Both the position numbers and the translations under genes were made by a program. A DNA stretch of 64,000 nt from Acidobacteriota bacterium. GTDB lineage: Bacteria; Acidobacteriota; Thermoanaerobaculia; UBA5066; Gp7-AA6. The notes under the pieces are model-generated. The model was given only the letters and a program-made list of their open reading frames with translations, searched no databases and had not been told where the DNA came from. Shown piece after piece: positions 1-64,000 of the stretch. Each line of letters starts with the position of its first letter. Positions within the stretch are counted from its first letter, which is position 1. The stretch is taken from contig DAHUXD010000049.1 of the NCBI GenBank assembly GCA_027307335.1, positions 62,001 through 126,000 on the forward strand, given 5' to 3'.

Positions 1-2239
1 CGTCGGTCAGCTGCCAGGGCTCCCCGTTCGCCGACGCCCCGCGCAGGGGAAGGATCCAGACGTGCTCGAGCCCCGACCTGTTCGATACGAAGGCGAGCTG
101 CGACCCATCCGGCGAGAAGGCGGGGTGGACGTTCCTTCCCGGATGAGTGGTGATGCGGACGGGTGTGCCCCCTCTTGCCGGGAGCATCCAGATGTCGCGT
201 TGGCCCTTCACCGCGCGAACGTAGGCGATCCATTGCCCGTCCGGAGAAAACGCGGGCGTCACGGGGGCCGTCTCCAGATCGGTGAGACGTTTCGCCGGTC
301 CGGGAGAGGGGCGGCCGTCCGTCAAGGGCTGCTGCCACAGGTCGAACTTCCCCAGCCGATCGGAGGCGTAGGCCACGAGGCTCCCGTCGGGTGCAATGGC
401 CGGCATCGCATCCGTGAGCGCGCTGCCGAACCGCGAGGAAGTCCCCCGAGTCCGATCGATCACGAGGATGTCGACGCTCTGATCAGAGAACGCGCTCGAG
501 TAGACGAGCCGGCTCTCGTCACGGGAAACGGCGGGGTGTGTCTGGGGCCCCGCCCCCGTCGATATCCGCACGGGTGTCTTCCCGTCGAGCGGTATTCGCC
601 AGATCGCGACGATCCCGCCTCGCATCGAAGAGCAGTAGACGGAGCTTCCGGACCAGGCAGGCTCCCTGTTGACTTCGTCATCGGTCGTGAGCTGCCTCGG
701 CTTGCCTCCTTCGAGGGCGATGACCCACAGGTTCCGGAAGTCCGAGTAGCAGATTCTGGAACCGTCGGGTGACCAGGCCGGGTCCATGTGGTCCCAGAGC
801 CCTCCGTCATCCCCCGTGAGCCTCCGGGCATCGGTCGGGTGCTCCAACGGCGCCGTCCAGATTCGGCGCTGCCCTCCCGGCCCCAGACGGACGAATGCGA
901 TTCGTTTCCCGTCCGGTGAGATCGCCGGCATGTCCGCGTCTTCGGCCAGAAGCAGGGGGCTGCCTCCCAGACGGGGGGCTCTCCACACGGAGGCCTTGCC
1001 GCCCTGAATCGAAACGTAAGCGAGCGAGCGCCCGTCGGGGAACCATGCTGGCTTTCCCTCCTCGCCCGGGCCGTCCGTCAGCCGCATCGGCTCGCCCCCG
1101 CGGGCGTCCACGAGCCAGATGTTGGAGTTTCCAGCGGCGTCCGAGCTGTAAGCCACGAGCGTTCCGTCGGGAGACAGAGCGGGCTCGGCGTCACGTCCCT
1201 CAGAACTCGTAATCTGCAGGGGAGGTTCTGTTCGCTCCGGGAAGCCTCTCGCCGGAGCGAGCGGCGACCATTTCAGGAGAACCCCGACGGCGGCGAGCGC
1301 CGCGACCACGGCGGCGATCGCCGCGATCCAAAGCCGCCGCGCGGAACGGGAGACTCTCGACGACGGCACGGCGGTCTGCTCGACCGAACAGGCGCTCCGT
1401 AGGGCCAGGGCAAGATCATGTGCGGTGTCGAAGCGGTCCTCGGGCCTCTTCTCGAGACAGCGGAGGACGATGCCCGCCAGTGCCGGAGGGGTCCGTGATG
1501 CCGCAAGGTCTACCCCGTCGGGCTCGCCGCGAAGGATCGCGGAGAGAGTGTCCGCCCGGGTGGCGCGGACGAAGGGGCGCTTCCCGGAAAGCATCTCGAA
1601 GAGGATGCACCCCAGCGCGAAGATGTCGGCCCGGCCGTCGACCTGAAGTCCGCGAAGCTGCTCGGGAGCCATGTACGAAACCGTCCCGACGACCTCGCCG
1701 TCGGCCGAGACCGCGCCGCCCGGAGGAGAAGTCGACGTGACCGCATCTTCGGAAACAGGCTCGGTCGACTTGGCGAGACCGAAGTCGAGAATCTTCACGT
1801 GTCCGTCGGACGTGACGAACACGTTCTCTGGTTTCAGATCTCGATGGACGATCCTCGCCGTGTGGGCGCACGAGAGGCCGTCGGCGATCGCCGCGGCCAG
1901 TTCCGCGGATTTTCGCCAGGTCAGCGTCTCGCCGCTCATTCGATCGCGGAGGCTCTCGCCGTGCAGCAATTCGGTGACCACGTAGAGACGGCCGTGGCTT
2001 TGACCGAAGTCATGGATGTCGAGAATGTTGGGGTGCGAGAGCGCGGCGAGGGCGCGGGCCTCCATCTCGAACCGGGCGATTCGCCCGAGGTCCCTCGAGA
2101 CCGTTTCTGGAAGGATCTTGACAGCGACCTCTCGCCGCAGCCGCGGGTCGAAGGCCCGGTAGACCTCCCCCATGCCGCCCTTGCCGAGCTGGCCGAGAAC
2201 CTCATAGGGGCCCAGGCGCGTTCCGGTAGACACGCTCAT
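1..2239 (-). CDS. Receptor-type Ser/Thr protein kinase with TolB/WD40-like sensor region (C-terminus off window)
   Basis: The reading frame stays open from an ATG at 2239 to the left edge, giving 746 visible residues. Residues about 9-270 are a Hanks-type kinase: glycine loop GQLGKGGMGEVY, catalytic HRDLKPEN, magnesium-binding DFG in KILDFGLAK, and APEQ. A single membrane segment follows near residues 303-325, rich in Ala and Val. The rest is a series of PD40/TolB-like blades recognisable by repeats such as PALSPDGTLVAYSSD, PAWFPDGRSLAYVS and AISPDGKRIAFVR. The kinase is expected in the cytoplasm and the propeller outside the inner membrane. A GGGGAGG element lies just upstream of the ATG. 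This layout is common in Acidobacteriota; the signal and targets are unknown. Confidence 0.9.
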   Translation of the reverse strand, partial: MSVSTGTRLGPYEVLGQLGKGGMGEVYRAFDPRLRREVAVKILPETVSRDLGRIARFEMEARALAALSHPNILDIHDFGQSHGRLYVVTELLHGESLRDRMSGETLTWRKSAELAAAIADGLSCAHTARIVHRDLKPENVFVTSDGHVKILDFGLAKSTEPVSEDAVTSTSPPGGAVSADGEVVGTVSYMAPEQLRGLQVDGRADIFALGCILFEMLSGKRPFVRATRADTLSAILRGEPDGVDLAASRTPPALAGIVLRCLEKRPEDRFDTAHDLALALRSACSVEQTAVPSSRVSRSARRLWIAAIAAVVAALAAVGVLLKWSPLAPARGFPERTEPPLQITSSEGRDAEPALSPDGTLVAYSSDAAGNSNIWLVDARGGEPMRLTDGPGEEGKPAWFPDGRSLAYVSIQGGKASVWRAPRLGGSPLLLAEDADMPAISPDGKRIAFVRLGPGGQRRIWTAPLEHPTDARRLTGDDGGLWDHMDPAWSPDGSRICYSDFRNLWVIALEGGKPRQLTTDDEVNREPAWSGSSVYCSSMRGGIVAIWRIPLDGKTPVRISTGAGPQTHPAVSRDESRLVYSSAFSDQSVDILVIDRTRGTSSRFGSALTDAMPAIAPDGSLVAYASDRLGKFDLWQQPLTDGRPSPGPAKRLTDLETAPVTPAFSPDGQWIAYVRAVKGQRDIWMLPARGGTPVRITTHPGRNVHPAFSPDGSQLAFVSNRSGLEHVWILPLRGASANGEPWQLTD

Positions 2240-2500
2240 GCGCCCGCCTCCCCGGGACGTCGGACAGGGCGGGTCGCGCACCCCGGAGCGAAGAAACCAC
2301 CTTCCGGCGGCCCGATCGGCCGTTCCTGCGCTTAGCCTCCCGCGCGACCCTCCTCGAGGTCAATGATGCAGGTGCCCCATTTCGCGTCGAGGAGCATCGC
2401 GAGTCCGAGCGCAGGGTGCTGTCACGGTCGTCGGGAGCCCCGCGTCCGAGAGCGATCCGCAGCGCACCGAGAAACGTCCTTTGATCGCGCGAGGTTCGGC

Positions 2501-2869
2501 ATGGAGTTCGTCACCGCCGCCGGCGGGCGGACCGCGGGGCCCGCGCGTCCGGAGCGCGCGGCCGAGGCGCGCCGCGTGGTCGGAAGGCTTCGGCACGACG
2601 CCCTCAAGCACGGCTGGATGCTCCTCTCCGACGGCGCCGACCGGATCGAGAGCGGCGACCCGCCGCGCGACGCGACACCGTGGCAGGGCTTCTACCTCCT
2701 CCACGAGCTCGCCGTGCATCTTCCGCCCGGGACGGCGGTCGTCCTCGCCCACGACTTCTCGGCCGCGCAGCCTCGCCTCGAGGCGCTCCGGGCCGCGGTC
2801 CGGGGCCTCGAGGGGACGTCTGAGTCCGCGACCACGACGCAGATCCTCGCCCGCCTCCTCGGGCGCTGA
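2501..2869 (+). CDS. Hypothetical protein, 122 aa
   Basis: I do not recognise a family. The chosen ATG at 2501 has a GAGG element eight bases upstream; the frame stays open back to an ATG at 2363, but that extra part is Arg/Cys-rich and looks non-coding. The protein has an amphipathic N-terminal helix rich in Arg and Ala, a middle segment with WQGFYLLHELAVHLPPG, and a C-terminal helical stretch. No signal peptide or membrane segment is visible. It stands alone between a divergently transcribed kinase and an ABC transporter promoter. The opposite strand is also open here, so the call rests on codon bias and the ribosome binding site. Confidence 0.5.
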   Translation: MEFVTAAGGRTAGPARPERAAEARRVVGRLRHDALKHGWMLLSDGADRIESGDPPRDATPWQGFYLLHELAVHLPPGTAVVLAHDFSAAQPRLEALRAAVRGLEGTSESATTTQILARLLGR

Positions 2870-2936
2870 CCGCGGCGCGATCAGGACCGCCCGTGCCTCG
2901 GGACGGCGTGAACTTTCCGTGAACGAAAGAAACGGC

Positions 2937-2965
2937 TTGGCCCCGCGCGCGGCGGCCCCGATAAT
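2937..2965 (+). promoter_or_regulatory. Sigma70-like promoter of the ABC transporter operon
   Basis: TTGGCC (2937-2942) and GATAAT (2960-2965) are separated by 17 bases. A start seven or eight bases after the -10 box would fall at about 2972-2973, directly at the GTG start codon at 2974. No Shine-Dalgarno sequence precedes that GTG, so a leaderless transcript is possible. The call is by eye only. Confidence 0.4.
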
Positions 2966-2973
2966 CCGCATCC

Positions 2974-4734
2974 GTGCCGACTCTTCCGCAGCTCGATGCA
3001 ACGGCCCGCGGCGACGGTAAGGAGCCCCTCCGCGGGGTGCGCGGGGCGGCGGTCGACGTGCTGCTCCTGGCGACTCTCGCCGCGCTCGTCGGCGGCGTCG
3101 TCGTCCTCGCGCAGCGCTGGAACGCCCCGATGCGGGCGACGACGCCGATCGACCTGGACCCCCGGGCGCTGCCGGGCTACACGCTGCTGTCGCTGTCGCG
3201 CGGGTTCGCCGCCTACCTCCTCTCGCTCGTCTTCACGCTCGTGTACGGGACGATCGCCGCGCACTCGCGCCGCGCCGAGAAGGTGATGATCCCGCTCCTC
3301 GACATCGGGCAGGGCATTCCGGTCCTCGGATTCCTGCCCGGGCTCGTCCTCGGCATGGTCGCGCTGTTCCCGCACTCGAACATCGGGCTCGAGCTCGCCT
3401 GCATCCTGATGATCTTCACGGGGCAGGTCTGGAACATGGTGTTCTCCTTCTACGGCTCGCTGCGCTCGATTCCGGCGGACCTGAAGGAGGTCTCGCGTCT
3501 CCACCGCTTCGGCTGGATGAAGGAGTTCGGTACCGTCGAGGTCTCCTCCGCCGCCATCGGTCTCGTCTGGAACTCGATGATGTCGATGGCCGGCGGCTGG
3601 TTCTTCCTGACCGTCAACGAGGCGTTCACGCTGGGCGACCGCGACTTCCGCCTGCCCGGCGTCGGCTCCTACATGGCGGTCGCGATCGAGAAGGGCGACC
3701 AGCGCGCGATGCTCTGGGCGATCGTGGCGATGGCGGTGATGATCGTCGCGGTCGACCAGCTCCTCTGGAAGCCGCTCGTGGCGTGGTCCGAGCGGTTCCG
3801 CGTCGAGGACCTCGCCTCGACCGACAAGCCGAAGTCCTGGGTCCTGACGCTCGCGAGGCGCTCGCCGCTCGCGCGGCGGCTCGGCCGGATCCGGGACCGG
3901 CTCGCCGAGGCCCGCGCCGCCCGGCAAACGAGCGCTCGGGAGGCGCCCGCCGTCCCGGCCGCGCCGAATTCCGCCGGTCCCCGCCTCCGCGCCGGAGCGC
4001 TCGCGCTCGTCGGGATCGCCGCGGTCGCGGCGGCGGGCTGGGGCGTCGTCCGGCTCGTGCACCTTCTCGCCGCGGTGTCCCACGAGGAATGGAGACGGCT
4101 CGCGGCCGCTCTCGGCGCGACCTTCCTCCGCACCGCGGGAGCGCTCGCCCTCGCGGCCGTGTGGACGGTGCCGGCCGGCATCCTCATCGGGCGGTCCGCC
4201 ACATGGTCGCGCCGCCTGCAGCCGATCGTGCAGCTCGTCGCCTCTTTTCCGGCGCCGATGATCTTTCCTCTCGTCACGGGCGTGATGCTCGCGATGCGCG
4301 TGCCGTTCTCGATCATCGCCTCGGTCCTGATGCTCCTCGGCGCGCAGTGGTACGTCCTCTTCAACGTCCTCGCCGGCGCGAGCGCCGTGCCGCACGATCT
4401 CGAGGAGGCGGCGGAGACGTACGGGCTGCGCGGCGCCGAGCGCTGGAAGCGGCTGTTCCTGCCGGCCGTCTTTCCGTACCTCGTCACGGGCCTGATCACC
4501 GCGGCCGGCGGCGCCTGGAACGCGTCGATCGTGGCCGAGACGCTGGCGTACAAGGGGAAGACGCTCGAGACGTTCGGCCTCGGATCGACGATCACGCGCG
4601 CGACGGCCAGCGCGAACTTCCCGCTCCTGGCCGCCGGAGTCCTGACGATGTCCATCGCCCTGATCCTTCTCAACCGCGCGGTGTGGCGGCCGCTGTACCG
4701 CCTCGCCGAGTCCAAGTACGCGCTGAACCGATAG
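2974..4734 (+). CDS. ABC transporter permease, two permease domains fused (NitT/TauT-like)
   Basis: This 586-residue inner-membrane protein carries two BPD-type permease domains in one chain. The first spans about residues 65-275 with an EAA loop near 168-195 (ADLKEVSRLHRFGWMKEF). The second spans about 375-575 with an EAA loop near 473-505 (HDLEEAAETYGLRGAERW). A hydrophilic Arg/Ala-rich linker near 295-340 joins them, followed by an extra membrane helix near 343-365. Duplicated permeases of this kind belong to the nitrate/sulfonate/taurine anion branch. The GTG start lacks a Shine-Dalgarno sequence. The ATPase gene follows 13 bases downstream. No periplasmic binding protein gene is adjacent, so the substrate cannot be named. 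Confidence 0.88.
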   Translation: MPTLPQLDATARGDGKEPLRGVRGAAVDVLLLATLAALVGGVVVLAQRWNAPMRATTPIDLDPRALPGYTLLSLSRGFAAYLLSLVFTLVYGTIAAHSRRAEKVMIPLLDIGQGIPVLGFLPGLVLGMVALFPHSNIGLELACILMIFTGQVWNMVFSFYGSLRSIPADLKEVSRLHRFGWMKEFGTVEVSSAAIGLVWNSMMSMAGGWFFLTVNEAFTLGDRDFRLPGVGSYMAVAIEKGDQRAMLWAIVAMAVMIVAVDQLLWKPLVAWSERFRVEDLASTDKPKSWVLTLARRSPLARRLGRIRDRLAEARAARQTSAREAPAVPAAPNSAGPRLRAGALALVGIAAVAAAGWGVVRLVHLLAAVSHEEWRRLAAALGATFLRTAGALALAAVWTVPAGILIGRSATWSRRLQPIVQLVASFPAPMIFPLVTGVMLAMRVPFSIIASVLMLLGAQWYVLFNVLAGASAVPHDLEEAAETYGLRGAERWKRLFLPAVFPYLVTGLITAAGGAWNASIVAETLAYKGKTLETFGLGSTITRATASANFPLLAAGVLTMSIALILLNRAVWRPLYRLAESKYALNR

Positions 4735-4747
4735 AGTCCGTCCCAGC

Positions 4748-6076
4748 ATGGCCACGCCGCAGCCGCAAGCCGCCCCCGAGGAGCCGATTGCCCAGACGAT
4801 CGGCGTCTCGAAGTCCTACCGCGACGACTCCGGCCACGAGCGGGTCGTCCTCTCCCACATCGATTTCGCCGTGCGCAAGGGAGAGACGGTCGCCATCCTC
4901 GGTCCCTCCGGCTGCGGCAAGTCGACGCTGCTGCGGATCCTGATCGGCTTGATCGAGCCGACCTCGGGCTCGGTCAGGGAACACGGCGTCGCGCTTCGCG
5001 GGATTCACCCGGGCGCGGCCGTCGTCTTCCAGAACTTCGCGCTCTTCCCGTGGCTGACGGTCGAGGAGAACGTCCGCGTCGGTCTGAACGGCCGCCCTCT
5101 GCCCGCGGAGGACGCGCGCCACCGCGTCGCGCACGCGATCGAGCAGGTCGGCCTCGCGGGCGCCGAGCATGCGTACCCGAAGGAGCTCTCGGGCGGCATG
5201 AAGCAGCGCGTCGGGATCGCGCGCGCGCTCGTCGGCCGCCCCGAGCTCCTCTGCATGGACGAACCCTTCTCGGCGCTCGACGTGCTGACGGCGGAGTCGC
5301 TCCGCGCCGAGGTCTACCGCCTCTGGTCGGACGGAGAGACGGGGCTCTCGTCGATCCTGATCATCACGCACCTCATCGACGAGGCGGTCTACCTCGGGGA
5401 TCGCATCGTCATCCTCGGCGCGAACCCGGGGACGATCCAGCGCGAGATCGTCAACACGCTGCCCCATCCGCGCGAGTACCGGCACCCCGAGTTCCTGCGG
5501 ATGGTCGAGCAGATTCACGACATCGTCACCGGCGTGCACCTGCCCGAGGAGCCCGCGCCCTCCGGCAAGCGCCCGTCGGTCGGACCCATCCATCCGCTGC
5601 CGAGCGCCCGGACCACCGAGATCCTCGGTCTTCTCGAGATCCTGAGCGACCACGGCGGACAGATGGACCTCTTCGATCTCGACGCCATCACGGAGTACGA
5701 CTTCGGCCGCACGATCACGGTCGTGAAGGCGGCCGAGATGCTCGCGCTCGTCGAGACGCCGGGCGACCTCGTCAAGCTGACGGAGTTCGGCCGCGAGATG
5801 GTCGCCGCCGACCAGCCCGAGAAGAAGCTCCTGTGGCGGAAGCGCCTGCTGACGCTCGGCCTCTTCGCCGCGGTGATCCGACACCTCGCCGCGGAGCCCG
5901 ACGTCGCGCGGTCCGGGGACGAGATCAAGCAGTTCCTGGCCGAACGCCTGCCGGGCTCCGACGTCGGTGACCTCTTCCGGACCCTGGTCGGCTGGGGACG
6001 GTACGGTCAGCTCTTCCACTACGAAGCCCGGACCGACGAGCTGTCGCTGCACACCGGTCACGACCGCGAGGACTGA
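4748..6076 (+). CDS. ABC transporter ATP-binding protein with C-terminal AAA-associated domain
   Basis: Residues 1-260 form an ABC ATPase: Walker A GPSGCGKST (about 53-61), Q-loop VVFQNFALFPWL, signature LSGGMKQRVGIARAL (from 147), Walker B LLCMDEPFSALD (from 167) and switch His in IITHLIDEAV. Residues about 300-430 match the AAA-associated C-terminal domain found on some nitrate/sulfonate-type ATPases, a helical winged-helix-like region containing LLEILSDHGGQMDLFDLD. At 442 residues it is longer than a plain NitT/TauT ATPase, as expected from the extra domain. It lies 13 bases after the fused permease gene and should energise it. The C-terminal domain may gate transport in response to an unknown cue. 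Confidence 0.9.
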   Translation: MATPQPQAAPEEPIAQTIGVSKSYRDDSGHERVVLSHIDFAVRKGETVAILGPSGCGKSTLLRILIGLIEPTSGSVREHGVALRGIHPGAAVVFQNFALFPWLTVEENVRVGLNGRPLPAEDARHRVAHAIEQVGLAGAEHAYPKELSGGMKQRVGIARALVGRPELLCMDEPFSALDVLTAESLRAEVYRLWSDGETGLSSILIITHLIDEAVYLGDRIVILGANPGTIQREIVNTLPHPREYRHPEFLRMVEQIHDIVTGVHLPEEPAPSGKRPSVGPIHPLPSARTTEILGLLEILSDHGGQMDLFDLDAITEYDFGRTITVVKAAEMLALVETPGDLVKLTEFGREMVAADQPEKKLLWRKRLLTLGLFAAVIRHLAAEPDVARSGDEIKQFLAERLPGSDVGDLFRTLVGWGRYGQLFHYEARTDELSLHTGHDRED

Positions 6077-6091
6077 CCTCGCGGGCCGCTT

Positions 6092-8764
6092 TCAGATCCA
6101 GCGGTGCCGCAGGAGCCAGACTTTCACGCCCTGCGTCAACAGCATGTAGCAGAGGAGCGTCAGCGCGACGAGAGGCCAGTACGGCGACGGCAGGGGGACG
6201 AATCCCAGGTAGGCCCCCAGCGCGGTGAAAGGCAGTGCGACCCCGACGGCCATGATCGCCACCGACATGGCGATCAGCGTCCAGGAGGCGCGGCTCTGGA
6301 GGAAGGGGATCTTCTTCGTCCGGATGACGTGGATGATGAGCGTCTGCGTCAGCAGGCTCTCCACGAACCAGCCGGTCTGGAAGAGGCGCTCGCTGTGTGC
6401 CGCGGCGGCCGGTGTGCCGACGTTCCAGCACCCGAAGACATACAGCATCATGAGGTACGTCGTGTAGTCGAAGATCGACGAGCAGGGCCCGATGAAGACG
6501 ATGAAGCGGGTCAGGCTCTTCATCTCCCAGGGCCGCGGCTTCTCGACCTGCTCGGGGTCCACCTCGTCGGTTGGGATCGCGGTCTGCCCGATGTCGTAGA
6601 GAAGGTTGTTCGCCAGGATCTGGATGGGCAACATCGGCAGGTACGGCACGAAGATGCTCGCCCCGAGGACGCTGAACATGTTGCCGAAGTTGCTGCTCGC
6701 TCCCATGCGGATGTACTTGAGGATGTTCGCGAAGACCTTCCGCCCCTCGAGAACACCCTCCTCGAGCACCATCAGCGACTTCTCGAGCAGGATCATGTCG
6801 GCCGATTCCTTCGCGATGTCCACGGCCGAGTCCACGCTGATGCCGACGTCCGCCGCCCGAAGGGCCGGCGCGTCGTTGATGCCGTCGCCCATGAAGCCCA
6901 CCGTGTGCTTCCGGGCCTGGAGCGCGTGAATGATGCGCTGCTTGTGCGCGGGCGAGACGCGCGCAAAGACGGTGGCCCGCTCCGCAGCCTCCTCGAGCTC
7001 CGCGTCGTTCATCTTCTCGACGTCGCCGCCGAGCAGGACATGCTCGGTCGGCAGCCCCACCTCGGCGCAGATCTTCCGGGCGACCAGCTCGTTGTCGCCC
7101 GTGACGACCTTCACGCTGATGCCGTGGCGGCGGAGCGCCTCGATCGCGGCCGGCGCGGTCTCCTTCGGCGGATCGAGAAACGCGACATACCCGTTGAGCA
7201 CGAGATCGGCTTCGTCCGCCCTCCCGTAAGGGGTCGCGTCTCCCTTCACGATTCCCCGCGGCTCGAGCTCCTTGCTGGCGATCGCGAGGACGCGGAATCC
7301 CTCGGCGCTCAGGCGCTCGTACTCCTCCCGGAGGTCCTCGAGGATGACGTCTTCGATCGGCAGCTCCTCCCCGTCGAGCTCGAACCTCTGACACCGGGCG
7401 AAGATCGCCTCCGGGGCGCCCTTGCTGACGATCCGGTCCTTGCCGCCGGGCGTGCGAACGACGACCGACATGATGCGACGCTGGAAGTCGAACGGGATCT
7501 CGTCGACCTTCGTGTATTCCGCGACGCGCGCGTCGGCGTGGGCTTCCTCGTGAGCCAGGATCGCTCGATCGAGGACGTTCTTCAGGCCGGTCTGGAAGTA
7601 GCTGTTCAGATACGCAAGCGTCAGCACGTCGTCGTTCTGCCGCAGCACGACGTCGCAGTAGCGCTCGAGGATGACCCGGTCGAGCGTCAGCGTGCCGGTC
7701 TTGTCGGTGCAGAGGACGTCCATCGCGCCGAGGTTCTGGATGGCGTTGATGCGTTTGACGATCACCTTCTTCCGACTCATCGCGATCGCGCCCTTCGACA
7801 GACAGACCGTGACGATCATCGGCAGCATCTCGGGGGTCAGACCCACCGCCACCGCGACGGCGAAGAAGAAGGCCTCGGTCCAGTTGCCCTTGGTCAGTCC
7901 GTTGATGAGGAAGACCACGGGAACCATCACGAGAATGAAGCGCACCATCAGCCAGGTGAAGTTCGCGATCCCGCGGTCGAACGCCGTCTGCGTCGTCTGC
8001 TCCGACAGCGATTGCGCCATGCCCCCCAGATACGTGCTCGCGCCCGTGGAGACGACGAGGGCCACGGCCGTGCCGCTCTCGACGCTCGTTCCCAGAAAGG
8101 CGACGCTGGTCAGGTCCGTCGGAGAGGAGGCGGAGGCGCTCTTCTCCACCTCGAACTTCTCCACGGGAAAGCTCTCGCCGGTGAGCGAGCTCTGGATCAC
8201 GAAGAGGTCCTTCGCGGTCACGATGCGCACGTCGCCCGGGACCATGTCCCCGGCCGCCAGACGCACGACGTCGCCGGGCACGAGCTCGGAGACCGCGATC
8301 TCGCGCGGGGAACCGTCCCGGACGACGGCCGCCGTGACGGAGATCATCGCCTTCAGGCGCGCCGCGGCCCGGTCGGCCTTCGCCTCCTGGACGAGCTTCA
8401 GGCTCACGCCGAGGACGATCATCAGCGCCATGACGATGCCGGCCCGGGCGTCCCCGGTCGCGAACGAGATCGCGGAGAGCACGGCGAGCAGGACGACCAG
8501 AGGGTTGAGGATCGCGTGCCACAGGAGCTTGCCGATTCCGGTCCGCTGGTCCTTCGCCAGCACGTTCGGCCCGACTTCCTCGACGCGCCGCTCCGCCTCC
8601 TCGCTCGTGAGGCCGCTCGGCCGGCTGCGAAGCCGGTCGAAGGCCGCCGAGGCGCCCGCCACCGCGGTCTCGACCAGGATCGGCGAGACCTTGATCGGCC
8701 GCCTCTCCTTCCTTCCTCCGGCGAAGAGGCCCTTCGGAAGGAGCGCGGTCGACGTCGGCGCCAC
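6092..8764 (-). CDS. mgtA: Magnesium-type P-type ATPase (P3, MgtA/MgtB family)
   Basis: This 890-residue P-type ATPase has the length and signatures of MgtA/MgtB: SSLTGESFPVEKF (actuator), phosphorylated Asp354 in DKTGTLT, TGDN, and GDGINDAPALRAADVGISV from about residue 626. The family-typical run VDIAKESADMILLEKSL follows, then a block of C-terminal membrane helices. The GTG at 8764 is chosen because it sits eight bases after the upstream repressor stop and has AGGTAGG before it; the frame extends further upstream but only inside that repressor gene. MgtA proteins import magnesium, sometimes nickel. Here the gene is the second of an operon led by an RcnR-like sensor, so the metal may not be magnesium. 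Confidence 0.9.
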   Translation of the reverse strand: MAPTSTALLPKGLFAGGRKERRPIKVSPILVETAVAGASAAFDRLRSRPSGLTSEEAERRVEEVGPNVLAKDQRTGIGKLLWHAILNPLVVLLAVLSAISFATGDARAGIVMALMIVLGVSLKLVQEAKADRAAARLKAMISVTAAVVRDGSPREIAVSELVPGDVVRLAAGDMVPGDVRIVTAKDLFVIQSSLTGESFPVEKFEVEKSASASSPTDLTSVAFLGTSVESGTAVALVVSTGASTYLGGMAQSLSEQTTQTAFDRGIANFTWLMVRFILVMVPVVFLINGLTKGNWTEAFFFAVAVAVGLTPEMLPMIVTVCLSKGAIAMSRKKVIVKRINAIQNLGAMDVLCTDKTGTLTLDRVILERYCDVVLRQNDDVLTLAYLNSYFQTGLKNVLDRAILAHEEAHADARVAEYTKVDEIPFDFQRRIMSVVVRTPGGKDRIVSKGAPEAIFARCQRFELDGEELPIEDVILEDLREEYERLSAEGFRVLAIASKELEPRGIVKGDATPYGRADEADLVLNGYVAFLDPPKETAPAAIEALRRHGISVKVVTGDNELVARKICAEVGLPTEHVLLGGDVEKMNDAELEEAAERATVFARVSPAHKQRIIHALQARKHTVGFMGDGINDAPALRAADVGISVDSAVDIAKESADMILLEKSLMVLEEGVLEGRKVFANILKYIRMGASSNFGNMFSVLGASIFVPYLPMLPIQILANNLLYDIGQTAIPTDEVDPEQVEKPRPWEMKSLTRFIVFIGPCSSIFDYTTYLMMLYVFGCWNVGTPAAAAHSERLFQTGWFVESLLTQTLIIHVIRTKKIPFLQSRASWTLIAMSVAIMAVGVALPFTALGAYLGFVPLPSPYWPLVALTLLCYMLLTQGVKVWLLRHRWI

Positions 8765-8772
8765 GAGGGGAC

Positions 8773-9051
8773 CTACCTCAGGAAGGCGTTGATGATCTGA
8801 ATCACCTCGCGAGCCGCCTTCCGGCGTTCGGCGACGCGGGCGGCGTCGGGCTCGAGCAGGTGATGCCGGATGTGACTCTCGAGGATCTCGACCATCAGGC
8901 TGTTCAACGCGCCGTGACACGCCGCGGTCGTCTGGAGGATCCGGTAACAGTCCTTCTCCTCGCGGACCGCCCGGTCGATCGCGTTCAGCTGTCCGCGGAT
9001 GCGGCTGATCCGGGCGGCGAGGCGCTTCTTGTCCTTGAGCGCATGTGCCAT
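8773..9051 (-). CDS. RcnR/FrmR-family metal-sensing repressor (DUF156)
   Basis: A 92-residue all-helical repressor starting MAHALKDKKRLAARISRIRG, very close to the N-terminus of E. coli RcnR. The ligand set of RcnR is visible at the same positions: His3, Cys35, His60 and His64. Extra His46, His63 and Cys45 are present. The ATG at 9051 is chosen because His3 falls in register with RcnR; the frame is open further upstream through the operator region, which is unlikely to be coding. It is the first gene of an operon with the P3-type ATPase. Two ATACC(C)/(G)GGTAT dyads lie just upstream, so it probably represses itself and the ATPase, and perhaps the divergent porin. RcnR binds nickel and cobalt; the metal here is not known. 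Confidence 0.88.
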   Translation of the reverse strand: MAHALKDKKRLAARISRIRGQLNAIDRAVREEKDCYRILQTTAACHGALNSLMVEILESHIRHHLLEPDAARVAERRKAAREVIQIINAFLR

Positions 9052-9057
9052 CGCCCT

Positions 9058-9102
9058 AATATACCCCCCCTCGGTATTGGTAGATACCCCCATGGGTATA
9101 CT
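9058..9102. promoter_or_regulatory. Two operator-like dyads with divergent -10 boxes
   Basis: Dyad 1 is ATACC (9061-9065) with GGTAT (9073-9077). Dyad 2 is ATACCC (9084-9089), CCAT, GGGTAT (9094-9099). G-tract/C-tract palindromes flanked by AT are the known operator style of CsoR/RcnR-family repressors. A -10-like TATATT for the repressor gene (minus strand, about 9058-9063) overlaps dyad 1. A -10-like TATACT for the porin side (plus strand, 9097-9102) overlaps dyad 2. Confidence 0.6.
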
Positions 9103-9274
9103 GCTCACCGAGTGATTTCGCTTGACTTCCACCCGACGGAGGAACCTACTAACCCGGTTGGCCGGGAAGCCGGCCGTCGACGGCGAGGGAAGAATGGAAA
9201 GGACGGTCAGGGAATCACCGCCCATCGCGGAGCGCACGCGCCGAAGGACGGCTCGGCTTCCCGGTAGGCGTCGC
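9103..9274 (+). other. Putative structured 5' leader of the porin gene
   Basis: About 170 bases separate the -10-like box from the porin ATG. The stretch holds a hairpin GGCCGG-GAAG-CCGGCC (9160-9175) and an outer complementary pair CGACGG (9134-9139) with CCGTCG (9174-9179) that overlaps it by two bases, so the two pairings compete at their edge. No known riboswitch class was recognised. Confidence 0.25.
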
Positions 9275-10699
9275 ATGGTCCGGTTTTCTCGCGATCACGA
9301 GCCGCTCCGGACGAACGTCGCGGTCTTTCTGGCGATGGGCGTCTCCGCGCTCCTCGTCGCCGTCGCCGCGGCGAGCGGACAGGACGGCGCACCGACGATC
9401 TCGAGCGCCGTGGCGACCGCCGATGCGAGCCCCGAGGCCTCCGCCCCGCCGGCCGCCGAGAAACGGTTCGACGCGCACTTCCAGTTCACGAGCGTCACGC
9501 AGTACCACCCGGCCTTCACCGCGCCGTACTCGGGCCAGAACAGCCTGGATCCGGACTCGGAGCACCAGACGACGGTCACCGCGACGCTCTTTCTCGGCGC
9601 GCGCCTCTGGAAGAACGCCGAGCTCTACGTCAATCCCGAGATGTCGGGCGGCAAGGGCCTGAGCAGCACGCTCGGGATCGCGGGCTTCCCCAACGGCGAC
9701 GCCTTCCGCGTGGGCTCGCCGGAGCCGAAGATCTACCTCGCCCGCCTGATGCTGAAGCAGAGCTTCGCGCTCGAGGGAGGGACCGAGCCGGTCGAGGACG
9801 GACCGAACCAGCTCGGCGGCACGAGACCGGTCCGCCGCTGGACGCTGACCGTCGGCCGCTTCGGCCTGTCCGACTTCTTCGACGCCAACCCGTACTCCGG
9901 CGACGCGCGCATGCAGTTCATGAACTGGGCGGCCTGGACGGCGGGCGCGTGGGACTACGCGGCCGACACGCGCGGCTACACGTGGGGATTCGTGCTGGAA
10001 CGCTTCGACACCGACTGGGCGGTGCGGATCGCGGCCGCCGCCGAGCCTCTGGTCGCCAACGGCGAGCAGTTCGACACCGACCTGCTGCACGCGCACTCCT
10101 TCAACGCGGAGTACGAGCGCGGCTACACGCTCGCCGGCAGGCAGGGGACCGCGCGGCTGCTCGTCTTCTACAACGTCGCCAACATGGGGAACTACGACGA
10201 GGCGAACGCCGAGGCGCTGGCGAGCGGTCAGCCGCCCGTCATCGCCGACACCCGACGGGTCGGGCGAACCAAGTGGGGATTCATCGTCAACGCGGACCTC
10301 TCGCTCGGCGGTCCCTGGGGGGTCTTCTTCCGCGGCAGCTGGAACGACGGCGTCAACGAGGCGTGGGCCTACGCCGAGATCGAGCGGTCGGTGTCCGCCG
10401 GCGTCCTCCGGAAGGGACCGTTCGCCGGCCGGCCCAACGACGAGGCCGGGCTCGCCCTCATCGCCAACGGCCTCTCGTCGGGCCACCGTGAGTACCTCGC
10501 GCTCGGCGGTTACGGATTCATGATCGGCGATGGGCGACTCAACTACGGGCACGAGGCGATCGCCGAGGTCTTCTACCAGGCGGCCCTGGTCGAGCACCTC
10601 TGGTTCGCCGGCGACTACCAGCTGATCGTCAACCCCGCCTACAACCGGGACCGGGGACCGGTGAACGTGCTCGGGGCGCGGCTGCACGTCGAATTCTGA
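9275..10699 (+). CDS. OprB-family carbohydrate porin-like outer-membrane protein
   Basis: The ATG at 9275 gives 474 residues. Residues about 12-38 form a signal peptide (TNVAVFLAMGVSALLVAVAA). The mature part is a beta-barrel porin of the OprB family: GRFGLSDFFDANPYSGDAR, FMNWAAWTAGAWDYAADTRG and YTWGFVLERF are family landmarks, and the chain ends in a terminal Phe (ARLHVEF) as outer-membrane proteins often do. OprB porins admit sugars. This one is divergent from an RcnR-like repressor and a P3-type metal ATPase and shares their control region, so a role in metal-linked permeability should be considered. The upstream frame is open to 9122 but carries no plausible signal peptide. Confidence 0.85.
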   Translation: MVRFSRDHEPLRTNVAVFLAMGVSALLVAVAAASGQDGAPTISSAVATADASPEASAPPAAEKRFDAHFQFTSVTQYHPAFTAPYSGQNSLDPDSEHQTTVTATLFLGARLWKNAELYVNPEMSGGKGLSSTLGIAGFPNGDAFRVGSPEPKIYLARLMLKQSFALEGGTEPVEDGPNQLGGTRPVRRWTLTVGRFGLSDFFDANPYSGDARMQFMNWAAWTAGAWDYAADTRGYTWGFVLERFDTDWAVRIAAAAEPLVANGEQFDTDLLHAHSFNAEYERGYTLAGRQGTARLLVFYNVANMGNYDEANAEALASGQPPVIADTRRVGRTKWGFIVNADLSLGGPWGVFFRGSWNDGVNEAWAYAEIERSVSAGVLRKGPFAGRPNDEAGLALIANGLSSGHREYLALGGYGFMIGDGRLNYGHEAIAEVFYQAALVEHLWFAGDYQLIVNPAYNRDRGPVNVLGARLHVEF

Positions 10700-10705
10700 G
10701 AAGCC

Positions 10706-10725
10706 GGATTAGGCCCGGGTTAAGG
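10706..10725 (+). promoter_or_regulatory. 11-bp-phased direct repeat (TTA motif A)
   Basis: GGATTAGGCCCGGGTTAAGG carries TTA at 10709 and 10720, exactly 11 bases apart, 60 bases before the start codon at 10786. The spacing and the GGATTA/GGGTTA halves recall PhoP-type boxes. Similar pairs lie at 20385, 36206, 42582 and 48584-48604. Confidence 0.35.
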
Positions 10726-10785
10726 CGCGAACGCCGCGCGGTTTCCGGCAGTAGGTTCTCTTCGGCGCTTGCCAAGGAGAGTCCC

Positions 10786-11799
10786 ATGCGGAATTCATCT
10801 CTCGACCGGCTCCCCCGCCTCGCCGCCGCGCTCCTCGTCCTCGCGGCCCTTCCCGGCCTCGCCCGCGCAGCGACGTTCGTCGTCAACGTCGGAGGCAACG
10901 GCATCCCGGCCTTCGTCGACGCGACGAGCGGCACCAATGCGACGACGATCCACGTCGGAGACACCGTCCAGTGGATGTGGCTCTCCGGGCCGCACTCGAC
11001 GAGCTCCGGGACGTGCACCTCGGGCGGGTACTACGGCGGCGCCTGCACGCCGGACAATCAGTGGGAGTCCGGGCAGCACTCCGCGGGGTATTCGTTCACC
11101 CACACCTTCAGCACCGTCGGAAACTTCAACTACTACTGCAGCGTCCATCAGGCCATGATGCAGGGAATGGTCAAGGTGCAGGCGGCCGCGACGGCGCCTC
11201 CCTCGGCGGCCTTCCGGTTCTCGCCGACCGGTCCCGTCGTCGGCACGACGGTGCGCTTCATCGACACCTCGACGGGCGCGCCGACGTCGTGGTCCTGGGA
11301 CTTCGGCGACGGGCAGGTCGCGAACGTGCAGAGCCCGAGCCACTCCTTCGCGGCGGCCGGGACCTACACCGTGACGCTCTCGTCCACGAACGCGGGAGGG
11401 ACGAACACCGCGTCGCAGTCGGTGACGGTGGCTCCGGGCGGCCAGACGGTCTGCGTCGCCGATGCCTCGACGCTCTGCCTCTCGAACGGACGCTTCCAGG
11501 TCACCGCGCAGTGGCAGAAGCCGGACGGAAACTCGGGCTCCGGAAACGCGATCTCCCTGACGGCCGACAGCGGCTACTTCTGGTTCTTCGACCCGAGCAA
11601 CATCGAGTTGATCACGAAGGTGCTGAACGCCTGCGGGATCAACAGCGACTACTGGGTCTTCGGGGCCGGTCTCACCAACGTGAAGGTGACCGTCGACGTG
11701 CTCGACACGTCGAACGGCGTGTCCGAACAGTACGTCAACCCGCTCGGCACCCCGTTCGCCCCGATCCAGGACACGGCCGCGTTCCCGACCTGTCCGTGA
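10786..11799 (+). CDS. Secreted cupredoxin-PKD protein with C-terminal four-Cys YFWFFD module
   Basis: An AAGGAGAG ribosome binding site precedes the ATG. Residues 1-29 are a signal peptide ending LARAA. Residues 30-132 are a cupredoxin with a plausible copper site: His70 in SGPHST, then Cys118, His121 and Met124 in CSVHQAM, the amicyanin-like C-x2-H-x2-M order. Residues 137-215 are a PKD domain with WSWDFGDG. Residues 223-337 are the module LCLSNGRF...GYFWFFDPSN...NPLGTPF...TCP, which recurs in three other proteins of this window. It should be periplasmic or surface-exposed; a role in copper or electron handling is possible. It ends four bases before the convergent lipase maturation factor gene. 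Confidence 0.8.
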   Translation: MRNSSLDRLPRLAAALLVLAALPGLARAATFVVNVGGNGIPAFVDATSGTNATTIHVGDTVQWMWLSGPHSTSSGTCTSGGYYGGACTPDNQWESGQHSAGYSFTHTFSTVGNFNYYCSVHQAMMQGMVKVQAAATAPPSAAFRFSPTGPVVGTTVRFIDTSTGAPTSWSWDFGDGQVANVQSPSHSFAAAGTYTVTLSSTNAGGTNTASQSVTVAPGGQTVCVADASTLCLSNGRFQVTAQWQKPDGNSGSGNAISLTADSGYFWFFDPSNIELITKVLNACGINSDYWVFGAGLTNVKVTVDVLDTSNGVSEQYVNPLGTPFAPIQDTAAFPTCP

Positions 11800-11803
11800 G
11801 TCC

Positions 11804-13294
11804 CTAGCGAGTGACGGATTCGGGCAGCCAGCCTTCGCGCTCGAGGAGCTCGCGGAAGGCGGGGTGGTCGAGCGAGACCGCCGGGAAGTACTCGCCGGCG
11901 AGACGGCGGACCCACCAGTCCCCTGTCCGCGAACGCTCCTCGCGCGTCGTGAAGCGGTACTCGTAGAGGCGCGCCCGCACGAAGCGCGGCGGCGCGCCCG
12001 GAAACGGGTTGCCCGCGAGCAGCGAGAGCGTCGCGGAGTCGTTCTGGAGGAGCTTCGCGACGAGGTGCGCGAACCACGGCTCCGAGTACCAGGGACCGAG
12101 CGCGCAGAACCACATCAGCCAGTCGAGGCGCAGGTGATACGGCGCGATCTGCGGCGGCCGGCGCTTCGGGTCGCCGGGCTTGCCTTTGAACGCGTACTCC
12201 CGCCAGGCGGCTTCGGATCCTGGCTCCGCATCCGAGGTTCCCTCGACGACCACCTCGTAGCGCGGGCGGGTGATCGAGCCGAACGCGCCGTAGCTGTTGA
12301 CGAGGTGCAGCGGATCGTACGACTCGTTCATCACCTGGCGCGCCGCGAGCAGGTTCAGGACGGGCGCGATGCTCAGGAATGCGACGACCGCCGCGAGCAC
12401 TCCGGCCGCGGCGCGGCGGACGCGGGCGGGGCGCACGGCCGCCGGCGGACGGAACGGGACGATCCGCGCGAGCGCGCGGTCGTCGAGCGTCGACGCGGCG
12501 AGCACGATCGTCAGGAGTCCGAGGAACGAGAAGTTGCCGCTCGCCGCGAGCCAGAGGTGGAAGAAGATGGTCACGGCCCCGGCCGCCGCCGCCAGGACGC
12601 GCGGTGCGAAGTACGCGAACGGCACGACGAGCTCGGCGAAGTGGTTGAACGCGACGCCGAAGCGGTGCACGGGCCGCGGCAGCCAGTGGAAGTACCACGA
12701 CAGCGGATTCGGCATCGGCTGCGTCTCGTAGTGGTAGAAGAGGCAGGTCAGGTCCCGCCAGCACGCGTCGCCGCGGATCTTGATGAGCCCGGCGCCGAAC
12801 ATCGTGCGGAAGAGCATCCAGCGGAAGAGCAGGATCACGACCGCGCTCGGCGCCGCCCGCGCATCGCCGAGGAACACGGCGAGGAAGCCCGCCTCGAGGA
12901 GCATCGTTTCCCAGCCGAAGCCGTAGAAGACCTGGCCGACGTTGACGAAGGAGAGGTAGAGGACCCACAGCGAGAGCCAGGTCGACGCGGACAGGCTGCC
13001 GCCCATCCTCTCCGAGAGGCCCGTCAGCGCGAAGAGCGAGAGCGCGATGCCGATTGCCGCCGCGATCCGGAACGCGCCGTCGCGCGGCACGAGGTGGAAC
13101 AGGCTCGGCGCGGCGCGGAACGGCACCTCGGCGACGAAACGCGGGACGGGCAGGAGCCCGTGCTCGCCGAGGAGCGGCACGAACTGGTTCCAGGCGACGA
13201 GAAACGCGATCAGGTAGACGAGCGCGAGGCCTCGCTGGAGGAGGATCCGAGTCCGCCACGAGCGCTCGCCGACCTCGAGGAGCCGCAGCGCCAT
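11804..13294 (-). CDS. Lipase maturation factor family membrane protein
   Basis: This 496-residue protein matches the lipase maturation factor (LMF1/LMF2) family: LIAFLVAWNQFVPLLGEHG near the N-terminus, GWETMLLEAGFLAVF, LFRWMLFRTMFGAGLIK, and FHWLPRPVHRFGVAFNHFAE. Eight or more membrane segments are visible, followed by a soluble C-terminal part with YHLRLDWLMWFCALG and ending WLPESVTR. In animals LMF1 helps lipases fold in the ER. Bacterial members are common but their job is unknown. The ATG at 13294 is chosen because upstream residues in this frame belong to the shadow of the DUF4337 gene. It follows that gene by 17 bases and is probably co-transcribed with it. Confidence 0.9.
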   Translation of the reverse strand: MALRLLEVGERSWRTRILLQRGLALVYLIAFLVAWNQFVPLLGEHGLLPVPRFVAEVPFRAAPSLFHLVPRDGAFRIAAAIGIALSLFALTGLSERMGGSLSASTWLSLWVLYLSFVNVGQVFYGFGWETMLLEAGFLAVFLGDARAAPSAVVILLFRWMLFRTMFGAGLIKIRGDACWRDLTCLFYHYETQPMPNPLSWYFHWLPRPVHRFGVAFNHFAELVVPFAYFAPRVLAAAAGAVTIFFHLWLAASGNFSFLGLLTIVLAASTLDDRALARIVPFRPPAAVRPARVRRAAAGVLAAVVAFLSIAPVLNLLAARQVMNESYDPLHLVNSYGAFGSITRPRYEVVVEGTSDAEPGSEAAWREYAFKGKPGDPKRRPPQIAPYHLRLDWLMWFCALGPWYSEPWFAHLVAKLLQNDSATLSLLAGNPFPGAPPRFVRARLYEYRFTTREERSRTGDWWVRRLAGEYFPAVSLDHPAFRELLEREGWLPESVTR

Positions 13295-13311
13295 GCGACG
13301 GCCGGGAGGAC

Positions 13312-13893
13312 CTACCTCAGGACGGTGACGGCCACGAGGACGATCGCGCCTGCGCCCAGCGCGAGGGAGCCGAGCCAGACGGGCCGGCTGCGGGTCAGCG
13401 CCGCGACGGCCCCGAGCGCGATCGACACCTGAAACAGGGCGACCGCGTACGCGAAACCGTGATGGGTGTGGAGCAGGTGCTCCGACTCGGCGAGCTTCGC
13501 GTCGCGCTCCTTCTCCATCTCGTGCGCCTTCGCCTCGATCTCGCGCTGTTCGGCCGCGTAGCGGTCCTTCCGTTCCGTGTACTCGGCGGGGGGCGCCTTC
13601 TCCATCGCGAGCCAGGACGTGCGGGACGCCTCGTCGATCGACGCCTTGATCCCCTTCGCCTGGTAGAACGACCACTGATCCGACGCCTGGGCCTGCAGGC
13701 GGGCCGCCTCGGTCCGGAGGAAGAGGGCCTCGTTGATGGTGGCGCCGGCGCGGAGCGCGGAGATCGAGGCGAGCGCGGCGAAGACGGCGGTCGTCAGCGC
13801 GATCTGCTTGAGGAACCGCTCGCGCCCTCGCTCGACCTCCTCCGCGATGCCCTCGCGCAGGTTGTCGGTCTCGACCTCGGGTCCCTCGGGCAC
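13312..13893 (-). CDS. DUF4337 family membrane protein
   Basis: A 193-residue protein with the DUF4337 layout. There is a short acidic N-terminus, a membrane helix near 29-48 (IALTTAVFAALASISALR), then a long charged helical region of about 85 residues with YQAKGIKASI and AEQREIEAKAHEMEKERD. Two C-terminal helices follow (FAYAVALFQVSIALGAVAAL and LGSLALGAGAIVLVAVTVL). The charged region is likely a coiled coil. The function of this family is unknown. It is the first gene of a two-gene operon with the lipase maturation factor homologue. Confidence 0.85.
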   Translation of the reverse strand: MPEGPEVETDNLREGIAEEVERGRERFLKQIALTTAVFAALASISALRAGATINEALFLRTEAARLQAQASDQWSFYQAKGIKASIDEASRTSWLAMEKAPPAEYTERKDRYAAEQREIEAKAHEMEKERDAKLAESEHLLHTHHGFAYAVALFQVSIALGAVAALTRSRPVWLGSLALGAGAIVLVAVTVLR

Positions 13894-13971
13894 GGCGGGA
13901 GTCTATGCCCGGCGCGGGGCGGCGGAAAGGCGCCGGCCGGTTCCGCCGGGCGAGACACTAGAATCGCCTCG

Positions 13972-15930
13972 ATGAAATGGTTCGCGCGCGCGGCCGGTGC
14001 CGCCGCCCTCGCCGGTGCCGTCCTCCTCGCGGCCTGCCGCCGGGGAAACTCCCCCGGGCGCGTGATCGTCTTCGGCCTCGACGGCGCGGATCCCACGACG
14101 ATCGACCTGCTGCTGTCGGAGGGGAAGCTTCCGCACTTCGCGAAGCTGCGCCGGGAGGGGGCCTACGCGCCGCTCGTCTCGCAGAAGCCGCTCCTCTCGC
14201 CCGTGATCTGGACGACCATCGCGACGGGCAAGACGCCGGACGTGCACCGCATCGGCCACTTCGTCGCGGTCAACGCCGCCGGGGAGCAGCTGCCGGTGAC
14301 GAGCCGCATGCGCCAGGTCAAGGCCCTGTGGAACATCCTGTCGGAGAAGGACCGCTCGTCGGCGGTCGTCGGCTGGTGGGCGACCTGGCCCGCGGAGAAG
14401 ATCCGCGGCTCGGTCGTGTCGGACCACTTCGCCTACCACTTCCTCATGGAGGACTCGGCGGGCAAGACGGGAGAGGCCGATCGCGTGTACCCGCCCGACC
14501 TCGAGAAGCGCATCGCGGGCGACGCGAAGGGTCCGCGGGACGTCACGAAGGAGGAGCTCGCGCCGCTCGTCACCGTCACGGACGAGGAGCTCGCGCGGCC
14601 GTTCGCGTTCGACGACGACCTGTCGCACTTCCGCTGGGCCTACGCGACCGCGGGAACGTACACGCGGATCGGACTGCGCCTCTGGAAGGAGGACCGGCCG
14701 GACGACCTCTTCGTCTACGTCGAGGGCATCGACTCGACGTCCCACCTCTTCGGACACCTGTTCCGCGCCGGTCCCCTCTCGGGCGAGCTCGCGGAGCAGC
14801 AGAAGCGCTACGGTCATGCGGTCGAGGCGATGTACGAGTACGCCGACCGGCTCGTCGGCTCGGTCATGGACGCGATGGACGCGCGCACGACGCTCGTCGT
14901 CCTGTCGGACCACGGCTTCGAGCTCGGCCGGCTGCAGGACGACCCCTCGAAGACGCGCGACATGCGCCGCGTCAGCGAGGCCTTTCACCGGCCGGAGGGA
15001 ATCCTCTACCTGTACGGCTATCGCGTGAAGCCCCGGACGCGCCTGCAGCGGGCGACGGTCCTCGACGTCGCGCCGACGGTGCTCGCGCTGAACGGCCTCG
15101 GCCGCGGCGCCGACATGCCGGGCCGCGTCCTCGCCGAGGCGCTCGACCTGACCGTGCCCGCTCCGGTGCCCACGTACGAGACGTCCTCGTCGACGGCGGC
15201 GGCCGCGGTTCCCGGGACCGGCGACGCGCAGGCCGATCCCGAGATCGTCAAGAAGCTGACGAGCCTCGGCTACATCGGCGCGAAGTCGCCGACCGGCGAC
15301 CGCAACCTCGCGGGCGTGCACTTCGAGGCCGGCCGGTTCGAGGAGGCGGCCCGCGAGTACGCCGTCCTCGTCGAGCAGTCGCCGAACGACAGCGCGCTCC
15401 GCGCGAGCTACGCGGGCGCGCTCGGCGCGCTGGGCCGCTACGACGCGGCCATCGAGCAGCTCGACCGCGCCATCGCGCTCGAACCGGTCAACGTCGAGGC
15501 GTACCACAACCGCGCCGTCATTCACGAGCGGCGCGGCGAGAAGGAGGCGGCGATCCGCGACTACCAGACCGCCGTCCGCTACAACCCGCAGTACGAGCCG
15601 TCGCGGCGCGCGCTGGCGCGGCTCGGCGCGCCGCTGCCGCAGGCGCCGCGCTCCGACGCCGAGAAGCGCGCGGCGGCGCTGGCCGACGAGGCCGCCGGGG
15701 CCGCGCGGCGCGGCGACTACGCGGAGGCCGGCCGGAAGCTCGACGAGGCGCAGCGGATCGCGCCGCGCTTCGCCCTCGTGTACCAGTACCGCGCGAACGT
15801 CGCCTACCTCCGCGGGGACCGCGCGGGCGCGATCGCCGCGCTCGAGGCGGCCCTGAAGCTCGAGCCCGACAACGCGCTCTTCCGCGAGAACCTGAAGCGC
15901 CTGGAACCGACCCCGACCGGCAAACGCTGA
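13972..15930 (+). CDS. Alkaline-phosphatase-superfamily phosphodiesterase lipoprotein with TPR repeats
   Basis: The ATG at 13972 opens a lipoprotein signal with lipobox LLAAC (Cys22). Residues about 29-390 are a type I phosphodiesterase/nucleotide pyrophosphatase domain: metal Asp37 in FGLDGAD, candidate nucleophile Thr81/82 in SPVIWTTIATG, EGIDSTSHLFGH, and the DH pair in LSDHGFELG. Residues about 430-640 carry TPR motifs with LRASYAGALGALGRYDAAIE and AYHNRAVIHERRGEKEAAIR. The DUF2723 glycosyltransferase-like gene starts one base after its stop and also ends in TPRs, so the two are surely co-transcribed. The substrate is unknown; a phosphoester on a glycan or lipid is conceivable. Confidence 0.88.
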   Translation: MKWFARAAGAAALAGAVLLAACRRGNSPGRVIVFGLDGADPTTIDLLLSEGKLPHFAKLRREGAYAPLVSQKPLLSPVIWTTIATGKTPDVHRIGHFVAVNAAGEQLPVTSRMRQVKALWNILSEKDRSSAVVGWWATWPAEKIRGSVVSDHFAYHFLMEDSAGKTGEADRVYPPDLEKRIAGDAKGPRDVTKEELAPLVTVTDEELARPFAFDDDLSHFRWAYATAGTYTRIGLRLWKEDRPDDLFVYVEGIDSTSHLFGHLFRAGPLSGELAEQQKRYGHAVEAMYEYADRLVGSVMDAMDARTTLVVLSDHGFELGRLQDDPSKTRDMRRVSEAFHRPEGILYLYGYRVKPRTRLQRATVLDVAPTVLALNGLGRGADMPGRVLAEALDLTVPAPVPTYETSSSTAAAAVPGTGDAQADPEIVKKLTSLGYIGAKSPTGDRNLAGVHFEAGRFEEAAREYAVLVEQSPNDSALRASYAGALGALGRYDAAIEQLDRAIALEPVNVEAYHNRAVIHERRGEKEAAIRDYQTAVRYNPQYEPSRRALARLGAPLPQAPRSDAEKRAAALADEAAGAARRGDYAEAGRKLDEAQRIAPRFALVYQYRANVAYLRGDRAGAIAALEAALKLEPDNALFRENLKRLEPTPTGKR

Positions 15931-15931
15931 C

Positions 15932-17872
15932 GTGACGGAGACGGCCCGGCGCAACGCCCTCGCGGCGGCCGGCGTCGCGGCGGTGCCCCTCGCGGTCTAC
16001 GCCGCGGGCGCGTGCCGCACGATCTACGTCGGCGACAGCGGCGACCTCGCGACGGCCGTGGCCGTCCTCGGCATCCCGCATCCCTCGGGCTACCCGCTCT
16101 ACGTCCTCGCCGGCAAAGCCTGGGCCGCGGCGCTCTTCTTCCTGCCCCTTCCCTGGTCGCTCTCGCTCTTCTCCGCCGTGGCGGCGGCGGCGGCGTGCGG
16201 CACGCTCTACCTCGCCGCGCGCGAGAGCGGCGCCGGCCCGGCGGCGTCGGGGGGAGCCGCATGGCTCCTCGCCTTCGCGCCGAGCTACTGGGGCGAGGCC
16301 AACGTCCAGCGGGTCTATGCGCTCAACGCCCTCTTCCTCGCGGTCGCCCTCCTCCTCGCGCTGCGCTGGCGGCGCGAGCGACGCGGCCGCGACCTCGTCG
16401 CGTGCGCCTTCGTGTGCGGCCTCGGCGCCGCGAACCACCTCGAGATGGCCGTCGCGGCGCTGGCGATCGCCGCGTTCGCCATCGCGTCCGACCCGGCGCT
16501 CCTGCGTCGCGGCCGCACGCTCGCGGCGTGCGCCGGCGCCGGCGCGGCGGGACTCCTGCCCTATCTCTACCTGCCGCTGCGCGCGCGCTCCCATCCGCTC
16601 CTCGAGTGGGGGCGGACGGAGTCGGCGAAGGGATTCGCGTCGGTGCTGCTCCGCTCCGACTTCTGGGGGCGCGCCTGGATCGAGAAACCCGCGGACCTCG
16701 GCCCCATCCTGCTCGACTGGGCGCGAAGCCTCGCGACCGAGTCCGCCTTCATCGGGCTCGGCCTCGCCCTCGTCGCGATCGCCGCCGCGCGCCGGCGAAG
16801 GCTCCCGGTCCTCCTGCCGCTCCTCGTGATGGCGGCGAACGTCGCCGCCATGGCGCTGCACGGCTCGCGCAGCGATCTCTTCATCTGGCACCGCTACTAC
16901 ATTCCGTCCTATCTCTGCCTGGCGCTGCTCGCCGCGTGGGGATGGCAGAGCGTCGCCGATCTCCTCGGGCCGCGCGTCGCACTCCTGGCTCTCCTTCCGC
17001 CGCTCGCGCTCGCCGTCGCGGGGTGGCGCGCGAACGACCGCAGCCGCTACCGGATCGCGGAGGACTACTCGCGCACGCTGCTCGCGACGCTGCCGCCGGG
17101 ATCCCAGCTCATCGCCTCCGACGACAACATCCTCTTCGTGCTGATGTACCTGAACCTCGCCGAGGGGCTGCGCCCCGACGTCCACCTGGTCCTCGAGGGC
17201 GTCGGCGGCCGGGCCTTGCCGCCGATGGCGTTCAACCCGGACGTCGACCCCGTGTATCTGACGCACGCCCCGAACTGGGACAACGCGACGCTGGAGGCCG
17301 TGCCCGTCGGGCTCGCGTTCCGCGCGTGGCGCGCCGGCAGGCCCCTCCCTCCCCCATCGCCGCTGAAGGACCGCCTCGATGGCGAGCTCGATCCGAGGGT
17401 GCCGAAGGACTACCTGACGCAGAACCTCATCGGCAACTTCCACCAGATGCTCGGCGTGACGTGGGAGCGCCGGGACTGGCCGCGCGCGCGCCGGGAGTTC
17501 GACGAGGCCGCGGCGGCCGCGCCGGACAACGACGTCCTCTTCTACAACCTCGGGCTCGTCTACCGGCGCAACGGCCTGCTCGACGAGGCGCTCGCGGCGT
17601 TCCGGCGCTCCGCCGAGATCAACCCGCGCGCGATCCCGGGCGCGACCCACCCCCGCGCCTCCGATCGCGCGGCGGAGGTGGAGGCCGAGGCGGCGGCGCG
17701 GCGACGGACGGTCTCCAAGCTCGCGGGCGATCCGTCTTTGTCCGGACTCGAGCCGGACTCGCCGCCGTGGCGGCGACGGATGGCCGCGCTTCTCGACGCG
17801 CGGGGCTTCGCCTCCTGGGCGCGCGGGGAGCGGATCCGGGCGCTCGAAACGGAGAGCCCACCGACGGATTGA
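15932..17872 (+). CDS. DUF2723 membrane protein (TMEM260/O-mannosyltransferase-like) with TPR tail
   Basis: A 646-residue protein starting at a GTG one base after the preceding stop. The N-terminal two thirds are a multi-spanning GT-C-like fold with the DUF2723 signature YVGDSGDLATAV followed by LGIPHPSGYPLYVLAGK, where Asp and Glu residues in the first external loop are usually catalytic. SYWGEANVQRVYALNALF and NHLEMAVAALAI follow. Residues 460-560 contain TPR-like repeats (VLFYNLGLVYRRNGLLDEAL). The human member TMEM260 is a protein O-mannosyltransferase. The protein here may glycosylate exported proteins at the inner membrane. Acceptor and donor are not shown by the sequence. Confidence 0.88.
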   Translation: MTETARRNALAAAGVAAVPLAVYAAGACRTIYVGDSGDLATAVAVLGIPHPSGYPLYVLAGKAWAAALFFLPLPWSLSLFSAVAAAAACGTLYLAARESGAGPAASGGAAWLLAFAPSYWGEANVQRVYALNALFLAVALLLALRWRRERRGRDLVACAFVCGLGAANHLEMAVAALAIAAFAIASDPALLRRGRTLAACAGAGAAGLLPYLYLPLRARSHPLLEWGRTESAKGFASVLLRSDFWGRAWIEKPADLGPILLDWARSLATESAFIGLGLALVAIAAARRRRLPVLLPLLVMAANVAAMALHGSRSDLFIWHRYYIPSYLCLALLAAWGWQSVADLLGPRVALLALLPPLALAVAGWRANDRSRYRIAEDYSRTLLATLPPGSQLIASDDNILFVLMYLNLAEGLRPDVHLVLEGVGGRALPPMAFNPDVDPVYLTHAPNWDNATLEAVPVGLAFRAWRAGRPLPPPSPLKDRLDGELDPRVPKDYLTQNLIGNFHQMLGVTWERRDWPRARREFDEAAAAAPDNDVLFYNLGLVYRRNGLLDEALAAFRRSAEINPRAIPGATHPRASDRAAEVEAEAAARRRTVSKLAGDPSLSGLEPDSPPWRRRMAALLDARGFASWARGERIRALETESPPTD

Positions 17873-17898
17873 ACCGAAAACGGTTCATCCGATATGCT
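17869..17898 (+). promoter_or_regulatory. Promoter-like pair overlapped by a 16-base palindrome
   Basis: TTGAAC (17869-17874) and TATGCT (17893-17898) are 18 bases apart and would start a transcript near 17905, ahead of the ATG at 17922. The palindrome GAACCG-AAAA-CGGTTC (17871-17886) covers the -35 box and begins inside the stop codon of the upstream gene. It could be an operator; it lacks the T-run of a terminator. Confidence 0.4.
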
Positions 17899-17921
17899 CC
17901 GTCCAATCCCGGGGAGGAAGC

Positions 17922-20075
17922 ATGCGACGCGTTCTGCTTCTCTTCGCACTCGGTGCCGGCGTCCCCCTCACCGCCTTCGCCGCTCCCGCGCCGATACCGC
18001 CCATGGGAACGGAGTTCGTGGTCAACACCAACACCACGGGTTACCAGTACCTCTCCTCGGTCGCGATGGACGGGGCCGGCGACTTCGTCGTCGCGTGGGA
18101 CACGTACGACGGCAGCAGCTATGGCGTCGCCGCGCGTGCCTTCGACTCCACGGGCGCCCCGCTCACGGGCGAGTTCGCCGTCAACACCTACACGACCGGA
18201 GGGCAGTACAACTCGTTCGTCGCCGCGGACCGCAACGGCGATTTCGTCGTCGTGTGGACGAGCTACGGGCAGCTGAACGCGACCGACACCGAGGTCTACG
18301 CGCGCCGCTACACCGGCGGCCAGCCGACCGGGCCGGAGTTTCTCGTCAACACGTACACGACCGGCGACCAGTTCGTGTCCGGTCAGTCGATCGCGATGGC
18401 GGGCTCCGGCGAGTTCGTGGTCGTGTGGACCGGCGGCGGACAGGACGGCGCCGGCTACGGAATCTTCGCCCAGCGCTTCGACGCCGGGGGCAACAAGCTC
18501 GGCGGCGAGTTCCAGGTCAACACGTACACGACGGGGAATCAGGCGTATCCCACCGTCTCGATGAGCGCCGACCGCTCGTTCGTCGTCGCATGGCAGAGCG
18601 ACGGCCAGGACGGAGACGGCTTCGGCGTCTTCGCCCGGCGCTACGACGGCACCGGCTCGCCGGTCACGGGCGAGGTCCCCGTCAATACCTACACGACCGG
18701 CCCTCAGATTCAGCCCGTCGTCGCGGCGGACCGCGACGGCAACTTCGTCGTCGTGTGGGACAGCGTCAGCCAGGACGGCAGCTTCGACGGCATCTTCGGC
18801 CGCCGGTTCGATCCGAGCGGCGCGCCGCTGACCGGGGAGTTCCAGGCCAACACGTACACCACCGACATCCAGGACTACCCCTCGATCGCCATGGACCCCG
18901 ACGGCAACTTCATCTGCACCTGGCGCAGCAACGGCCAGGATGGGGACGGCTTCGGCGTGTATGCGCAGGCATTCGACTCGTCCGCGAACCACGTCGGGGT
19001 GGAGTTCCAGGTCAACCAGGCGACGACGGGAGCGCAGGAACTGCCCGCGATCGCGACGGGCCATCACGGCAACTTCGTCGTCACCTGGGGCGGCTTCTCG
19101 AACCCCGACGAGGACATCTTCGCGCGCCTGAGCGCCCCCTCGGCGGGACACGCGGATGTGGACGTTCGCAGCGTCGCCGGCTCGTCCTCCAACGCGAACG
19201 GGGTCCTCGAAGCGGGCGAAACGGTCCAGGTGTCACCGCACTGGGTCAACGTTCTGAGCTCACCCTTCGCCGTCAGCGGAACGGCGACGAACATCCGCGG
19301 GCCGGCGGGGCCGACCTACACCCTCGACGACACGACGGCTGATTACGGCACGATTCCGGCCCAATCGCCCGCCAACTGCTTCGCCGCAACGGGCGACTGT
19401 TACCTCGTCACGGTCTCCGGCGCGCGGCCGGCGCCGCACTGGGACGCGAAGTTCGACGAGATGCTGTCGACGAACTCGGTCAAGACCTGGACCCTGCACG
19501 TCGGCGAGAGCTTCCCGGACGTTCCCCTCACGAACAACTTCTACACGTTCATCGAGACGCTCTTTCACAACGAGATCACGGGAGGCTGCGGCGGAGGCAA
19601 CTATTGCCCGGCGAATCCCGTCACGCGCGCGCAGATGGCCGTCTTCCTCCTGAAAACCGAGCACGGGGCGGGCTACCTGCCGCCGGCCTGCGCGGGAATC
19701 TTCGGCGACGTGCCCTGCCCGTCGCAGTTCGCCGACTGGATCGAGCAGTTGTACGCGGAGGGAGTGACGGGAGGCTGTCAGGCGAGCCCGCTGAACTACT
19801 GCCCGAACAACCCGGTCACCCGCGCCCAGATGGCGGTCTTCCTGCTGAAGGTAGAGCACGGCACGGGCTATGTGCCGCCCACGTGCGCCGGCCTGTTCGG
19901 AGACGTCGCCTGCCCATCGACCTTCGCCAACTGGATCGAGCAGCTCTATGCCGAGGGAGTGACGGGAGGCTGTCAGGCGAGCCCGCTGCTCTACTGCCCG
20001 ACCAACCCGGTCACGCGTGGCCAGATGGCCGTCTTCATCACGAAGACGTTCGGGTTCAAGCTGTATCCCCCCTAG
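17922..20075 (+). CDS. Secreted seven-repeat propeller-like protein with SLH-like C-terminal triplet
   Basis: A GGGGAGGAAGC ribosome binding site precedes the ATG; residues 1-22 form a signal peptide. Residues about 28-405 consist of seven repeats of roughly 55 residues, each with EFQVNTYTTG, then GDFVVVW, then FARRFDSTGAPL. This repeat number suggests a seven-bladed beta-propeller. Residues 408-525 are a domain with NGVLEAGETV, DCY and HWDAKFDE that is shared with the 53449 protein. The last 190 residues hold three Cys-rich SLH-like repeats (FADWIEQLYAEGVTGGC, NPVTRAQMAVFLLK). It is expected at the cell surface. The ligand, if any, is unknown. Confidence 0.82.
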   Translation: MRRVLLLFALGAGVPLTAFAAPAPIPPMGTEFVVNTNTTGYQYLSSVAMDGAGDFVVAWDTYDGSSYGVAARAFDSTGAPLTGEFAVNTYTTGGQYNSFVAADRNGDFVVVWTSYGQLNATDTEVYARRYTGGQPTGPEFLVNTYTTGDQFVSGQSIAMAGSGEFVVVWTGGGQDGAGYGIFAQRFDAGGNKLGGEFQVNTYTTGNQAYPTVSMSADRSFVVAWQSDGQDGDGFGVFARRYDGTGSPVTGEVPVNTYTTGPQIQPVVAADRDGNFVVVWDSVSQDGSFDGIFGRRFDPSGAPLTGEFQANTYTTDIQDYPSIAMDPDGNFICTWRSNGQDGDGFGVYAQAFDSSANHVGVEFQVNQATTGAQELPAIATGHHGNFVVTWGGFSNPDEDIFARLSAPSAGHADVDVRSVAGSSSNANGVLEAGETVQVSPHWVNVLSSPFAVSGTATNIRGPAGPTYTLDDTTADYGTIPAQSPANCFAATGDCYLVTVSGARPAPHWDAKFDEMLSTNSVKTWTLHVGESFPDVPLTNNFYTFIETLFHNEITGGCGGGNYCPANPVTRAQMAVFLLKTEHGAGYLPPACAGIFGDVPCPSQFADWIEQLYAEGVTGGCQASPLNYCPNNPVTRAQMAVFLLKVEHGTGYVPPTCAGLFGDVACPSTFANWIEQLYAEGVTGGCQASPLLYCPTNPVTRGQMAVFITKTFGFKLYPP

Positions 20076-20077
20076 AC

Positions 20078-20095
20078 CGCGCGGTTCCCCGCGCG
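20078..20095 (+). other. GC-rich hairpin after the surface-protein gene
   Basis: CGCGCGG (20078-20084) pairs with CCGCGCG (20089-20095) around a TTCC loop, starting three bases after the stop codon. There is no T-run, so it is at best a weak or Rho-assisted 3' end. Confidence 0.3.
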
Positions 20096-20120
20096 CCGAA
20101 GCGGTCGGGCGGCCCCGCGG

Positions 20121-20300
20121 CTACGGCGTGCGGCCGAGGGCGAGCGTGCCGACCGTGTCGGCCTCGAACGTCAGGAGGTCGTGGCCCGCGGAGCAGTGGC
20201 CGATGCCGGGCACGCCCTCTTCCGGCATCTCGACCGCGACCACCTCGCCACAGCGCGGGCAGATCAGGGACCACACGGTGGGGAACCGCTCCTCGTCCAT
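20121..20300 (-). CDS. Small zinc-ribbon-like protein, 59 aa
   Basis: A short gene with a very good ribosome binding site (GAGGAGGTGGGCG directly before ATG at 20300). The product reads MDEERFPTVWSLICPRCGEV, followed by a Cys/His cluster HCSAGHDLLTF and ends ALGRTP. The CPRC knuckle and the later H-C-x3-H could bind one zinc ion. No signal peptide or membrane segment is visible, so it is cytoplasmic. It is divergent from the DUF2252 gene, and the 11-bp direct repeat at 20385 lies between them. I do not recognise a named family. Confidence 0.7.
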   Translation of the reverse strand: MDEERFPTVWSLICPRCGEVVAVEMPEEGVPGIGHCSAGHDLLTFEADTVGTLALGRTP

Positions 20301-20384
20301 CGCCCACCTCCTCGGCCAAACCTAGCGCCCCGGGTCGAAGAGCGGGCAAAGACGGTGTGAGCGGGAATCGCACTTCGCCGGGTC

Positions 20385-20399
20385 TTTATTGCTCGTTTA
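20385..20399 (+). promoter_or_regulatory. 11-bp-phased direct repeat (TTTA motif D)
   Basis: TTTATTGCTCGTTTA places TTTA at 20385 and 20396, 11 bases apart, 85 bases before the DUF2252 start and about the same distance from the divergent small zinc-ribbon gene. Confidence 0.35.
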
Positions 20400-20484
20400 A
20401 GGGGAGCGCGGACTCGTCCGTTACCGCGGGTCCGCGAGGGCATAGAGTCCGCGAGGTGTTCATCCACGAGAGGGTTCCGCCGCG

Positions 20485-21858
20485 GTGAGGAGCGGCCGCG
20501 GTCGGTCCGCCGGACGAAGAGGTCCCACCCTCGCGACGCCGGCGGAGCGGCGGCGCCGCGGGCGGAGCCTGCGGGATCGCGTCGGGCGCGGCGCTCACGC
20601 CGAGTGGAAGGAAAATCCCCGCCGGCCGAACCCGGTCGTGCTCCTCCAGGAGAGCAACGCCGAGCGGCTCCCCGCGCTCGTGCCGATCAAGATCACGCGC
20701 ATGGCGCAGTCGCCGTTCGCGTTCTTCCGCGGCGCGGCGCCGCTGATGGCGCTCGATCTCTCGAAGACGCCCGCAACGGGGCTCCGGGTCCAGATCTGCG
20801 GCGACGCGCATGTCCAGAACGTCGGCGCCTTCGCGGCGCCGGACGGCCACCTCACCTTCGATCTGAACGACTTCGACGAGACGATACCCGGCCCATGGGA
20901 GTGGGACGTGAAGCGCATGGCGGCGAGCCTCGTCCTCGCCGGCCGTGAGGCGGGCGACACCGACCGCGAGAATGCGGACGCCATCCGCGCGTTCGTCGGC
21001 GCGTACCGGGAGGCGATGAACGGCTTCGCCGAGATGACTTTCCTGGACACGGTTCGTTACGAGGTGCGGCGCTACCTCGGCGCGGGTCCGGCGCACGTCG
21101 CGCTCTCCCGAGCCGAGCGCGCCTCCCCGCAGCACGCACTCGCGAAGCTGACGGTGCGGGCGCGGGCAGGACTGCCCCGCTTCCACGACCGGCCGCCGAT
21201 CCTCGCCCACGTCCCGGACCGCGTCGCCGCCGCCGTCATCGCGAGCCTCGCGAGCTATCGCGAGACGCTCGGACCGGACCGCCAGCTCGCGCTCGACGTC
21301 TATCGGCCGGTGGACGTCGCGTTCAAGGTCGTGGGCACCGGCAGCGTGGGCACCCGCGACTACGTCGTGCTCCTGTTCGGCGGTGGCCCGGCGGACCCGC
21401 TGATTCTCCAGGTCAAGGAGGAGCTGACGTCCTGCTATCACCCTTACCTTCCGGAAACCCCTCCGTTTCCGCACCAGGGGAGGAGAGTCGCGGAGGGCCA
21501 GCACCGGATGCAGAGCGCGACCGACCCCTTCCTCGGCTGGACACGCGTCGAGGGACGAGACTATCTGGTGCGCCAGCTCGCGGACCACAAGGCGAAGGTC
21601 GAAGTCAGCGAGCTCGCCGGCTCCGCCCTCGTGCGGTTCGCGCGCGTCTCGGGCGAGATCCTCGCGAAGGCCCACGCTCGGACGGGGGACGCCGCCGCGA
21701 TCGCGGGGTACTGCGGCGGATCCGATCGCCTGGATCGCGCGATCGCGCGCTTCGCGCTGGCGTACGCCGACCAGGCGGAGAAAGACTACGCTCTCTTCCG
21801 GAAGGCGATCCGCTCCGGAGTGCTCAAGGCGGCGCCGAAACGCGACGCCATCGGCTGA
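20485..21858 (+). CDS. DUF2252 family protein
   Basis: A 457-residue protein with the DUF2252 hallmarks. They are MAQSPFAFFRGAAPLMALDL, then ICGDAHVQNVGAF, then FDLNDFDETIPGPWEWDVKR, and later FLGWTRVEGRDYLVRQLADHK. The GDxHxxN and NDFD motifs resemble aminoglycoside-phosphotransferase/kinase-like catalytic sites, and the family is usually placed in or near the protein-kinase-like fold; its substrate is not known. The length is normal for the family. The GTG at 20485 has no strong ribosome binding site. The C-terminus ends in a Lys-containing tail after YADQAEKDYALFRKA. It is transcribed alone. Confidence 0.88.
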   Translation: MRSGRGRSAGRRGPTLATPAERRRRGRSLRDRVGRGAHAEWKENPRRPNPVVLLQESNAERLPALVPIKITRMAQSPFAFFRGAAPLMALDLSKTPATGLRVQICGDAHVQNVGAFAAPDGHLTFDLNDFDETIPGPWEWDVKRMAASLVLAGREAGDTDRENADAIRAFVGAYREAMNGFAEMTFLDTVRYEVRRYLGAGPAHVALSRAERASPQHALAKLTVRARAGLPRFHDRPPILAHVPDRVAAAVIASLASYRETLGPDRQLALDVYRPVDVAFKVVGTGSVGTRDYVVLLFGGGPADPLILQVKEELTSCYHPYLPETPPFPHQGRRVAEGQHRMQSATDPFLGWTRVEGRDYLVRQLADHKAKVEVSELAGSALVRFARVSGEILAKAHARTGDAAAIAGYCGGSDRLDRAIARFALAYADQAEKDYALFRKAIRSGVLKAAPKRDAIG

Positions 21859-21874
21859 GCGCGGGACCCGCGAT

Positions 21875-22555
21875 GTGGTACACCGGCAGCGTCGTTTCTC
21901 ATCGGCAGTGGCCGGGAACGTCCCGGCCGCGACGATTCGTCGGGAGGGAGAGCTGGTTCCGCGGTTCGTTCACGCCTTTCTCGGGCTGCCCGGGCCCTGG
22001 ATCCTCGCCGGCGTCTTCCTTCTCGCCGGCGCGGAGGCGGCGCTCTTCTTCGGCTTCGTGATCCCGGGTGAGATCGCGGTGCTGCTCGGCGGCGTCCTCG
22101 CCGCGCGCGGCATGGTGCCGCTCGGCGCGGTGATCGCCGCCGGCATCCTCGGAGCGGTCCTCGGCGACTTCGTGGGCTTCCAGGTGGGCCGCCACTACGG
22201 CGCCGCGATCCTCGAGCGATACTTCCCGCAGAAATGGCCCCCCGTCCGCACCTGGCTGCGGCGGCGCGGCCCGCCCGCCGTCCTCGTCGGCCGCTCGACG
22301 GCGTTTCTTCGGGCGATCGTCCCGACCGCCGCCGGCGCGGCGCGGATGCCGACGAATCAGTTCCTCCTGTGGAACGTGCTCGGCGGCGTGATCTGGGCGA
22401 CCGCGGTCACGCTCGTCGGCTACTTCGCGGGCGAGGGCTACGAGGCGGCGATACGGCTCGCCGGCCGCGGCGGCGCCGCCGTCCTCGTGCTCGTCGCGAT
22501 CGTCGCGCTCGGCCTCGCCGTGAAGCGCTTCGTCATGCGCCGCATCGCATTCTAG
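21875..22555 (+). CDS. DedA/SNARE-associated family membrane protein
   Basis: A 226-residue inner-membrane protein of the DedA (VTT domain) family. It shows FGFVIPGEIAVLLGGVLAARG (the re-entrant ExxxPGE region), LGDFVGFQVGRHYG, FLRAIVPTAAGAARMP (the basic FxRxxxPxxAG motif) and NQFLLWNVLGGVIWATAVTLVGYFAG. Members move undecaprenyl phosphate or phospholipids across the membrane or support membrane potential. The start is uncertain: the GTG at 21875 is used, but a GTG at 21908 is possible, and neither has a clear ribosome binding site. It begins 16 bases after the DUF2252 stop and may share its transcript. Confidence 0.85.
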   Translation: MVHRQRRFSSAVAGNVPAATIRREGELVPRFVHAFLGLPGPWILAGVFLLAGAEAALFFGFVIPGEIAVLLGGVLAARGMVPLGAVIAAGILGAVLGDFVGFQVGRHYGAAILERYFPQKWPPVRTWLRRRGPPAVLVGRSTAFLRAIVPTAAGAARMPTNQFLLWNVLGGVIWATAVTLVGYFAGEGYEAAIRLAGRGGAAVLVLVAIVALGLAVKRFVMRRIAF

Positions 22556-22585
22556 CCGCCGGCGTCTCCAGCGTGACGCGTCCGC

Positions 22586-24562
22586 TCAGGGACACGGCAG
22601 GGCGCGCGTGTCCTGGAGCGGCGGAAACGCCGTGCCCGCGGGGTTCGGGTAGGTCCGCGACGCTCCGGTCACCGCGTCCTCGACGAGGAGGTCGAACCCC
22701 ACGTTCGTGAGTCCGCCCGCGAACGTCCAGAAGTGCGGCGCGGGCAGGCCGCAGCCGTCGAGGACCTTCACCACGAGCTCGACGTTCTGTTCGTCGAAGA
22801 ACCAGAACGCGCCGGTGTCGTCGGTGATCGGCACCGCGCCGGCCGCGCCCGTCGAACCGTCGGGCCGGCGCCAGGTCACCGTGACGCGGAACCGTCCGTC
22901 GCCGAGGCAGAGGACCGCCGCGTCCGGCGCGCACGGGCCCGCAGCCAGGGGCGCCGAGGTCTCGGCCGCCCAGGTGAGCCAGTTCTCGTCCACGCCGGCG
23001 TATTGCCCCACGATCCACGCGCGGCCGGGATCGGCCGGGTCGAGCGCGGCGCCGAAGAAGTCGCCCCATCGGTTGACGAGCTCGTCGTTGCCGGTCGGCA
23101 CGACGTAGCTGCCGGCACCGTCCTTCACCGGGATGCTCGCCTCGAGCGCCGGATCCGCGATCGAGCGGAAGGTCACCGCGACCCCGGGGTACGCGTCGGT
23201 GCAGCTCCGGCCGAAGACCATCGTGAGGTCGTCGCCGGCGTCGACCGCCAGGGCCGGATAGAAGTACCAGCAGCCGTCGGCGCCAAACGACTCGTCCTCG
23301 CGGGCCGTCTTCGTCGCGACGTCGAGGCGCGCGTAGCGGGCGCGGCTGTGCATCCCGTCGCCGTCGGCGACCGTGTGCGCGAACCACAGCGACCCGTGGC
23401 GGAAGACCGCCGACGCGATCGTGCCGCTTCCGGTGTTGAGGAGGCAGGGCGTGGGACAGCCGGACACTCCGGGCGAGCCGCCCTTCTGGTCCGCCCCCGG
23501 CGGCGCGAGCGTCGGCGCGATCGGCACGTCGGCGCCGGCGAGCGCGGCGCCCGGAGTTCCCGCGCCGGAGAGAGTCCACAGGGTCACGTGGTCCCGCGTC
23601 GTGAAGGGACTGTTGCTCACGAGGTATTCGGCGCCCGGATGGCCGAAGGTGAGCGCGGGCCGCACGCCGCTGACCTTCGCGCCGGGAAACAGCGGGTCCT
23701 CGAGGTCCCAGAAGTCGGACCACGTGGCGGTCGCGGCGCCCGCGTACAGAGGATCCTTGTCGAGGACGCGGACCTTCGCGTAGGCGAACCCGGTGTCGGC
23801 GTACCGGAACTGGTTCGTGGCGATGATGAGCGACGCCTCGTCGAACCCGAGCGACGGGCGATCCGAGAAGTTCGCCGCCGGATTCGTGCCGTTCGCATCG
23901 CCGGGCAGAGCCCACGAGTGCCAGCCGGCCGTCGGATCGCTCGAGTTCGAGACGGAGAGCAGGATCCACGACCGCGACCGCGCGTCGTTCGCCACGTAGA
24001 CGAGGATCCAGCGATCCCGGAAGTGGTCGTACGCGACCTGCGGGTCGTAGACGAAGAGAGTCGTCCCGCCGACCGCGGACAGCTGCGCCTGGAACCATGA
24101 CCCCGCGGTGAACTGGTAGAGGAGCGCGCCGGTCTTCGTGAAGATGCCGAAGGAGCTGTTGACGGCGACGATGACGTGCCCGGGCCCCGCCGCCACGATC
24201 GGGTCGGGCGGCGTCACGCCGTCGTCGCCGAGCGCCCGGAACCCCGCGAGGAGGGGCTCGGCCCCGGGCGCGGCGCCGCGGGCGCCGGAGCTCGAGCGAG
24301 CGGCATCGTTCCGTTCGTTGGCGCCGCAGAGAGCGGAGGACGCTCGCCCGTCCACGGGATCGGGAAGCGAGGGAATCTCGAGCTCGGGCGGCAGGCCGGC
24401 CGCCCGCTCGGCCGCGCTCGCGCGCCGGGCGGCGTCGGCCGGAAGAATCGCCGCGGACCGCGCCGAGGATCCGCGCGCCGGACCTTTCGGAAGACCGCGT
24501 CCTCCGGCGTCGTCGGCCGGCGGGGAGAGGAGGAGCACGGAGGCGAGGAGGAGGGGCGCCAC
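22586..24562 (-). CDS. Secreted propeller-like protein with C-terminal four-Cys YFWFFD module
   Basis: A 658-residue exported protein starting at GTG with a short signal peptide (LLLASVLLLSPP). Residues about 85-540 are a domain with DGVTPPDPIVAAGPGHVIVA, YDPQVAYDHFRDRWILVYV and NRWGDFFGAALDPADPGRAW. It is related to the N-terminal region of the 53449 protein, which has [20 protein letters not shown] and the same order of motifs. Residues 544-658 are the four-Cys module (Cys544, Cys552, Cys604, Cys657; GAFWFFDEQNVELVVKVLDG). It lies 43 bases downstream of the ROK kinase gene on the same strand and could be read through from the mannose operon. Function unknown; probably surface-exposed. Confidence 0.8.
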   Translation of the reverse strand: MAPLLLASVLLLSPPADDAGGRGLPKGPARGSSARSAAILPADAARRASAAERAAGLPPELEIPSLPDPVDGRASSALCGANERNDAARSSSGARGAAPGAEPLLAGFRALGDDGVTPPDPIVAAGPGHVIVAVNSSFGIFTKTGALLYQFTAGSWFQAQLSAVGGTTLFVYDPQVAYDHFRDRWILVYVANDARSRSWILLSVSNSSDPTAGWHSWALPGDANGTNPAANFSDRPSLGFDEASLIIATNQFRYADTGFAYAKVRVLDKDPLYAGAATATWSDFWDLEDPLFPGAKVSGVRPALTFGHPGAEYLVSNSPFTTRDHVTLWTLSGAGTPGAALAGADVPIAPTLAPPGADQKGGSPGVSGCPTPCLLNTGSGTIASAVFRHGSLWFAHTVADGDGMHSRARYARLDVATKTAREDESFGADGCWYFYPALAVDAGDDLTMVFGRSCTDAYPGVAVTFRSIADPALEASIPVKDGAGSYVVPTGNDELVNRWGDFFGAALDPADPGRAWIVGQYAGVDENWLTWAAETSAPLAAGPCAPDAAVLCLGDGRFRVTVTWRRPDGSTGAAGAVPITDDTGAFWFFDEQNVELVVKVLDGCGLPAPHFWTFAGGLTNVGFDLLVEDAVTGASRTYPNPAGTAFPPLQDTRALPCP

Positions 24563-24605
24563 TTTGTTCGAGGGAAGAAATGATACGCCCGGCGGGCGGC
24601 GGATT

Positions 24606-25703
24606 TCAGCGCCGGTCCAGTTCCTTCAGCGCGCGGGCGTAGGCGCCCAGGCAGACCGCTCGGCTCGTCCCGAGGCGCGAGAGCCCGACACCCGTCCGCT
24701 TCTGCGGGTCGTAGGGCACGGTGCGCGCCGAGCCCGGCACGCGCACCGTTCGCGGGCTTCCGGCGAGGAATCGCCGCCGCTCGTCTTCGTCCTCCAGGTT
24801 GAACGCGGAGAGCTCGAGGCGCGGCACTCTCTCCCCCGACGTCTTCTCGAGCGTGCCGTTCAACTCCGCGACGAGCGCCGGCAGGAAGAGCGACGCGGCC
24901 CCGGAGAGGCCGCCGCCGATCACGACCAGGCCGTCGACGAGCGTCAGCGCGTTGGCGATCGCGTCGCCCGCCACCTCGCCGAGGCGCCGGAACGCCTCGC
25001 GGGCCGCGGCCGCGTCGCCCGCCGATTCCCCGAGGGCGATCGACGCGATCGCGCTCGGCTCGGGCGCCTGCTCGAGCGCCACCCCGGCCCGTCGCGCGTA
25101 GACGCTCCGGACCGCGCGGATGCCGACGCCCTCCTCGGCCGGCGCGTGCCGGTCGAGCTTGTTCCGCTCGAGCCAGATCTCCGCGGCGGCGCCGTTGTCG
25201 CCGAGGAAGAGCTCGCCGTCGCGGACGATGCCCGCGCCGAAGCCCGAGCCGAGCGTGACCCCGAGGAGATTGCGATGACGCCGCGGGCTTCCGACCTGCG
25301 CCAGGAGGCGGTTGACTTCGGGCAGCAGGCCATGGAGCGCCTCGCCGTACGCGAAGAGGTCCCCGTCGTTGTGGATGAACACGGGGACGCCGAAGCGGTC
25401 CTCGAGCATCGGCCCGAGCGCGACGCCGCCGCGGAAGGCGGGCAGGTTGCCGAGGTCGCCGATCACGCCCGCGGCGTAGTCGGCGGGACCCGGAAACGCG
25501 AAGGAGAGCGCCGCCACCGCGCCGCCCGCCGACCGGCCGACCTGCGAGAACCCCTCGAGGATCTGCGCGAGGCACGCGTCGAGGTCATCGCCATGCGAGG
25601 GCAGCGTCACGCCGGTCCCGACCTCGCGGCCGCCCGCGATCGCCGAAAAGCGGAAGCTCGTGCCGCCGGCGTCGAGCGTGAGAACGACGCGGCCGTCGCT
25701 CAC
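24606..25703 (-). CDS. ROK-family sugar kinase (likely mannose or fructose kinase)
   Basis: A 365-residue ROK kinase. The ATP loop LDAGGTSFRFSA lies at residues 10-21, the catalytic Asp is in IHNDGDLFAYGEA, and LVVIGGGLSGAASLF marks the C-terminal lobe. The usual ROK zinc cluster (CxCGxxGCxE) is absent, as in some hexokinase-like members; the chain is longer than typical ROK glucokinases. The GTG at 25703 overlaps the stop of the upstream importer gene (GTGA), so the two are translationally coupled. With a GH47 mannosidase and a FucP-like importer before it, phosphorylation of mannose is the simplest reading. The exact sugar is inferred from context only. Confidence 0.85.
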   Translation of the reverse strand: MSDGRVVLTLDAGGTSFRFSAIAGGREVGTGVTLPSHGDDLDACLAQILEGFSQVGRSAGGAVAALSFAFPGPADYAAGVIGDLGNLPAFRGGVALGPMLEDRFGVPVFIHNDGDLFAYGEALHGLLPEVNRLLAQVGSPRRHRNLLGVTLGSGFGAGIVRDGELFLGDNGAAAEIWLERNKLDRHAPAEEGVGIRAVRSVYARRAGVALEQAPEPSAIASIALGESAGDAAAAREAFRRLGEVAGDAIANALTLVDGLVVIGGGLSGAASLFLPALVAELNGTLEKTSGERVPRLELSAFNLEDEDERRRFLAGSPRTVRVPGSARTVPYDPQKRTGVGLSRLGTSRAVCLGAYARALKELDRR

Positions 25704-26884
25704 GGCGCCGCGCTCCGCCGGACGGAGAGCGAGAGAACGGCGAGGTAGACGAAGCACGCGATCGGCACCGCGAACGCGGCGCGCACCCCCGCCCGATCGG
25801 CCACGAGCCCCATGACGGCCGGCAGCACGGCGCCTCCGAAGATCGCCATGCACATCAGGCCGGAGAGCGGGCCGCTCGACGCCGGCCGCCGTTCGATCGT
25901 CAGCGCGAAGACGAGGGGCCAGATGTTCGCGAACCCCAGGCCGCAGAGGATGACGCCCGCGAGCGCCGCCTCGCGGCCCCCGGCGAGGAGGAGCGAGAGG
26001 CCCCAGAGCCCCACGAGCGCGCTGACGCGGAAGAAGCGCCGCGCGTCGAGGAAATCGAGGACGACCGAGCCGAGGAGCCGCCCCGCGGAGAGCGCGATGA
26101 AGAAGAGGCCGGGTCCCCACTGCGTGGCGGAGCCGAGGTCCATGCCGAAGCGCCGCGAGAGAAACGTGGCGAGCCAGGAGTTGAGGCCGACCTCCGCGCC
26201 GACGTAGAGGAAGATGCCCGCGACCGCCAGGGCGACGGCGGGGTCCCTCAGGAGGGCGAAGCTCGAGGCGACGCTCGCCGGCCGGTCTTCGGCCGAGCGC
26301 GCCGCGGCCGGAAGGAAAAAGGCCGCGAGCAGCGCCGCGAACGTCACCGCGGCGGAGAGCGGGAAGATCCGGTACCACGCCAGACCCAGAGCGACGAGAA
26401 GCGTCGTGACGTAGGGTCCCGAGATCGAGCCGAGGCTCTTCAGGAACTGGGCGAAGGTCAGGTTGCGCGCGTAGCGGCCGGGCGCGCTCACGTCCCGCAT
26501 CATCGGGTTGCCCGCGACCTGGAGGGCGGCCATTCCGAGGCCGATGAGAAAGATCGCGACGAGGAGCCGGCCGTAGCTCGAGAGCGCCAGGCTCGCGACG
26601 ATCTGGCCGGCGAGCACGACGCCGAGCGCGGCGAGGAGCAAGAACCGCTTGCCGCGCCGGTCCGCGACCACGCCCGCGGGCACGGAGAAGAGCGCGAACG
26701 CGACGAAGCCGAAGAACGGGAGCAGGCCCGCCTCGGCGCCCGAGAGACGGAACTCCGTCTTCGCGAAGCCGACGAGCGTGCCGACCGCGTCGACGAAGCC
26801 CATCACGAAGAAGGCGAGGAAGATCGGCAGCGCGCCGAGCGGCGAGCGCTCGCGCGGCGCGGCCGCCGCGGCGGCGCTCGTCAC
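25700..26884 (-). CDS. FucP-like MFS sugar:proton symporter
   Basis: A 394-residue major facilitator with 12 predicted membrane segments. Landmarks are FVDAVGTLVGFAKTEFRLSG in helix 1, FGFVAFALFSVPAGVVADRR with the MFS A-motif, AGNPMMRDVSAPGRYARNLT and FLKSLGSISGPYV. The NP and Q/N-containing helix 4 region is typical of the FucP/GluP branch, whose members import fucose, glucose, galactose or mannose. The GTG at 26884 overlaps the stop of the GH47 gene (GTGA); a GTG one codon earlier is equally possible. Its position between an exo-mannosidase and a sugar kinase suggests mannose import. Confidence 0.87.
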   Translation of the reverse strand: MTSAAAAAAPRERSPLGALPIFLAFFVMGFVDAVGTLVGFAKTEFRLSGAEAGLLPFFGFVAFALFSVPAGVVADRRGKRFLLLAALGVVLAGQIVASLALSSYGRLLVAIFLIGLGMAALQVAGNPMMRDVSAPGRYARNLTFAQFLKSLGSISGPYVTTLLVALGLAWYRIFPLSAAVTFAALLAAFFLPAAARSAEDRPASVASSFALLRDPAVALAVAGIFLYVGAEVGLNSWLATFLSRRFGMDLGSATQWGPGLFFIALSAGRLLGSVVLDFLDARRFFRVSALVGLWGLSLLLAGGREAALAGVILCGLGFANIWPLVFALTIERRPASSGPLSGLMCMAIFGGAVLPAVMGLVADRAGVRAAFAVPIACFVYLAVLSLSVRRSAAP

Positions 26885-28239
26885 CACGTCCGGCGCATCG
26901 GGTGCGCCTCCGTGTTGAAGACCGTCTTCTCGAAGTCCCAGGGCGCCTCGGAGAAGAGCAGGTAGAAGTACTTGAGCGTTTCCGCGAGGAAGTAGCTCGG
27001 CATCAGGTCTCCCTGCTCGCCGCTGTCGACGCTCTTCAGCACCGTGAATCCCTCCGCGGTCCGGCAGCGCGCTCGGATCGCGTCGAAGAACGTCCGGCCC
27101 ATCTCGAGGTACCTCGAGTCCTTCGTGAAGCGGTGCAGATAGAAGGCGGACTCGACGATCTCCGGCCGCAGCGGATAGCCGGGATCGACGATTCGCATAC
27201 GCTGATAGTCGAGGAGCTCGGGCTCGATGCCGCGGAGCTTCCACATCGCGAGACACGAATCCTGAAGGCGGCGCGCATGCGCGACGTCGCCGCCGAGCAC
27301 GAGGACGCCCGGCAGGAACGCATGCAGCGCGCCGAACTCCGACGCGGTGCGCTGGCCCGTGTTCATGTCCACCTGCCCGTACCAGAGGCCCGAAGGCTCC
27401 TCGTCGGCGAGATGGGCGTTCAGCGCGCGCAGACTCTCCGCCCACATCCGCTCGCAGTCGGCGTCGCCGAAGAGCCGCGCGGCCTTCAGCAGGTACTCGT
27501 AATACGAGTCGATGCCGCCGCCGACGTGGCTCGCGGGACTCAGCCACTTCCCGGTCTCGACGTCGATCTCCTCGCCGACGAGACCGATCGGCGAGCGCCG
27601 CTCGTAGAGCGCGACGAGCGCCTTCTTCGCCTTCTCGTAGAACACCGGCTTGCCCGTCAGCTTCGACAGCGTGCCGAACTCGAGGAGCAGCGTCCCGATC
27701 TCCGCCGGGTTCGACCGCGCGCCCGACGTCTTCCCCGTCTTCAGGTTGACGAACATGTACGGCATCCCGGTCGGCGACGCGAACGCCGGCAGGAGGCGCG
27801 TCCCGAGGTCGTCGGCGAGGGCGAGGAGGCGCGGATCGCCCGTCGCCTGATGGGCCGAGAGGAGGCCGCCGAGGAGACGGATCGTGATCTCGAAGTTCTT
27901 GACCGAGACGTCCCGGTCGAACGAGAGCCTCTCGAGGATCAGCCCCTTCGCGCGGTTCGCCTCGTCCTTCAAGCCCACGAGGAGCAACGTGTCGAGCGCG
28001 TCCACGGGCGTCATCAGGAGCGGCTCGCCGTACCAGTCGCGGGCCGTCTTGCTGAGCGGCTTCAGCTCGTCGTGCCCCCACGCGTACCGTTCGTACCCCG
28101 CCCACGCGTGCCGCAGCTCCTCGCGCACCTTGACGGCGAGCGCGGCGCGATCGACCGGAGGCGTCTCCGGCACCGAGCGCCGGCCGGCGGCGCCGATCGC
28201 GGCGAGCACGAGCAGGGCGGCTCCCTTCGAAACCTTCAT
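26881..28239 (-). CDS. GH47 family alpha-1,2-mannosidase, exported
   Basis: A 452-residue glycoside hydrolase of family 47. Family motifs appear in order: HAWAGYERYAWGHDEL (45-59), VDALDTLLLVGL, FEITIRLLGGLLSAH, PAEIGTLLLEFGTL, GGGIDSYYEYLLKA, LRPEIVESAFYLHR, SYFLAETLKYFYLLFSE and FNTEAHP near the C-terminus, whose Thr443 is the expected calcium ligand. GH47 enzymes remove alpha-1,2-linked mannose with inversion. A signal peptide (GAALLVLAAIGAAG) sends it to the periplasm or beyond. It is the first gene of a three-gene operon with overlapping stop/start codons leading to a FucP-like importer and a ROK kinase. GH47 is far commoner in eukaryotes than in bacteria. Confidence 0.9.
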   Translation of the reverse strand: MKVSKGAALLVLAAIGAAGRRSVPETPPVDRAALAVKVREELRHAWAGYERYAWGHDELKPLSKTARDWYGEPLLMTPVDALDTLLLVGLKDEANRAKGLILERLSFDRDVSVKNFEITIRLLGGLLSAHQATGDPRLLALADDLGTRLLPAFASPTGMPYMFVNLKTGKTSGARSNPAEIGTLLLEFGTLSKLTGKPVFYEKAKKALVALYERRSPIGLVGEEIDVETGKWLSPASHVGGGIDSYYEYLLKAARLFGDADCERMWAESLRALNAHLADEEPSGLWYGQVDMNTGQRTASEFGALHAFLPGVLVLGGDVAHARRLQDSCLAMWKLRGIEPELLDYQRMRIVDPGYPLRPEIVESAFYLHRFTKDSRYLEMGRTFFDAIRARCRTAEGFTVLKSVDSGEQGDLMPSYFLAETLKYFYLLFSEAPWDFEKTVFNTEAHPMRRTW

Positions 28240-28344
28240 TGGCCCTCCGCCGAACCGGGAGGCCGGCTCGGCCGTTTGGAACGCATTCTCCCCGATATCG
28301 ATCGGGCGCCCGAGACTTCGACGTGTGGGCCCTCGCCGGCGCCG

Positions 28345-29061
28345 CTACCAGAACATCGAGTGGGCGAGGATGCCGAGCGCCGCTAGCCCGCGGAGAATCA
28401 GGAGAACGCCGACGGCCGCGATCAGCAGGCCCGCCCAGCGCCAGCCGCGGACGCGCCGCAGCGCCGCCGGAGAGATGGAGGAAAGCGCGAAGATCGCGGG
28501 GACCGTGCCCAGGCCGAAGACGAGCATGACGACGGCGCCGGAGCCCGCCGATCCGGCCACGGAGGCGCGCGCCGCCGCGCCGTAGACGAGCGCGCAGGGA
28601 AATGTGCCCTGGAGCGCACCGAGCAGGATTGGGGAGAGGAACCGTGGCGCGGCCAGCGCCTCCCGAGCCCCGCCGCGGATGAGCACGTCGATGCCGGCGC
28701 GATGGAGAACGACGGCCGGGTCCGGAAGGATGCCGGCGAGGGCCAGCCCGAACGCGATCGCGACCGCTCCCGCAACCACCGCAACAAGGCCGCCGAGCCG
28801 GGCTCCCGCTCCGGCCGCGAGCGCGACCTGCCCGAACCCGCCGACGAACGCACCGATCGCCGCATAGACCGCCAGCCGTCCGAGGTTGAAGAGAATCCGA
28901 GTGGCGACGCTCGGTACAGGCCTCGCGGCGGCCGGCACGAGGCGGGCGGCGCACATCGCCACGTACGGGCCGCACATCCCGACGCAGTGAGCGCTGCCGA
29001 GAAACGAGGCGAAGAAAAGGAGGATCAGATCGCCCGACGCGGGGAGAGCGTGATGGTGCAC
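28345..29061 (-). CDS. SafE/TauE-like copper-oxidase biogenesis membrane protein
   Basis: A 238-residue protein with six membrane segments and the signature GSAHCVGMCGPYVAMC (Cys26, Cys30, Cys37) of the COG2836/DsbD-like family, often called sulfite exporter TauE/SafE. Members commonly sit in cbb3 oxidase clusters and are thought to act in copper delivery or cofactor assembly rather than sulfite export. A second conserved segment, LGALQGTFPCALVYGA, holds another Cys. It is the last gene of the nine-gene oxidase operon, six bases after ccoS. About 105 bases then separate it from the mannose operon. Confidence 0.85.
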   Translation of the reverse strand: MHHHALPASGDLILLFFASFLGSAHCVGMCGPYVAMCAARLVPAAARPVPSVATRILFNLGRLAVYAAIGAFVGGFGQVALAAGAGARLGGLVAVVAGAVAIAFGLALAGILPDPAVVLHRAGIDVLIRGGAREALAAPRFLSPILLGALQGTFPCALVYGAAARASVAGSAGSGAVVMLVFGLGTVPAIFALSSISPAALRRVRGWRWAGLLIAAVGVLLILRGLAALGILAHSMFW

Positions 29062-29067
29062 GCCCGA

Positions 29068-29280
29068 TTACGGACGCTCGAGCGGCTCGGGGTCAGAAGC
29101 CGGGTGCGAGGATTCGGTGCCGAGGGGAGCCGCAGACGGATCCGCCGCCGGCCAGATCTGGTACTTGATGTCCTCGACGTCGCGAAACTGTCCGGTCCGG
29201 ATGGCCCAGAGGAAGATGCACCACGCGGCGAAGGAGACGAGGAGGGCGACGAAGAACAGATAGAAGGTGATGTCGATCAT
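29068..29280 (-). CDS. ccoS: CcoS, cbb3 oxidase assembly protein
   Basis: A 70-residue single-span protein: one N-terminal membrane helix (FYLFFVALLVSFAAWCIFLW), then the CcoS landmark AIRTGQFRDVEDIKYQIW. CcoS proteins help insert copper and haem into CcoN. The tail after the landmark is a longer Ser/Pro-rich region than in most CcoS proteins. It is 16 bases after the preceding operon gene and six before the SafE-like gene. Confidence 0.85.
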   Translation of the reverse strand: MIDITFYLFFVALLVSFAAWCIFLWAIRTGQFRDVEDIKYQIWPAADPSAAPLGTESSHPASDPEPLERP

Positions 29281-29296
29281 CGAACGGTGCCTCCGG

Positions 29297-29788
29297 TCAG
29301 ATGCCCTCCTGAACCGCGCCGAGGCCCGGAACCTTCAGATGGTAGACGACGCCCATGATCCTGTAGAGCACGGCGAACGCGCACGCCGTCGCCATGGGTT
29401 GGACGACGATCGCCGAAAGGAAACGCAGGAAGAGCCGGTCGCGAGACGGCCCCTCGGGGAGGTCGCCGTAACCGGCCGTGAACCGGACCAGGAGCGACGC
29501 GAGCAGAAGGTTCAGGACAGCGTACGCGATCCACAGGGCGACCGCCGCGACGCGGCCGCCTCGCTCGACGGGAACTCCGAGGGCGAGAACGATCCGGGCT
29601 CCCAGCCAGGCGAGAAGCACGGCCGCATAGCCAGCGAGGGCTCGATTGAGTCCAGCGGCCGTCTCGGAGTGCCGACCGGATCGGCCTCCCAGGCGCAACC
29701 GCCGCGCGAGCCACACGACCGGCACGAGCAGAGCCGGCACGGCGTACGCCGTGAACGTCAGCTCGACCATCCGGAAGAATCCCGTCAT
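29297..29788 (-). CDS. Unknown four-helix membrane protein of the cbb3 operon
   Basis: A 163-residue inner-membrane protein with about four helices: near residues 7-27 (ELTFTAYAVPALLVPVVWLA), 50-70, 82-105 (AVALWIAYAVLNLLLASLLV) and 120-145. No haem- or copper-binding His/Cys pattern stands out. I do not recognise a family. The ATG at 29788 is chosen because it lies ten bases after the fused CcoO gene; the open frame before it belongs to that gene's region. Its fixed place between the oxidase subunits and ccoS suggests an accessory or assembly role. Confidence 0.7.
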   Translation of the reverse strand: MTGFFRMVELTFTAYAVPALLVPVVWLARRLRLGGRSGRHSETAAGLNRALAGYAAVLLAWLGARIVLALGVPVERGGRVAAVALWIAYAVLNLLLASLLVRFTAGYGDLPEGPSRDRLFLRFLSAIVVQPMATACAFAVLYRIMGVVYHLKVPGLGAVQEGI

Positions 29789-29798
29789 GGCCCTCCCG

Positions 29799-31520
29799 CT
29801 ACCGCGAGACGCGGAACCCGCCGGTCGAAGGCGCCTGCGTTTCCGCCGGACTCCGCGCGAGTGAGAGCGCAAAGTACACGAGCGCCCAGCGGCGATGGTC
29901 CGCGAACGCGGTCCGATCCGCCTCGCTCATCTTTCCGATCGCCTCACCCGTCGGCAGCGTCGCAATGTAGTCGCCGACCTCCTTGACCTCGGCGTCGGAG
30001 AAGACGGGTTTGCCGTTGTAGAGCTGCTGCCAGGGCTTCAGGTCCGGGAACGCCTCCTTCGGGTAGAGGATCGTGTCGTAGAAGGACGGCATGGGCGTGC
30101 CGTTCAATCCCGTGTTGAACGTCCGGTAGACGTCGGCCGGCGAGTCGCCGAACTTGAAGTTGCCGGTCGTGAAGTCGAACGGCCGTATCGGGACCTCGAA
30201 GTCGTCGACCAGCGCGCTCGCCGACGGCCCGTCTCCCTTCCCCCCGATGCCGTGGCAGGTCCAGCACTGGAGGACGCGATACACCATCTTCCCCTCCCGG
30301 CGCAGCTCGGCGGGTGCGGCCTGGGCGGAGGGGAACAGCGGGACCGGTATCGCGATCGGAGGAGGGACTTCTTCCTTCTGAAAGCGATCGGTGAAGCTCT
30401 TCACGTAGTCCACGAGGTCCCAGCGATCCTGCTCGGTCAACATGTGGCCATCCGCCGGATTGCCCCAGGCCGGCATGATCTGTCCCTTGCGAATGCCTCG
30501 AGTGATCGTTCGGAAGATGTCCTCGTCGCGCGGGAGCGCCCCCGAGGGTGTCGTCCGGCTCTTGAAGACGGCCAGCGTGAAGTTCCGCGGCTGCGGATCG
30601 AGGAAGTGGTACGCGTCGCTGAAGTTGGTGGAGCTCTTGTCGTCCTTCGTCAGGCGGCCGTTGCCGAACTTGCCGTGGCAGCCGGCGCACTTGTTCTCGA
30701 AGACTTCCTTGCCCCGGGCCAGGCGCAGCGCCAGGGGCTCGGTCGGCCTCGGACGCTGATTGGTCGGCCAGGGCTCCCAGACCCGCCAGTCGCCGATCGC
30801 GGTGCCGATTCTCTGGAGGTACGCCTCGACCGCCTGCATCTCCCGGGTCGGGACCGGCCCGTAGTCGTGCATGTCGACGATGCCGTCGCCGACCGTCCCG
30901 TCGGGGTTGACGGGCCAGACGTCCATCTCCTTCCACTCCGGCGGTAGCTCATCGGGGGTGATGACGCCGTCGCCGTTCTTGTCGAGCTCGCTCTTCGTGA
31001 CCCGGCCGTCGTGGTTCTTGTCGTACTTTTCGATGAACGCCTTCACCGCCCGGTCCCGTGCCGGATCGTCCGCGTACAGCCAGGTGAAGGCCGGCATCAT
31101 CGACTGCGGCTCGGTCGCGCGGGGGTTCCAGTGGTGCGCGTAGTGCCACTCGTTGGATCGGCGATTGCCCTCCCGCGAGAGCTCCGGACCGATGCGCCGC
31201 GTCCCGAACATCTGGGGAAGGTCGTCGCTGATCTCGCCCGCCTGCGTCACCGGCCCCCACTTGTCGGTGTCCCGATTCACCGGCCGGATGTACTGGGAGT
31301 GGCAGTACCAGCAGCCCTCGCGGATGTAGATCCGGCGCCCCTCGGCCTCGAGCTCGTCGCGCTTCGGCGTCGAAGCCGTCTTGCCGTCGATCGTCTTGAG
31401 GGTCGTCGGCCGCGTCACGTCCTTCTCGAGCAACGGAAGGATCCCCTGGCTCGTCATCGCGAGCGCGTAGAAACCGACGGCCGCGACCAGGATGATCGGC
31501 TCGATCCGCTCTCTCTTCAT
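29799..31520 (-). CDS. ccoO: CcoO cytochrome c subunit fused to EF-hand loops and a dihaem cytochrome c
   Basis: A 573-residue protein where CcoO alone is about 200. Residues 1-165 match CcoO: an N-terminal anchor (PIILVAAVGFYALAMTSQG), haem site C70-WYC-H74 in EGCWYCHSQYIRP, and RRIGPELSREG. Two calcium-loop-like segments then lie side by side: D167-x-N-x-D-G to E178 and D180-x-N-x-D-G to E191. CcoO-type sequence resumes (DYGPVPTREMQAVEAYLQRIG, to about 242). A dihaem cytochrome c follows, with C278-AGC-H282 and C419-WTC-H423 and probable Met ligands in QIMPAWG and TPMPSF. This last part is a paralogue of the separate dihaem protein at 33142. It is expected in the periplasm, anchored by its N-terminus, passing electrons to CcoN. 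Confidence 0.9.
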   Translation of the reverse strand: MKRERIEPIILVAAVGFYALAMTSQGILPLLEKDVTRPTTLKTIDGKTASTPKRDELEAEGRRIYIREGCWYCHSQYIRPVNRDTDKWGPVTQAGEISDDLPQMFGTRRIGPELSREGNRRSNEWHYAHHWNPRATEPQSMMPAFTWLYADDPARDRAVKAFIEKYDKNHDGRVTKSELDKNGDGVITPDELPPEWKEMDVWPVNPDGTVGDGIVDMHDYGPVPTREMQAVEAYLQRIGTAIGDWRVWEPWPTNQRPRPTEPLALRLARGKEVFENKCAGCHGKFGNGRLTKDDKSSTNFSDAYHFLDPQPRNFTLAVFKSRTTPSGALPRDEDIFRTITRGIRKGQIMPAWGNPADGHMLTEQDRWDLVDYVKSFTDRFQKEEVPPPIAIPVPLFPSAQAAPAELRREGKMVYRVLQCWTCHGIGGKGDGPSASALVDDFEVPIRPFDFTTGNFKFGDSPADVYRTFNTGLNGTPMPSFYDTILYPKEAFPDLKPWQQLYNGKPVFSDAEVKEVGDYIATLPTGEAIGKMSEADRTAFADHRRWALVYFALSLARSPAETQAPSTGGFRVSR

Positions 31521-31545
31521 CGCGCTCTCCGATCCCGTTCCAGCC

Positions 31546-32955
31546 TCAGGTCCACTGCGGCTCCGATGCGAGCGGCGCCCCGGCCGGCGCCTCGATGCGC
31601 TTGCCGTGCATGACCGTCATGTAGAAGTTCCACATCCCGAGCAGGGCGCCGATGTCCATCGTCACGCCGGCGAGCGTGCGGGCGAACCAGTACGGCTTCA
31701 TCGCCACCATCGAATCGACGAAGTCCGCGCCGACGTCGAGCATCGTCCCCTGCAGGAGTCCCTGAAGGGTCAGCACCGAGGCCATCACCGAGAACCCCGC
31801 CACGGTCAGCCAGTAGTGCCACTGGGCCAGGCTCTTCGAGTAGAGCTCGTGGCCGGAGACTCTCGGAATCACGTAATACATCCCGGCGGTGACCCAGAGA
31901 ATGAATGTGCCGAAGACCGTCAGGTGGGAATGGGCGATCACGAAGTCCGTGAAGTGCGTCAGCCGCTGCATGCCGCGCAGCGCCTCGGTGGACCCCTGGA
32001 AGCAGCCCAGCAGGTAAAAGAGCGCGCCGATGATGAGGAACTTGGCGGTGTAGGACTCCTGGAAGCGCTTCCAGTTCCCGACGAAGGTGCCGTAGAAGTT
32101 CTGGATCACGGTCCAGACCGGAATGATCAGCATCATCGACGCGACGATCGCGATCGTCTGCGTCCAGTAGGGAATGGGACTGTAGATGTAGTGGTGCGTG
32201 CCCACGAATGGATAGAAGAACGCGAGCGACCAGAAGCCCACGAGCGATAGCTTGTGGCTGTACAGCGGCCGTTTCGCCGAGAGCGGAAGGAAATAGTAGA
32301 TGACCGCGAGGCCCGCCGGAGTGATCCAAAGCCCGACGACGTAATGGATGTAGAGGCCGTGCATCGCGGCGTTGTTCACCCCGGGCATCGAGTACGGCAG
32401 GATGAAGTGGCCGAACGCGTAGTTGAAGACGGTCCAGACGTACGAGGCGGTCAGGTACCAGAGCGTCACGTAGATCCGCGGCTCCTTGCGGCGGACGACC
32501 GTCACGAGAACCTGGATCGTGATCATGATGAGGGCGATCTCGACGACGATGTTCGACCAGAGCGGGAACTCGCCGGCCTCGATGCCCAGGTTCTGGCCCA
32601 GAGGTAGCGAGATCAGCGAGGCCGTCAGCCCGATGTTCCAGATCCAGAGGAGGGCCCGGCTCCAGTTCTCCTTGTACATGCGGATGCCGCACAGCCGGGG
32701 CACCATGTAGTAGGTCAGGCCGACGATCGCCGTCGAGAAGGCCCCGAAGATGACGCCCATCACGTGGACGGGCCGCAGCCGGCCCCAGGTCAGCCAGGAG
32801 ACGTTTCCCAGGAAGTCGTAGTAGTTGAACTTGATAGAGAGGATCACGCCGATCGTCGGGGCGAAGACGAGCCAGAAGGCGGCAGAGAGCAGGAAACGCA
32901 GGACGACTTCCCGGTCGACGAGGTCGTCCCTGTCGGCGGCGGCGACCGAGCTCAT
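31546..32955 (-). CDS. ccoN: CcoN, cbb3-type cytochrome c oxidase subunit I
   Basis: A 469-residue subunit with 12 membrane segments, the usual length. The expected ligands are present: His64 (RPVHVMGVIFG) and His344 or His342 (AHSHLTVFG) for haem b, a second His of that pair for haem b3, and CuB ligands His204 (YIHYVVGLW), His254 and His255 (GTHHYIYSPIP). Tyr248 in FFYPFVG corresponds to the cross-linked Tyr typical of cbb3 enzymes. It reduces oxygen to water and pumps protons with high oxygen affinity. It lies four bases after the small anchor gene and 25 before the CcoO fusion. Confidence 0.95.
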   Translation of the reverse strand: MSSVAAADRDDLVDREVVLRFLLSAAFWLVFAPTIGVILSIKFNYYDFLGNVSWLTWGRLRPVHVMGVIFGAFSTAIVGLTYYMVPRLCGIRMYKENWSRALLWIWNIGLTASLISLPLGQNLGIEAGEFPLWSNIVVEIALIMITIQVLVTVVRRKEPRIYVTLWYLTASYVWTVFNYAFGHFILPYSMPGVNNAAMHGLYIHYVVGLWITPAGLAVIYYFLPLSAKRPLYSHKLSLVGFWSLAFFYPFVGTHHYIYSPIPYWTQTIAIVASMMLIIPVWTVIQNFYGTFVGNWKRFQESYTAKFLIIGALFYLLGCFQGSTEALRGMQRLTHFTDFVIAHSHLTVFGTFILWVTAGMYYVIPRVSGHELYSKSLAQWHYWLTVAGFSVMASVLTLQGLLQGTMLDVGADFVDSMVAMKPYWFARTLAGVTMDIGALLGMWNFYMTVMHGKRIEAPAGAPLASEPQWT

Positions 32956-32959
32956 GACG

Positions 32960-33124
32960 TCACCCCTTGTCCGTCCAGAAGCGGACCAGGTAATACACCA
33001 TCCAAATCAGCATCACGACGTACACGAACCCGAGCCACTTCGGGATCTTGCCGTGGCGCTCCTCGATCCCCGAAAACTCGTAGTGGTTGATCTCCTGCGA
33101 GTCCTCTTTGTGTTCGTCGGGCAC
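32960..33124 (-). CDS. Stand-alone CcoP N-terminal anchor / CcoQ-like protein, 54 aa
   Basis: A small gene with a good ribosome binding site (GGAGGCGAC before GTG at 33124). The product has a hydrophilic start, then HYEFSGIEERHGKIPKWLGF, which resembles the pre-helix region of CcoP, and one membrane helix (VYVVMLIWMVYYLVRF) ending in TDKG. In standard cbb3 oxidases this segment is the N-terminus of CcoP. Here it is separate from the dihaem cytochrome, whose stop is 17 bases upstream. It probably sits in the CcoN complex and may dock the soluble cytochrome. Confidence 0.78.
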   Translation of the reverse strand: MPDEHKEDSQEINHYEFSGIEERHGKIPKWLGFVYVVMLIWMVYYLVRFWTDKG

Positions 33125-33141
33125 CGTCGCCTCCGATCGGC

Positions 33142-33906
33142 CTACTTGGCCGCTGCCGGGCCGTAGTTCTTCGGATAGAGCGCCGACAGGCTCTGGATGT
33201 AGTGCACGAGATCCCAGGCCTCCTCCGGGGAGATCGAATCGGTGAAGGACGGCATCGGCGTGCCGTTCAAGCCCGTGATGAAGACGCGGTAGATGTCCGA
33301 ACCCGTGTCGCCGCACTTGATGTGGCCCTGCGTCAGGTCGTAGGGCACGATGGGGTTGCCCCAGTCGTCCTTGAGCTCGTGCGCGGAGGGACCGTCGCCG
33401 AGCGCGTCCTGGCCGTGACACTGGGCGCAGTTTGACTTTTCGTAGACCGCTCGACCCCGTTTGACCGAGGCGTCCGAGTAGGGCGGCTCGGCGGGAATCA
33501 CGATCGACGGCTGGGGCTTGTCGGTTTTCCAGCGCGCCGAGAAGGTCTTGATGTAGGCGATCACGTCCCGCCGGTTGTGCTCGCCGATCGCGTACCAGGT
33601 CGGCATGAAGGTTCCGTAGATGCCGTCGCGAATCGTCTTGTCGAGGTCCGCGTCCGTCGGCAGCGAACCCGACGGCGTCGACCGCCACTTGAACGTGCCC
33701 TGGCGGTAGTCCCTCGGCTTGGTCGTGATCCACTCCGCGAACTCGCCGGCGCCGTTGCCGAGCTCGCCGTGGCACGAAAGGCAGTAGCGCTCGTAGACGA
33801 CCTTGCCCTTGACCGGGTCGCCCCCGGAGCCGGGCCCCTGCGCTCTAGCCGGCGCCGCCAGCGCGAGCGCGACGAAGGCCGATGCGACGATGGAAAGCCT
33901 CTTCAT
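33142..33906 (-). CDS. Dihaem cytochrome c (CcoP-like, soluble)
   Basis: A 254-residue protein with a cleavable signal peptide (VASAFVALALAAPARAQ) and two haem sites, C42-LSC-H46 and C160-AQC-H164. Probable sixth ligands lie in GTFMPTWY and TPMPSF. It corresponds to the periplasmic part of CcoP but has no membrane anchor of its own; the anchor-like segment is the next gene. STPSGSLPTDADLDKTIRDG and TGLNGTPMPSF closely match the C-terminal half of the fused CcoO protein, showing a duplication. It likely receives electrons from periplasmic donors and hands them to the oxidase. Confidence 0.88.
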   Translation of the reverse strand: MKRLSIVASAFVALALAAPARAQGPGSGGDPVKGKVVYERYCLSCHGELGNGAGEFAEWITTKPRDYRQGTFKWRSTPSGSLPTDADLDKTIRDGIYGTFMPTWYAIGEHNRRDVIAYIKTFSARWKTDKPQPSIVIPAEPPYSDASVKRGRAVYEKSNCAQCHGQDALGDGPSAHELKDDWGNPIVPYDLTQGHIKCGDTGSDIYRVFITGLNGTPMPSFTDSISPEEAWDLVHYIQSLSALYPKNYGPAAAK

Positions 33907-33918
33907 GGCGCCCTCCCT

Positions 33919-35220
33919 TCAGTAGGCGAAGTCGATGCCGACCAGATACTGGTTGGTTCGCGTATTGAGACCGTTCGCGCCCATGCCCATCGTCTGCCAG
34001 GTGCTGTATTCGGCGACGAGTGCGTATTCCGAACGATTGCTGAACTGGAACGTGTGCCGCCAGCCGAACGTGATCGCGTTCTGGTCGTTGAGATCCTGGG
34101 GGAGCGTCGGGTCGCCCTGCTGGGAGTTCTTGCAGAGGTCGTACCGGAAGAAGACGAGGTTCTTCAGAGTGATCGTCCAGCCGAGCTCAGCGAAACCGCC
34201 GTTGAAGGTTCCGTTCTGCGTGGCGTTCGGAATCAGCGCCTTGTCGTCCTCGCCGTGGGCGAAGACGACGATGAGGTGAAGGGGGGTCGCCGGGGGCCCG
34301 AACCAGACCTGGGCCTCGCCGCCGATCTTCTCCGACGGGTAGAGGTTCCCGCCGGTGCCGGGGATCGGAGTGCCGCCGCTCGTGAACGAAGTGGTGGGCC
34401 ACGTCGTGTACGAGCCGAAGACGCCGAGCTTGAGCGCCGACACGGCTCCCGAGCCGAAGGTCCATTCGTGCGTCGCGTGCCCGTAGAGGCCGGGCGTGCT
34501 CCAGAAGTTCTCGGTGCCAGGCGAATTCTGAACGTTGAAGACCGAGACCGCGACGCGATTCAGGCTTCCCCGGTCGTGGCCCATGTATTCCACGCCCCAC
34601 TGGTTCTCGCCCATGTCGTAGTTCGAAGCGGAGCCGTTGGCGTGGAAGCTGTAGATGAGGTACGGCGTACCAGTCAGGTTCCAGGGCCGATGGGCCGACA
34701 CCGGGAGATCGACCTCGTGGCGGCCGAGCTTGAGGTTCGCCCACGACGTGCCGAACAGGTTGTCGAAGCGGACCCACGCCGACTCCAGGAAGACGGCGCC
34801 GTCCGGCGCGAACCCGGTCGGAACGACGAGGAAGGAGACGTTCTGGAAGAGCACGCCACCCATGAGGAGGTCCATTCCGACCTGCCCCACGCCTCCCGAT
34901 CCGAGATTCTTCGTGCCCTGGTCGGTCGGCTGATTGGTCACCTGCGTATAGGTGTACTGCGGGGTGATCCGGACGGACACGGGCCAGTATCCGGGCGTCT
35001 CGAAGATCGTGTCGTCCTTGCCCATCAGGAGCTGATAGCCGTTGTCCCGGAACGCTCGCCCGAAGTCGTTCAGCTTCGGCCACGACTCGTGGCACGCCGT
35101 GCACCGCAGCCCGTATTTTCGCGCGAACGCCGGAAAGGCTCCGGCCCTCGGCGGCGCGAGCAACGCGATGGTGGTCAGAACACCGCAGGCGGTGGTGACG
35201 AGCTTGGCTGTCCGTGTCAT
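33919..35220 (-). CDS. Outer-membrane beta-barrel with N-terminal haem c motif
   Basis: A 433-residue exported protein. After a signal peptide (residues 1-28) comes one CxxCH site, C40-TAC-H44, in a segment CTACHESWPKLNDFGRAFRD. The rest looks like a transmembrane beta-barrel: alternating polar and hydrophobic strands such as PVSVRITPQYTYTQVTN, LKLGRHEVDLPVS, ALKLGVFGSYTTW and EYALVAEYSTWQT, ending YLVGIDFAY with the aromatic C-terminus of outer-membrane proteins. No second haem site is present. It lies 12 bases before the dihaem cytochrome gene and 39 after the cupredoxin-like gene. It may bring a haem to an outer-membrane pore. Direct electron export is unproven. Confidence 0.8.
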   Translation of the reverse strand: MTRTAKLVTTACGVLTTIALLAPPRAGAFPAFARKYGLRCTACHESWPKLNDFGRAFRDNGYQLLMGKDDTIFETPGYWPVSVRITPQYTYTQVTNQPTDQGTKNLGSGGVGQVGMDLLMGGVLFQNVSFLVVPTGFAPDGAVFLESAWVRFDNLFGTSWANLKLGRHEVDLPVSAHRPWNLTGTPYLIYSFHANGSASNYDMGENQWGVEYMGHDRGSLNRVAVSVFNVQNSPGTENFWSTPGLYGHATHEWTFGSGAVSALKLGVFGSYTTWPTTSFTSGGTPIPGTGGNLYPSEKIGGEAQVWFGPPATPLHLIVVFAHGEDDKALIPNATQNGTFNGGFAELGWTITLKNLVFFRYDLCKNSQQGDPTLPQDLNDQNAITFGWRHTFQFSNRSEYALVAEYSTWQTMGMGANGLNTRTNQYLVGIDFAY

Positions 35221-35259
35221 CGCGGAAACCTCCTCCTCGGTCGGGGAGCTCTCTCCTCG

Positions 35260-35985
35260 CTACTTCTTGGGCGTGAAGCTGAAATCCACGGTGACCGGCT
35301 TACCCGCCGCCACCGTCGCCGACGCGTCTTTCTGGCCCATCACCTCGTGCCACGCCACGACCGTGTAGGTGCCCGGCGGAACGTCCTTGATCTCGAAGTG
35401 CCCATCGGCGTCCGTCGTCGCGTAGTAGGGGTGATCGAACTCCCAGATCCAGGCGCGCATCCACTCGTGGGCATCACACTTGACGCGAATGAGCTCCGGC
35501 GTGGCAGGGAGCGGCTTGGTCACCGAGAAACCCTTGAACGGGAGGGCGATGTTGTAAATCGTGGCGTTCGTATCGTTGTTCTGCGGATGGGTGTTGTGCA
35601 GGATCGGATCGTCCGAGGCGATCTTGATCTGCTGCCCGGTGCTCGAACCCTGGACACGAGGATCGAACATGCAATGGGTGTTCAGGAGGGTGATCGTCGC
35701 GGTCGGATTCGCCTTTCCTTTTTCGATCCCCTTGAGAAAGACCTCGACGTTCTTGAGCCCCCCGTCCTTCCCCACGACGTAGAGCGGGTTGTCGATCGAG
35801 TTGCCGCAATAGTCCTGGTTCTTCGTCGTCTTGATGGGCGGCACCGTCGGTGCCTGCCCCACGAGCTTCACGACGCCCTGGACCGTGCCGCCGTTCGTCA
35901 CCGTGATCACCTCGTAGGCCGACCCGACTGCGGACAGCACGCTCAGCAGAGCGGCGGACAAAGCGGTGGACAGAACCTTGCGCAC
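35260..35985 (-). CDS. Exported cupredoxin/carboxypeptidase-regulatory-like protein, first gene of the oxidase operon
   Basis: The GTG at 35985 follows a near-perfect AAGGAGGTCGC ribosome binding site. The 241-residue product has a signal peptide (TALSAALLSVLSAVGSA). The first half contains GGTVQGVVKLVGQAPTVPPI with NQDYCGNS, and NTHCMFDPRVQGSSTGQQI. The second half has VKCDAHEWMRAWIWEF and a carboxypeptidase-regulatory fold (ATTDADGHFEIKDVPPGTYT). Cys and His in HCMFDPR, LHNTHP and KCDAHEWM are candidate metal ligands, as in related plastocyanin-like proteins. It leads the cbb3 operon and may carry copper or electrons in the periplasm. The distance to the divergent LysR gene is 267 bases. 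Confidence 0.75.
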   Translation of the reverse strand: MRKVLSTALSAALLSVLSAVGSAYEVITVTNGGTVQGVVKLVGQAPTVPPIKTTKNQDYCGNSIDNPLYVVGKDGGLKNVEVFLKGIEKGKANPTATITLLNTHCMFDPRVQGSSTGQQIKIASDDPILHNTHPQNNDTNATIYNIALPFKGFSVTKPLPATPELIRVKCDAHEWMRAWIWEFDHPYYATTDADGHFEIKDVPPGTYTVVAWHEVMGQKDASATVAAGKPVTVDFSFTPKK

Positions 35986-36204
35986 GCGACCTCCTTGTGA
36001 ATGGGGATTTGGAACAGAGATATCGACATCGACGGGAAGCGCCGGGGGGATCAAAGTGTGGAGATCGTAGAAATGCGGCGCTCCCGCCGTCTAATACCGG
36101 TTTCGTTTCTCCGTGAGAGGCAATCGCTCTCAACAGAGAGGGATAAACACGAGATAAACGACAAAGGGCCGTCGGCTATCACGGAAAACCCCGAAGCCAG
36201 TGTC

Positions 36205-36221
36205 CTTAAGATACGCTTAAG
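36205..36221 (+). promoter_or_regulatory. CTTAAG-N5-CTTAAG dyad/direct repeat (motif E)
   Basis: CTTAAG at 36205 and 36216 form both an inverted repeat and an 11-base direct repeat. T36207 and A36219 give the T-N11-A pattern of LysR-type sites. It lies 31 bases before the LysR start codon in the region divergent from the cbb3 operon, so autoregulation by the LysR protein is one reading and an OmpR-type regulator another. Confidence 0.5.
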
Positions 36222-36252
36222 AAAGCGGGCCTTCGCGGGGGGAGGAAGACAC

Positions 36253-37170
36253 GTGGAATTGAGACACCTGAGATACTTTGTCGCGGTTGCGGGCGAGCTT
36301 CACTTCGGTCGCGCCGCCGCAAAGCTTCATATCTCGCAGCCTCCGCTTTCTCAACAGATCCAGGACCTCGAGCGTGAGCTCGGCGTCGAGCTCCTTCACC
36401 GCACGCGGCATTTCGTCGCGCTGACGGAGGCCGGCCGCGCCTTTCTCGAGGAGGCCCGTCGGATCCTCGAGGACACCGATCACGCGGTCGCAATGGCCCG
36501 CAAAGCCGGGCGCGGCGAACTCGGGCACCTGTCGATCGGTTTCGGCCACGCCTCGGCCGCCGGTGTGCTGGGGCGGATCCTGAGGGCCTTCCGCGTGCAG
36601 CACCCGAAGGTGACGATCGATCTCCAGACTCTGCACTCCGTGGAGCAGGTCGAGGCGCTCGTCAGCCGGCGAATCGACGTCGCCTTCCCGATTCTGCCCG
36701 CGTCCCATCGCGACCTGGCCGCGGAGGCCATCGCGACGGAGCCCCTGGTCGCCGCTCTCCCGGCCGATCACCCTCGGGCGTCGAGGCGGCGCGTCGCGCT
36801 CGCCGAGCTGCGCTCGGAACCGTTCATCCGCTTGTCACCGGCCGCGGCCCCGACCTTCCACGACCTGGTTCAGAAGGCGTGCGCCGATATGGGTTTCGCT
36901 CCGAAAGTGGCTCACGAGGCCGGGCACATCCTCACCGTCCTCGGGCTGGTGGGCTCCGGGCTCGGGGTCGCCATCGTGCCGGGATGGCTTCGCACCGGGC
37001 CCTGCGACGGAGTCGTGTTTCGCTCTCTCTCGGGCGCGCCGACGATCAAGATCGGCGTGGCCTATCGCCGCCACGAACCCTCGCCGCTGCTGCCGGCCTT
37101 CCTCGACGTCGTCCGGTCCGTCGCTCGGCCACGCTCGGTCCGTCCGCTCCGCGCTTCCGCCGGAGCCTGA
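36253..37170 (+). CDS. LysR-family transcriptional regulator
   Basis: A 305-residue regulator. Residues 1-60 are the winged helix-turn-helix (ELRHLRYFVAVAGELHFGRA, KLHISQPPLSQQIQDLEREL). The rest is the substrate-binding-like effector domain (LSIGFGHASAAGVLGRILRA, GSGLGVAIVPGWL). The GTG at 36253 has GGGGGGAGGAAG upstream and places the helix-turn-helix at the expected position; the frame is open upstream but without a start signal. It is divergent from the nine-gene cbb3 operon, with the CTTAAG dyad between, and is therefore a candidate regulator of the oxidase. The effector is unknown. Confidence 0.9.
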   Translation: MELRHLRYFVAVAGELHFGRAAAKLHISQPPLSQQIQDLERELGVELLHRTRHFVALTEAGRAFLEEARRILEDTDHAVAMARKAGRGELGHLSIGFGHASAAGVLGRILRAFRVQHPKVTIDLQTLHSVEQVEALVSRRIDVAFPILPASHRDLAAEAIATEPLVAALPADHPRASRRRVALAELRSEPFIRLSPAAAPTFHDLVQKACADMGFAPKVAHEAGHILTVLGLVGSGLGVAIVPGWLRTGPCDGVVFRSLSGAPTIKIGVAYRRHEPSPLLPAFLDVVRSVARPRSVRPLRASAGA

Positions 37171-37195
37171 GCATCGCTCGCAAAGGAGCTTTGAG

Positions 37196-37423
37196 ATGAA
37201 GACCTCTCCGCTCGCCCGCGCGCTTCTCGTCGCCTTCGTCGTGCTTTTCGCCTTCGCCGCCGCCTATCTGCTGCTCGATTCCCTCGGCGCCTGGGAGCGG
37301 CTGCCGGGAGGGGTCACTCACGGACTGGCGGTCGTGTCCGGGCTCATTCTTCTCGGTACGCTCGTCGGACATCTCGCGCTCGCGAGCGGCCGACTCCCGG
37401 ACGAGACCGTCGGCCGACGCTGA
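37196..37423 (+). CDS. Small two-helix membrane protein, 75 aa
   Basis: A strong AAAGGAGCTTTGAG ribosome binding site precedes the ATG. The product has two membrane segments (ALLVAFVVLFAFAAAYLLLD and GLAVVSGLILLGTLVGHLAL) and short charged ends. I do not recognise a family. It begins 25 bases after the LysR stop and ends 12 bases before the convergent copper ATPase stop. Confidence 0.7.
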   Translation: MKTSPLARALLVAFVVLFAFAAAYLLLDSLGAWERLPGGVTHGLAVVSGLILLGTLVGHLALASGRLPDETVGRR

Positions 37424-37435
37424 CGGCCCTCGGGC

Positions 37436-39502
37436 TCATGGCCGCTGCAGTCGCAGCGAGTTGCCGACGACGAAGAGGCTCGAGACGACCATGGCCCCGG
37501 CGGCAACGACGGGCCGAAGCAGTCCGAGCGCCGCGGCCAGCACCCCCAGGGAGTTGTAGCCGAACGCCCAGAAGAGATTCTGCCGCACGACGCGCATCGT
37601 CCTTCGCGCGAGCACGACGAGTCTCGGAATCTCACGAAGGTCCTCCCGCAGAATCACCGCGTCGGCGCTCTGCTTCGCCAGACCCGATGACGGTCCGAAA
37701 GCGATTCCGGCCGCCGAGGCCGCGAGGGCCGGCGCGTCGTTGACGCCGTCGCCGATCATCATGGCGGCGTCGCCGCTGTGAGTCTTCAGCGCTTCGAGTT
37801 TCTCCCGCGGGTCCAGTTCTCCGAAGGCTTCGTCGATCGCCGCCTCGTCGGCCGCGCGTTCGACGGCCGCGCCCCGGTCGCCCGACAGGAGGACCGTCGC
37901 GACGCCCAGGGCCTGGAGTTGCTCCACGGCCGCCCTCGCCTCGGGCCGCACCGGATCCCCGATCTGGAAGAGGGCAACGACTCGGCCGTCGACCGCCATG
38001 ACGATCCCCTTCTCCGGCGCCAGCTCCGTGTCGCGCTCGACCCCCGAGACTCCCTCCCGGGACAGCAGGGAACGATTTCCGAGCAGGACCCGGCGGCGCT
38101 CGACGGTGCCCGAGGCGCCTCCGCCGGCGACCGCGCGAACGTCTCGAGCCTCGGCGCGCGGGACTCCGCGGCTCGCCGCGAACGCCGCGATGGCCCGAGC
38201 GAAGGGGTGATCGACCTCGGCTTCGACGGCCGCGGCGTACCGGAGGACGTCCTCCTCCGCGATCGTCGCATCGGGATCGACCCGGAGGGAACGGACGACG
38301 GGCCTTCCCGTCGTGATCGTGCCGGTCTTGTCGAAGGCGGCCCGTCGAGCGCCGGCGACGGCCTCGAGCACGGCTCCGCTGCGGAGGAGCGTTCCCCGGC
38401 GCGCCGCCATCGAGATCGCCATCGTCGTCGCCATGGGCGTCGCGATGCCGAGCGCGCAGGGACAGGCCACGACGAGAACCGCGAGAGCGGCGAGGCCCCC
38501 TCGAGCCCAGTCCCCCGCGCCGATGCCCCACGCGAGAGCGCTCACCATTGCGATCGCCGCGACGGCGGGAACGAATCGCGCCACGAAGCGGTCGGCCGTG
38601 ATCTCGATCGGCGCGCGGCGGTTCCGGGCCTCCCTCGTCCAGCGCTCCACGCGGCACGCCAGAGTCTCCGACTCGCCGGCGGCCTCGACCAGCAGCGCGC
38701 CATCGATCGCGACCGACCCCGCGAACACGGCGTCCCCCGGCACGACGAGCCGGGGCGACGCCTCTCCCGTGAGCGCCGGTTCGGAGACGTCCGAATTGCC
38801 CTCGAGGACGCGGCCGTCGACCGGAATCTCCTCTCCCACGCGGACGGCGACGCGGTCGCCTCGGCGCACGCGCTGAGGCTCGACGCTTCGCTCGCGCCCC
38901 GCATCGAGCACCCGCGCCGGCGCCCGCGCGGCCTGGATCGTGGGAGCGAGCACCGCCGTCGCCTTCTCCCGGGCGCGCGCGTCGAGGTACTGCCCCAGCA
39001 CGACGAAGACGAGCACCATGGTCCCGGAGTCGTAGTAGAGGTGGCGGCCGCCTCGGATGGTCTCGACCGCCGAAGCGCCGATGGCGGCGAGGGCGCCGAG
39101 CGCGATCAGGGTCTCGAGAACGATCTGGCCGTTGCGCGCCGATCGATACGCCGCCCGGAGCATGGGCACCCCGAGCAGCAGGTACACGGCGGCCGCCATG
39201 GCGAGCATCAGCCAGGACGACGTGCGGAGCGCGTCGCTGCCGAGCGCGTCGAGGGACCCGAAGTAGAGGAGGCTCTGGAACATCATGATGTTCCCCGAGA
39301 GCACCGCGGCCAGGCCGAGCTTCGCCAGGAACCAGCCGGCGCGTCCCGACTCGCCCGCGGCGCCGACGAGCCGGAACACGGTGAGGCAGCCATAGCAGCA
39401 GAAGCCGAGCGTCCGGCCCTCCATCGTTTCCTGGAACGCCCGCGCGGGAAGAGGCAGACGGCAATGGGCGCACTCCTCCCTCGCCTGTGGCTCTTCCGGC
39501 AT
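37436..39502 (-). CDS. ccoI: Copper-type P1B ATPase (FixI/CcoI/CopA2-like)
   Basis: A 688-residue heavy-metal ATPase. The N-terminus carries the Cys-rich metal-binding domain seen in FixI-like pumps: Cys11 and Cys14 (CAHC), then Cys35, Cys36 and Cys39 in FCCYGC. No classical GMxCxxC HMA domain is visible. The membrane metal site is C347-P-C349; the phosphorylated residue is Asp391 (DKTGTIT); HP and GDGVNDAPAL follow. Pumps of this class export copper for insertion into cbb3 oxidase. The gene lies next to the oxidase locus, separated by the LysR gene and a small membrane protein. The ATG at 39502 is preferred because the Cys-rich domain then starts at residue 11. Confidence 0.88.
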   Translation of the reverse strand: MPEEPQAREECAHCRLPLPARAFQETMEGRTLGFCCYGCLTVFRLVGAAGESGRAGWFLAKLGLAAVLSGNIMMFQSLLYFGSLDALGSDALRTSSWLMLAMAAAVYLLLGVPMLRAAYRSARNGQIVLETLIALGALAAIGASAVETIRGGRHLYYDSGTMVLVFVVLGQYLDARAREKATAVLAPTIQAARAPARVLDAGRERSVEPQRVRRGDRVAVRVGEEIPVDGRVLEGNSDVSEPALTGEASPRLVVPGDAVFAGSVAIDGALLVEAAGESETLACRVERWTREARNRRAPIEITADRFVARFVPAVAAIAMVSALAWGIGAGDWARGGLAALAVLVVACPCALGIATPMATTMAISMAARRGTLLRSGAVLEAVAGARRAAFDKTGTITTGRPVVRSLRVDPDATIAEEDVLRYAAAVEAEVDHPFARAIAAFAASRGVPRAEARDVRAVAGGGASGTVERRRVLLGNRSLLSREGVSGVERDTELAPEKGIVMAVDGRVVALFQIGDPVRPEARAAVEQLQALGVATVLLSGDRGAAVERAADEAAIDEAFGELDPREKLEALKTHSGDAAMMIGDGVNDAPALAASAAGIAFGPSSGLAKQSADAVILREDLREIPRLVVLARRTMRVVRQNLFWAFGYNSLGVLAAALGLLRPVVAAGAMVVSSLFVVGNSLRLQRP

Positions 39503-39561
39503 CGTCGCGGCTCCGCCCGGCGGAGCTTCGCCGCGGGCGAGGGCCCCGCGCGCGGCCGCCC

Positions 39562-40218
39562 TCAGGGTCCCCCGCACCGGTAGGACTCCCCGACGACTTC
39601 CCCGTCCCGGTTGCTCGCCACGACGTAGGCCACGTCGCCGCCCGTCCGCGCGACCGCCTCCTGAAAGAGAGAGACGGCTTGGTATTCCGTGAAGCTCGCG
39701 AGAAAGCGGCAGCCTCGGACCGCTTCGGAATTGTTCGTCACGCGCGGGGCGGCGGCGCTCGCCGGGGCCGGTGCGCCGGTGGACCCGCTCGAGCCCGGCC
39801 GAACGGGGGACGGCGCGGGCGTGGCCGCCTCCATGCTCGCGGAAGCGGGGCCAGAAGCGGGCGTCGGGGCTCCCGCGGCTTTCGCCGGTTCCGGGGACTT
39901 CGCCGCCTCGGCAGGTTTCGGCTCATCGGGAATCGCCTTGCAGGAATAGAGCTGGTTTCCTCCGGGAGTCTCGAGGATCACCCACTCGATTCCCGCCTTC
40001 GGGATGACGAGAGACTCCGTCTGGGCCTCCGCGCTGCCGTACCTCTCTTCGGGCCTGAGATTCATGATGAACGCGCATCCCTGCACCGTCTCCGCACTGG
40101 ACGTTCTGACGATGCTTCTCGCCAGCTCCTGCTGCTCCTCGCGCTTCTGCTTCGCGGTCACGCAGCCCCCGAAGGCCACCGGGAAAAGGATCAGGGCGAC
40201 CGTCGCTCGTCGTCTCAT
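39562..40218 (-). CDS. Lipoprotein with duplicated DUF4156-like Cys segments
   Basis: A 218-residue lipoprotein: signal VALILFPVAFGGC with lipobox Cys. The mature protein has two similar Cys-containing segments, VQGCAFIMNL with a later LYSCKA, and VRGCRFLASFTEYQAVSLF with a later SYRCGGP. They are joined by an Ala/Pro-rich linker of about 70 residues. The arrangement suggests two small disulfide-bonded domains like those of DUF4156/RcsF-type lipoproteins, though I cannot confirm the family. The ATG at 40218 gives the signal peptide the right position. It lies 59 bases upstream of the copper ATPase on the same strand. Confidence 0.72.
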   Translation of the reverse strand: MRRRATVALILFPVAFGGCVTAKQKREEQQELARSIVRTSSAETVQGCAFIMNLRPEERYGSAEAQTESLVIPKAGIEWVILETPGGNQLYSCKAIPDEPKPAEAAKSPEPAKAAGAPTPASGPASASMEAATPAPSPVRPGSSGSTGAPAPASAAAPRVTNNSEAVRGCRFLASFTEYQAVSLFQEAVARTGGDVAYVVASNRDGEVVGESYRCGGP

Positions 40219-40337
40219 CAATTGGCTGCCTCTGCTTGTCGGCCGGGTCGTGCAACTCCCCGTCACGAGCGCCTCCAAGTGCGAAGAGCTTATGCCGGAT
40301 GAAGGACCGGGGCTGGAATAGACTGCAAGAGGCTTCC

Positions 40338-42026
40338 ATGAACGCGACCGAGTCCTTCGTTCGGGCCCGCGATTTCCTGATCGCCCATCGCGAGGACTAC
40401 GACGGGGCGCGCGCCGGCTTCCGCTGGCCGGAGCTCTCCGAGTTCAACTGGGCGTACGACTGGTTCGACGAGTTCGCGCGCGGCAACGGACGCGAGGCCC
40501 TGCGCGTCGTCGGCGAGGACGGGACGGCGGCGCGGCGGACGTTCGCCGAGCTCTCCGAGACCTCGGACCGCGTCGCCGCTTTCCTCCATCGCCAGGGCCT
40601 CCGGCGCGGCGACCGCGTCCTCGTCATGCTGCCGAACGTCGCGCCGCTCTGGGAGATCGCCCTCGGCGCGATGAAGCTCGGCGCGGTCGTCAGCCCCGCC
40701 TCGACCCTCCTGACGGCCGCCGATCTCTCCGACCGCATCGAGCGCGGCCGCATGCGGGCCGTCGTCACGGACGAGGCCGGCCGGGAGAAGTTCGCATCGG
40801 TCTCCGGCGACTACCGCCGGATCCTCGTGGGCGGACGCGCGGGGGGCTGGGCGGCGGCCGAGGACGCGCCGTCGGAGCGCGCCGGCTTCCGCGCCGAGGG
40901 AAGGACGCTCGCGGACGATCCCCTCCTCCTCTACTTCACGTCGGGCACGACGGCGCGGCCCAAGCTCGTCCTGCACACGCACCGGAGCTACCCGGTCGGC
41001 CACCTCTCGACGATGTACTGGATCGGCCTGCGCGAGGACGACCTCCACTGCAACATCAGCTCGCCCGGCTGGGCCAAGCACGCGTGGAGCTCGTTCTTCG
41101 CCCCGTGGAACGCGGGCGCCTCCATCTTCGTTCCGGGCGCGGCGCGGTTCGAAGCGGCCGGCACGCTCGCGCTCCTCTCCGCTCATCGGGTCACGACGCT
41201 GTGCGCGCCGCCGACCGTGTGGCGCATGCTCGTCCTCGAGAACCTGAAGGCGCACCCGATGGCGCTGCGCGAGGTCGTCGGCGCCGGCGAGCCCTTGAAT
41301 CCCGAGGTCATCGCGAAGGTGCGGGAGGCGTGGGGTCTCACGATCCGCGACGGCTACGGCCAGACCGAGACCACGTGCCAGATCGGCAACAGTCCGGGGC
41401 AGGAGGTCCGGCCGGGCTCGATGGGGCGCCCGCTGCCGGGCTACGACATCGCGCTGCTCGACGAGGACGGCCGCCCCGCGAAGGAGGGCGAGATCGCGAT
41501 CCGCCTGAAGCCCCGCCCCGCGCCGATGATGGCGGGCTACGACGGCGATCCCGAGCGCAATGCGGTTGTGCTCGGCGGCGACGACTACCGCACGTCCGAC
41601 ACCGCGTACCGCGACGACGCCGGCTACCTGTGGTACGTCGGCCGCTCCGACGACGTCTTCAAGAGCGCGGACTACCGGATCAGCCCGTTCGAACTCGAGA
41701 GCGCGCTGCTCGAGCACGAAGCGGTGGCCGAGGCCGCCTGCGTGCCGAGCCCCGATCCGCTGCGCCTCTGCGTGCCGAAGGCCTTCGTGGTGTTGAAGCC
41801 CGGACGCGAGGCATCGCGCGAGACGGCGGCGTCGATCCTCGCCTTCGCGCGGCGGCGGCTCGCGCCGTTCCAGCGGATCCGGCGGCTCGAATTCGGCCCG
41901 CTGCCGAAGACGATCTCGGGCAAGATCCGGCGGGTCGAGCTCCGTGCGATCGAGGTCGAGCGCCGCGCCCACGACGAGCGCGGCGTCCAGGAGTTCTGGG
42001 AGGACGAGTTCCCGGAGATCGGGTGA
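40338..42026 (+). CDS. Acyl-CoA synthetase (AMP-forming, medium-chain ACSM-like)
   Basis: A 562-residue adenylate-forming enzyme. ATP motif YFTSGTTARPK lies near residues 198-209, the core motif DGYGQTETTCQIG near 338-350, the hinge YRTSD(T) and YVGRSDDVFKS near 434-443, and the catalytic Lys in TISGKIRR near 529. NISSPGWAKHAWSSFFAPW is typical of the acetyl/medium-chain acyl group. It activates a carboxylic acid to an acyl-CoA with ATP; the chain length cannot be read. The ATG at 40338 has AGAGG upstream. The H1-like gene follows 17 bases after its stop and may be co-transcribed. Confidence 0.9.
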   Translation: MNATESFVRARDFLIAHREDYDGARAGFRWPELSEFNWAYDWFDEFARGNGREALRVVGEDGTAARRTFAELSETSDRVAAFLHRQGLRRGDRVLVMLPNVAPLWEIALGAMKLGAVVSPASTLLTAADLSDRIERGRMRAVVTDEAGREKFASVSGDYRRILVGGRAGGWAAAEDAPSERAGFRAEGRTLADDPLLLYFTSGTTARPKLVLHTHRSYPVGHLSTMYWIGLREDDLHCNISSPGWAKHAWSSFFAPWNAGASIFVPGAARFEAAGTLALLSAHRVTTLCAPPTVWRMLVLENLKAHPMALREVVGAGEPLNPEVIAKVREAWGLTIRDGYGQTETTCQIGNSPGQEVRPGSMGRPLPGYDIALLDEDGRPAKEGEIAIRLKPRPAPMMAGYDGDPERNAVVLGGDDYRTSDTAYRDDAGYLWYVGRSDDVFKSADYRISPFELESALLEHEAVAEAACVPSPDPLRLCVPKAFVVLKPGREASRETAASILAFARRRLAPFQRIRRLEFGPLPKTISGKIRRVELRAIEVERRAHDERGVQEFWEDEFPEIG

Positions 42027-42043
42027 AGGCGGGAGGACGAACG

Positions 42044-42553
42044 ATGAAGAGACGAAAGACCGCGACGAAGAAGAGCAAGGCCCGGAAGCCGGCGCGTCGG
42101 AAGGGGGCCGCGCCCGCGGCGAAGCGGCGCGCGCGCCAGACCGCCGCGAAGAGGCGTCCCGCGGCGAAGGCCCGGGGGCGGAAACCCGCGGCGAAGAAAC
42201 GACGCGCGCGCACGCCGAAGAGAACGGTGCGCCGCACGCGCTCGCCGAAGACGACGGCACGCCGCGCCGCAACGGCCGGCGCGCCCGCCGAGCGGCCCCG
42301 AGCGCGGCTCGCGCAGGACTGGCGGAGGGGCCTCGGCGGCGAGGCCGCCGGCCAGTCGGGCGACCTCGAAGCGATCCCGCGACGCGAGGACGTCGATTCC
42401 GAGAGCGTCGAGGAGCTGCTCGAGGAGGGGCAATCCTGGGAGGCGGGCATCGTCAGCGGCGTCGAGAAGGCGGACGACGAAACCGGCGAAGTCAGGACTC
42501 GCGAGGTGCCCGAGGACGACGTGCCCGAGGAGTACCGGGACGACGAGGGTTGA
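42044..42553 (+). CDS. Histone-H1-like basic protein with acidic C-terminal domain
   Basis: A GGGAGGACGAACG ribosome binding site precedes the ATG. Residues 1-85 are almost only Lys, Arg, Ala, Pro and Thr (KKSKARKPARRKGAAPAAKR), like bacterial histone-H1-type proteins that coat DNA. Residues about 90-169 are different: GQSGDLEAIPRREDVDSESV, then EELLEEGQSWEAGIVSGVEK, and an acidic end VPEDDVPEEYRDDEG. This tail resembles a small conserved domain found alone in other bacteria (possibly DUF6335), which I cannot confirm. The protein could bind DNA by its head and present the acidic tail to partners. Confidence 0.72.
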   Translation: MKRRKTATKKSKARKPARRKGAAPAAKRRARQTAAKRRPAAKARGRKPAAKKRRARTPKRTVRRTRSPKTTARRAATAGAPAERPRARLAQDWRRGLGGEAAGQSGDLEAIPRREDVDSESVEELLEEGQSWEAGIVSGVEKADDETGEVRTREVPEDDVPEEYRDDEG

Positions 42554-42578
42554 GGCGATCGCGTCCGATCGCTCGACG

Positions 42579-42598
42579 TGATTTAAGGCCTGTTTAGG
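42579..42598 (+). promoter_or_regulatory. 11-bp-phased direct repeat (TTTA motif B)
   Basis: TGATTTAAGGCCTGTTTAGG has TTTA at 42582 and 42593, 11 bases apart. The form TGATTTA-N4-TGTTTA is close to a PhoP box. It ends 44 bases before the start codon of the beta-helix surface protein. Confidence 0.4.
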
Positions 42599-42642
42599 CC
42601 GCCGCCCCCCGATTCTTCGCGGATCCAAGAGGGGGATCTTCG

Positions 42643-45054
42643 ATGAGACGAATGGGGCGGTGGCTGATCGCGGGTCTGATGGCGGCGGGGGCGGCCCGGG
42701 GCGCCACGTTCACGGTCCTGAACACGAGCGACAGCGGCGCGGGATCGCTGCGCCAGGCGATCCTCGACGCCAACGCCAATCCCGGCCTCGACACGATTGC
42801 GTTCGACATCCCCGGGTCGGGGGTCCACACGATCACGCCGGCCACGAATTTGCCAGCCATCACCGATCCCGTCCTCCTCGACGGCTACACGCAGCCGGGC
42901 GCGAGCCCGAACACCCTCGCGGTCGGGGACGACGCCGTACTGCTGATCGAGCTCGACGGGACGACCGCCGGCGGCATCGGCATCCTGATCGAGGGCCCGA
43001 ACGGCGGATCGACGGTGCGGGGACTGGTGATCAACCGCTTTCCCGTCGGGATCAAGATCGGCCAGGGCGTCGAGACCGACGGGAACACGATCGCGGGCAA
43101 CTTCATCGGCACCGATCCGACGGGGATGTCGACGCTGGTCACGAACGGCCAGCAGATGATCTACGTGTCCCACTCGTCGGCGAACAACACGATCGGCGGC
43201 ACGACGCCGGCCGCCCGCAACGTCATCGTCGGCGGCAACACCAACGTCTACCTGGAGGTCGTGAGCGGCAACTTCGTCCAGGGGAATTACCTCGGCGTCA
43301 ACGCGGCGGGCACCGCGGCGCTGCCAACGGGGATGATCGACGACCTGAACATCTCGTCGTCGAAGAACAACACGATCGGCGGCACGGATCCGGGCGCGGG
43401 CAACGTCATCTTCGGGCCGCGCTCGGCCGTGGTGTTCGGGCAGGCCAACATCGTCACGACCGACGGCAACGTGCTCCAGGGCAACCGGATCGGCACCGAC
43501 GCGACCGGGACCGTCGGGCTCGGCGGACAGAACGGGATCGTTGCCGGCATCGTCGGCGACGGGACGCTCAACACGATCGGGGGCACGGCGCCGGGGGCGG
43601 GCAACCTCATCTCGGGGTCGAGCATCGGCATTCTGTCCCAGGGGAACGGAAACTGGATCACGCAGGGGAATCTGATCGGAACCGACCCCTCGGGGACCCA
43701 GCCGGTCGGAAACTTCGACGGAATCTGCATTGCGTTCCCACCCGGAAGCGCCATCGGCGGCATCAACCCCGGCGAGGGAAACGTGGTCGCCTTCAACGTG
43801 AACGGGATCGTCGTCGGCGCCGGAAGCGGCGCCGTCGACTGGACGATGCGCGCGAACTCCATCTTCTCCAACTCGGCGATCGGCATCTGGCTGAACGGCC
43901 GGTGCGATCTCGCGGGCGCGCCGACCCCGAACGACCCGGACGACCCCGACGCCGGAGCGAACAACGTGCAGAACTACCCCGTGATCTCATCGGTGACGTA
44001 CGGCGCGAATACGACCGTGACGGGTCTGCTGAACTCGACGCCCGGCACGACTTTCGACCTCGACTTCTACGCCAACTCCGCCTGCTCGAACTTCCCGAGA
44101 GAGTTCCTTCAGGGCGAGAATTACCTCGGCACCGCCCAGGTCACCACCGACGGCTCGGGCAACGCGCCCTTCACGATCTCCACGTTGCCGGCGGTCGAGG
44201 CGGGCGCACACATCTCGGTGACGGCGACGGATCCCGCCGGAAACACCTCGGAGTTCTCGCAGCGGCTGCCCTTCTCCGTGAACATCAGCTCCGGGCCACC
44301 GGCGGGCGGGACGGCGCTGACCGTTTCGGGCACCAACTTCCTGGACGGGGCCGCCGTGACGATCGGGGGTGTGCCGGCCACCGGCGTCGTCGTGAATTCC
44401 TATACCTCCATTTCGGCCACCACTCCGGCGCTCGCTCCCGGAACGGCCAACGATCTCGTCGTCGCGAACACCGACGGCACCAACGGAGCCCTGGTCAAGG
44501 CGTTCGTGGCCGACTTCCTCGACGTGCCGAGCAGCCAGCAGTTCTATGCCTACGTCACGACACTGGTCTCGAACGGCATCACGGCGGGAATCGGCGGCGG
44601 CCTCTACGGCGTCGGCGACGACACGCTGCGTCAACAGATGGCGGTCTTCATTCTCAAAGGCAAGCACGGGCTTTGCTTCGTGCCTCCGCCCTGCACGGGG
44701 ATCTTTGCGGACGTTCCGTGCCCCTCGACGTTCGCCGACTGGATCGAGGAGATGGCCAATGAAGGCATCACCGGCGGCTGCGGCGGCGGCAATTTCTGCC
44801 CGATGAATCCCGTCCGGCGCGATCAGATGGCCGTGTTCCTGTTGAAGGGCGAGCACGGCTCCTCGTACGTGCCGCCGCCCTGCCAGGGGATTTTCGCCGA
44901 CGTGACGTGCCCGTCGACGTTCGCCGACTGGATCGAGCAGCTGTCGAACGAGCACATCACCGGGGGCTGCGGCGGCGGAAACTACTGTCCGGGTAACCCG
45001 AACACGCGAGGACAGATGGCGGTCTTCATCGTCAAGACGTTTGGCCTGCAGTAG
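42643..45054 (+). CDS. Secreted parallel-beta-helix protein with IPT/TIG domain and SLH-like triplet
   Basis: An 803-residue exported protein. After the signal peptide (residues 1-22), residues about 25-440 are short repeats such as NTIGGTTPAARNVIVGG, GNFVQGNYLGVNAAGTAALP and GNRIGTDATGT. These are the NxIGGxxxGxxNxI and GNxIGTDxxG motifs of right-handed beta-helix surface proteins. Residues about 545-620 are an IPT/TIG domain (PPAGGTALTVSGTNFLDGAA). The last 180 residues hold three SLH-like repeats; the first is degenerate and lacks the GGC Cys (GITAGIGGGLYG), the other two are complete ([20 protein letters not shown]). It is probably surface-attached; its binding target is unknown. Confidence 0.82.
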   Translation: MRRMGRWLIAGLMAAGAARGATFTVLNTSDSGAGSLRQAILDANANPGLDTIAFDIPGSGVHTITPATNLPAITDPVLLDGYTQPGASPNTLAVGDDAVLLIELDGTTAGGIGILIEGPNGGSTVRGLVINRFPVGIKIGQGVETDGNTIAGNFIGTDPTGMSTLVTNGQQMIYVSHSSANNTIGGTTPAARNVIVGGNTNVYLEVVSGNFVQGNYLGVNAAGTAALPTGMIDDLNISSSKNNTIGGTDPGAGNVIFGPRSAVVFGQANIVTTDGNVLQGNRIGTDATGTVGLGGQNGIVAGIVGDGTLNTIGGTAPGAGNLISGSSIGILSQGNGNWITQGNLIGTDPSGTQPVGNFDGICIAFPPGSAIGGINPGEGNVVAFNVNGIVVGAGSGAVDWTMRANSIFSNSAIGIWLNGRCDLAGAPTPNDPDDPDAGANNVQNYPVISSVTYGANTTVTGLLNSTPGTTFDLDFYANSACSNFPREFLQGENYLGTAQVTTDGSGNAPFTISTLPAVEAGAHISVTATDPAGNTSEFSQRLPFSVNISSGPPAGGTALTVSGTNFLDGAAVTIGGVPATGVVVNSYTSISATTPALAPGTANDLVVANTDGTNGALVKAFVADFLDVPSSQQFYAYVTTLVSNGITAGIGGGLYGVGDDTLRQQMAVFILKGKHGLCFVPPPCTGIFADVPCPSTFADWIEEMANEGITGGCGGGNFCPMNPVRRDQMAVFLLKGEHGSSYVPPPCQGIFADVTCPSTFADWIEQLSNEHITGGCGGGNYCPGNPNTRGQMAVFIVKTFGLQ

Positions 45055-45072
45055 AGAGACGTCCCGGCGTCC

Positions 45073-47919
45073 TCAGGACGAGGCCGCCAGGCGCTGAAAC
45101 CGCGGATTGCCGCGGAGCGGCTCGAAGAGCGGGTCGATGCGCAGCCAGCCCGGGCTCCAGAGCGGCGAGAGCGTCAGCACGCGCTCGAGGTCGTCGAGGG
45201 CCTTCTCCTTCTCGCCGACGAGCACCTCGATCTGAACGAGGTTCGATAGAGCGACGGCCCCCTCGGAACGATCGGGGGGCATGATGAGCGTCGCCCGCTG
45301 CCCCTCGCGCAGGGCCTCGTCCTTCCGGCCGAGGTACGCGAGCGCCAGCCCGAGCGCGGCGTGCGTGCGGTGATTGTCGGGCTGGGCGCGTACCTCGGCC
45401 TCGAGATCGCTCCGCGCCGCGTCAGCCCGCGTGCGCGCGGCTCGGATATCCCCGCCGAGCCAGGAAGCGACCGCCCGGCAGAGCTCCCACTGCCCCCGAT
45501 CGCCGCCGAAATCCTGAGGCCTCGATTCGAGAAGCAGCTTTCGCTGCGCCCCGTCGAGAGCCCACGTGATGTCCCACTCGATCGGCTCGTTCGCCATGAA
45601 TACCGCGAAGGCGGTCGGGCTTACCCCCGCCGGAACCCGGTGCAGGACGGCTCGCGCACCGGCGAGGTCGCCCTGCGCCAGGAAGATGTTGGCCTCGTCC
45701 TGGATCAGCTGGAGGTTCAGCGGATAGAACACCCGCACCTGCTCGAGCGTCCGAAGCGCCTCGCCATAGCGGCGCTCGAAGGTGAGCGCTTCGCCGAGAC
45801 CCCAGCCGAACAAGGGGTCGAGAACGCGTCCCTGACGATAGTGGCCGATCGCATCGTCGACGCGCCCCAACGTCATCTCCAGGTTCGCGCTCTGGTTGAG
45901 GAGCAGCGCATAGGCGGGGAACCGCCGCAGGCCCTCGTTGGAGATCTGGAGAGCACGCGCGGAGTCGCGGCCGATCAACTGGACGAGGAGGCTGCGGGCG
46001 ACGAAGACCGCCGCCGTGTTCGGGGCCAGTCGCTCTGCATTCGCGAGCGCCGCCTCTGCGCGCTCCCGCATGTCCTCCGGTGACACGTTCAATCGATAGA
46101 GCTCCGCGGCAAAGAACGCGACGCGCGTCCAGGCCTCGGCGAAGGCCGGATCGAGGGCCACGGCGCGCTCGAACAGCTCGAGCCCGCGCTCGAGCTCCGC
46201 GCGATCGTTCGCGCCGGCGCGGCGGTTGATCTCTTCGCCTTGCAGGAACAGCTCGTAGGCGGCGGGGAGCACCGCGGGCAGCTCGCCGAGACGCTTCGCG
46301 GCCTCCGGTGACACGGGGAGACCGAGGGCCGCCGCCGCGCCCGTCGAGATCGACGAACGGAGCGACACCAGGTCTCCCATCGGCGCCGCGAACGACTGCT
46401 CCCAGCGCACGTGGGGCGGGCCGCCGATTCCCACCTCGACGAGCTCGGCGCGCACCTCGACGAGGGACTCCCCCCCGGGCCCTCCCCGCCTGCGAACCTG
46501 GCCGTCGACGAGGAATTGCACGCCGAGCGAACGGGCGATCTCCTCCGGCGGCTTCGACGGGGTCCGGAACAGCGACGATGCCCGGTAGGAGATCACCTGG
46601 ATCCCGGAGAGCGACGCGAGACCATCGCTCACCTGGGAGGCGATTCGGTCGCCGGCGCTCTCGCGCCCCTCGCCTCCTTCGGCCGTGAACGGCAGGACCG
46701 CGACGCGCGGCGGTGCGGCAGAAGCGGGCGCGGGTCGCGTCCGACCCCGAATCTGCAGCACCACCAGGAGTCCCAGGAGGACGATCCCCGCCGCCGCCGC
46801 GGTGAGGCGCCATCTCGTCCGAGCCCCGCCGCGGAGCGGCTCCGACGCCTCGATCAGCGCGCCCGCGATCTCGCGCGCCGACCCGAACCGCCGCTCCGGA
46901 CTCTTCTCCAGACAGCGACGGACGACCGCGGCGACCGACGGCCTGACGCCGCCGAGCTCGCACGCCGCGCCGCTGACGATCGCGCCCAAGGTCTCCTCGG
47001 GAGACCGGGGCACAAACGCCCGTTCGCCGGTCAACATTTCCTGAAGGATCGCGCCGAAAGAGAAGAGATCCGAACGCGCGTCGACCGGAAGCCCGATCGC
47101 CTGCTCCGGCGACATGTAGCCCACGGTTCCCATGACGGCGCCGGGTTGCGTCTGGCCGGACCCGCCGGAGTCGCCGGACTCGCCGGAGTCGCAGAGCGGC
47201 GTGGGTTCCTCGATGGCCTCGACCTCGCTCAGCTGTTTCGAGAGGCCGAAATCGAGGATCTTTACCTGCCCGCTGCGCGTGACGAAGACGTTCTCCGGCT
47301 TCAGGTCCCGATGCACGACGCCCTTTTCGTGCGCGATCGAAAGCCCGCGGAGGATCTGCAGGGCGTTGTCGATCGCCTCACTCTCGGGAATCCGACCATG
47401 CCGCAAGCGGTCCCGGAGCGTCTCGCCTTCGAGGAGCTCGGTGGCGGCGTACGGGATCCCGTCGTCGACCCCGAAGTCGAAGATCGCGACGATGTTCGGA
47501 TGCGAGAGCGCTGCGACCGCCTTCGCTTCGCGCTCGAAGCGCGCGCCGGCTCCGGCGTCCTTTCCCACCGCTGCGGACATGACCTTCAGCGCCACGTCGC
47601 GGTCGAGCTTCGAGTCCCGGGCCCGGTACACCGCGCCCATCCCGCCCGCGCCGAGAGGCTCGATGATCTCGTAGGGACCGAGCCGGCGTCCCGCCTCGAG
47701 TCCCGCCGCACCCGGGCGAAGTCCCTGGAGCTCGATCGCGGGCGACTCGAGCACGTCGCGCGATCCGTCGCGCATCGCCCGGAGCAGCGACTCGACCTCC
47801 CGCATCACCTCTGCGTCTCTTCCGCAGGCCGCCCGGAGATACTCGGAGCGGGAGTCACCCTGGAGCTCGAGCGCGGTGGCGAAGATCTCCTCCACCTGCC
47901 GCCAGCGCGCGGGGGTCAA
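45073..47919 (-). CDS. Ser/Thr protein kinase with TolB-like and TPR extracytoplasmic region
   Basis: With the TTG start at 47919 the product is 948 residues. It opens with LTPARWRQVEEIFATALEL, the usual first helix of this kinase class. The TTG overlaps the sigma-factor stop (TTGA); an ATG at 47967 is possible but lies inside the sigma gene and has no ribosome binding site. The kinase domain spans about 81-350: GAGGMGAVY, ALKV, HRDLKPEN, DFG and MSPEQ. One membrane helix follows (AAAAGIVLLGLLVVLQI). Next come a FlgO/TolB-like domain starting RVAVLPFTAEGGE and about 400 residues of TPRs. The sigma factor upstream makes a sigma/kinase signalling pair. Confidence 0.88.
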   Translation of the reverse strand: MTPARWRQVEEIFATALELQGDSRSEYLRAACGRDAEVMREVESLLRAMRDGSRDVLESPAIELQGLRPGAAGLEAGRRLGPYEIIEPLGAGGMGAVYRARDSKLDRDVALKVMSAAVGKDAGAGARFEREAKAVAALSHPNIVAIFDFGVDDGIPYAATELLEGETLRDRLRHGRIPESEAIDNALQILRGLSIAHEKGVVHRDLKPENVFVTRSGQVKILDFGLSKQLSEVEAIEEPTPLCDSGESGDSGGSGQTQPGAVMGTVGYMSPEQAIGLPVDARSDLFSFGAILQEMLTGERAFVPRSPEETLGAIVSGAACELGGVRPSVAAVVRRCLEKSPERRFGSAREIAGALIEASEPLRGGARTRWRLTAAAAGIVLLGLLVVLQIRGRTRPAPASAAPPRVAVLPFTAEGGEGRESAGDRIASQVSDGLASLSGIQVISYRASSLFRTPSKPPEEIARSLGVQFLVDGQVRRRGGPGGESLVEVRAELVEVGIGGPPHVRWEQSFAAPMGDLVSLRSSISTGAAAALGLPVSPEAAKRLGELPAVLPAAYELFLQGEEINRRAGANDRAELERGLELFERAVALDPAFAEAWTRVAFFAAELYRLNVSPEDMRERAEAALANAERLAPNTAAVFVARSLLVQLIGRDSARALQISNEGLRRFPAYALLLNQSANLEMTLGRVDDAIGHYRQGRVLDPLFGWGLGEALTFERRYGEALRTLEQVRVFYPLNLQLIQDEANIFLAQGDLAGARAVLHRVPAGVSPTAFAVFMANEPIEWDITWALDGAQRKLLLESRPQDFGGDRGQWELCRAVASWLGGDIRAARTRADAARSDLEAEVRAQPDNHRTHAALGLALAYLGRKDEALREGQRATLIMPPDRSEGAVALSNLVQIEVLVGEKEKALDDLERVLTLSPLWSPGWLRIDPLFEPLRGNPRFQRLAASS

Positions 47920-48512
47920 GGCCTCTGTCCGAGCTCGCGGTAGAGAAAGGCCTTCGCGAGCGTCCATTTGCGCCGGATCGTGCGCGCGGACAACGCCAGC
48001 ACCTCCGCCGTCTCGTCCTCGGTCAGTCCGCCGAAGAACCGGAGCTCGACGACGCGGCTCTGGACCGGATCGAGGCCCGCCAGCCGGACGAGCGCGTCGT
48101 CGACGGCGATCACGTCGACGCCCCGCGGCTCCGCCATGCCCGCCGTCTCCACGAGCCAGTGTTCACCACGGCCCCCGCGCTTTCGCGCCCGCCGCGCGCG
48201 CGCGTGGTCGACCAGGATGCGCCGCATCGACTGCGCGGCCACGGCGAAGAAGTGCGTCCGCCCCTGCCAGTCCTCGCCCTGACGCGCGAGCAGTCGGAGG
48301 TACGCCTCGTTCACGATCGCGGTCGGCTGCAGCGTGTGGCCCGGACGCTCGCGGCGCAGATGCCGCTCCGCCATGCGGTGGAGGTCGTCGTAGACGAGCG
48401 GAATGAGATCCTCGAGAGCCCGCTCGTCGCCGCGACGCCAGGCGCGCAGCAGTCGGGTCACGTCGCCGGATGGCGGTGTCTCGACCGTGGGCCCTTGTCG
48501 ATTTTCGGGCAT
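47916..48512 (-). CDS. ECF RNA polymerase sigma factor
   Basis: A 198-residue sigma-70 family protein. Region 2 contains VYDDLHRMAERHLRRERPGH and LQPTAIVNEAYLRLL, then THFFAVAAQSMRRILVDHAR. Region 4 contains LDPVQSRVVELRFFGGLTED and TAEVLALSARTIRRKWTLAKAFL. This is the ECF class that Acidobacteriota and Planctomycetes pair with Ser/Thr kinases (ECF-HI/SigH-like). No anti-sigma gene is adjacent; the overlapping downstream kinase is the likely regulator. The direct repeat at 48584-48604 lies about 72 bases upstream. Confidence 0.9.
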   Translation of the reverse strand: MPENRQGPTVETPPSGDVTRLLRAWRRGDERALEDLIPLVYDDLHRMAERHLRRERPGHTLQPTAIVNEAYLRLLARQGEDWQGRTHFFAVAAQSMRRILVDHARARRARKRGGRGEHWLVETAGMAEPRGVDVIAVDDALVRLAGLDPVQSRVVELRFFGGLTEDETAEVLALSARTIRRKWTLAKAFLYRELGQRP

Positions 48513-48583
48513 CGGAACTCGGCGCCGGGTACCGAATTCCGAGTCTACTGAGCGCCGGATGAACAGAAGATAAGTCGGATCGC

Positions 48584-48604
48584 GGATAAACCCCGGATCA
48601 ATCC
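48584..48604 (-). promoter_or_regulatory. 11-bp-phased direct repeat (motif C)
   Basis: On the minus strand the sequence GGATTGATCCGGGGTTTATC carries TTGATCC and TTTATCC 11 bases apart. It lies about 72 bases before the sigma-factor start and overlaps the stop codon of the upstream surface-protein gene. Confidence 0.3.
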
Positions 48605-50271
48605 ACGCGAATCGTCACCGTGTTGGAGCCCGGGGCAAGATCGATCGCCGCGACGGCCGAGCGGCCGTCGACGCTGTGCGCGTATACGGTCGTCGCGCCC
48701 GAAGCGAGGCCGGTGAGGTCGAAGCGGCCGTTTCCGTCCGTGTGCGTCGCGCGCCCCTGCGCCTCGACCTTCGCCTGGGCCGCCGCGCAGAAGCCGGATC
48801 CGACGAAGCACCGCTCCGACACCGTGCCGGTCAGGCTCGCCGGAGCCGGTGTCGGAGTCGGCGTCGGCGACGGAGTCGCCGACGGGATCGGCGTCGGGGT
48901 CGTCGGCGCCGCCACGAAGACGTCTCCTCCCTCATGCACCTCATTCGGCACGAGGCTGCAAGTGCGCGTCGGATCGAACGGGTTCCCCGAAGTGACGATA
49001 TGAAGGGATGAATACCCGACGGAACAATGGTACGAAAACGTCCCGGGCTCATCGAAGGTGCGGGTGAAGCGGAACGGCGCGTAACGCACGCCCGAGTCCC
49101 ATGAACCGTCGTCTGCCGTGACGGAGTGACCGGATTGCGGATCCGTCCAGACCCAGGTCACGGTGTCTCCCGGAACTGCGTGAATCTCGCTTGAGTAGTA
49201 GTACCTCGGGTAACGGAGAATTCCATGCGGCGCATTACTGCAGCGGACGCTGGCCATGTCCGACTTCAGGAACACCGTGTAGTGCGACGGCTGCCCCGGG
49301 CAATTCGCGAATGTCGTCGTATCGATGACGGGCGAGAACAGAGCCCCGGGTCTGCTCCCGTAACCGGCGGCCGTGCCGTCCAGCGTGTCGGTGACAGAAA
49401 TGTCGACGGGAAGAGTCGTCATGCCGGCGGCAAAAAACCAGTTTCCCGCATTGATCGGGCAGGCGTCCACCGTCTTGACGATCATCTCCACGTTGGAGGG
49501 ATCGAAGACCCAGAAGTAGCCGGAATCCGGCGTCAGTTGAACGACGTGAGCCGGACCCTCGGTGCCGTTGAAGGAAATGTCGATGAAGGTGAGAAATCTT
49601 CCACCGGTACAGAGTTGCCACTCGGTCGTCACGCACTCCGATGCCTGCTTCGGCCGAAGGAAAGTCGGCCGCGCAGGCATCGACGAAGGCACCGCCTCCA
49701 GCGCCGCTTCGGTGGTGGACCGGCCCGGTTCGGCCGCCGGACAGCCGGCGAATGTGCTGGTGTCCGCGATCGGCCGAAAGACGATCCCCTCCGGATTCGA
49801 GTAGCTCCGGGAGGTGTTCGTCAGGAGGTCGGTGACGTCGACGCGCACCGCGAGATTGGTCATCCCCGCCGCGAAGAACCAGGAATGGCCGTCGATCGCG
49901 CAGCCGTCGAGGACCTTGGCGACGACCTCGATGTTGTCCGGCTCGAAGAACCAGAAGTAGCCGGCCCCCGTGGTCAGGCTCACGGCATGCGCGCTGCCGG
50001 ACTCGCCGTCCGGCTTCGTCCAGGTCGCGTCGATCAGAAAGCGGCCCGCGTCCAGGCAGAGCGTCGTCTCGGTGGCGCAGCCGGCGGCGGCCGCTTCCGG
50101 GCGGGAGCCGGGCGCGGACCTCGACGAGATCCCGGCCCGAACCGTTCGGGCGGCCGCTCGTTCCCCGGCCCTCGCCCCGGAGACCGCCACGAGACCGAGG
50201 AGAATCATCGCTCGTTTCGACCTCGACCCGGGCTGCCGGTGCGTTGCGGGCAAACCGGACGGCGTGTCCAT
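48598..50271 (-). CDS. Secreted protein: two YFWFFD modules, cupredoxin-like domain, carboxypeptidase-regulatory domain
   Basis: A 557-residue exported protein with a signal peptide around residues 18-36 (RAMILLGLVAVSGARA). Residues 65-178 and 213-325 are two copies of the four-Cys module (GYFWFFEPDNIEVVAKVLDG; GYFWVFDPSNVEMIVKTVDA), each with all four Cys. Residues 332-428 are cupredoxin-like (PGDTVTWVWTDPQSGHSVTA, FSYHCSVGYSS). His382 and Cys416 remain, but the third ligand position after Cys416 is Gly419 and no Met follows, so type-1 copper binding looks lost. A Thr-Pro linker and a CarboxypepD-regulatory domain (ATHTDGNGRFDLTGLASG) end the chain. The module order is reversed relative to the 10786 protein. 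Confidence 0.8.
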   Translation of the reverse strand: MDTPSGLPATHRQPGSRSKRAMILLGLVAVSGARAGERAAARTVRAGISSRSAPGSRPEAAAAGCATETTLCLDAGRFLIDATWTKPDGESGSAHAVSLTTGAGYFWFFEPDNIEVVAKVLDGCAIDGHSWFFAAGMTNLAVRVDVTDLLTNTSRSYSNPEGIVFRPIADTSTFAGCPAAEPGRSTTEAALEAVPSSMPARPTFLRPKQASECVTTEWQLCTGGRFLTFIDISFNGTEGPAHVVQLTPDSGYFWVFDPSNVEMIVKTVDACPINAGNWFFAAGMTTLPVDISVTDTLDGTAAGYGSRPGALFSPVIDTTTFANCPGQPSHYTVFLKSDMASVRCSNAPHGILRYPRYYYSSEIHAVPGDTVTWVWTDPQSGHSVTADDGSWDSGVRYAPFRFTRTFDEPGTFSYHCSVGYSSLHIVTSGNPFDPTRTCSLVPNEVHEGGDVFVAAPTTPTPIPSATPSPTPTPTPAPASLTGTVSERCFVGSGFCAAAQAKVEAQGRATHTDGNGRFDLTGLASGATTVYAHSVDGRSAVAAIDLAPGSNTVTIRVD

Positions 50272-50428
50272 CGGGGAACCCCTCTCGCCACTAAAGGCGT
50301 GAGCGGCAGGGAAAAGCGGACAATGTCCGGCTTTTTCCCAAGCTATCGCTTCAGTGGGTGAGGGGAACCCCGACGCGCACGTTCGCCGTCCCCCTTGCGG
50401 CCGGCGAGCGAGAAGAAATGCTCATGCG

Positions 50429-50467
50429 GTCCGCCCGACTCCCTCCGTGGTTCGGGCGGACTCTTTT
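50429..50467 (+). terminator. Rho-independent-like terminator with no assigned gene
   Basis: GTCCGCCCGA (50429-50438) pairs perfectly with TCGGGCGGAC (50452-50461), followed by TCTTTTT. It lies in the 266-base region between two divergent genes (50271 and 50538), so on the plus strand it would end a transcript begun in that region. It could be an attenuator for the 50538 gene or the end of a small RNA. Confidence 0.55.
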
Positions 50468-50537
50468 TCGCCACGGATCGGAACGAAGACGGCATCGCTC
50501 GGAGTCCCGAGGGCGGCGACGTTAGACTTCGCGGAGC

Positions 50538-53027
50538 ATGCTCCGCCCGACGCCTCGGCCGCCTCGCCCTGAGCGCTGCCGCGGCCTCGCCGTCGTCGCG
50601 CTCGCGGCCGTCTCTCTCCTCTTCACGGTCGCCGCCGAACAGCGGCCCGGCGCCGTCGAGAAGGGCGTCACGCTGCTGCCGAACGGCTGGCGCATCGCTC
50701 CCGCGGGACGGCACGCGATGATCGGCGACCTGCCGCTCGCGATGCTCGTCTCCCCGGACTCGCGCTGGGCGATCGTGACCAACAACGGGTACAACAAGCC
50801 GACGCTCTCCGTCGTCGAGCTCGACACGCTCTCGGCTCCGGACCGAACGCCGATCCACGATGCCTGGCTCGGACTCGCCTGGCACCCGGACCACCGGCGC
50901 TTCTACGCCTCCGGCGGCGCGGACGGCACCGTCCGCGAATACTCCTGGAACGGCGGCCGGATCGCGCTCCAGAACTCGTTCGACGTCGGGACGGCGGTGA
51001 AGGAGGGATTCCTCGGGGGGCTGGCCGTCGCCAACGACGGCAGCCGCGTCTTCGTCGTCGACGTGCTCGGCCAGCGGCTCTCCGCGGTGGACGTGCGGAC
51101 GGGCTCTGTCGCGAGGCGGGCGGACCTGCCCGCGGAGCCCTACACCTGCCTGCTCTCGCCCGACGGCGCCACGCTCTACGTCTCGCTCTTGGGCGGCGCG
51201 CGCGTCCTGCTCTTCGACGCCGCGACGTTGGCGGCGGGCGGCGAGGTCGCCGTCGGCGAGCATCCGAACGCGATGGCGCTCTCTTCCGACGGCGCGCGGC
51301 TCTTCGTCGCGTGCGCGAACACGAACTCCGTCTGGGCCGTCGACCTCGCGTCGAAGACGGCGCGCGAGCAGATCTCGGTGGCGATCGTTCCCGACGCGCC
51401 TCCGGGCAGCACGCCGAACGCTCTCGCCCTCTCTCCCGACGGCCGGACTCTCCTGGCCGCGAACGCGGACAACAACGCGGTCGCGGTCGTGGACGTCTCC
51501 CGGCCCGGCGCGAGCCGCGTCGCGGGTTTCATTCCCACGGGCTGGTATCCGACGGGGGTGGCGTTCACGCCCGACGGCCGGCGGATCCTGATTCTCTCGG
51601 GAAAGGGCCTGACGTCGATGGCGAATCCGCGCGGCCCGCAGCCGGGCGCGGAGGGGGACTCGTCGCAGTACATCGGGGCGCTCCTGACGGGAGCGCTGTC
51701 GGTGCTGCCGGTTCCCGACGCCCCCGCGCTCGATGCGTACACCTCGACGGTCCGCCGTGTCACGCCGCTCGGTCCGGGCAAGCCGCCGTCGAGCGCGGCG
51801 CGCCGCACCGCGATTCCGCAACGGGCCGGCGAGGCGTCGCCGATCCGCCACGTGTTCTACGTCATCCGCGAGAACCGCACCTACGACCAGATCCTCGGCG
51901 ACGTGCCGAAGGGCAACGGCGATCCGGCGCTCTGCCTCTTCGGCGAGGACGCGACGCCGAACGCCCACGCGCTCGCTCGCGAGTTCGTGCTGCTCGACAA
52001 CTTCTACGTCAACGCGGAGGTCAGCTACGACGGCCACGCCTTCTCAACGGCCGCCTACGCCGCAGACTTCGTCGAGAAGGTCTGGCCGATGAACTACGCG
52101 GGCCGCGGCGGCAAGTACCTCTCCGAGGGGCGCGGAGAGATGCGCAACGCCTACGGCAACGTCACGGCGCCGATGAACGGATACCTCTGGGATGCGTGCG
52201 CCCGCGCCGGCGTGAGCTACCGCAGCTACGGAGAGTTCGGCCATCGCGGCCCCACGGACGATGACGACGAACGGGGATCCGTGGAGGCCTCGGTGCCCGG
52301 CCTCGTCGGGCACATGAGCCCGACCTACCCGTCCTGGAACCTGTCGATCCCCGACGCGAAGCGCATCGACGCGTGGCTCGCGGAGTTCCGGGAGTACGAG
52401 AAGAACGGCGACCTGCCGCGGCTGTCGATCTTCCACCTGCCGAACGACCACACGTCCGGGACGGCGCCGGGCATGCCGACGCCGCGCGCGATGATCGCGG
52501 AGAACGACGCCGCCCTCGGCCGCCTGGTCGAGGCGATCTCGAAGAGCCGCTACTGGAAGGACTCCGTCATCTTCGTGCTCGAGGACGACGCCCAGGACGG
52601 ACCGGACCACGTGGACGCGCACCGGTCGGTCGCCTTCGCGATCGGCCCGTACGTCCGACACGGCGCGCTCGACTCCACGCTGTACACGACGGCCTCGATG
52701 CTCCGGACGATCGAGCTCATCCTGGGGCTGCCCCCGATGAGCCAGTACGACGCCGCGGCCACACCGATGAGCGGCGCGTTCTCGGCGACGCCGAACCTCG
52801 CGCCGTACACGGCGCGGCCCGCGCGCGTGCCGCTCGACGAGAAGAACGATTCGCTGGCCTTCGGATCGGAGGCGTCGGCGGCGATGGACTTCGACGAGCC
52901 CGATCGCGCGCCCGAGATCGATCTCAACGAGATCGTCTGGAAGTCCGTGCGCGGCGCCGCCTCGCCGATGCCGCCGCCGGTGCGCTCCGCGTTCGTCGCG
53001 GCGGGACCGGCGGACGACGACGACTGA
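50538..53027 (+). CDS. YncE-like beta-propeller fused to phosphoesterase (phospholipase C-like)
   Basis: An 829-residue exported protein: signal peptide within residues 14-33. Residues about 45-370 are YVTN/YncE-type propeller blades (LVSPDSRWAIVTNNGYNKPT, VANDGSRVFVVDVLGQRLSA, ALSPDGRTLLAANADNNAVA). Residues about 430-770 are an alkaline-phosphatase-fold phosphoesterase: HVFYVIRENRTYDQILGDVP, LLDNFYVNAEVSYDGHAFST, HLPNDHTSGTAPG and LEDDAQDGPDHVDAHRSVAF supply metal-binding Asp, Glu and His residues. This two-domain combination is recurrent in bacteria. It should hydrolyse phosphoesters outside the inner membrane. A GNAT gene follows two bases after its stop. Confidence 0.88.
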   Translation: MLRPTPRPPRPERCRGLAVVALAAVSLLFTVAAEQRPGAVEKGVTLLPNGWRIAPAGRHAMIGDLPLAMLVSPDSRWAIVTNNGYNKPTLSVVELDTLSAPDRTPIHDAWLGLAWHPDHRRFYASGGADGTVREYSWNGGRIALQNSFDVGTAVKEGFLGGLAVANDGSRVFVVDVLGQRLSAVDVRTGSVARRADLPAEPYTCLLSPDGATLYVSLLGGARVLLFDAATLAAGGEVAVGEHPNAMALSSDGARLFVACANTNSVWAVDLASKTAREQISVAIVPDAPPGSTPNALALSPDGRTLLAANADNNAVAVVDVSRPGASRVAGFIPTGWYPTGVAFTPDGRRILILSGKGLTSMANPRGPQPGAEGDSSQYIGALLTGALSVLPVPDAPALDAYTSTVRRVTPLGPGKPPSSAARRTAIPQRAGEASPIRHVFYVIRENRTYDQILGDVPKGNGDPALCLFGEDATPNAHALAREFVLLDNFYVNAEVSYDGHAFSTAAYAADFVEKVWPMNYAGRGGKYLSEGRGEMRNAYGNVTAPMNGYLWDACARAGVSYRSYGEFGHRGPTDDDDERGSVEASVPGLVGHMSPTYPSWNLSIPDAKRIDAWLAEFREYEKNGDLPRLSIFHLPNDHTSGTAPGMPTPRAMIAENDAALGRLVEAISKSRYWKDSVIFVLEDDAQDGPDHVDAHRSVAFAIGPYVRHGALDSTLYTTASMLRTIELILGLPPMSQYDAAATPMSGAFSATPNLAPYTARPARVPLDEKNDSLAFGSEASAAMDFDEPDRAPEIDLNEIVWKSVRGAASPMPPPVRSAFVAAGPADDDD

Positions 53028-53029
53028 AC

Positions 53030-53344
53030 ATGAGCGATGCGCCCGGGACGGCGTTGCCGGTCGTGCACGATCCGGCCGCTCATCGCTTCGCGCTGAACCT
53101 GCCGGGCGGCCCGGCCTTTCTGAAGTACCACTTCGATCGGGACGGACTCCTCAGCCTCGACCACACCGAGGTGCCCGAAGAGGCTCGACACCGGGGAATC
53201 GCCGGACGCCTGGCGAAGGCGGCGCTGGATTTCGCGCGGGGACACCGCTTCGAAGTCGTTCCGAGGTGCCCGTTCGTCCGGGCCTATCTCGAGGACCATC
53301 CGGAGGAGCGCGACCTCGTCGCCGGCGGCATCGAGATACGCTGA
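53030..53344 (+). CDS. GNAT-like N-acetyltransferase, short YjdJ type
   Basis: A 104-residue protein of the small Acetyltransf_CG/YjdJ family. It has HRFALNLPGGPAFLKYHFDR, then the acceptor-loop region LSLDHTEVPEEARHRGIAGR with the R-x-x-G-I/A-x-x-L CoA-binding pattern, and VVPRCPFVRAYLEDHPEERD with the C-P-F/Y motif. These proteins bind acetyl-CoA; their substrates are unknown. The ATG at 53030 follows the upstream stop by two bases, so coupling with the phosphoesterase gene is likely. Confidence 0.85.
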   Translation: MSDAPGTALPVVHDPAAHRFALNLPGGPAFLKYHFDRDGLLSLDHTEVPEEARHRGIAGRLAKAALDFARGHRFEVVPRCPFVRAYLEDHPEERDLVAGGIEIR

Positions 53345-53448
53345 TCTCACGGTTCCGGCAGCGAGAGCGCCGCGTCGTGCGCTGGGTCACCGGAACGCCC
53401 GCCGGCCGCGCCGTACACTCCTGATGCACTTCAACGACCGGAGAGTGG

Positions 53449-56400
53449 ATGCGCCGGTACCGGGCGCTCGCCTGTGGAGTTCTTTGCGCGCTTCTGATCT
53501 CCGCGGTCGGCCTCGCGGCGGACCCCGACCGTAAGCCGTCGAAGAAGAGCGCCTCCGCGACGATCACCGTCGGACACTCCGTCAAGAACGACGTCTCGCC
53601 GCCCCTGCGCGAGATTCCTCCGAAGTTCGGGCGGCAGCCCCAGCATCTGCAGCCCGAGCCGCTCGGAATGCCGCCGGACATCCGGAACGAGCCGGACCCG
53701 GTGGTCCAGGGGCGCCTCGCCCCTCCGTCGATGCCGGCGCCGATTCTCGATTTCGACGGCGTTCACTATCCCGGCGTCAACTGCAACTGCGCGCCGCCCG
53801 ACACCGACGGCGAGGTCGGCGCCACGCAGTACGTGCAGATGGTCAACGAGGCGATCCAGGTCTTCGACAAGACGACCGGGAGCTCCGTTCTCGGCCCGAT
53901 TTCGATCGAGACCGTGTGGTCGGGCTTCGGGGGCGTGTGCGAGAACAACGGCCACGGCGACCCCGTCGTGGTCTACGACCAGCTGGCGAACCGCTGGGTC
54001 GTCTCGGAGTTCGCCGGCACGATCGTTCCGCGCGACGAATGTGTCGCCGTTTCGACGACGGGCGACGCCACGGGCTCCTGGTACCGCTACGACTTCAACA
54101 TCAACAACAGCAACTACTACGACTACCCGAAGATCGGCGTCTGGCCGGACGCCTATTACCTCGCGATGAACGTGTTCAACACGGGGGGAACGTCCTTTCT
54201 CGGACCGCAGCCGATCGCGCTGGACCGCAACTCGATGATCGCCGGACTCCCCGCGACCTTCATCACGCCGGGAATCCAGTCGCCGGGCCTGGGAACGCTC
54301 ATTCCCGGAGATCTCGACGGCTGGACGCTGCCCCCCTCGGGAGCGCCGAACCCATGGCTCAGCACCTCGGGATCCCCCTGGACCCTGCTGCGCTTTCACG
54401 TCGACTGGGGCTCGCCGGGCAACAGCACCTTCACGACGGGCGGCACGCTGACGCCGGCCGGATACACGACGCTGTCGGCCGGCGTGCCGCAGCTCGGGGT
54501 CCCCGACCTCCTCGACAATCTCGCCGACCGGCCCATGTTCCGTCTCGCCTACCGCCGCTTCTCGGATGGCCACGAGTCGCTGATCGGAAACCGCACCGTC
54601 AGCTCCTCGTCCGTCGCGGGGATCCGCTGGTTCGAGATCCACAACGCCACCACCGGCACGCCCGGCTTCACCCAGCAGGGCACCTACCAGCCCGACACGA
54701 CCTGGCGCTGGATGGGCAGCGTCGCGATGGACAGCCAGGGCAACCTCGCCCTCGGGTTCAGCGCCTCCGACGCGACCATCTATCCGCAGATCCGGTACGC
54801 CGGACGCCTCTCCGGCGACCCGCTCGGCACGCTCGCCCAGGGCGAGGCGACGCTCTTCGCGGGCACCGGCAGCCAGACGGGCACCAGCAACCGTTGGGGC
54901 GACTACAGCGATCTGACGGTCGACCCCGTCGACGACTGCACCTTCTGGTACACGCAGGAGTACTACCAGACCACCGGCAACTTCAACTGGCGCACGCGCA
55001 TCGGCAACTTCACGTTCCCGGGATGCTCCAGCCCACCGCCGCCGACCTTCACGCCCACCGCCTCGCCGACGCCGACGCCCCCCGCCACCGCGACGAACAC
55101 CCCGACGCGAACCGCCACTCCGACCAACACGGCCACGGCGACGGGCACCGCCACCCCCACGAAGACGGCGACGCCGACGAACACGGTCATCCCATCCAAC
55201 ACTCCGACCAATACCCCGACCGCGACCCCGACCGCCTCCAAGACACCGACCAACACCGCGACCAACACGCCGACTCAGACGGCTACGAATCCGCCGACGA
55301 ACACTCCGACCGCCACCGCGACGCCGACCAACACCGCGACCAATACGCCGACTCAGACTCCCACGAACACGCCCACGAACACTCCGACCGCCACGGCGAC
55401 GCCGACCAACACCGCGACCAGCACGCCGACTCAGACGTCTACGAACACGCCGACGAACACTCCGACCGCCACCGCGACGCCGACCAACACTGCGACTAAC
55501 ACGCCGACTCAGACGCCCACGAACGCGCCCACGAACACTCCGACCGCCACCGCGACGCCGACCAACACCGCGACCAATACGCCGACTCAGACGGCCACGA
55601 ACACGCCCACGAGCACTTCGACGGCGACGGCGACGCCGACCAACACCGCGACCAGCACGCCGACTCAGACGCCCACGAACACGCCGACGAGCACTTCGAC
55701 GGCGACGGCGACGCCGACCAACACTGCGACCAACACGCCGACTCAGACGCCCACGAACACGCCGACGAGCCCTTCGACGGCGACGGCGACGCCGACCAAC
55801 ACTGCCACGAACACGCCCACGGGCACGTCGACCCCTACTTCGACCGCGACCCGTACGCCGACTCAGACGCCGACGAACACCGCGACGCTCACGCCCACGC
55901 CGACGAACACCGCCACCTCGACCCCGACTCCGTCGAGCACGCCCACGCCGACACCCACGTCGACGCCGACCCCGACGCCGACGAGCCCGACTCCGACGAT
56001 CACGGTGACGCCGACGCTCACGCCGACGCCGACCGCGACGCCGGCCCTGCCCGTGCCCGCCGCGCTGATCGTCGACGCCCACGGCACCGGCACGACCTCG
56101 AATCTGAACGGCGTCCTCGAGTCCGGCGAGACCGTCGTGGTGGAGCCGGCCTGGCACAATGGCACCGGCGTCACCCTGACCTTCACCGGCGCCGCCGCCA
56201 ACATCGCCGGACCGGCCGGTCCCTCCTACGGCATCGCCGACGCGGTCGCCGACTACGCCTCCGCCACCCCGGGCGCGACGACCGACTGCTACGACGCCAC
56301 GCCGGGCCACGACTGTTACGCGATGACCGTCTCCGGCCCGCGGCCCGTCCCCCACTGGGACGCCACGTTCGACGAGACGCTCTCTCTCGCCGGGTCACCC

Positions 56401-56988
56401 AAGACCTGGATCCTCCACGTGGGCGAGAGCTTCACGGACGTGCCCGTCGGCTACATGTTCTACCGGTACGTCGAGGACATCTTCCACAACGGGATCACGG
56501 GCGGCTGCGGCGCGGGCGTCTACTGCCCGACGAGCTCGGTGACGCGCGCCCAGATGGCGGCGTTCCTCCTGAAAGCCGAGCACGGCGCCGGCTACGTCCC
56601 GCCCACGTGCACCGGCATCTTCGCCGACGTGCCGTGCCCGAGCCTGTTCGCCGACTGGATCGAGGAGCTCTACGCCGAGGGGATCACCGGGGGCTGCGGG
56701 ACCAGCCCGCTGACCTACTGCCCGTCCAACGCGGTCACGCGGGCGCAGATGGCGGCCTTCCTCCTGAAGGCCCAGCACGGTTCGGCCTACGTGCCGCCCG
56801 CCTGCACGGGCATCTTCGGCGACGTGCCGTGTCCGAGCCTGTTCGCCAACTGGATCGAGCAGCTCTTCACGGAAGGGATCACCGGCGGCTGCGGCGTCGG
56901 CATCTATTGTCCGAACAGCCCGAATACCCGCGGGCAGATGGCCGTCTTCCTCACCAAGACCTTCGGCCTGCTTCTTTATGGCCCGTAG
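53449..56988 (+). CDS. Very large secreted Thr-Pro-rich protein with SLH-like triplet
   Basis: A 1179-residue exported protein with a GGAGAG ribosome binding site. A signal peptide (residues 1-24) is followed by a domain of about 480 residues related to the 22586 protein. It includes [60 protein letters not shown] and [20 protein letters not shown]. Residues about 527-868 are a Thr/Pro/Asn/Ala linker that includes seven tandem 26-residue repeats. Residues about 870-985 are the [18 protein letters not shown] domain shared with the 17922 protein. The last 190 residues hold three SLH-like repeats ([17 protein letters not shown]). The linker is a likely spacer through the envelope and a candidate for O-glycosylation. 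Confidence 0.82.
55300..55845 (+). repeat. 78-bp minisatellite, seven tandem copies
   Basis: Unit starts at 55300, 55378, 55456, 55534, 55612, 55690 and 55768. Each codes for 26 residues of the form [20 protein letters not shown] followed by PTNTPT. The period is a multiple of three, so gain or loss of units keeps the frame of the surface protein. Copies 5-7 share a start variant (STST or SPST). Confidence 0.85.
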
Positions 56989-57006
56989 GGTCCGGAGCTC
57001 CCGCGC

Positions 57007-57480
57007 TCAGCGACCGGGACGGCGGCGGGATTCCCTTTCCAGCATCGTCCCCCGGCACCGGGTCGCGCCGCAGCGACACGCGTAACGGTTCCGGCGCGGC
57101 CGGGAGGCTCCTCTCTCGATCTCGAGCGAGTAGTCGTAGGTCAGCTCGACGCCGGGCTGGATGTTCCGGATCGCGGAGATCCAGATCGTTCCGTCCGAAA
57201 GCTCGGCCTCGCAGTTGGGATCGCACGAATGGTTGATGAACCTCGCGTCGTTGCCGCCGACGCCGGCGTCCACGTAGCGATCGTCTCCGAGGTGGAAGAG
57301 GAACGTGTGCGGCTCGTCCACCTCGCCCCCGTAACGCGCGCGGACCTTCGCGGTCGTCAGGATCTCGCCCAGGTACGGGATCAACGTCCGGCCGCGTCGA
57401 ATGCGCCTCGTCGAGAAGACGCCGAGGCCATGGATCTTCGAGCGCCGCTTCACGAAGGGAGGTCGAGGTCGTTTCGGCAT
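57007..57480 (-). CDS. SET-domain protein-lysine methyltransferase
   Basis: A 157-residue protein. The SET core shows SKIHGLGVFSTRRIRRGRTL (N-terminal GxG region), RFINHSCDPNC (81-90) for S-adenosylmethionine binding and ELTYDY (112-117) with the catalytic Tyr. A post-SET Cys motif, C135-x-C137-G-x3-C142, together with a Cys in the NHSC core, can hold zinc. No signal peptide is present, so it acts in the cytoplasm. Bacterial SET proteins methylate histone-like or ribosomal proteins; the Lys-rich H1-like protein at 42044 is a possible substrate. It is convergent with the large surface-protein gene and divergent from the 57605 gene. Confidence 0.9.
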   Translation of the reverse strand: MPKRPRPPFVKRRSKIHGLGVFSTRRIRRGRTLIPYLGEILTTAKVRARYGGEVDEPHTFLFHLGDDRYVDAGVGGNDARFINHSCDPNCEAELSDGTIWISAIRNIQPGVELTYDYSLEIERGASRPRRNRYACRCGATRCRGTMLERESRRRPGR

Positions 57481-57604
57481 GTCCGATCCGTACGATGGAG
57501 ATTACGCCCGATCGAGGGGCCGGGAAAAAGCTTGCGCTGGACCGCCGTTGCTGGCCTACTGGAAAGCGATCGAACCACATGTCAGAACCGGAGGAAGGTT
57601 CTCG

Positions 57605-58444
57605 ATGAAACACACGGCGACGTCGCTTCTGTGCTTCCTGCTCGCGGCCGCCGCGGCCGGCCTCCCCGCCGGCGACAAGCGCACGGACGCCCTCGCGAAG
57701 GAGCTCACCTTCCTGCACCCGGGCGTGAAGCTCGCGCGGCCCGACACCCAGTGCGTTCCCGCGGGGCAGATCCAATACGGCCAGACCGTCACCGGCGAGC
57801 TGACGGACACGGACTGTGTTCTGGCGAGCGACAACGCCAGCTTCGTGGATTACTGGCAGTTCCAGGGAAACACGGGCGACGTCGTGATCATCGACCTCGC
57901 CTCGACCGACTTCGACGCCTATCTCGCCCTGCTGGACGGCGCGGGCAACCTCTTCGCGCAGAACGACGACTTCGGCAACAGTCTCAACTCCCACATCGCC
58001 TTCACGCTGAACTCCACGGGGATCTGGGTCATCGCCTGCACGACCCGCCTTCCGCAGATCACAGGCGGCTACTCGCTGACGCTTCAGGGCATACCGGCCC
58101 CGCCGGCCGGATCGTGCACGACCGCGACGTCGCTGTGCCTGCAGGGGCCGCGCTTCCACGTGTCGGTCGCCTGGGCCACCAACGACGGCCGCACCGGATC
58201 GGGTCAGGCCATATCGCTCACCGACGACACCGGCTACTTCTGGTTCTTCGATTCGGGCAACGTCGAGCTCGTCGTGAAGGTGCTCGACGGACGCAGCGTC
58301 AACGGCCATTACTGGGTCTTCTACGGCGCCCTGTCGAACGTGCGGTACACCATCACCGTCGAGGACACCCTGGGCGGCACGCAGCGGGTGTACCAGAATC
58401 CGCAAGGCACCATGGCGTCGTTCGCGGACACCAGCGCGTTCTAG
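57605..58444 (+). CDS. Secreted PPC-domain protein with C-terminal YFWFFD module
   Basis: A GGAGGAAGGTTCTCG ribosome binding site precedes the ATG. Residues 1-22 form a signal peptide. Residues about 55-165 are a bacterial pre-peptidase C-terminal (PPC) domain: IQYGQTVTGELTDTDC, DYWQFQGNTGDVVIIDL, STDFDAYLALLDGAGN. Residues 171-279 are the YFWFFD module (GYFWFFDSGNVELVVKVLDG). It keeps Cys171 and Cys178 but has Arg230 where the other copies have their third Cys, and it stops at DTSAF without the terminal Cys-Pro. It is expected outside the cytoplasm; no catalytic motif is visible. Confidence 0.8.
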   Translation: MKHTATSLLCFLLAAAAAGLPAGDKRTDALAKELTFLHPGVKLARPDTQCVPAGQIQYGQTVTGELTDTDCVLASDNASFVDYWQFQGNTGDVVIIDLASTDFDAYLALLDGAGNLFAQNDDFGNSLNSHIAFTLNSTGIWVIACTTRLPQITGGYSLTLQGIPAPPAGSCTTATSLCLQGPRFHVSVAWATNDGRTGSGQAISLTDDTGYFWFFDSGNVELVVKVLDGRSVNGHYWVFYGALSNVRYTITVEDTLGGTQRVYQNPQGTMASFADTSAF

Positions 58445-58529
58445 GCCTCTCCGGGAAGCGGAAAAGACCACTCGGTCCCGATGCAATCGCGTCATGCGCC
58501 CGGGAGGCGAGGCCGCATACCGTCTTCCC

Positions 58530-58820
58530 ATGCGCGGGCGCACGCCCTGGCTAGCGATCGCCGCGGCCGGCCTCCTCGTGGCGATGCGCTGCATCGGGCC
58601 ACCGGACGCGCGTGGGCCGAGGCCGCCCAATCCCATGGTCGGGGTGAAGCCCTGGATTCCGCCGCTCCAGTCGACTCCCTCGCCGTTCCTGCGCACGCCG
58701 TTCGCCTCGTCCACCGCGACGCCGCCGCCGCCCGGCGCGCCGCCGACGCCGGAGCCTTCGCCGGAGGCCGACGGAACCCTCAGGGCCGGGGCAGCAGCGC
58801 CCGCATCTCCCTCTCGATGA
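58530..58820 (+). CDS. Possible small Pro-rich exported protein
   Basis: From the ATG at 58530 the frame gives 96 residues: a basic start and hydrophobic stretch (RTPWLAIAAAGLLVAMRC) that could be a signal or lipoprotein leader, then a Pro/Thr/Ala-rich tail. It overlaps the end of the convergent thioredoxin gene by 41 bases. No clear ribosome binding site is seen, and the composition could arise by chance in GC-rich DNA. An in-frame ATG at 58494 is less likely. Confidence 0.3.
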   Translation: MRGRTPWLAIAAAGLLVAMRCIGPPDARGPRPPNPMVGVKPWIPPLQSTPSPFLRTPFASSTATPPPPGAPPTPEPSPEADGTLRAGAAAPASPSR

Positions 58821-59322
58821 GGTCGGGATCGGTCGCGCCTTCGTGCTGGAAGCGGATCCTTCCGCTCCCGTCGATCAGGAACGTCATGGGAAGACCCAGG
58901 ACGCCGCCGTACAGCTCACCCAGCTTCTCGTCCCCCATCACGACCGGATAGTTCAGCCCGTACTTCCGATATGCCCTGCGCACCGGCGCCTCGTCGTCGT
59001 CCATCGACACGCCGAGGATCCGCAGTCCCCGCGGGCCGTACTTCCGCTGCCACTGTGCGAAGCGGGGCATCTCGGCGACGCAGGGCTCGCACCACGTCGC
59101 CCAGAAATTGAGGAGAACGACCTTGCCGCGGTAGGCGGAGAGACGGATCTCCCGGTGGTCGAGACTCGCCCGGGAAAAGTCCGGCGCCGATCGGGGAGCG
59201 GCCGGGGTTCGCGCGTCGGCGCCCGGCGACGGGCGCGCCCCGAGGGCGGGCACGACGGCCATGCCGATCGCGAACAGGAAGAAGGACCGCGGGATCGCGC
59301 GATGGCGCCGCCCGCTGCCCAT
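58780..59322 (-). CDS. TlpA-like periplasmic thioredoxin
   Basis: A 180-residue exported thioredoxin-fold protein. The hydrophobic leader (FFLFAIGMAVVPALGA) is followed by the TlpA/ResA-like core. It has APDFSRASLDHREIRLSAYRG, then FWATWCEPC with redox pair Cys78/Cys81, a cis-Pro in GLPMTFLID, and RIRFQHEGATDPD. Such proteins keep haem-site or copper-site cysteines reduced during cytochrome biogenesis. The ATG at 59322 lies five bases after the upstream rhodanese stop, so the pair is one operon. Confidence 0.85.
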   Translation of the reverse strand: MGSGRRHRAIPRSFFLFAIGMAVVPALGARPSPGADARTPAAPRSAPDFSRASLDHREIRLSAYRGKVVLLNFWATWCEPCVAEMPRFAQWQRKYGPRGLRILGVSMDDDEAPVRRAYRKYGLNYPVVMGDEKLGELYGGVLGLPMTFLIDGSGRIRFQHEGATDPDLIEREMRALLPRP

Positions 59323-59327
59323 CCGGC

Positions 59328-59828
59328 CTAGCGGCCCTTCTCGACCGGGTACCCCTTCGCGACCCAGTCCTTGCCGAAGTTGTCGGCGATGTACAGCACC
59401 TTGACGTTGTGAAATCCCAGAGAGGCGAGCTGCTGGTACGCGGGATGAACGTTCGGGCACTTCTTCCACGGGCAGCAGCCGCAGTAGAGGACGACGAATC
59501 GATCGTGCGGCAGGGACTTCACTCTGTCCCGCAGCGCCTGCAATCCGGACTCCTGATTGCCGGCGCCCCCGTATTCCGCTCCCGGAGGATGCGCCTCGGC
59601 ATAGAACACGTGCGGCCCGACCTGGAGCACCAGCGGCTTGTCCGCTCCCGTCTTGCCGAGGAGCGGGACGAGCTGCTCCGGCAGCATCAACTGCGCGGAG
59701 GGAATCGAATCGTCCGCGGGGACGGCCTGGGCCGGCGGCGCGGACTGACCGGCGAGCGCCTGGCCGAAGGCGACGCACAGGACCACGAGACCGGCGTTGC
59801 GGAGCGCGGTGGAGAGACGCATTTTCAC
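59328..59828 (-). CDS. Exported rhodanese-like protein with CGCC motif
   Basis: A 166-residue protein. The GTG at 59828 follows AGAGGAGG; an ATG two codons later is equally spaced from it. A signal peptide (LRNAGLVVLCVAFGQALAG) precedes a rhodanese-like fold ending GKDWVAKGYPVEKG. In the active-loop position stands LYCGCCPWKKCPN with Cys116, Cys118, Cys119 and Cys124, more cysteines than the single catalytic Cys of normal rhodaneses. It may handle sulfur, copper or disulfides in the periplasm together with the TlpA-like protein encoded five bases downstream. Confidence 0.75.
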   Translation of the reverse strand: MKMRLSTALRNAGLVVLCVAFGQALAGQSAPPAQAVPADDSIPSAQLMLPEQLVPLLGKTGADKPLVLQVGPHVFYAEAHPPGAEYGGAGNQESGLQALRDRVKSLPHDRFVVLYCGCCPWKKCPNVHPAYQQLASLGFHNVKVLYIADNFGKDWVAKGYPVEKGR

Positions 59829-59957
59829 TCGACCTCCTCTGGGATCACGCCCCGATCCTATCGATGTTCTGATCGGCCGACATCATCCATCCGCGTTCCT
59901 CGACGCGAGCCGCGTCCGGCGGGCGCACGAGCGCCAGCGTGCTACATTGGCTTCAAA

Positions 59958-61682
59958 ATGCTCCGCCCACGAGATCCATCGCGGGCGCATCCCCCTCGCC
60001 GCGCCGTTCTCATCCTGCTGGCGCTCGTCGTGGTGTCGTCGACGACGCTGGGCTTGCTCTGCTGGCCGATCGACGACTACGACGATTCCGCCTTTCTCAT
60101 GGGCTCGCGAATGATGCGAGCGGGGGCTTTCCCCTACACCGGCTTCTACACGCACTACGGTCCCCTGGGATACGGCGTTCAGAGCGCCTTCTCGGGATTC
60201 ATCGCGAGCCCGGCCGTCGCTCTTCGCGCCTGTCAGGCGGCGTTCTTCTGCCTCGTCGCCGCCATCGCCCTCGCGCTGGCCGGTCGGCTGGACGCGGCGT
60301 CGCGCGCCTGGCCGGCGACGCTCGTCCTGTTGCTTCTGCTCTCCGCGCTCGCGGCGCTCGCGAGCTTCTGCGGACTCATGTTCGTCCTCGTCGCGATCGC
60401 GGCCGCCGCCATGCCGGAGCCCGCGGGGGGACGGAGCGAGCTCGGCTGGGCCGCGGCGGCCGGCGCGGCCATCGCGGGCGCGTTCCTGACGCGGCCGGCG
60501 TTCGGTCTGTACGCCGCCTCGGCCGTCGCGGCGGTGACCCTGGCGGCCGAAGACGGGCCGGCGCGGCGAGGGATGGCCACGGCGGTGGCGGCGATCGGCG
60601 CCGTGATCGTCGTCTGGCTGCTGCTCTACCGGAGCATTTCGCCGGCCGCGGCCGTCCAGGCGACCCTCATCTTCCCCGCCCGGCTCTCGAGCGCCGGGCT
60701 CCGTTACAGGCATGGCCCGTTCGTGCTGGCGCCGGCGCCGCTCGCGGTCGTGTTCGGTCTGCTCATCGGATCATTCCCTCTCGCGTGGGTCCTGGGACTC
60801 CGCGATCGCCGGGCGAATCGGATCGCCGCGGCCGCGTTCGCCCTCACCGGCCTGTGTCCGCTGATCCTCCGTTCGTCGGAACGGCCGGCCCGGGTCGCGG
60901 CATGGATCGCGGTCCTCGTCCTCCTGCTCGCCGTGCTCGTCGTCGTCGTGTCGAGACGGACCCTCGGGAGCCATGCCCCCCTCCGCGCGGCGGCGCTGTT
61001 CGGCGTCTGCTCCGCGGCGTTTGGCCACTACTTCTGGACCCGCCAGGACCGACCGCACTTCGCGCCGATGATCGTGCTCGGCGTCGTCGCGGCCACCCTC
61101 TCCGCCTTCGCCATGAGCGCCCGAGCTCGATGGACGGTGGCGATCGTCTTCGCGGCCGGCGCCCTCGTCCTGCTTCCCATGGCCGGTCTGTTTCCGATCG
61201 AGCGGCTCTGGACGGGTGGCGTGCGGCAGATCGGAAGGAGGACGGACGAGAAGGCGTCCTTTTCGCAATCGATCTGGCCCTGCGACGACGTTCCCCCGGA
61301 CATGGCGGCGGCGGTGCGCGCCGCCGACGAGCGGTCGGATCCCGGGAGCCGCTTCGTCGCCGTCGCGTCCCATCAGTCCCGAACCGAACAGGACCCGATC
61401 CTGCTGTTCCTCGTCTCCCGCCGCCTGCCGTACACGCGGTGGTACGCGTACGATCCGGGCGTTCAGACGTCGCCCGAGGTGCAGCGGGAAATGATCCTCG
61501 AGCTCCGACGCTCGCGCAGCGACGCGGCAGTCGTCTGGCCCGCCGGCGACTATCAGGAGTCATCGCCCGCCGGAGCGCCAGCGCCGGCGCTCACGCCCTT
61601 CGACCTCGAGTTCCGAAACCTGTATGCCGCGCCCGTCGCGCGTTACGGACGCTTCGCGCTCTGCCGGACCGGCGGGCGTTAG
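59958..61682 (+). CDS. Polytopic membrane protein, GT-C glycosyltransferase-like
   Basis: A 574-residue protein with ten or more membrane segments and a soluble C-terminal part. The first external loop reads CWPIDDYDDSAFLMGSRMMR followed by AFPYTGFYTHYGPLGYGVQS. The acidic DDYDD cluster and the Y-x-H-Y-GPL motif resemble the catalytic loop of lipid-linked-sugar glycosyltransferases (ArnT/PMT style). The C-terminal domain has VAVASHQSRTEQDPILLFLV and YDPGVQTSPEVQREMILELR. The family cannot be named with confidence. The ATG at 59958 has no strong ribosome binding site. It is transcribed alone. Confidence 0.7.
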   Translation: MLRPRDPSRAHPPRRAVLILLALVVVSSTTLGLLCWPIDDYDDSAFLMGSRMMRAGAFPYTGFYTHYGPLGYGVQSAFSGFIASPAVALRACQAAFFCLVAAIALALAGRLDAASRAWPATLVLLLLLSALAALASFCGLMFVLVAIAAAAMPEPAGGRSELGWAAAAGAAIAGAFLTRPAFGLYAASAVAAVTLAAEDGPARRGMATAVAAIGAVIVVWLLLYRSISPAAAVQATLIFPARLSSAGLRYRHGPFVLAPAPLAVVFGLLIGSFPLAWVLGLRDRRANRIAAAAFALTGLCPLILRSSERPARVAAWIAVLVLLLAVLVVVVSRRTLGSHAPLRAAALFGVCSAAFGHYFWTRQDRPHFAPMIVLGVVAATLSAFAMSARARWTVAIVFAAGALVLLPMAGLFPIERLWTGGVRQIGRRTDEKASFSQSIWPCDDVPPDMAAAVRAADERSDPGSRFVAVASHQSRTEQDPILLFLVSRRLPYTRWYAYDPGVQTSPEVQREMILELRRSRSDAAVVWPAGDYQESSPAGAPAPALTPFDLEFRNLYAAPVARYGRFALCRTGGR

Positions 61683-61725
61683 CGAGCGGAGCCCCCCGGC
61701 GCTCCCTCCTTCCGGTGGCGCGCCA

Positions 61726-62172
61726 TCATGGCGGCGAACCGACGACGAAACGGGCGCGGAGCTTCGGGCGCGCCGGATCGAGAGTGTCCTCGACCGTCAC
61801 GTCGACCGCTCCCGGCGACTCGAGAAGCTCGGGCGGCACGTAAACACTGAGCGCCCGGCTCGAGGCGAAGCCGGTCGTCAGCGGGCGTCCGTTCCAAAGG
61901 ACCGCGTCGCCGCGGGTCAGCCCCGTGCCGAACACGACGAGCTCGGCGTGGCCGTTCGGTTGCCGTCGAAAAACCTCGCCGACGCGGCATCGCTCGGGGA
62001 CGAGAGCCCGGACCGAACGCGCCGAACCTCCGGGCGCGCGCACGAGACGGCCTTCGTCGATCCGGGGGAGCGCCTCCTCGCGGCACGCGGCCAGGAGAAG
62101 CAGACCGAAAACGGCGGCGAGCAGAGGGGACCGCCGCGAGGGCCGGGCGCCGAAAAAAAGTCTAGTCGGCAT
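61726..62172 (-). CDS. Small lipoprotein with IPT-like domain
   Basis: A 148-residue protein: lipoprotein signal LLAAVFGLLLLAAC with lipobox LAAC. The mature part contains a single beta-rich domain (HAELVVFGTGLTRGDAVLWN, LSVYVPPELLESPGAVDVTV, LRARFVVGSPP) like an IPT/TIG immunoglobulin-type fold. The ATG at 62172 overlaps the end of the upstream sulfatase-like gene by 11 bases, so the two are co-transcribed. Function unknown. Confidence 0.7.
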   Translation of the reverse strand: MPTRLFFGARPSRRSPLLAAVFGLLLLAACREEALPRIDEGRLVRAPGGSARSVRALVPERCRVGEVFRRQPNGHAELVVFGTGLTRGDAVLWNGRPLTTGFASSRALSVYVPPELLESPGAVDVTVEDTLDPARPKLRARFVVGSPP

Positions 62173-64000
62173 GGTCGATCCGGACCTCGCCCGCGGCGAG
62201 GCTCGCGTCCGGGGGCTCGTCACCGGCGGCGGCCGGCCTCTGATCCGAGGCCGCCGAGAAGGGCAGATATCCGAGCGACAGCAGTTGGGTGACGGCGTCG
62301 CTCGGAAGGCTCTGCGCGACGCGCGGCCGCCGCGCCGACCGCGGCGTGGTGAAGATCACGGTCTCGGCGCCTCCCGGCAGCCGCTCCCGTCCGGCCCATC
62401 CCAGCCCGCTCCACGAGTACGTCCCCCGGTCGAGTCGACCTCCCGCTGCCGACGCCAGCGGACCGGCTCCCTCGATGCGCAACGCGAGGGCGCGGGACTC
62501 GTCGGGCTGGAAGGCGAGCCAGAAAGGAGCCCGCGGCCGCCGGAAGCGAATCTCGGTTCTCGCGCCGCGCTGCGTCACGACTCCCTGCGCCGCGAGCCCG
62601 AAGCTTCGAAGGGACGGAGATGCTCCGCGCCCGAGCGCCGAGACGACGATCGAACGGCCCTCCTCTTCGGGCGACCTCGGGAAACGCACGATGAGCGAGT
62701 CGGGAAAGCCGGACGCGAGGTAGCGGTCCACCTCGGCGAGAAGCTCCCGCCCCCAGTCGGAAGCGGACGCCAGCGGCGTTCGCTCTCCGGGGTCCTTCGA
62801 CAGATCGAAGGACTGCTGGACCGGGAAGACGACGAACTCGCCGCCGGACGCCCAGAACTTCTGGGGGACACCGGCGCGGCGGATGAGCTTGTGGTCGCCG
62901 ATCCGCACGGCGAGCGCATCGAGCGGCGGAGCCTCGGACACGAGGGGGCGGCTCGCCGGAGGCGGCGACGAAAGGAGAGAGCGGCCCTCGAAGGCCGCCG
63001 GCGCGTTCACGCCCGCCGCGTCGAGAAGCGTCGGCGCGACGTCCAGCTCCGAGGCGTTGCCGCGGATCACGCCGCGCGCCTTCGGCATCCAGGGCACTCG
63101 CACCTCGAAGGGCACGAGAAGCTCCTCCTCGAAGAGGTAAGGCGTGGCGTGCCCCACCGCGAGGCAGCTTCCCGCGACGATCCGGTCGCAGAGCGCCTCG
63201 CCGTGGTCGGCCGTCAGAAGGATCGCCGTGCGCGAGAGCCGCCCTTCCCGCTCGAGACCGTCGAGGAGAAGGCCGAACGCCGCGTCGACGCTGCGCAGCG
63301 CCGCGTCGTAGCGGTGGCGCGCCCAGACCGGAAAGGCGGGTGAGCTGCTGTGCGCGGCGTACCACTCATGAAGCGGGCTCCGCCAGTCGGGACCGAGCGC
63401 CGGGACGCCGCCGAACAGATCCCGGGCCGCCTCCGGATCGCCGACGTACTCGTGCACCTGGTAGGTGTGGAAGAAGAGAAAGACCGGTTCGTTCCGATAC
63501 TCCCGCAGCAGATCGAGCGACCGCCGCACCGCCTCGCCGGCCGATTCGCTCGCGCTGACGTAGCGGTCGAAGCCCTGCGCGAGGCCGAAGGAGGGATGGA
63601 CGAGACCGCCTCCCGTCACCGCCACCGTCCGGTAACCGGCCGCCGCGAAGCTCTCCGCGAGGGTGTCGAAGCGGTCCGCGAGCGCCATCGAGGATCGTCC
63701 CGCGTCGTGGCGGGCGACCGTCTCCGACGTGAACATCGAGGCATGCGCGGGCAGCGTCCAGTTCGCGGCCGCGACACACTTCTCGGCGCGCAGGCCATCG
63801 CGGAAGAAGCGGTCGGACCGCGGCGTCGTCGGAGCGAGGTATCCGTAGGCGCCCACGTGGTCGGCGCGAAGCGAGTCGACGTCGAAGAGGACGACCGCAC
63901 GCGGAGGATCTCTCGCCGGAACCGTGAAGGACGGTTCCGCGAGAAAGAGCGAGCGCGGCGGAGTCCAGGAACCGGGGTTCTCGTACGCGATCTCGAGCTC
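62162..64000 (-). CDS. Sulfatase-like hydrolase (N-terminus off window)
   Basis: The frame is open to the right edge, giving 612 residues without a defined start. Metal site FDVDSLRADHVGAYGY begins the sulfatase core; ILLTADHGEAL and VGHATPYLFEEELLVPFEVR supply further metal residues, and APTLLDAAGV is typical. The usual sulfatase C/S-x-P-x-R motif is missing: the segment reads ANWTLPAHASMFTSETV, as in phosphoglycerol-transferase-like members, where a Thr can be the nucleophile. A beta-rich C-terminal part follows the core. It may act on a phospho- or sulfo-ester in the envelope. The lipoprotein gene overlaps its end. Confidence 0.82.
   Translation of the reverse strand, partial: ELEIAYENPGSWTPPRSLFLAEPSFTVPARDPPRAVVLFDVDSLRADHVGAYGYLAPTTPRSDRFFRDGLRAEKCVAAANWTLPAHASMFTSETVARHDAGRSSMALADRFDTLAESFAAAGYRTVAVTGGGLVHPSFGLAQGFDRYVSASESAGEAVRRSLDLLREYRNEPVFLFFHTYQVHEYVGDPEAARDLFGGVPALGPDWRSPLHEWYAAHSSSPAFPVWARHRYDAALRSVDAAFGLLLDGLEREGRLSRTAILLTADHGEALCDRIVAGSCLAVGHATPYLFEEELLVPFEVRVPWMPKARGVIRGNASELDVAPTLLDAAGVNAPAAFEGRSLLSSPPPASRPLVSEAPPLDALAVRIGDHKLIRRAGVPQKFWASGGEFVVFPVQQSFDLSKDPGERTPLASASDWGRELLAEVDRYLASGFPDSLIVRFPRSPEEEGRSIVVSALGRGASPSLRSFGLAAQGVVTQRGARTEIRFRRPRAPFWLAFQPDESRALALRIEGAGPLASAAGGRLDRGTYSWSGLGWAGRERLPGGAETVIFTTPRSARRPRVAQSLPSDAVTQLLSLGYLPFSAASDQRPAAAGDEPPDASLAAGEVRIDHAD

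What the first reader, a model, noticed from the sequence alone, without database searches (positions are those of the whole stretch)
28345..35985. Nine-gene cbb3 oxidase operon with rearranged electron-entry subunits
Gene order on the minus strand is cupredoxin-like, haem barrel, dihaem cytochrome, CcoP-type anchor, CcoN, CcoO fusion, unknown membrane protein, CcoS, SafE-like, with gaps of 4-39 bases. CcoN keeps every expected ligand, but no ordinary CcoO or CcoP exists. Six c-type haem sites can be counted outside CcoN. This suggests an oxidase with an extended cytochrome wire, perhaps reaching the outer membrane.
Basis: partly seen in the sequence, partly recalled or inferred. Interest (0 to 1): 0.7.

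Follow-up and report, generated by a model that had tools for sequence, protein, structure and literature searches.

The report
Outer-membrane cytochrome-porin plus cbb3 oxidase operon
In one strand-wise run of nine genes, a soil-type bacterium seems to encode a complete electrical path from its outer surface (a haem-carrying pore protein of the kind used by iron-oxidizing bacteria) to an oxygen-consuming enzyme, and the same nine genes in the same order turn up in bacteria of another phylum.

Summary
Nine genes with 4-39 bp gaps lie at 28345-35985. Six c-haem sites lie outside CcoN, all CcoN ligands are present, and no standard ccoO or ccoP was found. Two points change the reading. (1) The 'haem barrel' meets the published Cyc2 sequence criteria (AxPxFAR[QK][TY]-x3-CxxCH-x3-PxL, 433 aa) and models as a 16-stranded porin close to OprP/OprO, the templates published for Cyc2. 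The 'cupredoxin-like' gene is a real cupredoxin with invariant Cu ligands. (2) The same nine genes in the same order occur in three Gammaproteobacteria MAG contigs (CcoN 75%, CcoO 67%), so it is not an assembly artefact. About 50 Acidobacteriota/Gemmatimonadota loci carry the same cytochrome-porin/dihaem/cupredoxin cassette followed by coxBAC, the order of the Acidithiobacillus rus (iron-oxidation) operon. Rhizobial symbiotic plasmids carry the same split/fused cbb3 core without the porin. Best reading: a rus-like electron-uptake operon whose sink is a cbb3-type oxidase with redistributed CcoO/CcoP parts. Fe(II) as donor is inferred, not shown; the genome has no detectable RuBisCO. New variant of a known kind.

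The parts
35260..35985 (-). p1: secreted cupredoxin (type-1 Cu loop C170-DA-H173-EW-M176, upstream H130/H133) with a C-terminal carboxypeptidase-regulatory-like domain; start GTG at 35985 behind AAGGAGG
   Evidence: Cu-ligand columns invariant in 26 homologues; AlphaFold pLDDT 87, Foldseek hits CuA domain, plastocyanin, amicyanin, AcoP of A. ferrooxidans; Pfam PF13620
33919..35220 (-). p2: Cyc2-type fused monohaem cytochrome-porin, 433 aa, AFPAFARKYGLRCTACHESWPKL
   Evidence: motif of PMC8406198 met; AlphaFold pLDDT 83, 16 strands; Foldseek 2o4v OprP rank 2, 4rjw OprO rank 5
33142..33906 (-). p3: secreted dihaem cytochrome c (haems at 42 and 160, distal Met candidates 101, 218)
   Evidence: PF13442 twice; PDB 6h5l E=1e-57; signal peptide by eye
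32960..33124 (-). p4: 54-aa CcoP/FixP N-terminal membrane anchor as a separate gene
   Evidence: PF14715 FixP_N above gathering score; conserved in Gammaproteobacteria and as a separate small ORF in rhizobia
31546..32955 (-). CcoN: C-type haem-copper oxidase catalytic subunit, all ligands present
   Evidence: PF00115 E=4e-75; best solved relatives all cbb3 CcoN; tree places it with Gammaproteobacteria and rhizobial plasmid CcoN, 100/99
29799..31520 (-). CcoO fusion: one TM helix, CcoO monohaem domain (haem at 70), EF-hand-like insert, two extra haem c domains (278, 419)
   Evidence: PF02433, EF-hand and cytochrome c hits; C-terminus matches PDB 6h5l, N-terminus matches solved CcoO; fused form also in Gammaproteobacteria and Sinorhizobium
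29297..29788 (-). u: about 4-TM membrane protein of unknown family, conserved in the operon
   Evidence: no Pfam/NCBIfam hit; 48% identity and same position in three Gammaproteobacteria; TM by hydropathy
29068..29280 (-). CcoS/FixS assembly protein
   Evidence: PF03597 and TIGR00847 above cut-off
28345..29061 (-). SafE/DsbD_2-type membrane protein, typical companion of cco clusters
   Evidence: PF13386; same position in Gammaproteobacteria and rhizobia
37439..39577 (-). CcoI-type P1B Cu ATPase; associated, separated from the operon by a divergent regulator
   Evidence: TIGR01525/TIGR01511 above cut-off; directly follows SafE in L146, L148 and rhizobial plasmids
36245..37170 (+). divergent LysR-type regulator next to the operon promoter; regulatory role only inferred
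   Evidence: ORF 36001-37170 with an LTTR N-terminus ([44 protein letters not shown]) read; true start by eye

Best explanation
The run encodes a rus-type extracellular electron-uptake chain that ends in a cbb3-type oxidase. Steps: (1) the Cyc2-type cytochrome-porin p2 in the outer membrane takes electrons from an external donor, most likely Fe(II) or another reduced metal or mineral [inferred from homology and fold]; (2) electrons pass in the periplasm through the cupredoxin p1 and/or the dihaem cytochrome p3 [inferred from co-operonic order and ligands]; (3) they enter the oxidase through the two extra haem domains on CcoO, which are paralogous to p3 (about 40% identical) and replace the CcoP dihaem domain, while p4 supplies only the CcoP membrane helix [domain content shown, electron route inferred]; (4) the CcoO haem reduces CcoN, which reduces O2 [ligands shown]. 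CcoS, SafE-type protein and CcoI serve assembly and copper supply.
For: p2 meets the published Cyc2 motif, length and haem criteria and its model has 16 strands with OprP/OprO among the top Foldseek hits, as published for Cyc2. p1 has invariant type-1 Cu ligands and a cupredoxin fold, with AcoP of A. ferrooxidans among the hits. Nine-gene order conserved in L145, L146, L148 from at least two metagenome projects. 52 of the loci examined carry cyc2-like/dihaem/cupredoxin followed by A-type CoxA or CoxB, usually coxB-coxA-coxC, the order given for the rus operon in PMC10654088. CcoN ligands intact. Zetaproteobacteria are proposed to use Cyc2 -> Cyc1 -> cbb3 (PMC7029218).
Against: No expression, biochemical or growth data. 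RuBisCO not found, so CBB autotrophy on Fe(II) is unlikely, though other fixation routes were not searched. Cyc2 homology rests on the short cytochrome domain plus fold; FeGenie HMMs could not be run and no verified iron oxidase was compared directly. Rhizobia use the same oxidase core without a porin, beside soxYZ and flavocytochrome c genes, so the oxidase is not tied to outer-membrane donors. About 27 cassette loci show no adjacent oxidase, some because the contig ends.
Confidence: 0.68

Rival explanations
1. An ordinary high-affinity cbb3 oxidase fed from the quinol side (alternative complex III) through p3/p1; the porin serves another purpose such as solute or copper passage and only shares the operon.
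For: The genome appears to have an ACIII-like cluster beside a CoxA gene on C7 (assigned by eye, not family-tested); rhizobia use the same oxidase core with the cupredoxin but no porin.
Against: The porin carries its own c-haem with the Cyc2-specific motif and lies between cupredoxin and dihaem genes in every orthologous operon seen complete; the same three genes travel with A-type oxidases in rus order.
Confidence: 0.17
2. The chain is an extracellular electron-uptake system but for a donor other than Fe(II): Mn(II), reduced humics, an electrode or partner cell, or a sulfur compound.
For: Motif and fold identify the protein type, not the substrate; the Phyllobacterium version sits next to soxYZ and flavocytochrome c genes; no RuBisCO found. 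Predicted His/Met haems suit a fairly positive donor (inference).
Against: Characterised members of this porin type are Fe(II) oxidases (PMC8406198); there are no sox genes within the operon.
Confidence: 0.35
3. The pathway runs outward: the cytochrome-porin dumps electrons to external Fe(III) and the oxidase is independent.
For: Cyc2 isoforms are discussed for Fe(III) reduction in acidithiobacilli (PMC10715153).
Against: The genes are locked to a terminal oxidase in the window, in Gammaproteobacteria and, as a cassette, in about 50 A-type operons.
Confidence: 0.06
4. Assembly or binning artefact joining unrelated genes.
For: CcoN groups with Gammaproteobacteria, not with the host phylum; two same-family genomes lack it.
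Against: Same nine genes in three other contigs at 48-75% identity; GC3 of the operon genes like the neighbours; the flanking gene 26884-28239 is 73% identical to one in the same family; bin contamination 0.12%.
Confidence: 0.02

Closest known systems
[quoted passage not shown]
   Same: Outer-membrane fused cytochrome-porin, dihaem cytochrome, cupredoxin and terminal oxidase in one operon; same order in the A-type Acidobacteriota relatives found here
   Different: Here the oxidase is C-type (cbb3) not aa3; the dihaem protein is 6h5l-like with no cytochrome c4 hit among solved structures; the cupredoxin has an extra C-terminal domain and stands first; no rusticyanin gene seen
Cyc2 cytochrome-porins of Mariprofundus, Gallionellaceae, Acidithiobacillus
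   Same: Signal peptide, single CXXCH, AxPxFAR[QK][TY] and PxL motifs, 16-strand OprP/OprO-like barrel, over 400 aa
   Different: KY-type motif; cluster assignment and Fe(II) oxidase activity untested
Proposed Cyc2-Cyc1-cbb3 pathway of Zetaproteobacteria
   Same: Same logic: Cyc2, periplasmic carrier, cbb3
   Different: In the passages read, the pathway components are treated as separate genes; here one operon with a remodelled CcoO/CcoP
Accessory cbb3 operon on Sinorhizobium/Phyllobacterium plasmids (e.g. NZ_CP029452.1, NZ_CP017941.1, CP140958.1)
   Same: CcoN 55% identical, CcoO with dihaem extension (36-38%), separate FixP_N helix, CcoS-like ORF, SafE, Cu ATPase, p1-type cupredoxin
   Different: No cytochrome-porin and no p3; metallophosphoesterase plus a small monohaem or hypothetical protein instead; no EF-hand-like insert; soxYZ/flavocytochrome c genes nearby in Phyllobacterium and S. 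fredii
Conventional CcoNOQP cbb3 oxidase
   Same: CcoN ligands, CcoO domain, CcoS/CcoI companions
   Different: No single-polypeptide CcoP; CcoP helix and dihaem domains redistributed; below the TIGR00780-TIGR00782 cut-offs

Membership tests
cbb3 (C-type) cytochrome c oxidase | CcoN with low-spin haem b, haem b3, CuB ligands and the C-family Tyr | tested here: met
   H64, H204, Y248, H254, H255, H342, H344 align with solved CcoN
cbb3 (C-type) cytochrome c oxidase | CcoO monohaem subunit with N-terminal TM helix | tested here: met
   PF02433 E=2e-38 and solved CcoO E=2e-29 over residues 26-160
cbb3 (C-type) cytochrome c oxidase | CcoP: TM anchor and dihaem domains in one polypeptide | tested here: not met
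   Anchor is its own 54-aa gene (PF14715), dihaem domains on CcoO and p3; no genome-wide CcoP search was made
cbb3 (C-type) cytochrome c oxidase | Score above the curated equivalog cut-offs TIGR00780/00781/00782 | tested here: not met
   261 vs 583, 121 vs 201, 43 vs 180 bits: divergent subfamily
cbb3 (C-type) cytochrome c oxidase | CcoS and CcoI assembly factors nearby | tested here: met
   TIGR00847 above cut-off; Cu P-type ATPase at 37439-39577
Cyc2 cytochrome-porin | At least 365 aa, one CXXCH, AxPxFAR[QK][TY] upstream, PxL downstream | tested here: met
   433 aa, AFPAFARKYGLRCTACHESWPKL
Cyc2 cytochrome-porin | 16-stranded OprP/OprO-like barrel behind the cytochrome domain | tested here: met
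   16 strands between residues 81 and 432; 2o4v and 4rjw among the top five hits
Cyc2 cytochrome-porin | Match to FeGenie Cyc2 HMMs / place in the Cyc2 tree | not testable with these tools
   HMMs and reference sequences not available
Cyc2 cytochrome-porin | Fe(II) oxidase activity | not testable with these tools
   needs biochemistry
rus operon | Cyc2, dihaem cytochrome, cupredoxin and terminal oxidase contiguous | tested here: met
rus operon | A-type (aa3) CoxBACD oxidase | tested here: not met
   oxidase is C-type here; met in the Acidobacteriota A-type relatives
rus operon | Cyc1 is a cytochrome c4 | tested here: not met
   p3 matches 6h5l; no c4 hit at E<=1e-3

The most novel reading that the evidence does not exclude
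A self-contained outside-donor-to-O2 respiratory module: a portable cytochrome-porin/dihaem/cupredoxin cassette that has been joined to either A-type or C-type oxidases. In the C-type version the electron-entry subunits were rebuilt (CcoP dissolved, p3-like dihaem domains grafted onto CcoO, an EF-hand-like site inserted) so that outer-membrane electrons reach cbb3 directly, bypassing the quinol/complex III route. It implies little-recognised metal-dependent respiration in soil Acidobacteriota and relatives.
Probability: 0.35. Interest if true: 0.85.

Novelty: new variant of a known kind. Interest (0 to 1): 0.66.

Why it matters
Iron-oxidation chains are usually pieced together from scattered genes; here a complete candidate path from outer membrane to O2 is written in one conserved operon, which gives marker genes and a testable wiring diagram. 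The aa3 version of the cassette in dozens of Acidobacteriota and Gemmatimonadota MAG loci, many in groups common in soils and peat, suggests rus-like electron uptake there is more widespread than the open literature searched here states. The rebuilt CcoO/CcoP shows how a C-type oxidase can change its electron-entry side, and cultured rhizobia offer an experimental handle on that core.

Tried and rejected
Searching the phylum with the CcoO fusion found no second full-length copy in 297 genomes, only dihaem hits; CcoN relatives at about 41% in the phylum have a different order (dihaem-CcoN-CcoO) and form another clade, so they are not orthologous operons. Cyc2 query against plasmids: none. Considered and dropped: NO reductase (the active-site Tyr and the best solved matches fit an oxidase), assembly artefact, and the idea that CcoO is absent. 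Paper searches for a Cyc2-cbb3-cupredoxin operon or rus-like operons in Acidobacteriota found none in the passages read or titles listed; the library is open access only. PMC11791136, on a Ca-tuned dihaem cytochrome, does not mention 6h5l and reports other PDB entries.
Full report
What was checked. Nine minus-strand ORFs lie between 35985 and 28345 with gaps of 39, 12, 17, 4, 25, 10, 16 and 6 bp. Pfam and NCBIfam identify FixP_N, COX1/CcoN, FixO, FixS/CcoS and DsbD_2 members in the expected places, two cytochrome domains in p3 and two behind the FixO domain of the 573-aa CcoO. Each of the five sites in p3 and CcoO is followed by an MP motif 58-72 residues downstream, so His/Met, high-potential haems are likely (inference). 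CcoN aligns with solved cbb3 CcoN over its length, and all ligand positions plus the Tyr six residues before the His-His pair are present.

No second cbb3 oxidase was found in the genome. The COX1-family matches are two CoxA-type genes, a divergent haem-copper oxidase on C44, this CcoN and one sub-threshold match. FixO is above cut-off only here. A full CcoP elsewhere was not searched for.

The barrel. p2 carries AFPAFARKYGLRCTACHESWPKL. Keffer et al. (PMC8406198) describe AXPXFAR[Q/K][T/Y] as unique to Cyc2, with PXL four residues after the haem motif. Their screening criteria (at least 365 aa, CXXCH, PXFAR[Q/K][T/Y]) are met. An AlphaFold model from 33 relatives (pLDDT 83, pTM 0.80) has 16 strands after the cytochrome domain, and Foldseek ranks OprP 2o4v second and OprO 4rjw fifth, the two structures that paper used for Cyc2. 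TM-scores are moderate (0.49-0.61) and generic 16-strand porins also match, so the fold supports but does not prove Cyc2 identity. The same motif occurs in many Acidobacteriota homologues.

The copper protein. p1 is assigned by sequence libraries only through its C-terminal regulatory-like domain. In 26 homologues H130, H133, C170, H173 and M176 are invariant. The model (pLDDT 87) matches CuA domains, plastocyanin and amicyanin, and AcoP from A. ferrooxidans at E=3e-4. p1 is a type-1 cupredoxin with an extra domain.

The dihaem modules. p3 and the CcoO extension are paralogous (about 40% identity) and both have PDB 6h5l as best solved relative, well ahead of CcoP. So the CcoO extension looks like a grafted p3-type domain rather than a moved CcoP domain, while the CcoP helix survives as the 54-aa p4. 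An EF-hand-like insert sits between the CcoO domain and the extension; its DxNxDG loop is kept in the Gammaproteobacteria and absent in rhizobia.

Conservation. A scan of GTDB genome contigs with p2-type sequences returned 80 named loci. Three contigs labelled Gammaproteobacteria (L145, L146, L148; a fourth, L147, ends inside p3) carry all nine genes in the same order: CcoN 75%, CcoO 66-67%, p3 65-71%, p1 52-63% (partial in L145), p2 48-52%, u 48%, CcoS 60-72%, SafE-type 53-55%. They come from at least two projects. A Cu ATPase follows directly in L146 and L148; in the window it lies at 37439-39577 beyond a divergent LysR-type gene. About 50 other loci (Acidobacteriota including Terriglobia, Sulfotelmatobacter and Acidiferrum MAGs; [quoted passage not shown] The remaining loci (about 27) show no oxidase in reach, partly because contigs end. 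In the p3 tree the four cbb3-linked sequences form one clade, 100/97.

Rhizobia. tblastn against plasmids found CcoN (55%) and the dihaem-extended CcoO (36-38% over 86%) on Sinorhizobium and Phyllobacterium plasmids, with p1-type cupredoxin, CcoS-like ORF, separate FixP_N ORF, SafE and Cu ATPase, but no porin or p3; soxYZ and flavocytochrome c genes lie nearby in Phyllobacterium. The rebuilt oxidase core therefore exists in cultured bacteria and is not restricted to the porin version.

Origin. The CcoN tree places the window with the Gammaproteobacteria (100/99), then the rhizobial plasmids (100/99), apart from the 41% Acidobacteriota group. Two same-family genomes lack it, whereas a flanking gene is 73% identical in that family. 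Operon GC3 resembles its neighbours. An old horizontal transfer fits; direction is not resolved.

Mechanism. See Best explanation. Shown: gene order, ligands, motif, predicted fold, conservation. Inferred: outer-membrane location, electron order, donor identity. McAllister et al. (PMC7029218) propose Cyc2 to Cyc1 to cbb3 in Zetaproteobacteria, which is the same logic. RuBisCO was not found, so if Fe(II) is oxidised it probably supplements heterotrophic growth, unless another fixation route exists; none was searched.

Limits. Cyc2 reference sequences and FeGenie models were not available; only single-chain structures were predicted; the literature library is open access only, so priority of the Acidobacteriota rus-like operon is not certain. 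Loci are mostly MAG contigs, and the Gammaproteobacteria label is that of the records.

Noticed in passing
G000:C28:61454-62806 (L098:7454-8806): A second Cyc2-like monohaem barrel in the same genome (AVPSYARQTGLRCSGCHYTPPELNPAGRRFKLTGY), with an octahaem protein about 4 kb away.
   Followed up: partly
L038, L039 and about 50 loci in L151-L219: rus-like operons (cytochrome-porin, dihaem, cupredoxin, coxB-coxA-coxC) in Acidobacteriota and Gemmatimonadota MAGs; no mention found in the open-access papers searched.
   Followed up: yes
30870-31060 (CcoO residues about 155-215): EF-hand-like insert in CcoO (DKNHDGRVTKSE plus PDGTVGDGIVDMHDY), conserved in the Gammaproteobacteria, absent in rhizobia; possible calcium site at the electron-entry domain.
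   Followed up: partly
L241, L242, L243: Accessory cbb3 operon on Sinorhizobium and Phyllobacterium plasmids near SCO, hemA and groEL genes, with soxYZ and flavocytochrome c genes nearby in Phyllobacterium.
   Followed up: partly
G000:C41 (L143:8455-11936): p1-type cupredoxin (39% identity) directly before coxB-coxA in the same genome, without a cytochrome-porin.
   Followed up: no
G000:C44 (L046:10092-15643): Divergent haem-copper oxidase subunit I of unresolved type beside a SafE-type gene and a second CcoI-like P-type ATPase.
   Followed up: no
L130 (G169) and L149: Cytochrome-porin/dihaem cassettes followed by RND efflux genes instead of an oxidase.
   Followed up: no
29297-29788: Four-TM protein u, no family, 48% conserved in the Gammaproteobacteria operons, not seen in rhizobia; possible oxidase subunit or assembly factor.
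   Followed up: partly
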